Source: Halichondria panicea
Taxonomy: Eukaryota; Porifera; Demospongiae; Suberitida; Halichondriidae
Length of the DNA stretch: 64,000 nucleotides
Direction: 5' to 3'
NCBI RefSeq assembly: GCF_963675165.1
Contig: NC_087389.1
Coordinates: forward strand, 6,124,621-6,188,620
Position 1 is the first letter of the stretch; every line of letters begins with the position of its first letter. Of this stretch, positions 1 through 64,000 are shown piece by piece. A model generated the notes under the pieces. That model ran no database searches, was not told where the DNA came from, and saw nothing but the letters and a program-made list of their open reading frames with translations. Made by a program: the position numbers and the translations under genes.

Positions 1-145
1 TGTGATTTTGGTGTGTTTACAGTATCAGATCTGTTATCCTCACCATAACTGTTTCAGTCGAACCAGGCTTGGAAATATCTCTTGCAACACCTTCTGAACC
101 TTTATGTTAATGGTTATATATTAATTTACGTTCATTTCGTTTGTA

Positions 146-238
146 GGTGGTTTAACATACCGTCAACAGAAGAAAACTGCTCGAGATTGGTCAACTCTAA
201 CAGCGGTGGCTGACGAGGACAGTCTGTGTGCGCTATGA
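146..238 (+). CDS. terminal exon of an unrecognised plus-strand gene
   Basis: A pyrimidine-rich stretch ending in ttcgtttgtag at about 146 is followed by an open frame reading GLTYRQQKKTARDWSTL and ending in SLCAL and a TGA stop at 236-238. An earlier acceptor-like site (tttacag, near 20) suggests another exon of the same gene at the window edge. The protein tail is not recognised. It converges on the ZAD-like gene with fewer than 20 bases between stops. The call rests only on a splice-like acceptor and an open, protein-like frame, so it is weak. Confidence 0.35.
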   Translation, partial: GGLTYRQQKKTARDWSTLTAVADEDSLCAL

Positions 239-255
239 AAAAGAGATGATTCCTG

Positions 256-717
256 TCATTTACATATATGATTTGTTGCAATCAACCTACGTTCCTCCCT
301 GGTTGAGAAAGCAAGCCTTCTTCCAGGTGCTCCTACTGTCAGACGTTTTGCTAGAGGTCTAGCATGGACTGTGTGAGGTGATGCTTCAAGCCCACTGGTG
401 TCTTTAGTTCTCTTCCTACCTGATACCATAGGACTACAGATGGAAGCCTTATTTCGACCCTGCTCAAAACCACACTTAGCCATACTTCTAAAGGCTTTAA
501 GTTTAGACTCCAGAGACTGGAATTTGTTTGTGCAAGCTCTACAAATGTATGAAGATAGCCCATCACACTCACTAACTGGCAGCTCTAGCAGTTTGCCAAG
601 TCTGTCTGGAAGGCATCTTTGAACAGACTCTTTGCTGAACAGAGCTGAGCAGCGAGTAGAAGTAACAATGTTGCAGCACAATCTGCATATTCTGGTGGCT
701 GCCATTGTCTTGAACAT
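256..717 (-). CDS. small ZAD-like zinc-finger protein
   Basis: Single-exon frame of 153 residues, taken from the first ATG (717). Near the N terminus the sequence ATRICRLCCN gives one Cys-x2-Cys pair and, about 50 residues later, SSYICRACTNKF gives a second. The region between holds conserved-looking hydrophobic positions (LGKLLELPVSECDGL). This spacing is that of the ZAD (zinc-finger-associated) domain, a dimerising N-terminal domain of animal C2H2 transcription factors. No C2H2 fingers follow; the remaining ~70 residues are basic (SGRKRTKD, RPLAKRLTVGAPGRRLAFS). It may therefore be a stand-alone ZAD protein, or fingers may have been lost. Role in DNA binding or dimerisation is inferred. It lies just outside the left end of the KDZ transposon, which starts about 155 bases upstream of its start codon. 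Confidence 0.6.
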   Translation of the reverse strand: MFKTMAATRICRLCCNIVTSTRCSALFSKESVQRCLPDRLGKLLELPVSECDGLSSYICRACTNKFQSLESKLKAFRSMAKCGFEQGRNKASICSPMVSGRKRTKDTSGLEASPHTVHARPLAKRLTVGAPGRRLAFSTREERRLIATNHICK

Positions 718-872
718 TCTACCACCAACCACGCAGTTTTATGTATTTTTCCTTTGTGTACTTTGTCCGATTTTATCACTTGCGTAATACTGATAAATAT
801 ACGAATTAATTCGAGCATGCGCATACAAGGTATACCAGGCGGCCGCTGTAAAGCGGACTTGAGTCGAGGCTA

Positions 873-969
873 CCGCTTCGCATAAGATCATGACGTTATA
901 GAAGAGGTAAGATCATGTGTCAGGTCACCTATGTATAGGGCTGGGATCAGCAATATTGATGGTAAAGGT
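873..969 (+). repeat. left terminal inverted repeat of the KDZ element
   Basis: Reverse complement of 10486-10585, with only a few differences (for example a GC pair present on the right and missing on the left, and one extra C at the right copy's ggatcc). Confidence 0.8.
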
Positions 970-1043
970 ATCGCATGTACTGGTGAAAAATGCCCTATGC
1001 AGCTCTACAATATTAATTAGCTTAGCTATATTAATTTACCACT

Positions 1044-4000
1044 ATGGCTGATAGATACCCACTAAGTGAGGATCCAAAAAAGACCTTAATAAGATTTTAT
1101 GAGGAGGGCATGCAAAGTAAGGGCAAAACCTGTGCATTATTTCATCTTCAGGCACAGAAGGCGACCAATCTCCCTTTAGACGTTGTTCTGGTAGGTTTAA
1201 TACCATAAATAGATCTAAATGGCATAATTAATGTCATGGGGTGAATGCTCTATGCATTCATGGAGCATTCACCCCATGCGTTGAGCTCAGTTGAGCTTCA
1301 TCGCACAGCAGCAAATGGATATAACTTTGTGAATCTATAAAGCAACGGTACGATCAGAAAACAGTTGCCTTCAAAAATCGTCTACAAGTTTCAAGTTGCC
1401 TATTATTTTCCAACTACTGTCTCATTAGCAGAGCAGTCTATGAAAGTGTCTAGTTCGCTCAAACAGTTCATTTTTGTGTCCACACACACACCAATCACTC
1501 TACCCCTGCTGCGCACACACGGGGTAATTACAGTGCCACCATAATTAAAGTACCATGTGAGCTCATAATTATAGCACTTTAATATTATCGTTTATACAGT
1601 ACAGGTACAGCTAGCTAGCTACAGTAAAACCTGTTCCAATGACCACTCTGATCATTACTATCCCTATGCTGATGTTTTTCACCTCCACCACTTCACACGT
1701 TAATTTGAGACGAGTGGTCTATAATAAAGGCCGCGATTCATTATGTTGTGTACATGATGTCAGTGGCAATATTATATTTATGTACATATTTATATGTGTA
1801 GAATTGGATTAGCAACTACAAGAGATCTCAGCGCAAAGGCGATAGCCCAAGAGTAGGGATTGCAAGCAGTGACATTCCTGGTGGTCCAGGACCACTAAAG
1901 AAAGGCAGATTCTTATCAATCCCCAATGCATATAATGTGCATGTTGCAGAATTCCTCAAGTCTGAAAGTCAGTATTACAAATACTTAATCTGGGTGCTAT
2001 ATTAAACGTTAAATCGTCAAAACTGTGCTGTGTGGCATTTTGTTTGCTACGGTGTTTTTCTGCTGAAGTGTATATATAGATAGCAATAATTAATATACCC
2101 CCCCCCCAATAATGTTCTAAAGTGACTACTATAGTTATACATCATCTGTTTCATGGGCTGCAATAATAATTTATAGATAGCCACAATAAGAATAAGCTTA
2201 AAATAATTCACAAACGTTATGTTGTTGTTTGCACTTGTGAAATGTGTATGTATACCCTTTAGGCTGTACATAATTATATTTTTTAACACTCAGATGCTCT
2301 TGCCCTGCCTACAACCAAAGAGAAATACTCAGCAGCCGCAGAGAAATGGCGATCTATGTCAGAGGAGGAAAAAGCAAACTGTAAAGAACGAATCGGAGAA
2401 TATTCAAAAAGCAAAGAAGTGACGTGGCCAAAGATTCAGAAAGTGATGAGACAGATGAATTCTGGGGTGAGAATTAATCTCTCATATATAGGCTAGGATT
2501 GTACACCAACTGCATAGTAACCAACTGAACATGTACTACAATGTCATGTATATGCAATCAAGTGAGGAGTGTTTTGTTAGCTTGTTAAATTATGGACTTA
2601 TAATTACAATACGTCGACATGTCTCTGATCAATGCAATGGACTCTTGCTCTCATTCAATGTACATTTGTATCAGTACACATTATATACACATGTTGCCTT
2701 TAAATTAATAAGTTGCACGGTCATGCATGCACTTGTAGTATATAGTCACCTGGATAAATGACGATAATTGATTACACAATGTAACTCTAAAACCTAAAAT
2801 GCAGGCACAATCACTAAGTGATGCGGCGGGAGTTGAGACAGTAACGCTACATTTTCATAAAGGGGAGGTGTTTACTGGAGGAAGTGAAAGAGGCGTACAG
2901 TATCTGAAAGAGCATCCAGTAGTGGAACTCTCGTTTACATCTTACTTTTATGAAAGTAAGCACTAGCTGTTTATACACAGTGTACATTTTGCTGAGTCAT
3001 GGTGTCTGGTTTATTCAGGTTGTCCTTATAATGAACTTTCATATGACTCAATTTTTGTATAATAGTTCTCCATTCAATTCCATAAAATTGTGTCTCCAGA
3101 ATCTGCCGAGGAAGAACTTCCTGAGTCCACTCAAAGAGCTACTTCTAAAAAGTTGGTTGAACAAGTGAAGAATATTTTCCAGCAGAAATATGGTGAGCTT
3201 AATTCTGTGTGCTTACATTAATTTGAGATGAGTTATATATAGGCCACGGTGATGGTGCGTATATAGGTAGCGGGGGGTGCTTGTTAGGCCTTGGGAGATT
3301 TTGTTAGCATGTACTCATGAGCATAATTTTAGAGAACTACATTTTCTGACTTTGACGGGTACAAATGAAAGCAAAAAGCAGTAAGTCATACCAGGAACAC
3401 TTAAATGTATGTGCTCGTGCTCCTGGTCATACAGTATCAGTCATTTGTTTTTTCAACAGCAACTTTATTTAGGCCTAGCACTGCTTTCATATTTGGATTA
3501 ATGCTCTATATACGCCAATAACCTGCCATGGTGTCATACAGGGGAGAGGGAAAGGGAGATATCCCTCCTCTGGCGACAATTTCCCCCCTAAATTTGCATT
3601 CAGGTACTAGTTGTATGACTGAGTGTCCATAGCCTTCAGGGTAGTATATTTAGGTGACTTTTCAAAGCATGCCCATTTCCCCTCTCTATACTTCAAAATC
3701 CTGTATGACACCCTGCCTGCTACACGATATTGTGTTCAGTCCCCCCAAAACACAGTCGTGCCTGGTGGTCTGGCAGTACGGCAGTACTATTCATCATGAT
3801 TGATGTATTTTCTATTACGATATCTAAACACACATAATGTACGTATAATAATATTATAATTATACTCCCCACAAACATGCAAGATTTACTTCTGGTGTAG
3901 CTATCTCTACGGGCCATATCGGAGATGTTCCATATGACAGTGAAGACATTGTAGTGAACCTGAAGGGCCTACCAACGAATATAGAGTTCAAAAGACCCTC

Positions 4001-4083
4001 GCTGTATGGAGTAAGGCAGCTTCAAACGATCATATCAAATAAATCAAAGTTTGAAATGCACGGTAAGTTTGAGGTTCATTAAT
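1044..4083 (+). CDS. HMG-box-like accessory protein of the KDZ transposon (6 exons)
   Basis: Exons, with GT/AG borders and phases that join: 1044-1190, 1802-1967, 2294-2466, 2805-2955, 3100-3192, 3901-4083. The product is about 300 residues. Exons 2-3 contain PNAYNVHVAEFLKSE followed by EKYSAAAEKWRSMSEEEKAN, the pattern of an HMG-box: an aromatic AYN helix, then a W in helix 2 and the SEEEK turn. The rest (HKGEVFTGGSERGVQYLKEH in exon 4; GHIGDVPYDSEDIVVNLKGL in exon 6) is not recognised. The last exon may instead splice at the gtaag near 4063. The gene lies inside the inverted repeats of the KDZ element and runs towards the transposase gene, so it is best read as transposon cargo that may help bind transposon DNA; this role is inference. 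Introns hold a hairpin (1235-1278) and a short mobile element (3527-3715). Confidence 0.65.
1235..1278. repeat. perfect 16-bp-arm hairpin
   Basis: Arms catggggtgaatgctc and its exact complement flank a 12-base loop, within intron 1 of the HMG-box-like gene. Possibly a tiny fold-back element; function unknown. Confidence 0.7.
3527..3715. mobile_element. short inverted-repeat element, GTGTCATACAGG family, copy 1
   Basis: Begins with ggtgtcatacagg and ends with cctgtatgacaccctg. A second copy lies at 39192-39428 with the same internal motif (gcattcaggtactagttg). Non-coding. The CAGGGTG ends resemble hAT-type termini, but no clean 8-bp target duplication is visible. It sits in intron 5 of the HMG-box-like gene. 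Confidence 0.65.
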
Positions 4084-5003
4084 AGGGGTGGGTATATAGC
4101 TATTATGCTTTTTTTTGTATGCTCACAAAGAATTATTATGTGACTGTTACTGTCGATACTCAAAATTGCATGTACCCACCCACCCACCCCTAGTCCTAAT
4201 TAAGTGAAACCCCTAAATGCGGGACCGTAGAAAATTATGATTATAAGCTAGTATAGATGTGTCTTTGAACATGCACCCATGGACATTTTTCTTCCGCCTT
4301 GCAGTACGGAGTGTGCACACAGCGCTAAGGGAACATAACTACCAACAACCCGGTGCCGTAGAAACTCAAGACTGATATGCTCCAGATATATATATATATA
4401 TATATAGCTAATAGTCACCGTCTGTACTCGATCATGGTAAAAATGTAGATACGTATTCTTTTGCTTATAATTATATTGTTGATTGGTCATAATTATTTAA
4501 ATGATATAAATGAAAAAGCATAATAATTATCATTGTTGACCTATTATATCTAGCTCAGGTTAGTCTAAACGATTGTAAATCGTCCGTAAGCGTCCTTTGG
4601 TTTAAGTAAATAGCAAGTTAATGTACACAACAAGGCCGTAACCATGGCAATGGTGTTATCATCCTGATCCATTTTATGTATCTAATATGAATCCCGAATA
4701 AAAAGGTACACAATGAAACCATTACACAATGACAATGAATAGACTGCAATGCACCCTCATTTATGGCCTGTATTTTTGAAACGGCCTTACCAACCTGAGT
4801 AGGCTATAACAGGATCGTATATAGCTATAATGATGCATATGACTTTACAATTAAAAATGGCCAATAATTGCTATAATAAAATTAAATTGTATTGTGTAAC
4901 ACATGCATGTGGCTAATTGTCTTCAGGTGGAAGGTTGTCACATAACATAATTAAAAATTAATTATTATCAATGATATCAACAAATGTACACAAAAATTCA
5001 AAA
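4084..5003. other. non-coding space between the two convergent KDZ-element genes
   Basis: AT-rich sequence with a short (TA) run near 4386-4405. I see no coding exon or RNA gene. It presumably holds both 3' untranslated regions. Confidence 0.5.
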
Positions 5004-8000
5004 TCACACATTCATGTCATCACTATCTACTGATTCATCGCATGACTCCTGTTCCTCAGCCTCAAGCTTTCGTAACCTCTCAGTTCGTTCGAAGTGCTCT
5101 TCAGCAACACTGTGCCAATAATCAATATCAGTTTGTTGTTCTTCATCAAAGAAATCCGGTGAATAGAGATCACAAGTGTGGCCTTCATTAGGTAGTTCAT
5201 TAACGTCTACGTAATACAGTGCGAAAGTTTTTCGGAGTGTGAGTACTTTAACACAAAGCTCACGAATGCGGGAATTGATCATTCCACTTTTCCCCATTTC
5301 TTCAACAGTTTGCTCATATGATGGTGTCAATGGTAGAGAAGTAGTGAGTCTATCAATCCGATTATGCAGCATAGAAATGAAACGTTTCATTTCAAGTTTT
5401 ATTAAATCTATTTCCTCTCTGGCTCGCTGCTGAAGAAAATACTTGTTCATGGCATCACGTCTAACATTAGCAGGGATCAATATCACTTGAACTTGAAGAA
5501 ACCCAAAGGTGTGAATGAATGTTATTTACAATCTCCCAAGTGATTTCGCATGGCAATGATTCCTGTTCTAAATCACAGGAAGAGGCTGTTTTATTGTACG
5601 CAGTAATCGTCTTCTTTAGTTGTTTTGTGATGTTAGTGATATTTGCTGATATTTTATGGGTCACGCTATGTCCAGCTGTAGAGCCAACATAAATAATTTT
5701 AGTCACAAAGATCAACTGAACGTACCAGAGAATTTGGCTTTAACTAGTAGCATATACCATCGTTGCCGAGCAATGGACTGGATATCACCAAAGAGAATTA
5801 AACATTGTTTCACGCTTCGGCTTTAAAGGAATTCGTTGTACACTTTATCACCAGCTTTCCATCTCTCTAAAACACGATTTTCCTGTGTTGTAGTTGATGG
5901 TTCAATCTGTGAAAACATTATTATTAATGTGAACTTGCATGTACTTTAGTCACCTGATCAACTTTCGTGAGAATAGTGACAGTGCAATCACATCAGTACA
6001 AGATTGCAAATCACACCTACAGTTATGGGAAAAAATTTCGGCACATTGTGTTCTTTTTAGGATCTTACTGAATTGCCCAGAAGGACTGGAGATGCTCAAC
6101 GTAAGATTCTTGCCATACGTTTTCTACGTGTACTTGCATGTCTATTATAACAGAATATTATTTTAGCCACACATAATAATTATCTTTTACTTTCACTAGT
6201 TGTGCACCCTTTAGATTTGTCTTCAGCGTACCAACGCTTAATGTCATTCGAAGTGAATACAGGGTCTGTGAAACAAATCAACATTAATTTTAGAGATATA
6301 ATTATCATGAATATTTTATTATTGCCAAAAATTAATACCGCCACTAGAATCAGTCCTGAGTGCTTCCAGATCGCTTGAGGTACCCTGCACTAAGTTAACA
6401 GCTTTTTTCATTCTTTCAACCAGTATATCACCTATATATAATTATATACATGTACAGTGTAAGTTTATAGATAAACGAAAGTTACCTAGGTTCATTGAAG
6501 ACTGGTACGCAAAATGACCAAGAGCATCATTCAGAACATCTATCCTGTGGGATGGTCTCATCTCTTTTGTCATTTTAGAAAATCGTCTCATATAGCTCCA
6601 TAAACGCTCAAGAACCTCACCATCAGTCAGTCCAAAACCTTCTTGAAAACGAGGGCTGAATTCCAGCTGATGGTAAGGACAAAGTTAATTCAGTGAGTAT
6701 ATACACAACTTATCACCTGGCACTGTGTTACATGCCCATAAGAATGGAATACAGGAACTGCAAATTTAAATCGGTCTACAAGGGGGTTCTTCTTTCCTTG
6801 TTATGTAAAACATCAATGACAAATTAATGGTGAGGCTATTTTAATTATGTTTGTAACTAATACCTCAAGATGATGCTTCAACAGACACCCAATGTCATAA
6901 AGGAACAAAATGGAAATGTCACCACAGGAATAGAGTTCCAAAAGCTTATCCAGTAGGTACACAGCGTAGCCAATTCTGTAACAGTAATGAATTGTAGGGC
7001 TCATCCCCGTGACTAACTTGCCAAGGTTTTGCTAATAATTGTGCAACTTAAACCTGTCATACATGTTCAGAACACTTTTAATTAGAACCCTAGCTGGGCT
7101 ATAGTACACTGCAAAAAACTCACCTTTCTCCAAACTTGAAATTCAGAAATTTCAGAGGGGATTCATGTCTACATGCAAGTCCAGCAACTGCTGTCTCATC
7201 AAGTGCTGCGTATCTCTGTCGAGATCTTACAATACTCCCAGCAAGGAAATCATTACAGCCCTACAATAAGACATGAATAGCAACTGATCAACTCCGTACA
7301 TAATATATATATACCTTTTTAGAAGCTTTTTTTGTGCTCGAGTAAGAGTTCATGAAATTATCAACTTCTTTTTGGTCAACGAAGTACCTTCCTTGGTGAT
7401 GGGGATTCCTGATACTTACACCAGCAGCTTTTTTTCGGCAAAGACCAAACATTGCATCATAGGAGATATGAACTATGCCACCTCTTTCCCCATCCTAAAT
7501 GGAATCGAACACATAAATTATGCGACGTTAGTATTGAAATACCTACCTGTGGGCATGCAGGACACTTACAGAAATCATCTGGCTCAGTAGATATACCATC
7601 AAGTGTTTGTAACTTGAAGTGGTAGTATCTGTTGAATAGGAATTTTGATCTGAGATACCACGTATTAACAGTGCAAGTACCTAAACTCCTCAAATGAGTC
7701 AATTATGGCTGGATATACTTTTCGAAACTGTATTGAAAACGAAAGTATTGGATATGAAATTTAAAACACTGCCATACGTCAAACCTGTGGGTAATCTGGT
7801 CCTAACAAATTTGACTGGGTTTCCAAAGCTTGAGCAAAGTCCATTACAGCCACCTGACAATCTAGCATCATAATTTTCATCTTTAGCAACAGATCAGTCG
7901 AGAAAGCTAGTGTTGGTCTGGTTGGTGTTGCAGCCCACAGATTCAACCTTAACAACGTTAAAGGTTCAGCCTCGCAATGACAAAACACAACACACAATTG

Positions 8001-8612
8001 GTGTTGAATTCCTATAAACCATAAGATACAACACATACTCACATACAAGTTTTGAAAGTTACCTGTTGCATCAACACAGACAACATATTTCTTATACTGA
8101 GTAGGACATTCGTGGATGGTTTTGAGAATCAACGTAGATGGGTACTTAAACCGCTGGAATCGATTCTAAAGAGAAGCAAATACAATACAGATAAAAACAG
8201 ATATAACGTACGTTGATCCATTTCTCTGGTGTATGAAATGCATTCCCAAGGAAATCTTCATCACTGTGGTGATTAACCGTACAACTATCACATAAGAATG
8301 TAGTTGGACCACACTGTTTACATCGCACAGATGCCATCGCGACTTTACACCTATCACATACAGTTGCTGGGGGTATACAACTCATTGCTACAGTTGATGA
8401 GATCAAAGATGGTAAGAGATTATCCCATGCCGATGCTGCCTTTTCACGTCTTCGATAGTGAGCAGATGGTAAATCACCATCTTGACTTGGTTGGTCATCA
8501 TCTGAGCCCACACCATCAAGATCACATGGATCACTGCCATCTTGCAACTCATCATGATCTTCACTATTTTTATGCCTCGAGGCGTAGCCGCACGAGGGAT
8601 ACGGTAAAGCTG

Positions 8613-8650
<38 letters not shown>

Positions 8651-10427
8651 TGTGTGTCTGTGTGTCTGTTCCAGCTGTAACTGCTCAACGGTTGCAATGC
8701 GACGAAAACTAACAGCTTCTATAGGCTTCTAGCCACGTTCTCTTGGATTTTGATTCGTGGATTAGCAAACTAAAGCTTCTTTCTAGAGTTATGGCTAGTT
8801 TGACTCACATTGAAGGCTGTTGCAGTCTCTTCAGAATCTTTCATAGCATCATCTGTCCGCACAAACTTTCTATTCAACATATGAGTTAGCCTTGCACTAA
8901 AGCGCTAGCTTTTTGTTAGCTACAAGACTCAGAAAATACCTGTTAAAACAGCTAGCTAGCAGTTAGTTGGGCGGAGTCCAACCAACGCTTTGCTCATGTA
9001 GCAGTTTTGTTCCCACTGCAAGAAATTTGCAGCCCAATCAGATTGCTGCGTTCAAGTGGGAAACCTTACAGCTCAATTTAGCTGACAAGGCGAGCTGGGA
9101 CACTGTATTTCTCTGGAGAATGCAGAAACAGCTCCTGCTGGATATCTAGGCTACTAGAAAAGAAGCATAGTCTATCTTAGCATCTATGAATGAAGCTTGA
9201 ACAGTATGTATTAATTAATTAAAAGGACTTGTCTTTGTTTTAAGTTTTGTTGTGCTACCAATAAGATTAGATCATTAGTTTGGACAAAACCTGTGTTATG
9301 TATGCCTTCTTTGGTCTTCGAAAAGCTTCTCAGAAGCCTTGGGGTAGTCTTATAGCTGGCTGTACCTCTCCTTGTGCTAGATGTCTAACTATTATGAAAA
9401 AGTTTATTTCTGCCTGTACTAAATCTTATATTACAGGCTACAGTATTCTTCTACTTTCTCTAAGAGTCTGAGGTCTTTCTTGAATTCCAAAACAACTATA
9501 GCTAGATCCAGTCAGCTAGAATAGCCATCCAAATAGTTAATTGATTTCTTTATATCGCACCCCTGAGCCATGCGGTTGTCAGCCACCTAAAGATTAAACA
9601 ATATTCATACTCTGTCTCAAGTACCGGTGGAACAAAACTGCTACGTGTACTGATACCCAACCCAGAGCGCAGCGTTGGTTGGACTCCGCCCAACTAGCTA
9701 GCAGTAGCCATTTGTGAAATTGATCTCTTTGGACACACCCTTTAATTATTCCTATGGATGTAATGCGCATGCGCGCTCATTCCCCAGATCCAGATCCTCC
9801 TGGCAGAATCATATTTTTCTTGAGGGCCTGGTAAGCCACAAAACACTACTATAGATAACAATATGTATGTACACAAGTCTTTTCTTCTTAAATATTATAA
9901 TTATACACTGCATGAACTACAGATCCAATTTTCTTCTTTCTTGAGGTCCTGGTATTAAAGCCACATAATACAACAATAGATGCATGTAATAAGTCTTTTC
10001 TTCTCAGTGACTTTATATAGATAAGCTAACTTTATGAAATAATTATGCACTTCCGCTTATAATTAATTAAAAACAAAATCTTCTTCTTTGTTGCTTCCTA
10101 GATCCTTGAGGTCCTGGTATAAGCAGCCACAAAACACAACAATGATACCATAATTATACAATTGCAAGTCAGTTTTAGACAGATTATTTTATACACTTTT
10201 TCCTCTTCTATACTTTCTCTTCTATACTTTTGAGCGAAAGCAAAAACATGGCGAGAGGCATTAGCACAGCGCCAGCTTGAACACTAGTGTTCACAGTTGT
10301 CCCGACAGGCTTGGCTAGCTAGTGGAGGATAGACCAGGGGTGTCTTAACTTTCTTGAACCTCTTCTTTCTCACAATACTAGTCGCCACAACTGGAAGTTT
10401 TCTTCTTTTCCTGAACTGGCTAGCCAT
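5004..10427 (-). CDS. KDZ transposase, first exon interrupted by a repeat
   Basis: Multi-exon gene. Recognisable parts in order: a basic N terminus (MASQFRKRRKLPVV, ATG at 10427); a Cys/His cluster of the CxC2 type typical of KDZ transposases (exon 8212-8568, CDRCKVAMASVRCKQCGP, then FLCDSCTVNHHSDED); CPACPQ (7552-7649); SYDAMFGLCRKKAAG, the first catalytic Asp region; ACRHESPLKF; FLYDIGCLLKHHLE, second Asp; FHSYGHVTQCQ; GFGLTDGEVLERLWSYM, the catalytic Glu region (6486-6669); and an acidic coiled-coil-like C terminus ending at 5004. These motifs define the family, which cuts and pastes DNA through an RNase H-like fold. Between the N-terminal piece and the CxC2 exon lies an inserted repeat (8569-10290), which puts a stop directly after the N-terminal piece. 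The rest looks intact. Exon borders near 5500-6480 were not worked out. Confidence 0.8.
8569..10290. mobile_element. dispersed repeat of unknown class, copy 1, inside the transposase exon
   Basis: Starts with tatgcctcgaggcgtagcc, runs through a (TG)n tract and ends near agcgccagcttgaacactag. A second copy at 15590-16265 shares both ends and most of the body, and a short reverse-orientation fragment lies at 58593-58619. This copy is longer because a smaller element (8964-9696) has inserted in it and because a segment with ttcttgaggtcctggtat occurs three times (about 9810-10130). No protein coding. The class is unresolved. Confidence 0.7.
8964..9696. mobile_element. non-autonomous element with 9-bp target duplication (TAGTTGGGCGG ends)
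   Basis: Ends are perfect inverted repeats of about 25 bp beginning tagttgggcggagtccaacc, and further matching (gtagcagttttgttcc) lies inside. It is flanked by the direct repeat gctagcagt at 8955-8963 and 9697-9705. The second copy of the host repeat (15590-16265) lacks the insertion. No coding potential seen. A 9-bp duplication suggests a Mutator-like mover, by general knowledge. Confidence 0.85.
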
Positions 10428-10485
10428 CACTGCATGTACTGATCACTGCACTGAAGGTGGTAGGATCTAGATATCCCAATGACCG

Positions 10486-10585
10486 ACCTTTACCATCAAT
10501 ATTGCTGGATCCCAGCCCTATACATAGCGGTGACCTGACACATGATCTTACCTCTTCTATAACGTCATGATCTCATGCGAAGCGG
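10486..10585 (-). repeat. right terminal inverted repeat of the KDZ element
   Basis: Reverse complement of 873-969. It ends about 135 bases before the start of the multi-pass membrane protein gene. Confidence 0.8.
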
Positions 10586-10720
10586 GTGATATTCTTGCGG
10601 CTGTGCACCTCTTAATCCTTTCTCCTTTCAACTCAACAACAGTTTTAGGTCACTGTCACCAGGAAAAAGCAAAGAACTGATCAGCTCTAAATCTATGCAG
10701 TCTAAGTCCAGACATTAGCA

Positions 10721-13700
10721 ATGCCAGTGAGTGCATATAATTACAGGCTACTGCATAGATCTAATTATATTATAATTATATATACAAGCTATAAAGTGGA
10801 TGTGCATATGAGCATGACCTCCTATAAACTACTGCATAATTATAGTCTTCTTAAGTTACAGCTCTCCCTCCCCATGTAGGGCAAGCGTCCGATAGCTCAG
10901 AGCAAGGTTGTCTTTATCTCACTCCTAGTGGTGGACATGCTCAACACCATCCTGCAAGAGACCATCACACTCTCCAAGGGTGATCGAGTAGCAAGTGCCC
11001 GAGCTGCCATCGTTGTCTTTGTTCTCTGTATGATTGTATTATTTGGCCCGTTAACGATTGGCCATTATGTCTATTTCTGCATAGCAAGAAAAAATCCAGT
11101 CAGTTTTATTACATCTCTCCTTGAAATTATGGGAGTGCTTTTCTTTTTCTATGGCAACAATATCACAAGTATTATCAACAGCTGGAGAATTGAGTTAGGT
11201 TGTGACTCTCAATGCGTCCTCGATAATCAAATAGCAGCTGCTTTCTCTTTGGGAATGTCTCTAATCATTATTCAGATAGTTCCGTCTGTTCTGAAAAAGT
11301 TGTTAAAGTTGCTGAAGAGAAAACAACAACATGTGAAGAAAACAAGATCACCTGATTGGTACACTGCGCTTGATTTGATCACGATGTTTATCAAGATCAA
11401 TTAACACCATCTACTCGGCTATTGTTGGGATGACACAATCCACTGATTTCTGCAGCAGCACTGAAGTTGCTGCAAGTTCAGTTTTCCTGTCCGTTTGTGT
11501 TCTACTGGGAATTGCTAGTGAGTTAATCGATTATTTCTATGCTTTGGACACGAATTTAAAGAGCAACAAAGAATACATCGACAAGTCATTGGTAACTATC
11601 GGCATGATTCTTATTGTCACTATTTGCCTTCCCTTTTATTTACTGGCCGATAATTTCCAGCCTCTCGATTGTGCGTTCAGTTGTGACACTATTGTTGCTA
11701 ATGCGACCATCAGCACAACCACATGCAACCGGACGGCCAACAGTGGAGTTAGACTGGGGTTTACCCTAACCACGCTTATTATCGTCCTCATCTTCTCCAG
11801 TGTTTATTTCTATCATGTTCGATTAGCTGAAATAAATCGAAAGAAGCTGAAGAGTAACATTGTTATAATTACTGGGACACAGCTGGATAATTTAATGATT
11901 ACATGTGAAGCTAGCTATAATTACGTGTGTAGCATCTGTTGCATGGGCACATTAAGTGGTAGGTACATGGGATGTCAGAGACAAAGTTTTGTTTGAAGTG
12001 CTCCCAGAAGTAATGGTGGAGTGTATTCTTTGTTGAAGTTAGTGGTGCGCTGATATCCATCAGCATAGTGGGCATCAAGTTCCATAACCTTGTGATACGA
12101 TTGAGGTAGAAGTGTCTGCTTGCGCTGTAGTGATTGGCTTGTACAGTGAGTTTGTTGTTGCAACTGAAGCGGGTGCGACCAGTAACGAATTTGATGTGAT
12201 CTCTTATGTTGAAGTTGTCCGAGGGTTCCTTTAAGTGACTTTACTAGAAACATTATGTCCTGTATTTCAAACCAGTACATTAGAGGTAGTAGCTTCAAAT
12301 CGGACAGCCTTGATCTGTATGAGCTTGAGTAATCATTGAGTATGAATTTGGTGGCTCTCCTCTGGATTCTTTCTAGTTTTTGAATGTCCTTGATCAAATT
12401 TGGTCTCCAGACTTGGGAGCAGTAGGTGACCTGGGATCTAACTAGGGTTATATATAACGATTTTTTTGTGCTGGTTTCTGATTTCATTGAAATCGTCCGT
12501 CGGATGAGGTTAAGAGCTCGGTAGGCCTTAGACGATATGAGGTTATAATGCAGTGACCAGGAGAGGTTGTTGGCTATGCACAAGCCTAGGTCTTTTTCTT
12601 TTGTAGCAAAGTTAAGGTGAGAATTGTGGATTGAGTAGAGTGTATTAGGGTTGTCTTCGTGCCAGCTAGGATGAGTTATGCGCAGCACATTACATTTTCC
12701 TTCATTGAGTTGCATGTTCCAAGTAGTGCACCAGGATGACAACTGGTTGATGTCTGTTTGTAATTCCAATTGGTCTTCCGTAGAAGTGATGCACTTTACT
12801 AGCTTTGTGTCGTCCGCAAATAGAAATGGATTGGCAGATGAGATGCACTCCGGTAGGTCATTGATAAAAATAATAAATAACAGTGGGCCTAGGATGCTTC
12901 CTTGCGGAACTCCTGACATAACTGGTAAGTAGTTGGATGGAGTATTAATAACACTTGTGAAGTGTATCCTGTCATGTAGGTACGATTTAAACCACAGCCA
13001 AAGAGGAGGGCCTGTGATGCCTGTCTTCCAAAGCTTTAGCAACAGCTCATTGTGTGGGACCGTGTCGAAAGCTTTCTTAAAATCTAGGTAAGTTGACATC
13101 TGTAGGTTTTCGGTTTTCTATGTTGTCAAAAACTTGGGAAAAGAATAGGATTAATTGAGAAAGACATGATCGGTTTCTTAGGAACCCGAATTGTTGGCAT
13201 GTTATCTTTGGTCTCACGAATGTAATAATTTTCTTGTAGATGATAGTTTCAAAGACTTTGGATATAATTGGGAGAAGAGAGATGGGCCGAAAGTTTTCTA
13301 CAAGATGGGGGTCGCCCTTCTTTGGGATTGGGCAGATTTTGTGGACCTTCCAGTGGGGTGGGAAAGTATGTGAAGATAGGCTAGAATTGAAAATGTGTGT
13401 GACTGATCTTGTGAGAGCGGTAGCACAGCATTTGAGGGTTGACGCATTTATATTATCGTGGCCTGGTGACTTTGTTGTGTCTAGTGAGGTGAGGGTTTCG
13501 TACACCTCAGACTCTTCTATAGAGATAGAGCTCAGTTGATAAGTGGGGGAGGGCATTTTGTCCCATGGAGGAAGTGTATAGTCACTTCTTGTGAATGTCG
13601 AGTTAAAGTATTTGTTGAATATTTCAGCAATCTGTCCAGTCTCTGTGATGATGGAGCCGTTGTGGATTATTGTTCTAGTTTGTGGACTTTTCTTACTTAG

Positions 13701-14439
13701 GTCGCGCAGATGACGGAATAGTTTACTTGGGTTGAACTTAAAGCATACTGCCAACGATTTTTCGTACTCAGATTTGGCAGTTGTCATTAGTTCCTGGAGA
13801 TGAGTAGACAAGTTAGATAGCCTTAGGGATGTACTCTCAGTGGGTTTGGATTTGTTTCTGCGTGTAAGCGTTTTGCAGCGATTGATAGTATGTCTCATTT
13901 CTGTGGTATACCATTTTGGGCTTTTTGACTTCTGAGAGTTAAATTTGGGCACAAATATTTCCTGTGCTCTTGAGATGATTTTTTCTAGATGGACTGAACA
14001 GGCAGGCTTGGGTTGGCAGATAAAAAACTCAGACATGGAATTAAAATTTGCTTTTTTAAAGTTGTAGTTGCTGGCCGGTTTGTCTTTAGAGAGTAGTTTT
14101 GGTGTTTTTAAGCCATCTAGTGAGAACGTGATAAGGAAGTGATCAGACATAGGTGAACAATTAGACGAGTCAATGTGCAGGTTGAGTATCCTAAAAGGGG
14201 TGGGGCTGGTCTTGCAGGTACACTCGTAGATCATCAATCTATAGTATACACTGTACTGTTTTATAATAATTATCGAATGCTATGAACTTTACTTCCAATT
14301 TTCAATTTATATTAGGTACTTGAAGAGATCTTTGAACGATTCCGGAACTTTACTTTTGACTTTGAAGAGTTTCATGTTCACATTACACACTGTGCATATG
14401 GCAAATGACACTATATCATTAGTAACATACAAATCTTGA
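10721..14439 (+). CDS. multi-pass membrane protein of unknown function (4 exons)
   Basis: Model: 10721-10726, 10880-11358, 11456-11962, 14316-14439. Phases join and give 371 residues; the frame changes near 11400, which the 97-bp intron 11359-11455 explains. The alternative is a frameshift. About seven hydrophobic segments are visible, for example VVFISLLVVDML, AAIVVFVLCMIVLFGPLTIG, FITSLLEIMGVLFFF, FSLGMSLIIIQIV, VFLSVCVLLGIASELI, IGMILIVTICLPFYLL and LTTLIIVLIFSSVYFY. A loop between the last two has several Cys and Asn-x-Thr sites (NATISTTTCNRT), suggesting it is outside the cell. No family recognised. The last intron (11963-14315) contains a LINE in the opposite direction. The stop lies 55 bases from the stop of the synphilin-like gene. 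Confidence 0.55.
11975..14237 (-). mobile_element. 5'-truncated non-LTR retrotransposon (LINE), reverse transcriptase remnant
   Basis: Reading on the minus strand, the frame opens at the very end of an endonuclease domain (SDHFLITFSL), goes through a linker, and then the reverse transcriptase: RPISLLPIISKVFE, CQQFGFLRNRS, LDFKKAFDTVPHNELL, SGVPQGSILGPLLF and the catalytic FADDTK. One frameshift lies at about 13077-13099, between the NIENRKPTDV and FKKAFDTV parts. The C terminus includes the usual LINE tail. The missing 5' part and the frameshift show it is dead. Type is CR1/Jockey-like by the RT motifs; it has no obvious poly-A tail. It sits in the last intron of the membrane protein gene, antisense to it. 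It is not the same sequence as the LINE at 51 kb. Confidence 0.85.
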
Positions 14440-14493
14440 GTATAAAAACAATGCAATAAAAATAATGAACAGTTTGTGCTATGCTAATAATAA

Positions 14494-15646
14494 TTATTTT
14501 TCTGATGATTTCCTAGAATTGTGTTCCGAGCTTTCACCTTTGACCCTCAGCGAGTCCCCGTCCAACTTGCCATGGTGACTATGGGATGGACTTTGACCTG
14601 GGCTTGATACTGATTTGATCTCTGTCGGGTTGTCATAGCGACTGTAGTCTGGAAACTCGGTAATAGTTTTAGAGAACTTGACTTTCGGAGCCGATCTCCT
14701 AGCATCTCTACAGTGTGTGGGCGTGTGTGAGTGGGGGGTAATTTATAAAGAACAGAAATAATGCTGCAACTAAAGTGACTGCTATAGTATACACACACGA
14801 TTGGTAATACACAGTGACACTAGCAAGTGTATGCAATGGCCGAGTGGTCTCCCAGTAAAGTGTAGGGATAACTCACTCTGTGTGTCTCTGGCTCCTGGAG
14901 GACCTCTCACTCTTGCTATCAGCCTGGGCACAGAAATCAAACAATGTAGGTGGCTACTAAAGTCTATACTGATGGCTACATTGAAACCTGTCTATACCCT
15001 ACAAGTAGCCTCTATAATACAGCCAGGTTAATGGGCCCCAAAACCTCTGCCCGGTGCATGGCCACTACCAAACAGGTATGATACAGTGCGTACGTAACTC
15101 TACTGTATTGCACACAAGCTACACACATGTACAGTGTCTCTCACCTCATCTGACTTGCTGTAGAGGCGCTGTATGATAGGAGTGAGGGGGGAGAAGGTTC
15201 GGGTCATACCACCACCACGTTTACGAGCCTCTCGATTAGCATTCATACGCTGAGCTACTGACGTCATCTGCTTCCTGTGTGTGTGTGGGGGGGTGCAGTC
15301 ATAGTGTGTGTGTGCGCGTGGTGGGAAGGTGCAGTCATAGTGTGTGTGGGGGGGGGGGGGGGGGGGTGCAGTCATAGTGTGTGTATAGGCACACCAGTTA
15401 AACTTCAAGCACGGACATGTTGCAGTAGTTGAACATCTTTCAGCAGCCATAACTAGTACTGTCCAAATTTCCAAAAGTTGATGATTTTCTGAAAGCTTAG
15501 AAAGAGACCTTTCAAATGATGTATTTTAATCCAAAATTTAGATGGGGACATAATTAAATTGTCATTTTTCGACTTTGAACCATGGGCTATTTATTATGCC
15601 TCGAGGCGTAGCCGCACGAGGGATACGGTAAAGCTGACTGTGTGTG

Positions 15647-15681
<35 letters not shown>

Positions 15682-18600
15682 GTGTGTGTGTATTCCAGCT
15701 ATAACTGCTCAACGGTTACAATGCGACGAAAACTAACAGCTTCTGTAGGCTTCTAGCCACGTTCTCTTGGATTTTGATTCGTGGATTAGCAAACTAAAGC
15801 TTGTTTCTCGAGTTATGGCTAGTTTGACTCACATCAAAGGCTGTTGCAGTCTCTTCAGAATCTTTCATAGCATCATCTGTTCGCACAAACTTTCTATTCA
15901 ACTTATGAGTTTGCCTTGCACTTAAGCGCTAGCTTTTTGTTGGCTACAAGAGTTAGAAACAACTGCTAAAGACGCTAGCTATTTTAGTAGCCATTATTGA
16001 TTGAACTTGCAGACACACCCCTATTCCTGGATGTAGATCTAATGCGCATGCGCGCTCAATACCACGTGTAAGAGAATCCATTTTGCAGAATCAGAATCAA
16101 TTTTCTTCTTTGTTGAGGTCCAGGTAAGTAGCCACAAACCAACCTTTTCTGCATTATTTTCAATTTGTATTATTCGATTAACCTTTCTATAACACTCTAA
16201 TACTTTTGAGCGAAAGCAAAAACATGGCGAGAGGCATTAGCACAGCGCCAGCTTCAACACTAGTTATCTATGGTATCGGGCTAAATTGGCAAATTCTGTC
16301 ATCTCCCAAATAACAACATTGATGGTATCATTTGAAAGGTATTTTTCTAAGCTTTCGGAAAATTATAAAATCATTGAAATTGGATCCACGGAATTCAAGT
16401 TATGGCGACTGAACGAGTCCACTAACCAATTGATTAAACGGGGGACATGTACATGTAGTACATACCTGCACATTAATTTATACTATTCACTCACTCTAAC
16501 ACTTCTTGGGGGGTGGCTGTTCGATAGTCAATGGTATTATGGTCCTCCCCTTTATCTGCCGCCTCATGACCTCTGTCTTTTGACCCTCGCGACCTCTTCT
16601 TAGCGGCAGGATCCGGGGGTACAGGGGGACGATTGGAGGATCGTTTAGGAGTAGTGGGTGGTTCAGGGGGTGCCTTCCGCACAGGTACTTGACTCCTGCT
16701 GGGGGGAGGGGGTTGATAATTCACTTTTCGCATCATTTGATACTCTACTTACGTACAAGTTGATAATTCACTTTTTGATTATATACGCCATTAATTTTGA
16801 TAAGTTATAGTTATTATGAACATTGCATACTCATTACACTTACTTCTTATTGGCTGATGGTGCAGTAGCCCCTCCCCCTCCAGTGGGCGGAGTGTCCTGG
16901 TTCATGTGCAGTATTGATGCCATGAGGTCGACGTGATGTTCCCTCATCTTAGTCAGTCTCTCCTCGTGACTAGTCAGCAGTTTAGTAATGGCAGATTCAT
17001 GCTCTTTCTCTAGACTGGAGAATGCATCTCGTAACTGTCCATTATCCTTCTGTACACTGGGTGGGTGTGACAAGGGGGAGGGGCTTATTACAGTAACAGT
17101 GCAGATATTGAGAATGTTTATACAACAAATAGACAGCTAAACTAGCAATTCTCATAGCGAGACAATCTCAGTACAGACTACAGTGTACATACAAACCACC
17201 ATACACACACACACTACACACATCCCTCCCCAAATTAAAGGGGTCCCCCTCCCTCCACTTACATAGCGAGCTGCTCAGCCATGTGTGTCAGTTCTCCGGA
17301 GAGTGCCCAACAAGTCTCGTACATCATGAGATAGCGGACACAGATATTCTGACCCATAGCATCGGCCCAATCCACCGGCTTCTGGTTCTCCCTGTCCGTG
17401 TGGACCATGCTGTAGCCAAAGTCCATGAGCAGCTGTGTGTGTGTGTGTGTGTGGGTGGTATGTGTGTGAGCGGTGTGGGGGTGTGTGTGGTATGTGTGTG
17501 TGTGTGTGTGGGTGGTGTGGGGGTGTGTGTGAGGAGGGGAGTGATACAGCTAGACTTAGAAACTAAATATCTAAAAACATGATTGCAGTTATCGTTGCTA
17601 CAGTAGCTATACGATACACACGTTTCAGACTTGAGCAAGCACTTATTACACTAACAGCACACACCCACCCACTCACACATCCGCCCACTTACCTGTAGAC
17701 AGTCGAGGTGTCCTCCCTGTGCGGCAAAGTGGGCGGGGGTCACACCAGACTCATCCAGTATCTCTGTCACTTCCGACTGTTCGTTCCTCTTCTTCACCGT
17801 CTTGAGAAGCCACTCAAGGCACTTGGCCTGTCATGTGATGAGCACGTATACCATAGGAATATCATGTGACAACTAGAATAATATAAATACTGTCAGTGTA
17901 GTATATAGTATACAAGAACAGTGGATTTTACTTAATTTTAATTTTGCGTCGAAATTCCAAAAATTGTTTGACAACAAATTACTCGTTACTCCCACTCGTT
18001 ACAAGATTAGTACTCACAAATACAGTCTCTGTACAAATTGTTAGGGTATTAGCGTAACCAGGTTAGCCTGCAGCTGACTACATGAACAGTGTGGGCAGGA
18101 GCTAAGGTGTGTACATGTAGCTACAGCCTCAGCTCGTTAATCACTGTAGGTCACTATAAATATACTAGCTTATGTTTTATTATGTAATCAAAACTTGGAA
18201 CAGTCTAAGTTAGCCCAGAGTTGTCTTAAGTGGCAATCTCGTTTCCTCGTAAACTAGGCCGGTGGTTAGTACCAACCACCACCACCACTGACTAGCGTGG
18301 GCACATCCCTGGGCCTAGGTTATTGGTCTCACTTGTTAATCAGTGGATTTGGCCGCTAAATACGAAAAATTACAGTCAGCAACTGTGTAATACTACTCTT
18401 AACTCTAGTTATGGCAGTCGACATTAGCGACTAAGTGTGGCCTGTGCTCAGTGTTATTAGTGGCTCACCTGTCCATGGAACGCAGCGTGATGCATGAGAG
18501 TCTCTCCCCCAGTGTCCCTCACTTGGAAGGGGATCTTAGCCTCCTCCACTAGCCATTGGAGACACTCTACTGAACCACCCTAGTGGAGGGGGGGCAATAG

Positions 18601-21600
18601 CAATCAACTATTAGGACTGAATGCAGAATTACATTCTCAATCTTCAATTAATTTCAAGGCACTCAATTTTTCGTAGACTGTCCAAACTGAACATTTCTAG
18701 ATTTTCGAGGATAAGTTTCAAATACAGAAATGTCAGTGTCAAACGGACAACCAGTAACTGCCTATTAGTAAGTGTGTTCCCTGTACCTGTATAGCGAGCA
18801 TGGCGGGTGTGGTGAATGAGTCATCTGGTATCTGCAGTGCGGAGGAGGGCAGTCCACTCTCCACTAGGAACTGTATGATGGGCAGGCGGCCATGGAGGGC
18901 AGCCTTGTGGGCCAGACTGAAGTGGTGCTCGTTACTACCGTACGTGTCCACCTCGTGACTGCTCAACATGTGATGCTATGTGGGGGGTAAGATATCATCA
19001 TTCACATGGACTGTGGGTTGTATTAATCAATGGTTCTACAGCTGCATTATTTGCATTCCGTGGATCAAATTTCAAATCAAATTTCTTAGAAAAAAACCTT
19101 TCAAATGGTGTCATAATAAAATAAAATAAATTTTTTGCCATGGATTATAATAGCCGGATGGTCCAAAATAAAAAATGACAATTATGCAAATTTTTTGTTG
19201 AATATTATTTGAAAGATCCCTTTAAAATTGTACAAACAACTGTACTAAAGTTATAGCTGTTAAACTGCAACCCCCCTCCCCCCCCCCCCCCCCAATTCAA
19301 GCCCTTGTACGACAAATCCCGGGGCTCACCAGAGTCTTGATGTCTCCATTAGCAGCCGCCTCGTGTGCTAGACTAACATTGTTCTTAGAGAATGGTTCGT
19401 GTCTCGGCAGTTTGTTGGTCATGTGATGTGAGGGGGAGTATTGTTGTTGGTCTGATCTCATGTACTGCATACCAGGGGGAAGTCCTCTGTGGCTCATGTG
19501 ATGCTCATGTGACCCAGGGTGGTGCTCATGTGATCCGATGTAATCGTGCGGTGGTGGCCTATAGCCGTGATGCGCTACAATGTATTGGTGGGGGGCGTGA
19601 GCCTGTGACGAGTGGGCGGCGTGGGCCTGTGAGGAGTGTGGGGGAGAGATGTGATGATGCCGACTAGCCGCTGCCTCGTACGCCATTGAGGGGTGGGCGG
19701 GATACATTCCAGTGTGAGTTGTGTAGGCTAGTTCTGCTCTGTGGGGATCGTACATGTAGCGATGGTCTTGCTGTGAGAGACTTGGAGGTGGTACAATGCC
19801 TTGTGTTATGCCCTGAGGTATGCCTTGAGGGGGTGGCTGTGATAGGCTAACGTAGGTAGGGTAGGGGTCTGCGTGATGGTGTGAGTGGTGTGGAGGGGGC
19901 GGATAATGGGCCTGCCCGCCAGATGGTGGGTGTGGTTTAGATTTTGATGGATCTGGTTTGAGCATCGGAATTTCTGAATGTGCAGAATCGGTTTGTTCTT
20001 CATCATTGATAATGGCCAACTCTTCCACACTTGAGCTACGAGAGTCACCCACTAATCGACCTTGTGATCCCTCTGCTATCGTGCCAGAGTGGGTGGGGCT
20101 TATCTTGGAGGCCCCGCCCACTGGGCTCGGACCTGCCGATCCGTTTGAACTACTTTTATCTTTGTCTTTATCATTCGTTGGTGAAGCATCTTTTTCGTTC
20201 TTTGTAGCCCCTCCAGAATGGTTTCCGTTTTGATTGAATTGCGATACTTTTAGAGCCACGTTAGTTCTAATCTGACGAACTGAATCTTCGCTGTCGATCT
20301 TTCTAGCTTCTAAAGTCCTCATAAGTTTTGATGGCTTCTGGTTGGTCGAATGTGAGTTTACGTGGTGACGTGTGTTTGGTATAGAGAGAGAAACTTTCCC
20401 CATCTGTACTGTAGTGGTACCTGCAGAATGTGTGGGAGGGGTGTAGAATGTGTGGGAGGGGGCAGAATGTGTGGGAGGGGGCAGAATGTGTGGGAGGGGT
20501 GCAGAATGTGTGGGAGGGGGCAGAATGTGTGGGAGAGGTGTAGAATGTGTGGGAGGGGGCAGAATGTGTGGGAGGGGTTGTATTAATAATTATTATTATT
20601 GTTGCATACGTATCATTTTATGACTGTCTCAGCTATTATATTACAAGAGGCAGAATCAGTAACTATAGCTAATTATATATAAGGTAAGTAACTATACAAG
20701 GTACATGTACACAGTAGATTGAAGTCTATTTGTGTTGAGTTTGACCTTCATAAAGTTGTCATAACTTTGTCATACATTACTGAAATTCAAAGTTTATATA
20801 ATTATATACCATTGGATTCCTTGTTAAAAAGCGCTTCTATCTATATGCTGTAGAGCTGGTAAGCTCCAACCAGCTAAAAGTTAGCATTTTCCATGTAGAA
20901 GTCCCAGGCATACTTGTCCACCACATAAAGCATAAATGAAGCCATAATTGACCACATAACTTCCGGGGCCGAACTCAACGCAACTAGACTTCAGTGCCTA
21001 TAACTATACATGTACATCTCTATACACCGTGCACACTCTAGCATTAAGGTACCACTACAGCGGGTAATCTTCGTTGGTGAAAATGTTTGTAGAACCAAAA
21101 TGAGATGCTTAACTTTTAAATTTCCAAATATCAAATTTTCAGCAAATGAACATAATTATATAGCCCATGGTATTTTGTAGAAAATGGGCCAAAAAATGAT
21201 TTGAACTACCTTAAATCTTAAATCTAAGCTTCCTTCAGAAAATCAATTGGGTCTCCAGAATTAATCAGATTTGGCACTTATTATATTGCATGGGGCTGTG
21301 TCTACGTACCTCTGTTGTTATGTTGAACCTTGACCTCCTCCTCCCCACCCTCACGCCCCACACTCCCCACAGCATGTATACTCTCAATCATGTGACGATG
21401 TATCTGTTTGCCGAGGGTACTGTTGGGGGTGGAGCTAGGACTGCTCTCCCCTGAGGGGGATCCCCTCTCTCCAGGATCAATTAACACCTGTGTGTGTGTG
21501 GGCGGGGAAACACGCGTGTAACAACACAGACACACATCTCACAGTTGGCAGTTTGTATTATTAATAGCTGTGTATAGGAATGGGAAGAAAAATTTTATGT

Positions 21601-23175
21601 ACAATAGTTATCATTATAATTATAGCTACACAGTGGTTGGGCGTGGCTCTACCGTTCCTGACGGGAGGTCGGGTTGCAAGTCTATCTAGGATTTGTTCTG
21701 CGGCACTAGAGTGGCGCCCTATCAGATTGCAGCATTTTTCACGTGCTTGGTTACACTTCAGCAGAACAAATCCCAGATAAGCTTGCAACCCGACCTCCCG
21801 TCAGGGACGATAGAGCCACACCCAACTAGGTACACAGTACCAGTACATGTACATGTACATCATTTATAGGTACATGTACATGCATGTACTGTACATGGCC
21901 CTTTAGATGTAGAGTACAGGCCGGGGAGATACATGTCATGTACAGCATAAACATACATTGTACTTTACAATAGCTGTTGCCTGTGTTCAGTAGGTACACC
22001 TTTAATTCACTTCACGACAAAATTAATTAGATACTCACCTCGTTAGTGCCGTTATCGGGGGAGTCCCTGTTGCTATGGTGACCTGTCACTGTCGGGTACA
22101 TCTTTGTTGGGACCAACTTGGAATTGACCACACCCATATTGTTGTTAGGGGCAACAGGATCGTACGAATACATTGAAGAATTTGATTGGCCATCTTGTAT
22201 AATTGGACCATAAGAAGGCTTCCCTACACCACTAGGCCGAGGCACCCATTGATATTGCTGCCCACCTCCCCCTGAGGAAAGCTGACTCGGCGGTAATGGG
22301 CCGACCGTATGCTTCGGATAATGAAGATGGTGTGTTTCATACGGCTTCCTTGAACGAGGCGTCAATGTCACATGACCTGAAGGTACATGTTGCTGCAGTG
22401 TTCGTGGTCCAGTAGCAGATGAATTAAATCCAATTCTCTTTGTTGAGAAGTGAGAGTTTATTCGAGGGTGGGGATTTGGAGGTGGTGGTGGTGGGTGTGG
22501 TCTTGCATGTGACGATGGGAGGGGTGGGGGTTGTGATGAGGGTGGAGGGAGGTGTGAGTGTGTGGTGGGCGGAGATCGTGACGAGTGGTCAGAACCTGAC
22601 GATACAGGACTCACTGAAGAGTGGTTGGGGCTCATCGAAGACCTGTGGTGTGGGTGTGTGTGTGTGAGTGTGTGTGTGTGTAGGTAATTACAGGAGACAA
22701 TATACGATAACGATCAGATATCAGATAGGATTATAATAATGATCACTATATTTAGTTATTGCGGGCACTGGCAAACAATGTGACAAATACCTCAGTGCAA
22801 GGGAGGGCACGAGCATTCAATATTGTTACACTAGCTATTTAACGACATGTATTATTGTAGCATCAACTCAATCAGTGGGAGAGGTGGTTTTATTATTCTA
22901 GTAGCACCCGCCTCGTTGCTCTAGTGATGTGAAAACAATGAAACTATGGCCAGAGAACTACACCCAATAAAACCACAGTATTACTAAAAAGGTCACGATG
23001 TCCTCCCAACACACTCCTACTAATGAGGTATTCAGTCAATGCTACGTATGCTCGATACATTATTCTACTACGTACACTGTTACCTTGGTGACACGGTGTG
23101 GTTGCGTGGGTGTTGCTTGGACGTCATGTGATCTCCATCGTTTTCACATTCTTCTTCGGCTATCGGAGAAAACTG

Positions 23176-23206
<31 letters not shown>

Positions 23207-23222
23207 TGTGTGTTGGATGGAT

Positions 23223-23270
<48 letters not shown>

Positions 23271-24314
23271 GGGTGTGTGTGGGGGTGGGTGGATGTTTAA
23301 ACCCATACTCCCACAAACCATCTGGTCATTACAGCTACATGTAGTTCTGTAGTTTTGTATCCAACACAATCAACAACAAGTTAATGCACGTATAATTATA
23401 CACTATGATCCAATAATTGAAAAGCTATTAATTTGGACTGACTAATTCAATCATCGCCCTCTTAGCGCCCACTTACATTACAACAACACATCAACCACCC
23501 ACCACACACACACAAGTACTAGACAATGACCACATTAACCACCCACCACACACACACAAGTACTAGACAATGACCACATTAACCACCCACCACACACACA
23601 CAAGTGCTAGACAATGATACAGAATGTACAGACAGTATAGTGTGATATTTACATATTGGACTGAACCATTGTCAATCCATCAGTAGTTACTTATTTCTCC
23701 ACATCCACTTGTTATCAATATTTTATATAGAGATATACGTGAGTGTTTAAAAACAAAACAATCTTTTGGACAGAAATAAATTCAAAAACAGGGATAGTTG
23801 TACACGTTAACTATTATATAAGTGACGTGAGAGCCATGCAGTCTAGCCGGTCACATTGAAACCATAAGTAGCTCCCCAGACAAAGCTATTATTATAATCA
23901 GATTAAAATCATAATCAACGTGAGAACCAGTCTATGATATACCACACACACCTGCATGTGAGGAAGGTCATATAGACAATAAGCACCACGAGGAAGAAGC
24001 CAATAATGGAGGTCTCATGATCCCAATAATGGAGGTCTCATGATCGGAACAAGGAATTAATTTTTCCGGTTGATTAATGAGAGGTCATAACAGTCAGCCA
24101 TACATGTATATATATATATAGTCCCGTCTAATCAATCACCCACCCACACCCACACACACCCACGCAAGCACACCCACACGTGTTCTTGCCGGCGTAGACC
24201 ATCGAATAATTTGCTAAAATGCCCGCTGCACAAAATTAGCTATAAGCTATAGACTGACAACATGGCTGTGCTAGTCAAGCTAGTCAAGTAAAAGGCTTGC
24301 AAATTAATGGTATC

Positions 24315-24348
<34 letters not shown>

Positions 24349-26524
24349 GAGCATGTCATACGTCACACACACACACACACACACATCCACTGGAGCATGT
24401 CATACGTCACACACACACAAACACACACACATCCACTGGAGCATGTCATACGTCAGTGCCTAATCCTGCCACTACAAAGTGGATACCTCTAATACTCATT
24501 ATTCCATGTTAGCTAGTCAAAGCTTCCTCTGAGCCAAGAGTGCAACACTAAATGCTTTTGTAGTCTCGTCAAATTCGGCCCAACTGCCCTCACAAATGGA
24601 CACATTGATAGGTAATAACAATGCACTCAGTTAATGGCTAACGTAATATTTCCATGGGTACTATCAGATGAAAGGGTGTAGAGCACACGACTGACTGCAT
24701 TGCTAGACACACAGCTCACACATGTGCAGACTAATAGCACCTAGTTAGGTTGGAGGCATGTACATGTACAGCTACACACATGAAGCATTGCACTGGTCGG
24801 TGGTGGTGGTTGGTACTAACCACCTCGTAGGCCTAGTTTGTAAGAGACGAATTTGTGCTCTGAATTGAGATTGCAGATTGAAAATATCGACCACTTATTT
24901 GGTCAATTCTAGTCACATTACCGGCTATTAAGCAATGTTTGCATAAGTTGGATCATTGTATCAAATGTCTGCAATGATGTTCTAAGTACAGAGTAGACCA
25001 TAAACACACAGCCATGGTTATGTCTCAGGGCAGACCATGAACACACAGCCATGGTTATGTCTCAGGGCTGGTCTGTATACATGATCAAGTTGAGTGTATT
25101 GGATAACAGACCTAGTGGGGTAGGCCTGCGCCCACACTGCCTGTGTTGGGCCCAGCAGTCGGGTTAAGTTTCAGAGGTTTACAAAACAGATAAACCTAAT
25201 CACACAAGCACAATATCAATTTTCAGGCTATAGTGTGTAAAAAGTAGTGATGGCTCAACAATAGGCTAGCAGCTAACAGTGAGGCAACAAAGGTTTCAGC
25301 AATTAAGTCGTTAATGTACATGCATGCGTGTACTGATATTAAAAAGCTATTGTGCACCACTTAAGCTCTCGATAACAATTACACTGTGGGTATCGACTAC
25401 ACACAACACACACACACACACAGCACCACTTAAGCTCTCGATAACAATTACACTGTGGGTATCGACTACACACAACACACACACACACACACACACAGAG
25501 CGGCTACCATAACATTCCATAGTGCACACACACCGCCATGCACACAGTGACTAGGATAATATTAAAAGGAGAAATAATCATTGAGAATAATATTATTATT
25601 AAGAAGGGGGATTCGTGTGTTGCCATGGTACTTGTGTAAGCTAGCGTACATTGCTATGGTTACAGCGTAGGCATTAACACAGGTAGGGCATGTCAGTAAG
25701 TACCCAGCACACACCAGTGCTTGTGTTCATCATATAACCCAGTCCCAATAGAGCTACAGAACATCTTATAGTGGGCAGGACAGTCTAAATGGAATTTATG
25801 CTAAGCATAACAGCATTTTCCCACATTAAGTACAATGTCCTAACCACTAAATGACAACTGCATTCAGTGTACGTGGGCATATAAGGATCCACATAACAAG
25901 ACCACTTACCCAGGTAGCCAGGTAGCCAGCATATATCTATTGAGTGAACTCATTATGGCTCTTACTATTGAATGAAGAATTCTTTCCGGGAGGTCATAAC
26001 TTCACTAAAAAGCAAACAATATCTAAACTAAGATATGCATTCTGTGGCTCTAGACAAAACCTACCTATCACTTGGTATGCTCAGATTAAAGTTCTGGAAG
26101 GGGTCAATTTCGACAAAAGACCATGATCGAACTATACATGTATAATAATTATAATAGTCTAGTCAAGTTTGACAAACTGCTTTCGGGAGCACAAAAGAGC
26201 GATTAATATTAAAACTAAGAGATGAATTCTGTAGCTCTAGACAAGGCCTATCACATGACATGCTCAGAGCAAAGTTCTGGAGAGGGACACTTCTATTCAG
26301 AGATCAGGTAGTTGGAGGGACCACAACAGCTTTCTCTACACATCTATATCATGAGAGGGGGATTCCAGCAGCACCCATAGTAACGCATCATTAATTAGTG
26401 GGTATGCCCCTGGCTATAATCAGCTGATTGATAGACTCACTGGCTTCCTGCTCCCCGGAGTGCGTGATACCTCCTCCATCCCCTCAGAGCTCGGGTAGTC
26501 ACTGAAGTCACGACTGCTGGTCAT
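14494..26524 (-). CDS. SNCAIP-like: synphilin-1-like ankyrin repeat protein (14 coding exons)
   Basis: Coding exons, high to low: 26441-26524, 23084-23172, 22039-22642, 21310-21487, 19330-20420, 18787-18975, 18469-18579, 17693-17827, 17273-17432, 16844-17056, 16495-16698, 15144-15274, 14877-14923, 14494-14707. They total 3450 nt and join in phase to 1149 residues (human synphilin-1 has about 919). The first ~670 residues are disordered and Pro/His/Ser-rich. Then come ankyrin repeats (SLAHEAAANGDIKTL, SLAHKAALHGRLPIIQFLVE, ETLMHHAAFHGQAKCLEWLL, VTPAHFAAQGGHLDCLQLLM). Next is the segment ICVRYLMMYETCWALSGEL, which resembles the synphilin region just before its coiled coil (RYLVVVETCMSLA), then a Glu/Lys-rich coiled coil (SSLEKEHESAITKLLTSHEE) and a basic/Pro-rich tail. 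In vertebrates the protein binds alpha-synuclein and ubiquitin ligases; no such role can be inferred here. The exon at 16495-16698 starts at the polypyrimidine acceptor that keeps frame. Confidence 0.75.
15293..15390. repeat. short tandem repeat with poly-G tract
   Basis: Three imperfect units of gtgcagtcatagtgtgtgtg, one followed by about 19 consecutive G (near 15348-15366). It lies just upstream of the 3' splice site of a synphilin-like exon, so on the minus strand it forms a C-rich tract. Confidence 0.8.
15590..16265. mobile_element. dispersed repeat of unknown class, copy 2
   Basis: Shares with 8569-10290 the start tatgcctcgaggcgtagcc, a (TG/TCTG)n tract, gctgtaactgctcaacggtt-like sequence and the end gcgccagcttcaacactag. 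It has inserted into an older, imperfect fold-back sequence: the flanks 15455-15585 and 16290-16400 match each other in inverted orientation (gcttagaaa, cctttcaaatgat). In an intron of the synphilin-like gene. Confidence 0.7.
18240..18305. repeat. dispersed GGTGGTTAGTACCAACCACC repeat, copy 1
   Basis: Contains ggtggttagtaccaaccacc and gggcacatccctggg. Related copies lie at 27410-27462 (same orientation) and 24797-24850 (inverted). Non-coding, all within introns of the synphilin-like gene. Confidence 0.65.
20421..20580. repeat. minisatellite made of splice-acceptor-like units
   Basis: About eight units of roughly 20 bp (agaatgtgtgggaggggg with variants) abut the 3' splice site of the 1.1-kb synphilin-like exon (acceptor at 20421-20423). 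On the minus strand each unit is a pyrimidine tract ending in TTCTGC or TTCTAC; only the unit next to the exon ends in an AG. Confidence 0.85.
20714..20998. mobile_element. short inverted-repeat element
   Basis: Left end tgaagtctatttgtgttgag and right end ctcaacgcaactagacttca are inverted copies with a few mismatches. Non-coding, in an intron of the synphilin-like gene. Confidence 0.6.
21634..21828. mobile_element. hairpin element with 9-bp target duplication (TAGTTGGG ends)
   Basis: About 80 bp at each end are inverted copies (ggttgggcgtggctctaccg; gacgggaggtcgggttgcaa). Flanks gctacacag (21625-21633) and ggtacacag (21829-21837) form a 9-bp duplication with one mismatch. The end sequence TAGTTGGGTGTGG resembles that of the element at 8964-9696. 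Confidence 0.75.
23173..23292. repeat. (GT)n microsatellite
   Basis: Interrupted GT/GGT tract directly next to the 3' splice site of a synphilin-like exon (23084-23172), so that on the minus strand a CA-rich tract precedes the acceptor. Confidence 0.85.
23490..23622. repeat. 45-bp tandem repeat, three units
   Basis: Units read aaccacccaccacacacaca then caagtactagacaatgacca; the third differs by one base (gtgctag). In an intron of the synphilin-like gene. Confidence 0.85.
24317..24454. repeat. tandem repeat with CA tracts, three units
   Basis: Three units of ctggagcatgtcatacgtca joined by CA tracts of different length. Intronic. Confidence 0.8.
25357..25498. repeat. tandem duplication of about 70 bp
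   Basis: The segment gcaccacttaagctctcgat through actacacacaacacacac occurs twice in a row. A similar two-copy repeat (cacacagccatggttatgtc) lies at about 25008-25070. Intronic. Confidence 0.8.
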
Positions 26525-26537
26525 ATTTGCCTCTTTA

Positions 26538-29500
26538 CTGTACGAGGGGGAGATAAACAATTATTATAAGCAGCTACTGAATCCTTTTCACCTCGTTTGA
26601 AATGTAAACATAAGTCAACCACTAGCTACAGTGTACACAGTGGGACCACACTCTAGAGCAGTCCGAATGGTTTCTACAGTGAGGTGAAAAGGGGGTCGTA
26701 CATGTATAAACTGCTTCAGGGGGGGTCCATTCACTAGGGGGTTCAGCTCTTGTCTGGCTAATGGAATGCTTTGCAGTGGTGAGTGGGTGGTCACTATACT
26801 AACTATATCCCTGCAACTCTAAAGATTGACTGTCTCCCATCGTTCTTGTGGTATGCACACACAAAGGGCCAGTACTAATAGCTTCCTCAGAATAATGGCA
26901 GCTACCTAGGTAATCATATCATAATAGGTACTATACCAACTAGAGCTTTTAGGAGCAGACAGCTGAAACCCATTACCCTGCTAAGAGGTTACCCCACACA
27001 CAGTGCCTGGGGCGATATCATTCCCTCGCTATAATTACAAACACTGTACACACACATGCAGGTCACTAATTATAGAGCCAGTCGAGTGGAAAATTGCACG
27101 TAACAAGTTCAGTGCACTCTATTTCACAGGAGATGTGTTTGCCATATCGTGAATATCGTTACAAGGTCTTGTCACCATGGGAAATGAAACTCGACCCAGC
27201 TAGGGTGCATATACACTGAGTGCAATATCATGTGCAATAGCACATCTGCTTATAAACAACAGCACAGGCAACACAGCTATAGTCAGCCTCAGTGATGTGG
27301 GAATTTTTGAGTGGTGGTTATTCTCAATCCTCAGATAAATATACAGACATTTTCCAGTGATACTTTTCGTCTAATGCTACCATTATTATGATGGGTATGT
27401 TTGTCTAGAGGTGGTTAGTACCAACCACCACCCCACTGACCAGTGTGGGCACATCCCTGGGTTTATACATGTACTGTATATCAGGTTTTGAATGCAATGT
27501 TATTTCGATTGCGAGTTGCACATTTTCGCAATCGAAAGAAACGCAAACAGTGAGCATGCGCATACAATTTCTCATGCATGCAATTTGCAATAGTTAGAAG
27601 TTAGTAAAGTAATCAATGCTTGTACAATTAACCTCGCATTCTAAACCACACTGTGTACATTCTGATAATCATTTATACAAATAGACAAATGGGTACAATT
27701 GAACTGTTAATTGGTGGCCTGTATTCATGTAGAGGTGGGCAAAAGGTTCAAAGTTCACAGCCTCTGAATATAAACACACTAGCCAATACGACTGACAAGG
27801 CACGTACACTCTTTGATCGATAACTTTAGCGACTTGACAGTATAAATATTTATATTGCTGAGAATTACAGAAATTTCAACTCTTAGAGATAAAGTATAAC
27901 ACCTTTAAAAGAGAGAGGGAATGACAGAATTAGGAGCCATACAAGTGCTTATAACAATAATGGCGAAAATTATAAAATCAAAATATGATCCCTCAAGTAT
28001 GTATTAATGTAACCAAGAGTGCAGTTTATGCAGAGTTGATATACTTGCTACTACGATGATTTATTTTCTAGGGAGATGTGTTCTAGTACAAGAGAATTGG
28101 CACCAGCTCCCAACCCCCACCACACACACCCTCACACAACACACACACACCCTAACTAACGTTAATCAAAATAATAATATTTAATGGCATTTCTTCCTGG
28201 CATGACATTCCACGGGCTATTACTAAAAATAAGACTACACACAACTCCATGATCTAATAGTGGATGGCACATAAGCCGGGATATCATCATCATAGGGACA
28301 TGAAGGGGATATATCCAGTTACAATAAGGATGAAATCAATCAGTGTACTTGTAAACACAAGATTGGAAAGGTAATTCTGAGATTACTGAATGGTTCAATC
28401 ACTTTTGAAATCGAACAATCTAAACTCAAATTACGACCTCCCAAAAGGTAGCTACCAAAACGGCTGAAATTTGGAACAAAACCTAAGGCTTGTGAACGGA
28501 CACAAACTTGTATAATAGTAAGGTACGTCTAGTGTGTCAGTGTACACGAGAGGAGGGGGGAAGAAAGGATTGCAGATATAGCATAACTGGATCAACCAGC
28601 CAGAGAGTGATGGCATGCTGGGAGATTAGTAACCATGAGGGAGGGTACATTTCACGCATTGAAAAAAATTCTTGAAGCACATACCAAGGAGGAGAGGGGT
28701 GGGTGGGAGTAGAGTAAGCACGTAGGCTGGGACCTAAACGTCATACTACTGTACCGATACAAATTGATATCTGATTGAAAAAAACAAAAATTAAAAATCA
28801 GCTATTAGTGGTCAGAGCTATACTAACAGGATGGGGAATATTGAGAGGTGTTTTGTTGCTAAGGAGTCTTGTTCACAGATCAATCACAGTCCCCCACCCT
28901 CCCCACACACTCTGATATGGACTTGATTCAATATAGGCTAGCAATAACAACCGTACCTACCATGGCTTCTAATCATCTGAAAACAGTAGCTAAGGCTTCC
29001 AAAGAGTGTAGGATTAAATATTAAGATAAGGTTTCTCAATTCAGATGAAAGGTCCTTAGTAGTCTACACTGGTGGGCATGCACAAGACCCCCACTCTCTC
29101 CCTTATCTTCCTCACAATACACCCAGGCTAGTGCATATTCACAGCAGTGTGTGGTGGTCACTGACACACACCGTGCAGTCTCCAACTAACCACAGAGCCA
29201 TGAACACTATTACACCCTGTAGCACCATTGGACTATTCACAGAGGGTATCACACCAAACTATCTTTCTGATACACCACAAAGCTATAATTATTATAGAAA
29301 AAAATATGAATCTTCTTCAACAAGCCAGTTACCTAATCCTTGCTACAATACATGGTAGCCATTGATATCGTAATAGACAGACTAACTCACCAGTGTTATG
29401 CTTGGCTCCAGTTTAGCTTGTACAACTTGTACTTACTGGCTATAAAAGTACAGGCCTATATTAATAATGGCAGGCCTTGGATCAAGCCAGCATATTAAAA

Positions 29501-30056
29501 GGCTACTCCCACTGCATTCAACTTGTGGTTGCAACTACACAAAACCACAACTATTTGCCGTGCTATCCCGGTATGCATAACTCAATACAATGTACGTACA
29601 TGTACATGTACTGTCTTATGGCACAGGGTATATTTATCAACATTACACGTTACATAAGCAGGTACTTAATCAGGAATGTATTAATTTATCCAGTGTGTGC
29701 ATGCATTTGTAGGACTACAAAACATGCCTTTCAACAATCTGCTAGCCTTTGCTCACTTACCTATTAGCATTCCAGGCCTACCAACGGCTTCTAAACATGC
29801 TACAAATATGCATGCACCGCTCTGTAGCTAGCATGCATGGAAGAGAGCTCGTCAATATTGACAAGTGAGAGCCTAGATTTCGTTAAACTGTATACTGAGT
29901 GAATAAAGCCACCCACTTGAGTGGGTATACAAATTAAAATAAATCACAACACACATTGGCAGTAGGTGGTCATAACAACAGCATACCTCACACACCCCCC
30001 ACCTAGCCTACTCTACCCCCCACCTCGCTAAACCACACAATACAAGCAACACTCAC
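26538..30056. other. first intron of the synphilin-like gene
   Basis: About 3.5 kb without a convincing coding exon. It holds one copy of the GGTGGTTAGTACCAACC repeat (about 27410) and CA-rich stretches (28100-28150). Regulatory elements are possible but I cannot point to one. Confidence 0.45.
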
Positions 30057-30150
30057 CTTTTATGCTTCCAGGCCATAATAATCTGCAAACAGCCGTCCCT
30101 CTGTGCTGTGTACCAGTGTAGTGCATATATAGCACGCCTATAAATTCATT
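30057..30150 (-). other. probable 5' non-coding exon of the synphilin-like gene
   Basis: On the minus strand ggcctggaagcataaaag is followed by a strong donor (gtgagtgttg, complement at 30051-30056). The exon lacks a suitable ATG and the next acceptor (cctcgtacag, at 26538) sits just before the start codon at 26524. The 5' edge is a guess. Confidence 0.4.
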
Positions 30151-30417
30151 GTCCAGCGCAGCAGCGTGTGCGTGTACGTGTATATTTATTTGCATACTAG
30201 CTCTGCTGGGGGGGGCGTAGCTGGTATTTATTGATTACAAAATTACTTTTGCCATGTGTTTTTCTTTTAATTAGAGCGACACCAACCAAACAGTCATGAA
30301 TATCTTTATGAAAAAGATTCAACATTCCTTTGTGTTCCGGCAAAGAGCGTCATACATGTAAAAGTTTTTACACCTTACACATAAATTTCATGATAATAGA
30401 TATACAGAGTCTAGAAT

Positions 30418-30656
30418 TTAATGTTTGTCAGATGGGAAGACCTCAGCAATCATACATCTGACTCCGCCTCCTCCGAGAGTCTCAATGAGGTCGAGTGGTA
30501 CAACCACACAACTGTCACAGTGAGACTGGAATACTGAGAGTTGCTCTGGCGTGAAGGAGGCGTGTGCTCGTGATGACATCACCAGGTGAGTGCGTCCATC
30601 CTGACCAGCCAGCTGTAGCACATTACCAGCAAACTCAGATACCTGTGTGTGTGTGT

Positions 30657-30693
<37 letters not shown>

Positions 30694-31845
30694 GGTGTGT
30701 GTGCGTGTGTACGTGTGTGTGTGTGTGTTTGCAGTGTTGAGAGTTCCTACAAAGTACATAATAAATTGATCTAACTAATGTGTCGTATCATCTATTGTCT
30801 CGGTGGATGTATCAAAGCTACATAACAAAGCTATAATATAACATCATAACATACGCTACTATTGCTAATACACACAAGTCATGACAATTATTATGAACAT
30901 TTTTGCATTAATTTTGCAATCACAGGGAAACTCAGAGTGGGAACTGATCGACCATGATTGTTGCTAAAAAAATCTAAAGTCTAAAATTACAGTGCGGTGT
31001 TAAACACAACGATAATTTGTTTACGGTCGTGTACAGTGGTTAACATTCTTAGCCACATTCTCAGGTAATCGCTAACCTCTCACCTGCTTCCCAGTAATGG
31101 CAACCACTTCTTTATTAGACTTCTTCAATGATTGCACCACATCCTCTCTCTCCACATTGTCCACTATACCCTCCAGACAAATGACAGCAAATCCATCACA
31201 CACACTCAGAATAACGTTAGTGTGGTATACATCGTGAAGTTCTCCATCGTTCATTGGGGACAGTTTAGCTCTGAATGGAACAGAAGTGTATCCAAAGTCT
31301 TTACAAAATATATCCAATACTTCAACATTTGTACGTGGTGAGATGCAAGCGTAGGCGAGTTTGTTGACTCTGTCTAGGACCATGCTCCCAGTACCCTCGA
31401 GATACTTACCCTCTCGCTCATAGTGGCTGTAGTCGACAACACTTAAACTCAACGTTTCCTGCCAATATTTCACAATATCGAGATTGCGTTCAAGTTTTCT
31501 CTTGTCCGACAGCATAGGGTATACGACTAGCCTTGAAACGTTGTTGTCGTCGTGGTGAAAGGATAACCAATTGTTCGGAAACACCGCATCGGGCGAAACT
31601 TTTACTGTGTCTTCAAATATCTTCACTGCAATATTGACTTCTGTCAGCTTTGTGACAAGTGATTTGAACTCTTTGAGAGCACCCTCTTGTGCTTGGCTGT
31701 CAGTTAGGCCCTCGAGCTGGGCCTGGAACGCGTTGTCTCCCGCTGTTTCTTGGTTGTACTTGAAACAAGATGGTCTAATCAGCATGACACGATTAGTAAC
31801 TTGAGATCGGGCTAGCTTATTAATTAGCAGTCTAGCCATGGCCAT
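30418..31845 (-). CDS. CtlX-like amidinohydrolase (arginine deiminase-related), 2 exons
   Basis: Exons 31084-31845 and 30418-30642 join in phase (intron begins gtgaga; ends in a CA tract and ag), giving 328 residues, the usual length of the family. Motifs: VMLIRPSCFKYNQETAGDNA at the N terminus, SPDAVFPNNWLSFHHD, KYLEGTGSMVLDR (conserved Glu), LHDVYHTNVILS (catalytic His), EFAGNVLQL and the C-terminal GGGGVRCMIAEVF with the nucleophilic Cys. These match the CtlX/arginine deiminase-related branch of the guanidine-modifying superfamily, whose bacterial members act on citrulline or related ureido/guanidino compounds. The substrate here is not known. The first ~15 residues (MAMARLLINKLARSQ) are basic and lack acids, compatible with a mitochondrial presequence; a second ATG lies two codons in. 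Family members are mainly bacterial, so ancient transfer is possible, but the intron shows it is a settled eukaryotic gene. Confidence 0.85.
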
Positions 31846-31961
31846 ACAATCAGTACAGGACTGAGGTACGCGGTACCGTAGGTAGGATCATAGATAGAAG
31901 AGTACAAGTAAGATTGGCAACAGAAACCATAGATAAAAGAAACACAGTCTAGTGTACATAC

Positions 31962-32007
31962 CTAGCCTCGATTCAAGGCCGATTAATCGGCCTTGAATCG
32001 AGGCTAG
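31962..32007. repeat. perfect 46-bp palindrome
   Basis: ctagcctcgattcaaggccg and the exact complement meet at a central attaat. It lies about 120 bases upstream of the CtlX-like start codon. Partial copies of the same AGCCTCGATTC motif lie at 32050-32150, 42113-42172 and 59484-59505. Confidence 0.9.
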
Positions 32008-32255
32008 TACATACCAGTTGTGATAGCCTCCATACCAGGCCGCAATGGGTTTGTGATAGCCTCGATTACAGGACGCTTTCAAGGGCTGAAATAGAGGCTA
32101 GGAAGGCTATGGTTAGCCTCGATCCCAGGCCCTTTTCCATAGCGGCCTAGGATCGAAACCGAAACTTATTTTGCACAAAAGAACATTACAGAACTATACA
32201 CAGAGACTGAGTGGTCATCAAGTTGAGTGCACAAATAAACACATGCACGTCTATA

Positions 32256-35200
32256 CTATACTATATAATCTAAATTTCTGTCAGTAAAATAAAGAGGTAC
32301 GTCTTCTTCCACTACGACAGCCAATTGCTCAATCATCTTCAGATCCTCCTTGCTTGTCTTTAGAGTGAAGTTACGAGCCATCTGTGCATGCATGCACACG
32401 GGTTCAAAGTACATATATTATTTGGACATGACTACACAGTTACACTACAAAAAAAATTAATCAATTTAACAATTTTTTTAATGGTCAAAACAATTGAAAC
32501 TGAGGTGACATTTATTAATGTAGCTTTAACGAAGTACAAAAAGCGTCAATTCAACTTTTATGTAATAATTATAACAACTATTTAAAAATACTTATAAGTA
32601 TTAATGTATAAATGTAGTTTTAACATTATTATTGCTAGGTTAAAACTATGTGTTTTATTGTCAAATCTACTTAAGCCATACATTAAAACAACCATTAAGA
32701 AAATACTTATTATAATAAATAAGACTCATTATAGCTAAATAAATTCCTAAAACAACGATTTACAAATGAATCGGTATAACAATTATTATTCAATTCAATA
32801 AATAACATGTTAATACAAAAATAGTGATAGGAAACGTTCGTGACAACTGAGTGAGACAATGGTATACAATGTTAAATTAGAAGGACAGTTTTAAATTAAT
32901 TAGCCCAAGGAATAGTTCTTCTTGGTGTAACATACTGGACTCACAAGTATAGCAGACCGATCACTCTTGACCACGCAGAGTCCACCTATAATAGTAAATA
33001 CATCATTGTTATTGATATTAATTATTACCGTGTATTATCAATCACCGAGAGGATATCCAACAATGACGCCACTTCTATCCATTCGTCTGTTTGTTTCGTT
33101 TGTTCTCGCATGTCAAGCTTGCCAGTTTAAGGAATTTCTGTAGGAAAAAGTATATGCTTAGAGGTATATTGACAGTGACAGTGTTCACCAGAAAACTAGA
33201 CACTTTATGTCTGTCCCTCACCTCTCACAGAAGTATCATCATCCACTTGGTGTAGTCACAGTCATACCTATTAAAGCCTTATAATTATACTGTTGAGAAC
33301 ATTTCATGTCTGTCCCTCACCTCTCACAGAACTAAAAGTATCATCATCCACTTGGTGTAGTCAGTCATACCTATTAAAGTCTTATAATTATACTGTTGAG
33401 AACACTTCATGTCTGTCCCTCACCTCTCACAGAAGTATCATCACAGTCAGATTTATAGCAGCAAATGTCCAGCATAATATAGAAAGGATAATCGTCTTCT
33501 CTTTTCTTGGAGCACATGGTTTCACAGCTCTAGATCTACTGAGCATGCGCAATCTTAGACTTAGCATAGCCACGCCCACAATTTCATTTTAGTTTCTAGG
33601 TCCTCTAATATCTATGGTTCTATGCAAACTTGTACATTTCCTTACAATGTTCATGACTGTATATAATTTCACATCACTCATGCTATTATAAATGGATTGT
33701 TAAAAATATTGATTGTATATAATTATATGTGTGCCTGTGTTAGAACAAATATTATTATTGTTAAATCTAAATTTATATATTGTATTCTAACATGCTGCAT
33801 GATAGAGTTTCAAATATAATTTAATCAAAATGAGTTTGTTAGTTTGATTTAAGATATCAATAATAGATTCTATGTAAATTATTGTAGAAATAAAAGACAT
33901 TGTGTGATTCTACAATATTTTAAGTTAAAACCACATATACTGATTATTTTAACGTTGTCTTTTTATTTTACTAAATATTAAGTTGATTCAACTGTTTAAG
34001 AATAGTGTTAAAACGACTATGCAATGTAGTTTCAAACAAAATTGTTTGCAGTGTAGTTGCATAAAGTGTGTACAGTGGAACCTCTGAATAACAGATAAGT
34101 TGGTGCAGGACTGGGTTTTGTCTGTTATTTGGATGTGTCATGCATGGTCTTTATTGGGGGGGGGTTAATTGGTCCATAATATAGAAATAATAATGTGCGG
34201 TAATCGTGGCTGCAAGTACATCAGTTGGTATACAGGAATGCATGCTCCGCTATAATAGAGGGGTCCGCTACTCAGAGAGTACGTTATAAAAGGTTCCACT
34301 GTATTGTGGTAAACAGACCACATCAATATACCAGTGACAATCAAATCCTGACTTACTTCCACCAGCAGTAGTTTCAGTTCCAATTCAGCAAGTCTTTTCC
34401 CTATAATAAAAAACGAAATTGATAAGTATATAATTATATGCACTGTAAATAGATTAAAAGCAATATATACAGGCAACAGTCATTAATCCCCTCAGTCTGG
34501 GACCAACCATAACATTGTCTGGGTCCAAACCCAAATGGCAGCAGTGAGAAGGGATGCTGCTGTGGTCCATCCTTTCTCATCCACCTCTCTGGCTTGAACT
34601 TTGATGGCTCATCATACAGTTTGTCATTATTGGAAGCCGTGTAACTCGCGTATACCAAATTCACCTGTGCTTTAAAAATCAGTCTATAATTATAAGCCGA
34701 CTTTGACTCACCCCAGCAGGTACATGGTAACCATGGATGACGGCATCCTCACTCAGAACACGGTTGAGGCTATTTACTGCTCCCCTCACTCTGCACACAG
34801 TCATGTGCAAAAAATTAATAATGATGACTCATTATATATAGGTACTCTCCATGCAACATGCACATTATAGGTACAGTTGACACAATACTCATAGGTACCT
34901 GAAGCCTTCTTTGATGCATCCTCTGAGGTACGGCATTGCCTCTAGGTCCTGAGCTGTGGGAGGTCGCTCCCCCACCACACTCTGTATCTCCTGATAGAGC
35001 CGCTCCTGGACCTCAGGGTTCTTAGCCAACTCAAACAGGAGATACGTGGACTGATAGGCAGTCTAAGCTCAAATAAAAACATCATGTGAAACCAACAGAA
35101 TGCAATTCTCTATATATAGTTACCGTGTGGACCCCAGCGGTGAACATTGAAGCTGATAATGCTATAGCTACTTCAGTGGTCAACTTCTTTTCTCTCAGCC

Positions 35201-36862
35201 ATTGCTCCAGCATCCCCTGTAATTCACTGCTCTCACCTCTCTCCAGCTTCTCCTGTAACCTGTTGGCGTACTTGCTACTATGAACATAGGTCCCCTGAAA
35301 ACAATGCATAACTGAAACAACATAATATTATTGATATTAACACAAACTTGCATGTAAAGCGTCCATATAGAAGTGGTACAGATTGTTCTTGTAGAGTTTG
35401 TACAGAGGCAGCTCATACGCCAACCTTCCCATACCCTCGAAAGTCTGATTCACATTGTCAAGGAATTTGATGTCATCCTCCTTTGGATTATTCAGTAGGT
35501 CTAGATCAGCACCAAACACAAACTTCCCAGTCGCTGCAATTAGCATGCAGCTATGTAGATTAACACGTAACGCATGACAAAACTGTAATACAATTACAGT
35601 AGACTCTCGCTAATCCAGCTCTCTGAAGTATGGTCACCTCGCTACCGGTCGTTTCGCTTGGCACGGATTACTAGCTTGATCTTTACTTCACAAAACTCGC
35701 CCTGAAATGCGGCCACTCGCTATTCCTTATACTGACCAGTACTGGTTGCCCCAAACTTTCTTATGCATATTTAGTACGGCCAGATATGACGTTTTTGGGT
35801 GTGGTTTGGCAGATAAAAGGATTACACTTAATTAAATAGAGAGCATAATTATAATGATTCATTATCCTCGAGACAGAACCGCATTATTATTCGAGGTATA
35901 TAGGGACCACTTTTTTAGCCGTGGCTATTTTCTGAAATGCAGCCACCTCCTACCTCGCCTCGAATGCACTGTCCCAAGGGGGACGAGAGTCTATTGTATT
36001 ACTATATACGTAGATTAATTCCTACCTTCCATAGTAACTTTTCGAGAGAGTAGAGTGAAATCCTCAATCAAACCATCTTCACTTCTTATCTTTCTCAGGT
36101 GGTCAGAGAATCGAGTGTAGATAGGGTTCAGGCCCTCAATGTAGCTGTTCACATTCCGGGGCAGTACTTGCTTGCTGATTGCAACACGATCTCGCTTCCA
36201 ATCTTCCCCCTCGCTGCAATAGGTATATAGTTTAACACTGTGGTGTGAATCGGCCACGTATAGTACGTACAAACAAGCATAGGGAAATGTTATAATTCTC
36301 TATACTGAAATCACTTGAATAATCCAGCTGGTGTTCCATGCTGGTCAAAAAACCATTTCATCTTTGGACTAAACAACTTGTCTCTCTGTGGATATTTCCC
36401 TTCAGCTCTGAGCACCTCCTCCAGTGCATCAGGGTGCGCCACTATCACCATGGGACCAACTCCTGCATCGGCATGCCGGAACTAAGAATGAAAGTTACAT
36501 GCATGCATTGTATTGTGACCGGGCTGTGACATTAATATTTTATTAATATTTAGTAGTCTAGTAGATCTATAGACCAGTAAATGTAATAATTAACCTGGTA
36601 AAGTCATTTTCATGATTTCTCCATATTTCTTGAATCCTTTGTCGTAGAAATCGGCAAGATTTTCACCACTCTTCCTAGCCTTGGCTATATCTAGAAAATT
36701 CCCCAGCAATGGCAGAGGCTTGGGTCCTGGGATTGAGTTGAATGGTTTGGCTTGTTGTGGTCTTGTAGCAGCTTGTTGCTTGGAATGTGAGCTTGTAGAC
36801 ACACACCTCACAGCAAGCCTGGTGCGGGTTGGCATGGGCCATTGCCTGAGAAAGGACAGCAT
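32256..36862 (-). CDS. mitochondrial-clan cytochrome P450, copy A (10 exons, intact)
   Basis: Exons: 36595-36862, 36315-36462, 36026-36213, 35352-35533, 35124-35294, 34899-35062, 34712-34790, 34508-34664, 34357-34400, 32256-32381. Total 1527 nt, 508 residues, all phases joining. The N terminus is Arg/Ser-rich with no membrane anchor (MLSFLRQWPMPTRTRLAVRC), like a mitochondrial presequence, followed by the proline hinge IPGPKPLPLLG. Other marks: C-helix EGEDWKRDR, I-helix AGVHT/TAYQST, K-helix ExxR (KEGFR), FKPERW, and haem loop [10 protein letters not shown] joining to KRLAELELKLLL. The clan includes sterol and vitamin D hydroxylases fed by adrenodoxin; the substrate here is unknown. Exon 4 ends at an unusual GC donor (CAT|gcaagt). 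The last intron is 2 kb and holds a tandem repeat and an inverted-repeat element. Confidence 0.9.
33198..33442. repeat. about 107-bp tandem repeat, two and a half units
   Basis: Units contain atgtctgtccctcacctctc, agtatcatcatccacttggt and cttataattatactgttgag. In the last intron of P450-A. Confidence 0.85.
34073..34301. mobile_element. pogo/Tigger-like MITE
   Basis: Ends are cagtggaacctctgaa and, inverted, ataaaaggttccactg; both are flanked by TA. CAGTGGAACCTC-type ends with a TA target are typical of pogo-like elements. Non-coding, in the last intron of P450-A. Confidence 0.7.
35597..35996. mobile_element. pogo-like MITE, second type
   Basis: Ends cagtagactctcgctaatcc and gacgagagtctattg are imperfect inverted repeats, again flanked by TA. 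Non-coding, in intron 3 of P450-A. Confidence 0.65.
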
Positions 36863-36892
36863 TTTGAGCCAGCTCTTATTTTTTGCTTAGTG

Positions 36893-38218
36893 GTAATTAT
36901 TATCACAAGAGGTCAAAAAAACCACTATTGTAAAGAGTTCATGCATGTAATATAAATAGCTTGTATATCCCTTTCCTTGCCGTTCGTGAAAATCTGGAAC
37001 AGGAGCGTCTTTAGGTCGATCAATTAGTGTGGATCCGGCCTCACCACGCCTCCATGTCATTCTATTAGTCTAGATCCGGCTAGCAATTCTAGCTGGGACT
37101 CCCAGTTCTAGCTTGTTAGCTACACACAGCACCGCTCAACTATTCTCTACCCCATTATCTAGCTAAATCTGGTCCAACTAGACAGCAGACACAGCTAGTT
37201 AATTCAGTAAAGCCAGGGGTAGCCCTACTTCTACGGTTGTTCAGTACTATACTATACCCACGGTAACAATTCCTCTGGGCTGGGCTAACTAGTTGAGCCA
37301 CGCCTCCCAATTCTCAAGGCTAGGTACATGTCTCTGTCTAGCTGCTTCTTCAGCTTCTTGCTCAGTTTTGTGGCTTAGAGAAAGGCCAGCTACTCAGGGG
37401 GAAGAGTCGAGATGAAAGTCTGGCAGCCAGGTGACGTCCAAACGGTCAGTTATTCGTTCCACCAACTTTTTAATCTAGTCTAGTCCTGCTTGCACTGCTA
37501 CTACTACTGCTACTCTTCCTACTACTACTGCTACTCTTCCTAGCTAGTCAAAGGTTTCTTTTTTTTTTTTTTTTTTTAACTACATATGCACAAAGAGACA
37601 TCAAAGCTTACATCAAAGGACACAGATTTTTAGCCTACTTGACTGATAAGGCCGTTACCTAGACTACAGTTTGTTTGTCAGGGAGGAGCTCACATACAAC
37701 TTCATCTAATTCATCATAACGATTCGTTACCGTTGTTGTAATTTCTACAACAGATTGCCAAGGAAAGAGATACATGTGCAACATCATTATATAGTGTGTA
37801 TGCATGTGCAAAACCACAATGTCATACATGCATGTGCAAAACCACAATGTCATACATGCATGTACACATGCACCACACAAGTATAGTTCTTTGCCTGAGA
37901 CTTATACTAACTTGATTTATGTTATAGGTGCTAAGTGGCCGATTATTGTATTACAACATCATGTGCCGGCATACGTTGTTACAAATATACCGTATACTAC
38001 GTATAGCAGGTTACTTTTGTATGGTGGTATATATACTTCGTACTGAAGAGAATCATACAAAAATTAAAACTACGAAATTATTCTACCGCTAGATTCAATT
38101 GAAATATACAAAAATTTGCCACAAAAAAAAAATTACCTGCTATTCGGTAACCCTGCACTGCATACAACGAACAGATTGATACTAAAATGACAGAATTTTA
38201 GTTCCCTGCTATAACAAA
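36893..38218. other. intergenic space between P450-A and P450-B
   Basis: Contains a simple ctactactactgctactcttc repeat (about 37495-37545), a T17 run (37560-37577), and a two-unit repeat of catgtgcaaaaccacaatgt (37804-37862). A short minus-strand frame at 37676-37746 (after ctgttgtag; NRYDELDEVVCELLPDKQ) could be an exon, but no partner was found. Confidence 0.4.
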
Positions 38219-41200
38219 TTAATTTCTGTCGGTAAAATAAAGAGGCACGTCCTCCTTTACTATGACGACCAATTGCTCAACCATTTTCAGGTCCTCCTTG
38301 CTTGTTTTTAGAGTGAAGTTACGAACCATCTGTGCATGCATGCATGGGTTCAAAGAGACATGAGCCATGACTTACAACATTATAGTTACAGTATTGCGGT
38401 GAACAGTTTACAAGCAGACAATACACGGATACCACAAAGTTCTGACTTACTTCAATCAGCAATAGTTTCATTTCCAATTCTGCAAATCTTTTCCCTATAG
38501 ACATGCATAATTATTATGATAAGCAACATTCAAACAGTCTACGTAGGACCCACCATAGCAATTTCTAGGTCCAAACCCAAACGGCAGTATTGAGAAGGGA
38601 TGCTGCTGTGGTCCATCCTTTCTCATCCACCTCTCTGGCTTGAACTTTGATGGCTCCTCAAATAGTTTGTCATTATTGGAGGCCGTGTGACTCGAGTAGA
38701 GAAAAGTCACCTGCATGTACAGTGGTTAAAGAATTATTAAAAATCAAAAGCCGACTTTGACTCACCCCGGCAGGTACATGGTAACCATGGATGACGGCAT
38801 CCTCATTCAGAACACGGAGGACACTGTTTCCAACTCTCCTGACTCTGCACAATAATTAATCATGGAGCAGATGAGGGGATGGAGCGTCGTACTAGTGCGG
38901 ATTCACTATAATTATATCCTCTAACCACATTTACTTGTTTGTAATGTGCTATATAAATGTTGTGTGGCTGATTTAATAATTCACGAATAATGTATATACA
39001 TAAGTTATAGCATAATTATATAGAATCCACGTAGTAAGACGCTCCTAGTATATAATGTACCCTGCACTCTGACGAGTATATAATAGTTGTATGCATGTAT
39101 TGGATTTGGACTACCGAGGACAGTTCTATGTATTCCCCGAGGGAATACATATATAGAACTGCATGCACGAGGTAGTACAAACTATAGTACTCAGGGTGTC
39201 ATACAGGGGGAGGGGAAAGGGGGGATATCCCCCCTAGCCCCCCCCCCTTTTTTGCATTCAGGTACTAGTTGTATGACTGAGTGTCCTACTATACAGGTAC
39301 TATAGTTGTATGACTGAGTGTCCTACTATAACAGGGTATTGAAATAACAGTTGACTCTTTTTTTAGCAAAATGTTTTGGTTACTTTTCTTATCTCCCCCT
39401 CTACTTAAAAATCCTGTATGACACCCTGGACTACTAGTAATCACTCTTTGCCCTGCCGAGCACTGCACTGTGTATGTTTTGTTTTTGACAAACCACATTT
39501 ACAATTTCGGACGCCTGCACAAAAATGTGCTTTCCTAATTTTAGAATTTTTGTCACGGTATAAAAGAGAGGGTCCTTAGGTAGAGCACATCATGTTATAC
39601 AAGCACCCTTATATACCTGAAGCACTCCTTGATGCATCCTCTGAGGTAGGGCATTGCCTCTAGGTCCTGAGCTGTGGAAGGTCGCTCTCTCACCACACTC
39701 TGTATCTCCTGGTAGAGCCGCTCCTGGACCTCAGGGTTCCTAGCCAACTCAAACAGGAGGTACGTGGACTGATAGGCAGTCTGAATACAAACATGTGAAA
39801 CAACAAGAATGCAATACCTATATATGCATGGATATACCGTGTGGACCCCGGCGATAAGCATTCCTGATGATAATACCACAGCTTCTTTAGTAGACATCTT
39901 CTTCTCACTCAGCCATTGCTCCAGCATCCCCTGTACATCACTGCTCTCACCTCTCTCTAGCTTCTCCTGCAACCTGTTGGCGTACTTGCTGCTATGATCA
40001 TAGGTCCCCTGAAAATAATGTATATGCATAACTGAAACAACATAATTATTGATATTAACACAAACTTGTATAGCATCCATGTAGAAGTGGTACAGATTGT
40101 TTTTGTAGATCTTGTACAGAGGAAGCTCATACGCCAACCTTCCCATTCCCTCGAAATACTGGTTGACATTATCGAGGAATTTGATATCCTCCTCATTCGG
40201 ATTAACCAGCAGATCCATATCAGCATCAAACACAAACTTCCCAGTTGCTGAAAGTATGCAGTGTGTATATATACGGCATCAGGAGCACATGGATGTGAGT
40301 ATATAGATGAGCTCCACTATAATGTGTTAGTTTAGAGGATCCCATAAATACTATAGATTCATACAAACCTTCCATAGTTAATTTCCTAGAGAGTGGAGTG
40401 AAATCCTCAATCAAACCATCATCACTTCTTATCTTTCTCAGATGGTCAGAGAATCGAGTGTAGATAGGGTTCAGGCCCTCAATGTAGCTGTTCACATTCC
40501 GGGGCAGTACTTGCTTGCTAGCTGCAACACGCTTTCGCTTCCAGTCTTCTCCCTCACTTCTGTTTTGTAGAATAAAGTGGTTGGAAATCATCTTGAAACG
40601 ACCCTGTTGTAGATATAAGCATTCATTTGGGGAATTTTTTCTTACTGAAACATTCCAGCTGGTGTTCCATGCTGGTCCATAAACCATTTCATCTTTGGAC
40701 TAAACAACTTGTCTCTCTGTGGATATTTCCCTTCAGCTCTGAGTACCTCCTCCAGTACATCAGGGTCCGCCACTATCACCATGGGACCAACACCTGTACA
40801 TTACTAGAATGTTTTACGAGCATCACACGTACGCGAACATAGCGAGCATTGACGCATAATATAAAGTCGCAAAACCTTAATCAGTACTGCATGGCATGCA
40901 ATAGTTAGACAAATGGTCAATTTGTATGCATGCTGATTTCGCTCACCTCGCAAAAGGTTTTTCACCAGAAACTATTCTAGTAAACTTTTAGTGAACTTAA
41001 TCAGGAGCATGCAGATGAGGGAGGGGATGGAGCGCCTTACTATGAATATAGTATTGCAGATTCATTTTCAGGCACTAAGTTTTCACGGATTGCCCAGACT
41101 AAACATTTCGAGGATAGAGGTTAAAATAACCACACCCCTACAGTAATACCGGATGCTCCAATTTTCGAGGCACTAAATTTTCGTATTTCTGGGTCAATCC

Positions 41201-41532
41201 TCGAAAACCTCGATAATAACAAGCTACGTATAGGATTATAACGAACGAACGTTTACATTACGTTAACCTGGTAAAGTCATTTTCATGATTTCTCCATATT
41301 TCTTGAATCCTTTGTCGTAGAACTCGGCAAGATTTTCGCCACTCTTCCTAACCTTGGCTATATCTAGAAAATTCCCCAGTAATGGCAGAGGCTTGGGTCC
41401 TGGGATTGAGTTGAATGGTTTGGCTTGTTGTGGTCTTGTAGCAGCTTGTTGCTTGGAATGTGAGCTTGTAGTCACACACCTCACAGCAAGCCTGGTGGTT
41501 GGCATGGACCATTGCTTGAGAAAGGACAGCAT
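38219..41532 (-). CDS. mitochondrial-clan cytochrome P450, copy B (10 exons, intact)
   Basis: Exons: 41268-41532, 40646-40793, 40369-40556, 40066-40247, 39838-40008, 39617-39780, 38766-38844, 38554-38710, 38451-38494, 38219-38329. They sum to 1509 nt and 502 residues with every phase consistent. Same architecture as copy A. Haem loop: FGFGPRNCYG joined across an intron to KRFAELEMKLLL. I-helix AGVHT/TAYQST; ExxR as KECFR; FKPERW present. It differs from A by an ordinary GT donor after exon 4 (a 4-bp change at the exon end) and by ending at TDRN. No disabling change seen. The gtgcaaaaccaca motif lies about 80 bases upstream of the start and recurs near other copies. Confidence 0.9.
39192..39428. 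mobile_element. short inverted-repeat element, GTGTCATACAGG family, copy 2
   Basis: Starts cagggtgtcatacaggggg and ends aatcctgtatgacaccctg. Internally, gtatgactgagtgtcctact is duplicated. In intron 6 of P450-B. Confidence 0.75.
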
Positions 41533-41872
41533 TTTGAGCCAGCACCTCTGCTGAGTTGTTTATATAGCCACAAAGAGGTCAAAAACCACTCTTGTATTGA
41601 CGTATTGCATGTGCAAAACCACATCAAATGTATTTTATTAACATGTGACTGTATAGTCATAATTATATAAGTGCATGGATTTATAAGATCAAGTTGTGAC
41701 TGTGAGGTAAAAAAAATTTTATCTCTCCCACTACCGAGAGTAGGTCCATGCATGCGGCACAAAAATAATTTATGAGTATATAGGCCTTAACAAACTGAAT
41801 CACTGTATACGTAGCTAACACACATGCAGAGCAATAACTCAGGCTAAAGAATTCAAACGACATTAATTATAG

Positions 41873-44800
41873 CTATTTTCTGTCCGTAAAATAGAGGGGA
41901 ACGTCCTCATCCACTGTCACAGACACGTTGTCAATCATCTTCAGGTCGTCCTTGCTTGTCTTTAGAGTGAAGTTACGAGCCATCTGTGCATGCATGCATG
42001 GGTTCAAAGAGACATTACGATCAGATAAAAGAGCAATGCATGTGGCCCATGGTAGTACTATACGATCAGATAAAAGAGCAATGCATGTGGCTTATGGTAG
42101 TACTATAGGTTAGCCTCCTTCTCAAGGCCTAAACAATTAGTCAACTCTCTTAGCGGCCTGGAATCGAGGCTATACTATAGGTATGAATTATTGAGTTTTA
42201 AAGCAGACGATAAACCAACTTACTTCAACCAGCAGTAGTTTTATTTCCAATACAGCAAATCTTTCCCTATATTAATTATAATCGTATATGATGTGATAAT
42301 TATAGTGTCACATGCAATCCGGTAATTATGATAAGCAACGTTCAGTCTGGGACCCACCATAGCATTGTCTGGGTCCAAACCCAAATGGCAGTAGTGAGAA
42401 GGGATGCTGCTGTGGTCCATCCTTTCTCATCCACCTCTCTGGCTTGAACTTTGATGGCTCATCAAATATTTGTTCGTGCCTTGCAGCCGTGTAAATTGAG
42501 GAAAACAAAGTCACGTGTACATGTTAGAAGAATGGAATAATTATTAGCAAGCTTTAATTGACTCACCCCGGCAGGCACATAGTAACCATGGATGACGGCA
42601 TCCTTTTTCAGAACACGGGCGAGGAGATTAGTAACTGTCCTGACTCTACAGAAAATGATGTACATAACTGCATGGGAAGTACATGAAGAAAAGTGCCTCA
42701 GAAGAGCCGTATAATCTGGTTAGTAAGCGCATGCGCCGATAGGGAAAAGAGCAGGCCTCTATGCATCTATTATTCAGGTGCGCTTATAGAGATTAACCAC
42801 GCCCATAAAGTCCATGACGTTTCAATGAAGCAAATCTCCATTAGCTAGCTCGATCGTTTGTCTGCAGAGGTCTATAGTTATATCTGACAGCAGTAACACA
42901 ACTACCGGTATAGTTGTATATAGACTTAAGGTTAGGGTATTATGGTCACTCATGAATATTCATGATTTAATTATGTCAGTTTTTCTCTTTTGCAGGTTCA
43001 AAGAAGTCGCTGTACTTATTATTGTACGATTATCAACTCTATTGCTATTGTTTTGTGTAAGAACGCCATGATTATGAAGATGCATGAATGAGAAAAGCGG
43101 GCATCAAAACCACAAGTATATAGACTATTTTTTGCGTCAATTTATAAGCAGTAAGCACTTTTAGCAAGCTTTATTGGTATCTATACGTAGCTAAGTACCT
43201 TCCAGAGGGCCAGACGAAGAGATATTTGTTGTAAAACTTCATACCGGCGAGTAAAAGCTAAGAGTAGACGGTAAGTATCTAAAATACCCTTGATCTCCCG
43301 ATAAACAGGAGGCTAGCTCCAACCAGATAGACTTTTTTCAAAATTTCTCTTCGCCTGGCCCTGCCCCTACCTATCTTTCTTTAGAGTCCACAGTTGGAGA
43401 TTCCCGGGTTTATCCATGCTAAGAATTGATGCAAGAAAACTCTAGTACAACTTGTCTGATGCTCCACTAAAAACATAGCGATAATGATATTCATACTCCA
43501 TAAATATCGCGGGGGCGAAACACAATACCCTAACCTTAAAGAAGTGTGGAGACCAGTTGTTAGGCGGAGAACTATGCACCTTCTATCAAGGCTCTTGGTC
43601 TGCTAACCAGTATGCGCCTATTAGTTGGTGTGCGCTTATTAACCAGATTATACGGTATACTATACTATGGGACCCATTGTTAAGCAAAGTGTCTTGTTAT
43701 ACTAGTCAAGCTTCGAGGGCGAGGTTTGCACATGCGCACTCTATAGTATCTAGACACAGTTTGGAGGTGTCTATGAGATTTTCCCTCAGCCACTTGTAAA
43801 TATAATTAATTATACTCTCGCTACGCTTGGGATACTAAATCAGTGCCTTCTGGCTTCTATATACCTCAAAACAGTGTCTAACTATTATTCTGGTTCATCA
43901 GCAAGTGGCAAAAGTTATATACACTCACCTCAGGCTCTCCTTGATGCATCCTCCGAGGTACGGCATTGCCTCTAGGTCCTGAGCTGTGGGAGGTCGCTCC
44001 CCCACCACACTCTGTATCTCCTGGTAGAGCCGCTCCTGGACCTCAGGGTTCTTTGCCAACTCAAACAGGAGGAACGTGGACTGATAGGCAGTCTGAATAC
44101 AAATAAAAACATAATGACTGATATGAAACACAAGAATGCAGGTACAGTTACCGTGTGAACCCCAGCAGTGAGCATTGCTGATGACATTACCACAGCTTCT
44201 TCAGTGGTAATCTTCTTCTCTCTCAGTCATTGCTCCAGCATCCCCTGTACTTCACTGCTCTCACCTCTCTCCAGCTTCTCCTGTAACCTGTTGGCGTACT
44301 TGCCACCATGTGACAAGCACCCCTGGAAAGTTTGTATGTTCACAGAAGGATTCGGGATTTTGTGGGAGTGTATGGGTTCCAAATAATTTCTTTGGGACAT
44401 AATTATAGTGCTTACGCGTAAAGCATCCAAGTAGAAGTGGTACAGATTATTCTTGTAGATCTTGTACAGAGGCAGCTCATACGCCAACCTTCCTACACCC
44501 TCGAAAAACTGATTGACCTTATCGAGGAATTTGAGGTCTTCTTCTTTTGGATTAACCAACAGATCAAGATCAGCATCAAACACAAACTTCCCAGTCGCTG
44601 CAAGCATGCAGTATATAAATATAGTCACACGACAAAGCTACAATAAACATAAATAAAAGGATCCCGTGCATGAACAGATTCCTACCTTCCATTGTAAGTT
44701 TTCGAGAGAGTGGAGTGAAATCCTCAATCAAATCATCTTCACTTCTTATCTTTCTCAGGTGGTCAGAGAATCGAGTGTAGATAGGGTTCAGGCCCTCAAT

Positions 44801-45909
44801 GTAGCTGTTCACATTCCGGGGCAGTGCTTGCTTGCTGACTGCAGCGCGATCTCTCTTCCAGTCTTCTCCCTCACTGCAGTAAAACTAGGTATGGTTTGGT
44901 TTACTTTGGGGCCGGATCAATTTGAACCGATGTAAATGAATGTTAGCATACACTTTGGTCCCATTCACTGGGAGCCGGGCACATGTGCGATCATGGTGAC
45001 ATTGTGTGAGGTGTGAGGATGTCGGTTAATCTGACGGAGGAGTTAATTACAGCGCAAGAAAAAATATTCCACTTTGCAGTTGCGTTCAATCTGAGCTGGC
45101 GCTTACCGTACAGTGGGTAAATGTTTATGATTTTCGTAGCATGTATACCGCAAACATTTGTATTATTGCATAGCTACTTGCATTCCGCAAACAGTCATTC
45201 CGCGAAAGTTTATACCCTCAAAATAAATCTATAGTAGAATATCTTGGTCTCGGTACATCTGCATCTAGACAGCTATACAATGCAGTCATGTTCATGACGT
45301 CGCAAAATAATTGGTTTATAAGCGGCAGTTCGTTTGTTATAAAGACCCGAGCGTTCAGCTATGATGGCACTGTAATTACATCAACTACGGTACTATATAT
45401 ACAGCAATTGGTCTCTGTTTTACTCACTTAGAAAACGTAGCTGGTATTCCATGCTGGTCACTGAACCATTTCATCTTAGGACTAAACAACTTGTCTCTCT
45501 GTGGATATTTCCCTTCAGCTCTGAGTACCTCCTCCAGTACATCAGGGTCCGCCACTATCACCATGGGACCAACACCTGCATCGGCATGCCAGAACTCAGT
45601 ATGTATACTGTGTGACTGTTTACCGTACATATAGCAATTCTTTTAACCTGGTAAAGTAATCTTCATAATTTCTCCAAACTTCTTAAATCCTCTGTCATAA
45701 AACTCCCAGAAAGGTTCACCACTCTTCCTAACCTTGGATATCTCCAGCAGATTCCCCAGTAATGGCAGAGGCTTGGGTCCTGGGATTGAGTTGAATGGTT
45801 TGGCTTGTTGTGGTCTTATAGCAGCTTGTTGCTTGGAATGTGAGCTTGTAGTCACACACCTCACAGCAAGCCTGGTGGTTGGGAGCCTTTGCTTGAGAAA
45901 AGACAGCAT
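41873..45909 (-). pseudogene. cytochrome P450 copy C, disabled
   Basis: Ten recognisable exons in the same order as copies A and B, beginning with MLSFLKQRLPTTRLAVRC (ATG at 45909) and ending at a TAG (41873-41875). Two lesions: in exon 5 the Trp codon of LEQWLREKK is TGA (44227-44229); in exon 9 one T is missing from the run coding for GKRFAEL (42258-42268), shifting the frame to an early stop. The haem loop [10 protein letters not shown] in exon 8 is still intact. Intron 6 or its neighbour carries an element of about 950 bp (42707-43654). A transcript could exist, but no full P450 can be made unless the reference carries sequence errors. Confidence 0.85.
42707..43654. mobile_element. inverted-repeat element of about 950 bp with an inner inverted pair
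   Basis: The outer ends ccgtataatctggttagtaa and ttattaaccagattatacgg are inverted copies. Inside, cttaaggttagggtatt (42925) and aataccctaaccttaaag (ending 43541) form a second inverted pair, and agggccagacgaagag / ctcttcgcctggccct a third. No coding frame. Found within the intron of P450-C. Confidence 0.6.
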
Positions 45910-47907
45910 TATAATTTTAGCATAGGTGATTAGGCCAAAGTCAGCGGAATGTCCGAATGAGGCAATTATAGTTAGATCTAATTGAAAACACACCCCTGAT
46001 TTTCTCAATAAGCGGAACTGTATTTTTCACAAAAATTAATGTTGCAATGCTCGAAAGAGCATGTGCACTGAAGTAACAAACAGATGGTGGGTTGGTAAGT
46101 CTTTGCATGCTCCAACTAGCTGGGGGTGGGGCTCAATCTGTGCTATCTTTAACAGTTGGGTCCTGCACTACTTCTCATTACACCTCTTTTTTTATGCAGA
46201 CACTCGATCCCCTATTTAACTATCAACCTGCATGTGTTTCTATACGCATTTGAATGAGGCTTTCGAAGGACAAGGTTATAGATCTACATACATGCATGTA
46301 GTTTTACATGTAGTAATCTTCTTTTAGTGCCTCCACATTGGGCTCTTTTTGGAAAGCTGCCACATTCCAAGCGTGAGGGCCTGAGAAATTGACTAAAGCG
46401 CCGAGAATAAAAGCAATGTCCATTTTTGGCCGGGCGGTAAAGATCATTACATTAAGTTTTGCATAACCACATTTTCATCACCACACGCAGAGTAATAACA
46501 GAGGCCTTAAACCGACAAGAGTCCCTGCTAATTTCTGTCTGTAAAATAAAGGGGAACGTCCTCATCCACTGTCACAGCCACGTTGTCAATCATCTTCAGA
46601 TCCTCCTTGCTTGTCTTTAGAGTGAAGTTACGAGCCAACTGTGCATGCATGCATGCGTTCAAAGGGAGCGATGACTTCACATGCAGTTGGTTGCATGCAG
46701 TTATTGTGGTATTTGATTGAAGGCATCAATTATATATAGACAACTTACTTCAATCAGCAATAGTTTCAATTCCAATTCAGCAAATCTTTTCCCTAATAAA
46801 AAGACAGTACAGTCGAGACGAACACTGCTCAAAATTTATAAGAGAACTAGTGCAAGGTAAATAACAACCACGCCCACCATTCAAACACATATTTTTGGGA
46901 TGAGGGGCGATTAAGCAACGTTTTAGTCTGGGACCAACCATCTGGGTCCAAAACCGAATGGCATCAGTGAGAAGGGATGCTGCTGTGGTCCATCCTTTCT
47001 CATCCACCTCTCTGGCTTGAACTTTGATGGCTCATCAAACATTTTGTTATTATTGGAGGCCGTGTAACTCGAGTAGAGAAAAGTCACCTGTATGTGGTTA
47101 AAAATATATAAGCCGACTTTGACTCACCCCAGCAGGTACATGGTAACCATGGATGACGGCATCCTCATTCAGAACACGGAGGACACTGTGTCCAACTGTC
47201 CTGACTCTGCACAATAATTAATCAGCTAAAATGCCTATAATATGTACCCTTGCTGCAAATACTCTCACATGCAGCCACAGTCACACTTACCTGAAGCTCT
47301 CCTTGATGCATCCTCTGAGGTACGGCATTGCCTCTAGGTCCTGAGCTGTGGGAGGTCTCTCCCCCATCACACTCTGTATCTCCTGGTAGAGCCGCTCCTG
47401 GACCTCGGGGTTCTTAGCCAACTCAAACAGGAGGAATACTGTCTGATAAGCAGTCTGTCTTGACTGATGTGAAACCACAAGAATGCAGATACATGCATAC
47501 CGTGTGGACACCAGAAGTGATCATTCCTGATGACATTGCCACAGCTTCCTCAGTGGTAATCTTCTTCTCTCTCAGCCATTGCTCCAGCATCCCCTGTACT
47601 TCACTGCTCTCACCTCTCTCCAGCTTCTCCTGCAACCTGTTGGCGTGCTTGTGACCATGTGACAAGCACCCCTGCAAAGTTTGTGTTTCTTTCAGGATTT
47701 TATAAAAGTTGGTGAAAATGTGGGTTCCAAATAATTATGAAGCGTGTGATGGACAGGGTGCAATTACTTGGCTCCAAGCGGGTGGCATATCATGCAGAAC
47801 ATTAATTTTTAGCGGGTGAAAATGCACTGAAATAAATGCAGATATAATATAAATTATACATCACTGAAGTAGCTGTTGTTCTTTGGGCCTTGATACAACA
47901 TTATACA

Positions 47908-48126
47908 AGAGCACATAAAAGAGAGAGAGCGTGTAACTTCCGTCTGCTACAGTACGGGCAGAATCCAAAACCACTACTATAAATAGAACTATGGTCACGT
48001 GGGATTACATTCCATGCACATGCAGCAGTGAGCGATTTCAAGTATTTATAGTAGAGGTTTTGGATTCTGCCCGTACTGTAGCAGATGCGTAAGTTACACG
48101 GTCTCTCTCTTTTATGCGCTCTTGCG
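47908..48126. mobile_element. fold-back MITE
   Basis: About 85-bp arms: agcacataaaagagagag, gctacagtacgggcagaatc and their inverted copies (gattctgcccgtactgtagc, ctctctcttttatgcgct). Flanked by ttata / gttata. In intron 4 of P450-D. Confidence 0.75.
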
Positions 48127-48490
48127 TTATATTGACATAGAAGTGTTGTGCTTACGTGTACAGCATCCATGAAGAAGTGGTACAGATTGTTCTTGTAGAT
48201 CTTGTACAGAGGAAGCTCATACGCCAACCTTCCGACAGCCTCAAAAAACTGATCGACCTTATCGAGGAATTTGAGGTCTTCTTCTTTCGGATTAACCAAC
48301 AGATCCATATATCAGCATCAAACACAAACTTTCCAGTCGCTGCAAGCATGCAGTGTATAAATATAGTCACACGACAAAAGCTGCAAATGAAAGGATCCCG
48401 TGCATGAACAGATTCCTACCTTCCATAGTAAGTTTTCGAGAGAGTGGAGTGAAATCCTCAATCAAACCATCTTCACTTCTTATCTTTCTC

Positions 48491-48820
48491 AGGTGGTCAG
48501 AGAATCGAGTGTGATAGATAGGGTTCAGGCCCTCAATGTAGCTGTTCACATTCCGGGGCAGTGCTTGCTTGCTAATTGCAACGCGACCTTTCTTCCAGCC
48601 CTCTCCCTCACTGTAGTGAAACTAGGTATGGGTTGGGTTTATTTTGGGGCTGTATCCAGGTGGTCAGAGAATCGAGTGTGATAGATAGGGTTCAGGCCCT
48701 CAATGTAGCTGTTCACATTCCGGGGCAGTGCTTGCTTGCTAATTGCAACGCGACCTTTCTTCCAGCCCTCTCCCTCACTGTAGTGAAACTAGGTATGGGT
48801 TGGGTTTATTTTGGGGCCGT
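48491..48820. repeat. 167-bp tandem duplication covering part of a P450-D exon
   Basis: aggtggtcagagaatcgagt at 48491 recurs at 48658. Each copy contains the 5' half of exon 3, its splice acceptor and the intron up to ttgggtttattttggggc. The copies are almost identical, so the event is recent. Confidence 0.9.
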
Positions 48821-48868
48821 ATCAATTTGAACCGATATAAATGAATGGCATACACTTTGGTCCCATTC

Positions 48869-49021
48869 CAGAGGAGGTACGACAGGCGAGGTGCAGCTCA
48901 AGTAATTAGCCTTTGATTGAGCAATAATTATTCGCCCACTCCCCGCCCTATATGTTTTTGCCGAGTGTATAGTCAGAGGCTAGTGCTAATTGCTTGAGCT
49001 GCACCGCGCCTGTTGGACCTC
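48869..49021. mobile_element. palindromic element with 14-bp target duplication
   Basis: Arms gacaggcgaggtgcagctca and tgagctgcaccgcgcctgt are inverted. The target ctttggtcccattc is present on both sides (48855-48868 and 49022-49035) and only once in the matching place of P450-C (about 44951-44964), which shows the empty site. A related half-copy lies at about 58741-58785. Confidence 0.8.
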
Positions 49022-49221
49022 CTTTGGTCCCATTCACTGGGAGCCGGGCAAATGTGCGATCATGGTGACAGTGCATGAGGATGTCGGTTAATCTAACGGG
49101 GAGTTCAATACTGATGTAATTACAGCGCAAGAACAAATATTTCATTCGCAGTGGCGCATTTTAGAACCCTAAAAAAATAGCTGAGGTGGCGCTATCGTAT
49201 AGCAGGTATATTCGAGGGTAT

Positions 49222-49693
49222 CAGAGGAGTAGGAAGATGTTTTTGTAAGGGGGTGCTGAGGTGGCCAGAGGCCACTGATAAATCTGGGGGTCCAGGGGCT
49301 TGCCCCTGGAAAATTTTGGCATTCTATTCCCGGATATAAATTCTGAGCAAATTTGGTATAAAATTATCAGTATCAAAATTTGCCAAAATAATTAATTCTA
49401 TGTGATGTTTAGCTATACCTGGATAAATTGTTCTGCTATTATAGAGTATGAAATTTAATCTACATTGTGTCATTATTTTTACTACATTTATAAGAGATAT
49501 CTACGATGTGGTTCATCTAGCTGACCTTTGTACTGTGTACGTAACTATGCTAGTATATAGCTAGCTCAGTAATAGCTCTGACTACTAGCTAGCTAGCTAG
49601 CTATTCTGAACTTCATGGAGCAAGTAGGTAAGGTATAGCTTGAGATAAGGGGGTGCTCCAGCACCCTGAGCACCCGTGCTTCCTACGCCACTG
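49222..49693. mobile_element. hAT-like MITE
   Basis: Right end reads, inverted, cagtggcgtaggaagcacgg; the left end cagaggagtaggaagatg matches it roughly. Internal gggggtgctgagg and ctccagcaccctgagcaccc are also inverted. CAGTGGCGTAGGAAG-type ends are common in hAT elements. Flanks share gggtat but no clean 8-bp duplication. Confidence 0.6.
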
Positions 49694-50517
49694 GGGTATA
49701 TAACTCATAGCAGATATGTATAGCTATACTGCAAAAACGCTGCTATTCCGTGAAAATAAAACCTTTCTAACAGTCAGCGAAAGGTTTTACCCTCGAAATA
49801 TACGGTACGCATCACTTGGAGTGGCCTAAAAAGCATTATTACAGCATCCGTTGGAACTTCAACTATACATAGCAATTGGGGAAATGTTACATGCCTCAAT
49901 TTTTACTCACTTAGCAAGCCCAGCTGGTATTCCATGCTGGTCAAAAAACCATTTCACCTTTGGACTAAACAACTTGTCTCTCTGTGGATATTTCCCTTCA
50001 GCTCTGAGTACCTCCTCCAGTACATCAGGGTCCGCCACTATCACCATGGGACCAACACCTGCATCGGCATGCCGGAACTAGATCTATAATAATATGTCAA
50101 ATTTCTGTGTATTAATTACTGTTTAGCAATTCTTTTAACCTGGTAAAGTAATCTTCATGATTTCTCCATATTCCTTGAATTTTCTGTCATAGAACTCCCA
50201 AAGAGGTTCACCACTCTTCCTAACCTTGGATATCTCCAGCAGATTCCCTAGCAATGGCAGAGGCTTGGGTCCTGGGATTGAGTTGAATGGTTTGGCTTGT
50301 TGTGGTCTTGTAGCAGCTTGTTGCTTGGAATGTGAGCTTGTAGTCACACACCTCACAGCAAGCCTGGTGGTTGGCATGGGCCTTTGCTTGAGAAAGGAAA
50401 GCATTTTTGAGCCAGCTCTCTATTTTTGCTGAGTTTTTCAAGAGGTATAATTATATAGCCTATAATCATCGCATGTGCATCATACATAATTAAATTTAGA
50501 TATAATCTAGATCTATA

Positions 50518-50656
50518 CACTGTAAAAAATGATGTGTGGTTTTGACGCAGAGTGCGTGGCTATTGTGGCAAACGTGCGTTTTTTCGTGCGTTTTTCCTGA
50601 TAGTTGCCACAATAGTCACGCACTTGCGTCAAAACCACACACCATTTTTTACAGTG
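50518..50656. mobile_element. fold-back MITE upstream of P450-D
   Basis: Arms cactgtaaaaaatgatgtgt / acacaccattttttacagtg, continuing through ggttttgacgcagagtgcgt. About 60-bp arms with a short loop, about 110-250 bases upstream of the P450-D start codon. Confidence 0.8.
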
Positions 50657-51020
50657 TATGCAAAACCACATGTATACACAACATCAACACCGTGCAAGTG
50701 CAGTATAGAGTGTATACACGTCTAGTCAAAATATAGTGCATGTAGAAAAACTTCTATAACGAGTGCAGTGCTGACTCTATATAACGTGAGCGCATGACTA
50801 CTGTGATGTCAGCTAATAACGGCATGGGGATACTCTGGAAGTTGTCCTGACATCTCTACAACCTAATTCTACTTAATATTGTTATTCCATTTACTTGCAA
50901 GCTAGGAGATTTATTATTTAAGGTGGTGGGAGTGTTCCTCTCAGGTTATTTTTATATTTTTATACCACCAATTATTCGAACTTGGATTTTAGCTGTCAGT
51001 ATAAGTGCGGTTGTGTAGTA

Positions 51021-51461
51021 AGAACTACAACTACCTCAGAGATATCTGATTCGATTAAGTCCATATCTGATGTTGATGTTAATGCTTTTTCGGTGAAGAG
51101 AAAATACAAGACCATTAAATCGTCCCAAATAAGTAAGTGGTGGTTTGTTGTTCGTGGCGATGAAATGAAGCTAAAAATACTCGAGGATAAATGGTTGCTA
51201 ATTGAACAAGCTAGGTGGAAGATAGAGCCACTATATCGCTTTAGCGATCCACCAGATAAGGCATTTGGAACACATGCTCAAGATGTCAATGTAGATCCAT
51301 CGCTGGACCCTCCTGAGGAGGAGGATCATGTTCATGATGTTACTGATCAGGGTTCACAGGCCCAAAATGACAATGTAGACCAATCGCTGGAACCTACTGA
51401 GGATCAAAACAACTCACAACCACCTCCTCCCAGGGCACCTCATTTTTTAGAGATCAATTAG
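51021..51461 (+). CDS. LINE ORF1, 5'-truncated
   Basis: Open frame without a start codon, since the element is cut off at its 5' end; the few codons upstream belong to the LTR and host exon. Visible: KWWFVVRGDEMKLKILEDKW, then an acidic stretch with two similar units (HAQDVNVDPSLDPPEEE, QAQNDNVDQSLEPTEDQ) and a proline run (QPPPPRAP). No zinc knuckle or RNA-binding motif is left. It ends at TAG 51459-51461, just two bases before the ATG of ORF2, so ORF2 may be translated by stop-restart. Confidence 0.7.
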   Translation, partial: RTTTTSEISDSIKSISDVDVNAFSVKRKYKTIKSSQISKWWFVVRGDEMKLKILEDKWLLIEQARWKIEPLYRFSDPPDKAFGTHAQDVNVDPSLDPPEEEDHVHDVTDQGSQAQNDNVDQSLEPTEDQNNSQPPPPRAPHFLEIN

Positions 51462-51463
51462 GC

Positions 51464-54334
51464 ATGCAGCATCACATGGAGGGTGAAAACTCTCAACCCA
51501 GTAATTTTTGTAACAGGCATGATCAGTTCACCATTATTTATTACAATTGTAGAAGCCTTCTGCCAAAATTTGACGAACTTCTTGCTGTATGCCAATCATT
51601 TAGCCCTGATGTTGTCTGTCTCGTGGAAACTTGGTTATGTAAAGACATTGAAGATAGAGAATTATTTATTCCTAATTATTATTTTGTACGTCAAGATAGA
51701 AATAGACATGGTGGTGGCGTTGCTATGTACATTCACAATAGTGTTAAATATTCAGTTTTACTTACAGCACCGCCAGGTCTGGAGTTTTTATTAGTCTCCC
51801 TTCTCAGGAACCATCTTAAACTAAGTCTTGGAGTTTTTTACCGTCCACCGTCATCATCAAATTCTATTTTTAATACTTTATCAAATGTTTTACTTTCTAT
51901 ACACCAGTCCTTTTTATCCAATTTAGTTATTGTTGGTGACTTTAATGTTAATTTTAATCCAATTCATTACCTGTACTCCCACTTGTTAAGTTTTATGAGT
52001 AATTATTCACTGTCACAAATTGTTAACTTCCCAACTCATTTTAGTAATCTTAATCAGTCATCTACTATCGATTTAGTCCTTGTCTCGAAGCCAACCAATA
52101 TCAAATACTGCAATGCGATTCCAGAACTAGCAAACTCTGACCATCTGGGACTTTCACTTTCACTCTCTATCTGTGAACCACTGCTCAACAGGGAAAATAT
52201 TATCAAAAGGAAAATCTGGCAATATTCGGCAGCAGACTTTGATCGTGCTAATGAGCTCTTGGACATGATAGACTGGGAAGAAGAACTAAATCCTAATGAT
52301 ATTAACTCCAGTGTACTCGCCTGGCAATCACTATTCCTGCAGATTATGGAACTCAGTATTCCATGTAGAACTATCAAGGTGAAAAGTAAAACCCCATGGA
52401 TCAATAGAGAAATTATTAAAGGGATAACTAGGAGGAACACTTACTTTCACAGAGCTAAATCGTCTAACTGTCATAGGGATAAGGAGAAATACAGAGTTCA
52501 GAGAAATAGTGTGGTGGCAATGATTAGGAAAAGCAAGAACAAATTTTTCTCCCAATTGAATACCAAGGATAAAAAAGTATTCTGGAAGACTGTGAAAACC
52601 CTAAATGGGAGAACTTGTTCTATTCCTACCCTTGAAGAGAGTGGCACAACTATAGACCAAGCAACTTGCAAAGCTGAAGCTTTTAATAAATTCTTCCACT
52701 CTTGTTACAATCGTAACTGCCCTCCCTTACAGGCTAACAACTCCATGGAGCAATTTGGCAACATGATCCCTTCTGGGTGTCCTGAAGAGTTACTGTGCAC
52801 TGAAGAGGAAGTATTTAAAGACCTTACCAAACTTGTAATTGGAAAATCTATGGGTTGTGATGGCGTAGCTGCTAAGATGCTAAAGAGCACTGCTGCAAGT
52901 ATTAGTGCCCCACTCACGTCTCTTTTCAATTCCTCTATCTCGACTGGATGTTTTCCGGCAGCCTGGAAGATGGCTAGAGTTGTTCCTGTACTGAAGGGAG
53001 GCAACCCCGCTCATGTTAGCAACTATAGACCAATTTCGATACTTCCTACAATAAGCAAAATTTTAGAGAAACACGTTAAGTCTCTTTGTCAGGAACACCT
53101 GTGCGACCAGGCACCTATATCTCCAAGGCAGTGGGGCTTCATGTCATCACGCTCATCTATCTCAGCCCTAATACAGGTGATAGAAGACTGGAGTAGAGCC
53201 CTGGATCAAGGTCAAGAAGTATGCGTAGTTTTCTTTGATATCAAAAAGGCATTCGATACTGTCCCCCATGTCAATCTTCTGAAACATCTACAGTCACTTA
53301 ATTTTAACAAATATTTACTAAACTGGGTGCATAGCTACTTACTGGAGAGGAAACAGTTTGTGGGTATTGATGGCAGTAACTCAGACAGCTTACATGTTCT
53401 CTCAGGTGTGCCCCAAGGTTCGGTTTTGGGTCCACTATTGTTCATTACGTACATAAACCAAGTCACAGATGTTATTTCTCAAGACAGTAAGCTAAATATG
53501 TTTGCTGATGACATGGCCTTATACAGAGTTATCACATCTACTAATGACTACGTGAATCTTCAAAAGGACATTTCTAAAGTCTCAAATTTTTTGAACACTA
53601 AATTATTAGAATTTAATCTTGGCAAGTGTAAGTTTATGTCCGTTTCTAAGAAAACATCGCGCTCATTGAAGGCTCCAACTCTACTTCTAAATGGTTATGT
53701 ACTGCAGCAGGTTTCTAACTACAAGTATTTAGGAATTACCATATCGGCTGACTTGAGCTGGCACACTCACATCAATACGATTTGTAATAAAACAAGGAAG
53801 TTGATAGGTCTCCTACATCGCAGGTTCTCTGAGAATTCTTCTCCAACAACACTGTTAAAGTTGTATACATCGTTCGTGAGACCACATCTGGAATACGCAT
53901 CCTCTGTATGGAACCCATTTCACAAGTGTGAAATAAACAATTTAGAAAAAGTCCAGAGATTTGCTATGAGAGTCTGTCTGAAGAAATGGAATTTGAAAAG
54001 TGAAGAATTACTCACCTTGACCAGGCTTCCTTCTCTGCAGCTGAGGCGCCTTGCTGCGGTGCTTTGCCACCTTTTCAAAATACTACACAATCTAACTGAC
54101 TTCCCAAACAACCCAGCAACCAAGAGAAATATGACGTACAGTAGTAGAACTGTTAACTGTTTTACTCTGGTCCCCTACCAATGTAGAACATCCTTTTACA
54201 AATTCTCATTTTTTCCGCATGCAATCACAATATGGAATAGGCTGGTTAGCCACAAGGACTTTACTTTAGTAGACTGTACTAGTATAAGTTCATTTAAGTC
54301 TCATCTGTATTCACATCTAGTTGACATGTTGTAA
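51464..54334 (+). CDS. LINE ORF2: endonuclease and reverse transcriptase, intact
   Basis: 956 residues, uninterrupted. N-terminal apurinic-type endonuclease: YYNCRSLLPKFDEL, VCLVETWL (catalytic Glu), RNRHGGGVAMYI, FYRPPSSS, VIVGDFNVNF and NSDHLGLSLSL (catalytic Asp-His). After a linker, reverse transcriptase: NYRPISILPTISKILEK, RQWGFMSSRSS, FFDIKKAFDTVPHVNLL, SGVPQGSVLGPLLF, MFADDMALY (catalytic Asp pair), then YLGITISADLSWHTH and the C-terminal LINE tail (SFVRPHLEYASSVWNPF). This layout is that of the CR1/Jockey groups. The enzyme nicks target DNA and copies its RNA at the nick. No RNase H domain seen. Confidence 0.92.
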   Translation: MQHHMEGENSQPSNFCNRHDQFTIIYYNCRSLLPKFDELLAVCQSFSPDVVCLVETWLCKDIEDRELFIPNYYFVRQDRNRHGGGVAMYIHNSVKYSVLLTAPPGLEFLLVSLLRNHLKLSLGVFYRPPSSSNSIFNTLSNVLLSIHQSFLSNLVIVGDFNVNFNPIHYLYSHLLSFMSNYSLSQIVNFPTHFSNLNQSSTIDLVLVSKPTNIKYCNAIPELANSDHLGLSLSLSICEPLLNRENIIKRKIWQYSAADFDRANELLDMIDWEEELNPNDINSSVLAWQSLFLQIMELSIPCRTIKVKSKTPWINREIIKGITRRNTYFHRAKSSNCHRDKEKYRVQRNSVVAMIRKSKNKFFSQLNTKDKKVFWKTVKTLNGRTCSIPTLEESGTTIDQATCKAEAFNKFFHSCYNRNCPPLQANNSMEQFGNMIPSGCPEELLCTEEEVFKDLTKLVIGKSMGCDGVAAKMLKSTAASISAPLTSLFNSSISTGCFPAAWKMARVVPVLKGGNPAHVSNYRPISILPTISKILEKHVKSLCQEHLCDQAPISPRQWGFMSSRSSISALIQVIEDWSRALDQGQEVCVVFFDIKKAFDTVPHVNLLKHLQSLNFNKYLLNWVHSYLLERKQFVGIDGSNSDSLHVLSGVPQGSVLGPLLFITYINQVTDVISQDSKLNMFADDMALYRVITSTNDYVNLQKDISKVSNFLNTKLLEFNLGKCKFMSVSKKTSRSLKAPTLLLNGYVLQQVSNYKYLGITISADLSWHTHINTICNKTRKLIGLLHRRFSENSSPTTLLKLYTSFVRPHLEYASSVWNPFHKCEINNLEKVQRFAMRVCLKKWNLKSEELLTLTRLPSLQLRRLAAVLCHLFKILHNLTDFPNNPATKRNMTYSSRTVNCFTLVPYQCRTSFYKFSFFPHAITIWNRLVSHKDFTLVDCTSISSFKSHLYSHLVDML

Positions 54335-54417
54335 CTATTAAAGCGTATGTTATAGGACTCACTTCACCCTAGCTTTGTAGCTATTTGTGTATCCTTGCAA
54401 TTAATTGCTAAATCTTT

Positions 54418-54458
<41 letters not shown>

Positions 54459-54462
<4 letters not shown>

Positions 54463-54767
54463 TGTGCATAGTGCTTACTTTTAGTTGTGTTAATTAACTC
54501 ATTTCCTGTGGTTAACTTTACTTCCTGTATTGTACTTTTCTGTTATTGTGGTTTCTGTTCGTTAGTAGGTTCTTTCTGTATAGTTGTTCTTTGTTCCCTT
54601 TGTGCCTAGCTATAGGGGCCCGCTCCAGGCGGCTCTTTGTGTATGGGAGCCTCTGCTCCACTGCCTTTTGTCTTGTACATACTAATACCTTTGTTCTTGT
54701 GCATTTTATCAGTTGTTGAATACGATTTCACTAAACTCAAATGTCTGCATGAACCTGCGACATAACA
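54459..54767 (+). repeat. 5' LTR, main part
   Basis: Matches 57178-57486 essentially base for base; the first bases of the LTR (51014-51020) lie on the other side of the LINE. Confidence 0.92.
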
Positions 54768-54812
54768 ATTGGCGACGAGGATTACAACGGCAACCAAACC
54801 AAGTACTACCCC

Positions 54813-57108
54813 ATGGCTCATCTCTCAATCGGCACTATTGGCTCCTTCCAACCCAGCACGGAGGATTGGAAAGTGTATACAGAGCGACTTCAACTCTTTT
54901 TTTGTCGCTAACAGCATTGATGACGCAGACATACGTCGTGCAACACTTCTCACCGTGTGCGGACCGTCAACGTATGGACTCGTCCGTGATCTACTTGCTC
55001 CCGCAGCTCCTACCGAAAAAACATTCGAAGAACTTGTTGCTCTGGTTCAGGAACACCAGCAGCCTACACCCTCACCCATCGTCGAGAGGTACACCTTCTT
55101 TACAAGAGTACAACACTCAGGAGAGACGATCAATGACTATGTGGCCCAGCTCCGCAAGATTGCTAAACACTGCCAGTTTGGCGAAACCCTCAACGACATG
55201 CTCCGAGACCGCATTGTTTGTGGATGTCGAGACAAGAAGCTCCAGTACAAGCTTTTGGCTGACCCTGCACTCACTTTTGACAGCGCTCTGGCTGTTGCAA
55301 AGGCATCGGAACTAGCTGATCGTGGCACCAGAAATCTCTCTGGACAGGACGCGTCTGTAAACCGTCTATTGGACAACCGTCGACACAAGCCTCCACTCCC
55401 TCGGGAGAAACCTCCCTCAATTGGCCCAACACAACCGTGTTTTCGTTGTGGTGCAGCTCATCCGGCAACTACGTGCAAGTTTCGCACAAGCACTTGTCAC
55501 TACTGCAAGAAACAAGGGCATATCTCAAAGGTCTGCAGAAAGAGAACAAGAGACTCAAAAGCAGACAAAACTGCATCTAGATCTACTAACCAGCTGATTG
55601 GTTCTAATGATGATGATGAGGAGGACACAGATGAGTACAGCTTGTTCTACTCCTCCGCTGGCCGCACTCAGCCAATCACTGTACCTGTTACTCTCAATGG
55701 ACTGGATACTACCATGGAAATTGACACAGGTGCAGCCCTCTCTGTGATGAATGAACACACGTACCGATCGCTGTGGCCTAAACGGAAGCCCCCTCTCAAA
55801 CCCACTTCAATCCGACTCAAGACCTACACTGGTGAGCACATTGTGGTAAAGGGCATAATTCGTGTGCATGTTCTGTACCAAGCACAGCAGGCGGAATTGG
55901 ATCTCCTTGTTGTCGCTGGCAAAGGACCCTCCTTGCTGGGACGAGACTGGCTGGAGAACCTAAGACTGGATTGGCAAAGCATTAAATACTCAACGACCGT
56001 GGCCGACGATCTCCAGGAGATCTTGGACAAGCATTCCACAGTGTTTGGGATTTGGGACCCGGGCATCTCGAAAATGAAGAGTCTCGCCCGATGTTTTGTA
56101 TGGTGGCCCGGAATGGACAAAGCACTCAAAGAGAAAGTCAAGCTGTGTGACGCCTGCCAGCGAACCAGGAAACTCCCTCCAGTGGCACCGATTCAACCCT
56201 GGGAATGGCCAGAACGCCCCTGGGCTAGGCTGCACATCGACTACGCTGGCCCTCTTCTCGGACACATGTTCTTGGTCGTAGTAGACGCCCACTCGAAGTG
56301 GATGGAGGTGAAAGCTGTACGACACGCTACCACGGCTACTACCCTCACTGAACTCAGGTCGATCTTCGCGACTCACGGCATACCTGAATTGCTCGTGTCA
56401 GACAACGGATCAGTGTTCACCAGTGTTGAATTCAAGGACTTTGTAAAAACACAAGGAATTCGACACACTACCTCAGCACCATACCACCCCGCAACAAATG
56501 GATTGGCAGAACGAGCCGTCCAAACCTTCAAGGCTTACATGAAGAAAGCCCCTGATGCCCCACTCAGAGACAACCTATCTCAGTTTCTGTTTCAGTACAG
56601 AATGACGCCGCACTCCACAACAGGCATCTCCCCATCTGAGCTACTACTGAATCGCCGACCTCGCTCTAAGCTTGACCTAGCTATCCCGAACCTGACTCAG
56701 AAAGTTCGCGCAAAACAGCTGAAGCAAAAGATTGGTCATGATCAGCATGCTGTGGCTCGGAAGTTCGATGTTGGAGACAATGTCTATGTTTGTGATCTGC
56801 CCTCCAAGAAGGACTGGGTTCCCGGCACAATTGAAAGTACAGCTGGCCCTCTGTCTTTCAACGTTACCCTGATGACTGGTCAGACGTTTCGTCGACACGC
56901 AGATCATCTTCGCCCCCGCTCTACAGTCGAACAACAACCCCTGACTGATTGGACTGATATACCGGAACTAGATCATGATACCGAAACACCCGACTCGAAC
57001 TCTGAACAATTACCACCACCACCAACTGGCTCGACACTAGCAACTCCAAGTGTTCGTCGGTCAGCTCGAGCGACAACCGCTCCAGACTACCTTGTGGACC
57101 ATTACTAG
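54813..57108 (+). CDS. gag-protease-integrase polyprotein of the LTR element; RT and RNase H deleted
   Basis: The gag start (ATG 54813, MAHLSIGTIGSFQPSTEDW) is in a different frame from the rest; a run of seven T at 54897-54903 marks a one-base shift. After it the frame is open to 57108. It holds a gag core (NDYVAQLRKIAKHCQFG), two zinc knuckles (CFRCGAAHPATTC, CHYCKKQGHISKVC), and an aspartic protease (MEIDTGAALSVM, LLGRDWL). The sequence then goes from LQEILDKHSTVFG straight into ISKMKSLARCFVWWPGMD, which belongs to integrase: the whole RT/RNase H region is missing, in frame. Integrase keeps CDACQ of its zinc finger (the His half appears lost), catalytic HIDYAGPL, VSDNGSVF and NGLAERAVQTF, and a C-terminal DNA-binding part. 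It cannot copy itself but could be mobilised by an intact relative. Confidence 0.85.
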
Positions 57109-57173
57109 TTTGTAGTGAGTTATTGAGTTATTTTATATGTTGCTGTAACGCTTCCATCTAGTAGGGGAGGAAG

Positions 57174-57486
57174 TGTAGTAATGTGCATAGTGCTTACTTT
57201 TAGTTGTGTTAATTAACTCATTTCCTGTGGTTAACTTTACTTCCTGTATTGTACTTTTCTGTTATTGTGGTTTCTGTTCGTTAGTAGGTTCTTTCTGTAT
57301 AGTTGTTCTTTGTTCCCTTTGTGCCTAGCTATAGGGGCCCGCTCCAGGCGGCTCTTTGTGTATGGGAGCCTCTGCTCCACTGCCTTTTGTCTTGTACATA
57401 CTAATACCTTTGTTCTTGTGCATTTTATCAGTTGTTGAATACGATTTCACTAAACTCAAATGTCTGCATGAACCTGCGACATAACA
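57174..57486 (+). repeat. 3' LTR
   Basis: 313 bp, TG...CA ends, preceded by the purine tract at 57163-57173 and followed by the target duplication GGTTG. Confidence 0.95.
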
Positions 57487-58402
57487 GGTTGTCCTCTCCT
57501 TTGCTATTGGAATTGTTGTGGGAATATTGTTCACTCGTTTTTGTAGGATATGCGTAAAAGGAATTCAACAAAGTAAGTCAACGAATAACCTGACATACAG
57601 ATTAAGTGCATGTATACATGTACTTGTACGCTCATTGTAGGAAATCGTGGCACTCTATACTGCTGGTCATTCTTCTTATAATCGTGTTTGGCCTTGGAAT
57701 TGGTATTCTTGTAGGCTACTGCTGCATGTGTGAAGAACAAGAAAGGTATGTTGGTTGTGTACTGATACAATTGCTTGTCTGCTAATACTCTAGACTAGCT
57801 TAACTCTTTTATAGCAATATTTTTGTTCTTGGTTACCTTACCAGGGGAGAGGGTAGGAAAACTCTTATTTACGCCTGGTACACAAGCTTCCGTATGACGC
57901 TATATAGAAACGCAGAAGAAAAAGTCAAAAGGATCAGTCAAAGATGAAGATCCAAAGGGGTGAGAGTGAGTCTTGAGACCAATGCATGATTTTATAGTCT
58001 TAAAGACATTTTTTCGTACTCTTCCCACCAAATTGTGACCATTTTTCTGTAAGAACTGCAGATTCTCGGTATTCCTGTCGGGGGGCTTATAGTGCATATA
58101 TTTTTTGTGTAGAATACGTGTGCATGTGCAGTGTTTGAATAGCGCATATAGAGAGGCCATTGTTTCCAATCAGAGACTTCTGTGAATTAGATGTGCGCTG
58201 CAGAGCATTATCGTTATTCAATACCATGAATACCTTTACAAACGTTAATCAGCTTCATCGATAAAAAAACAACATCCACGTGCTTGAAAGTATAGTTCAA
58301 ATTTTTTATGGTGTATACTAATGACTATCAGCCTAACTTTAACAGGATGGGGCAGAGGACGGAAACTATATGTCTCATTTGGAGGAATTGGTTGGTAGCT
58401 AA

Positions 58403-59564
58403 GTACTTGCGAGTGTCCTGTGTGGTGTTCAATGTAGTCAGCTGTTATCTATCTCAACAGAAGCTTTACTAATTAGGCCATATTCTTGCCCACGCATTTG
58501 ACTACTTGTTGCAGTGAGTGATATTGTGTTATATATATAGAGTCATTCACTCACGAATGTAACGAGTGCAGTGCTGCATCTGCATGCAAGTTGCGCTGTG
58601 CTAATGCCTCTCGCCATGTGAACAGATAATGTTCGTGGTAAATATACGCTCCAAGTACTGAGTGAGAGGAGTTATTTCAAAAATGTGTCTATACTATACG
58701 TCAGTGGGGATCACATGACTTAGCAAGGCGCAGGCTTAGGTCCGACAGGCGCGGGGCAGGTCGAAGCAATTAGCCACTCTCATGTAAATCAAAACTCGTT
58801 TACGTTGCCATAAATCCCTAGCAACCATAGTATGAGTTAGACTGGAAACCACTCCCCTTCTCTCGGGAGAAAGGGACTGGCAAGCTGCCGTGTTGAGAAT
58901 TGTCCCAGTGCGTGAAGAATGTCACGCTGCCACAAGAATATAAACGTCACAAATACTCACGTGCCACCGCCCACACGCTAACTATACATGACTGTATTAC
59001 TGCACAAAAATATTATTGGCCTTGAGTATAAGTACATCACTGGCGGTCTGTTATCGAGGCTGAAATAATATCACCCACGCATTACGCATTTTGTGGTTTG
59101 TTCTAATTGCATTCCAACGGGACAACTCTCAACATGGCAACTTGCCAGTCCCCATTGCCCAGAGCGAAGGGAGTGGTTTCCAGTCTAAGTATGAGTGTTA
59201 TATATCCTATGTGATTGGCTAGCTATATATAATTGTGAATTTACTCCTCTACCATGGTAACTCACTATCATCTCTTCACTTAAATCTAGCTACAGTGCAG
59301 TATATAAAGCAACCAAACATTGATTACAGACATTGATTACAGGCATGCAGCCAGAGATGTGATTCCCACACCCATGTACAGCAGTAACATAGCGCTTCTT
59401 CTGTAATCTGCTCCTGACTCTATTGAGGTCAGTACCACCCCTGACTAAGTTATGTATGCACAAAGAGATTACGCACATGCCTATAGCCTCGATTCCAGAC
59501 CGCTTAGAAGAATACACTATAATTATACTAAAAATCACCATAATTATAGTTCTTGCTATTGAAA
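58403..59564. other. intergenic space with repeat fragments
   Basis: No gene seen. It holds a reverse-orientation fragment of the 8569/15590 repeat (58593-58619, gctaatgcctctcgccatgt), a half-copy of the 48869 palindromic element (about 58741-58785), the element 58838-59187, and an AGCCTCGATTCC motif (about 59484). Confidence 0.55.
58838..59187. mobile_element. inverted-repeat element with 9-bp target duplication (TAGACTGG ends)
   Basis: About 85-bp ends are inverted copies, starting tagactggaaaccactcccc and ending ggagtggtttccagtcta. Exact direct repeats agtatgagt flank it (58829-58837, 59188-59196). Non-coding. Confidence 0.9.

Positions 59565-64000
<4,436 letters not shown>

Follow-up and report, generated by a model that had tools for sequence, protein, structure and literature searches.

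A putative degraded two-gene KDZ transposon in Halichondria panicea and the domains of its partner protein

We interpret the element described here, from Halichondria panicea, as a degraded two-gene DNA transposon of the KDZ class, a reading to which we assign a probability of about 0.6. It lies in a stretch of 64,000 nucleotides, the whole of which is referred to as the window. The minus strand of the element encodes a KDZ transposase, while the plus strand carries a convergent gene of seven exons (1044–4375) with GT-AG joints. The product of this second gene, termed the partner, combines a divergent homeodomain (recognized by profile only) with a divergent HMG box and a central region that is conserved; partners in the family of the window copy also include a TFII-I-type repeat. 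The existence of a two-gene transposon, as suggested by the first-pass annotation, is well supported because a homologous gene recurs convergent to KDZ in other families; the inverted repeats also recur as element ends. The features of the window copy are listed in Table 1.

Table 1. Features of the KDZ element in the window.
Feature	Position	Strand	Remarks
Left terminal inverted repeat	870..973	+	Outermost bases deviate from family pattern
Partner exon 1, homeodomain-like first part	1044..1190	+	GT donor, open frame; profile
Partner exon 2, rest of homeodomain-like part and first half of HMG-like box	1802..1967	+	AG-GT joints; profile
Partner exon 3, second half of HMG-like box	2294..2466	+	AG-GT joints; HMG_box_2 16 bits, below cut-off; profile
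Partner exon 4, central region, common to family 2	2805..2955	+	AG-GT joints
Partner exon 5, beginning of GTF2I repeat	3100..3192	+	AG-GT joints; Pfam, PDB
Partner exon 6, bulk of GTF2I repeat	3901..4062	+	AG-GT joints; Pfam, PDB
Partner exon 7 with stop codon	4305..4375	+	AG acceptor and stop
Transposase gene, 3′ part	5004..5882	-	Premature stop and frameshift relative to C9 copy; exon boundaries uncertain
Transposase exons 2-12, CxC2-like cysteine cluster and KDZ domain	6191..8165	-	Eleven exons, GT-AG joints, open once joined
Transposase exon 1, 3′ part	8212..8570	-	
1.7-kb insertion inside transposase exon 1	8571..10287		Missing from C9 and C3 copies
Transposase exon 1, 5′ part including start codon	10288..10427	-	Separated from the rest by insertion
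Right terminal inverted repeat	10486..10588	-	

Transposase gene and ends of the element

A KDZ transposase with a CxC2 cluster had been predicted between the repeats, and Pfam agrees: the spliced protein of the C9 copy, used as query with an X at one stop, contains the KDZ domain PF18758 (1.1e-41, cut-off passed) and an N-terminal CxC-type cysteine cluster (CxC2, 9.2e-11; CxC1, 3.7e-9). The window copy itself can no longer be called complete-looking, given the 1.7-kb insertion, the premature stop, the frameshift, a left terminus that deviates from the family pattern at two positions, and flanks in which we looked for a target duplication and saw none. Probably, this copy has lost the ability to make its own transposase, yet its partner frame is intact.

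The inverted repeats of about 100 bp are present as claimed. Over 57 nt (873-929 and 10529-10585) the arms are 98% complementary, and they extend to ∼100 nt if small gaps are allowed. A scan of 131 Mb for the family-1 terminal pattern with up to three mismatches returned six matches, all of them ends of family-1 elements, while the backward pattern, serving as control, gave none in the same 131 Mb. Based on the high complementarity of the arms and their recurrence at family ends only, we rejected chance or an isolated artefact as the source of the repeats.

Target duplications of 7 bp were found in eight of the ten copies in which both ends were read (family 1, one of two; family 2, seven of eight), the two exceptions being the C11 copy and the window copy. 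The inverted ends, formed by repeats of ∼100 bp in family 1 and shorter ones in family 2, begin near 5′-CA and finish with TG-3′. Such 5′-CA..TG-3′ termini are present in the C9 copy of family 1 and in six of the seven family-2 copies with duplications; the copy at C17:3.86 Mb, which has a duplication, starts with TA and not CA. The search for empty sites proposed in the first-pass annotation was performed with the joined flanks of the family-2 copy on C8 and did yield matches spanning the joint. These are hairpin-like repeats at other places (one at C14:2239784-2239846, with 91% over query positions 18-78), that is, copies of a palindromic repeat and not allelic sites, and as evidence for an empty site they are only supportive.

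Exons and domains of the partner protein

Inside the repeats, the convergent spliced second gene is confirmed by its GT-AG joints and by a frame of 320 aa that is intact in both the window and the C9 copy; it has one exon more than the six originally counted. Between these two copies, 6 of 963 exon bases and 24 of 2325 intron bases differ. The C3 copy, in which partner exon 4 is rearranged, differs from either of them at 26 of 954 exon bases, and its introns differ from those of the two at 55 of 2332 and 42 of 2307 positions. Exon divergence relative to introns is thus lower for window and C9 and higher for C3, with no clear sign of constraint.

The window partner contains a single stretch of GTF2I repeat (Pfam, 1.9e-10; 41.4 bits against a cut-off of 27), and 10 of the 12 chains found with it in a PDB search are TFII-I-family repeats (best, 1.2e-6). 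The interpretation of exons 2-3 as an HMG box holds in part. Upon comparison with the HMG-box families, as had been recommended, the window partner reached 16 bits for HMG_box_2 (cut-off 22.4), three unrelated families below their cut-offs had better E-values, and a PDB search with this single sequence returned no HMG chain up to an E-value of 1. The family-2 partner exceeds the same HMG_box_2 cut-off with 23.2 bits, while its HMG_box score stays below (20.5 against 25.4). Moreover, a profile built from the partners of three families found TFAM HMG boxes (8.8e-5) and HMGB1, in addition to 2da4 (1.1e-6) and TFII-I repeats (2.2e-6).

Entry 2da4, which we take to be a homeodomain structure, also leads the matches of a profile of the N-terminal part (4e-8), followed by DUX4 and LMX1A. 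Single partner sequences gave no homeodomain match in Pfam and 2da4 only at 0.027 in PDB; the reversed partner protein, our control, matched nothing at E up to 1. A plain HMG-box protein, as originally described, is therefore too narrow a designation, which misses both the GTF2I repeat and the homeodomain. No relative turned up on viral contigs scanned with the I-repeat portion.

Linkage to KDZ and possible role of the partner

A homologous partner, again convergent, is present in a second and younger KDZ family. According to a hand tally of partner matches against KDZ copies, at least one of its exons accompanies KDZ in 16 of 16 copies and all five do so in 11. At a third KDZ locus, on C5, KDZ is found with a convergent GTF2I repeat. 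In a fourth KDZ group, a different kind of frame adjoins KDZ at the one locus read; its assignment by eye as a protease was discarded, since neither a Pfam family nor, up to an E-value of 10, a PDB chain matched it.

The family-2 partner gave no GTF2I match, so that KDZ elements do not depend on this part. GTF2I repeats above the cut-off occur at six places in four settings (family 1, C5, C14, and C16), with two more below it. Those on contigs C14 and C16 belong to distantly related genes, and a search for KDZ on these two contigs found no match. Occurrence of the gene elsewhere without any transposon, which the first-pass annotation named as a refutation of its proposal, is thus borne out in part, for distant relatives on contigs with no KDZ match, and both host capture and domestication are possible.

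In the mechanism we favor, the transposase would cut and join DNA with a stagger of 7 bp, the partner would bind terminal or sub-terminal DNA via its homeodomain and TFII-I repeat, and its HMG box would bend the DNA, thereby pairing the two distant ends in the way HMGB1 helps RAG. The overall probability stated at the outset applies to these steps as well, which are predicted from sequence.

Alternatively, the partner could be a transposon-borne regulator of element transcription or chromatin, acting by promoter activation or anti-silencing and taking no part in cut-and-paste. Its three domains are typical of transcription factors, and the TET/JBP genes of fungal KDZ elements are presumed to act on silencing (PMC12730594). 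Nothing argues directly against such a role, and the persistent linkage is compatible with both, but DNA bending fits an HMG box, and we consider an exclusively regulatory function possible, if rather unlikely. Another explanation is that the second gene is host cargo that was captured and plays no part in transposition, with the C14 and C16 genes, which lie on contigs without a KDZ match, as relatives of the donor. However, at least three KDZ lineages have the partner in the same convergent order, and the partners of families 1 and 2 are only ∼30% identical; the link between KDZ and partner is therefore old and has been kept, which makes mere cargo improbable. Finally, the TFII-I label is very hard to explain as an artefact like the annotation of hAT transposons as GTF2IRD2, since that mislabelling, although documented, concerns a match to a fused hAT transposase (PMC10641963), whereas here the I-repeat itself is matched by the Pfam repeat model and by solved I-repeat chains, six times over the cut-off in four settings.

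If the two-gene transposon is real, KDZ elements in this genome keep a three-part protein of DNA-binding type as second component, and their clean ends and target duplications render its role testable. A TFII-I repeat within a mobile element would also offer a specific hypothesis as to how TFII-I factors arose; on such an origin from a mobile element, we found nothing in the open-access literature. A broader and doubtful scenario is that a homeodomain-HMG-TFII-I protein was a standing second component of KDZ elements in early-branching animals, from which vertebrate TFII-I, possibly along with the gene that encodes the 2da4 homeodomain, would have descended, the C14 and C16 genes being separate domestications.

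Comparison with known systems

Iyer et al. reportedly described, in 2014, KDZ elements of fungi that carry a divergent HMG protein. These fungal elements resemble the elements studied here, by description and not by sequence, in having an additional HMG-type protein, and we know of no homeodomain or TFII-I repeat in them. While the association of KDZ with HMG would hence already be known in fungi, its combination with a homeodomain and a TFII-I repeat looks new. The partner shares one clear I-repeat with the TFII-I family (GTF2I, GTF2IRD1, GTF2IRD2). GTF2I and GTF2IRD1 harbor several I-repeats in one protein; unlike this family, the partner has a single Pfam repeat, joined to a homeodomain and an HMG box, and is encoded within a transposon. 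A separate DNA-binding protein aiding the transposase, as predicted here for the partner, is a feature of RAG with HMGB1 and of Harbinger elements, but those proteins are unrelated to the partner and the likeness is in working only.

The Harbinger partner is a Myb/SANT protein (PMC12730594). For Zisupton, which is known in animals, and Dileera, 8-bp duplications are reported (PMC12730594, PMC9297572). On that description, both are like our elements in their KDZ transposase, many exons, and inverted repeats, and unlike them in the length of the duplication, which is 7 bp here. Fungal KDZ elements of the Kyakuja type are characterized by 7-bp target duplications and 5′-CA..TG-3′ termini, and two Laccaria families of this type by TET/JBP genes and the absence of terminal inverted repeats (PMC12730594). 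Compared by description, our elements share with Kyakuja the presence of a KDZ transposase, the length of the duplications, and the termini; they differ from Kyakuja, as far as it is described there, in possessing inverted repeats, in a homeodomain-HMG partner instead of TET/JBP, and, in family 1 and at C5, in the TFII-I repeat of the partner.

Ends and genes of the window element

Inverted ends of about 100 bp around a KDZ transposase had been proposed for this element, and both were borne out. In the surveyed genome (131 Mb, 39 contigs), where the window is part of contig C13, the terminal pattern (≤3 mismatches) gave six matches, every one at the end of an element of family 1, to which the window copy belongs; the backward control gave none. 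The transposase domains were scored on the spliced product of the copy on contig C9, with X at one stop (Pfam: KDZ 1.1e-41, CxC2 9.2e-11). The convergent partner gene was read with seven exons rather than the six of the first-pass annotation, and these splice to 963 bases with a single open frame of 320 amino acids. Beyond the three long copies, partner sequence occurs at two further family-1 places. Elsewhere in the window, three long frames resemble retrotransposon proteins by eye.

Coordinates of features in the window and at related loci
Feature	Position	Strand	Remark
Inverted arms	873-929 / 10529-10585		98% complementary
Full terminal repeat, gaps allowed	~870-973 vs 10486-10588		alignment of ends
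Transposase gene	window	-	exons joined by GT-AG
Partner gene	1044-4375	+	inner joints all GT-AG
Insertion	8571-10287		opens with repeat-like CCTCGAGGCG motif
Inverted arms within insertion	8961-8995 / 9665-9699		91% complementary
Non-LTR-like frame	11975-14279	-	reverse transcriptase motifs
Non-LTR-like frame	51401-54334	+	reverse transcriptase motifs
LTR-like frame, 780 aa	54766-57108	+	zinc knuckle, protease, integrase parts
Family-1 partner remnant	C13:2.35 Mb		diverged, decayed
Family-1 partner remnant	C5:6.6 Mb		left 421 bases including exon 1
Family-1-related place	C16:444 kb		repeat-like stretch only
C5 pair, KDZ	C5:2009148	+	faces GTF2I repeat
C5 pair, GTF2I repeat	C5:2010714	-	above cut-off
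Second C5 pair	C5:2031478 (KDZ), 2033053 (GTF2I)		both below cut-off
GTF2I gene	C16:366050		above cut-off
GTF2I gene	C14:3875831		above cut-off
Frame facing fourth-group KDZ, 179 aa	L099 (beyond C1:7267783) 3-539	-	one locus read
Two family-2 copies, head to tail	C4:5397104-5412653		one 7-bp target copy between
Dispersed local repeat	C11:956902-1296383		

The window copy is not as complete as it had looked. It matches the C9 copy at 97% over 7.8 kb and is colinear with it apart from the insertion, which is missing in the C9 and C3 copies and splits transposase exon 1; relative to C9, the 3′ part is frameshifted and contains a premature stop. The C9 transposase has one stop and one frameshift of its own, the C3 exons contain stops, and the C3 match ends short of the right terminus. 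As read, none of the three could supply its own transposase. The window and C9 keep a partner frame that is open throughout; in C3 the partner exons are recognizable, exon 4 has an additional inverted copy, and simple joining gives a non-open frame. Partner differences in exons and introns (window–C9, 6/963 and 24/2325; window–C3, 26/954 and 55/2332; C9–C3, 26/954 and 42/2307) give no clear sign of constraint.

Domains of the partner protein

The I-repeat is supported by the single sequence, because the window partner alone matched GTF2I in Pfam (1.9e-10, 41.4 bits against a cut-off of 27) and TFII-I-family repeats in PDB. Its C-terminal 96 residues drew twelve chains (E up to 10), ten of them such repeats (best 1.2e-6) and two HopBF1 (0.078 and 0.086). 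The whole protein drew 13 (E up to 1), namely ten TFII-I repeats, the homeodomain chain 2da4 (0.027) and two HopBF1, with no HMG chain among them; the reversed protein drew none.

The proposed HMG box fell short in the window copy itself (HMG_box_2, 0.021, 16 bits against 22.4), where EPCAM-Trop-2_C, DUF3106 and Catalase-rel had better E-values, each below cut-off, and found support in the second KDZ family and in profiles. Homeodomain and HMG box rest on these two sources. A profile of the family-1, family-2 and C16 partners drew 46 PDB chains (E up to 1), with 2da4 first (1.1e-6), TFII-I repeats at 2.2e-6, TFAM HMG boxes at 8.8e-5 and a few unrelated chains from 0.046 upward. An N-terminal profile drew 30, led by 2da4 (4e-8); DUX4 and LMX1A came next, and interleukin-2 chains appeared from 0.63.

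The partner in other KDZ families

The KDZ model PF18758 has 66 matches genome-wide and none in 14 control genomes. Family 2 comprises sixteen KDZ loci that share 95-99% identity with the copy on C11. As read there, the family-2 partner combines homeodomain-like exons with an HMG box (HMG_box_2, 23.2 bits, above cut-off; HMG_box, 20.5, below) and the exon-4 region; its C-terminus differs from that of family 1, and Pfam found no GTF2I there. Setting exon matches by hand against the KDZ loci, we found that the second gene accompanies the element with at least one exon at 16 of 16 loci, with all five present at 11; exon 1 (missing on C12) and exon 5 (missing at C5:1.44 Mb) are each present at 15. 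Two additional loci, on C7 and at C1:16.70 Mb, carry the family-2 partner without a KDZ match.

PF02946, the GTF2I model, has eight genome matches, of which six exceed the cut-off: the three family-1 copies and single loci on C5, C16 and C14. Near the C5 repeat, exon-4-like and half-HMG-like stretches are visible by eye only. PF18758 has no match on C16 or C14; a sub-threshold CxC2 match lies ~0.8 Mb from the C14 gene. Within the 3.15 kb and 1.2 kb read on C16 and C14, inspection by eye showed HMG-like pieces that Pfam did not confirm. These genes may be donors or domesticated descendants. A fourth KDZ group has five loci on C1, C4, C8 and C17; at C1:7267783, the facing frame is unlike the other partners and matched nothing in Pfam (E up to 1) or PDB (E up to 10).

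Target duplications and comparison with known elements

Family-2 elements end in 5′-CAGGGGGTTCGCATGG...GAATGGGGTG-3′, one copy having TA instead of CA. Perfect 7-bp duplications flank seven of the eight copies with both ends read (C10, C8, C6, C4, two on C17, C5), C11 being the one without. The family-1 C9 copy is flanked on both sides by GATGGCA; the window copy shows no target duplication. Twelve of 17 further family-2 copies place the right boundary within six bases; the other five matches end sooner. Starting at the element end, many copies of the dispersed C11 repeat are identical to the sequence flanking the C11 element on its right.

Inverted ends enclosing two convergent genes, 7-bp duplications and a linkage persisting across KDZ families point to a two-gene transposon (probability about 0.85). 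The transposase would carry out the chemistry, and the partner would recognize and bend the end DNA. With this architectural role included, the statement is only moderately favored; its main rival gives the partner a regulatory role.

Iyer et al. 2014 reportedly described an HMG partner with fungal KDZ. Searches of the open-access literature turned up no account of KDZ elements associated with TFII-I repeats or homeodomains. KDZ elements are already known in animals (PMC9297572). As described in PMC12730594, Zisupton and Dileera differ in duplicating 8 bp rather than 7, whereas Kyakuja shares the 7 bp and the CA..TG termini but is described without the inverted repeats found here.
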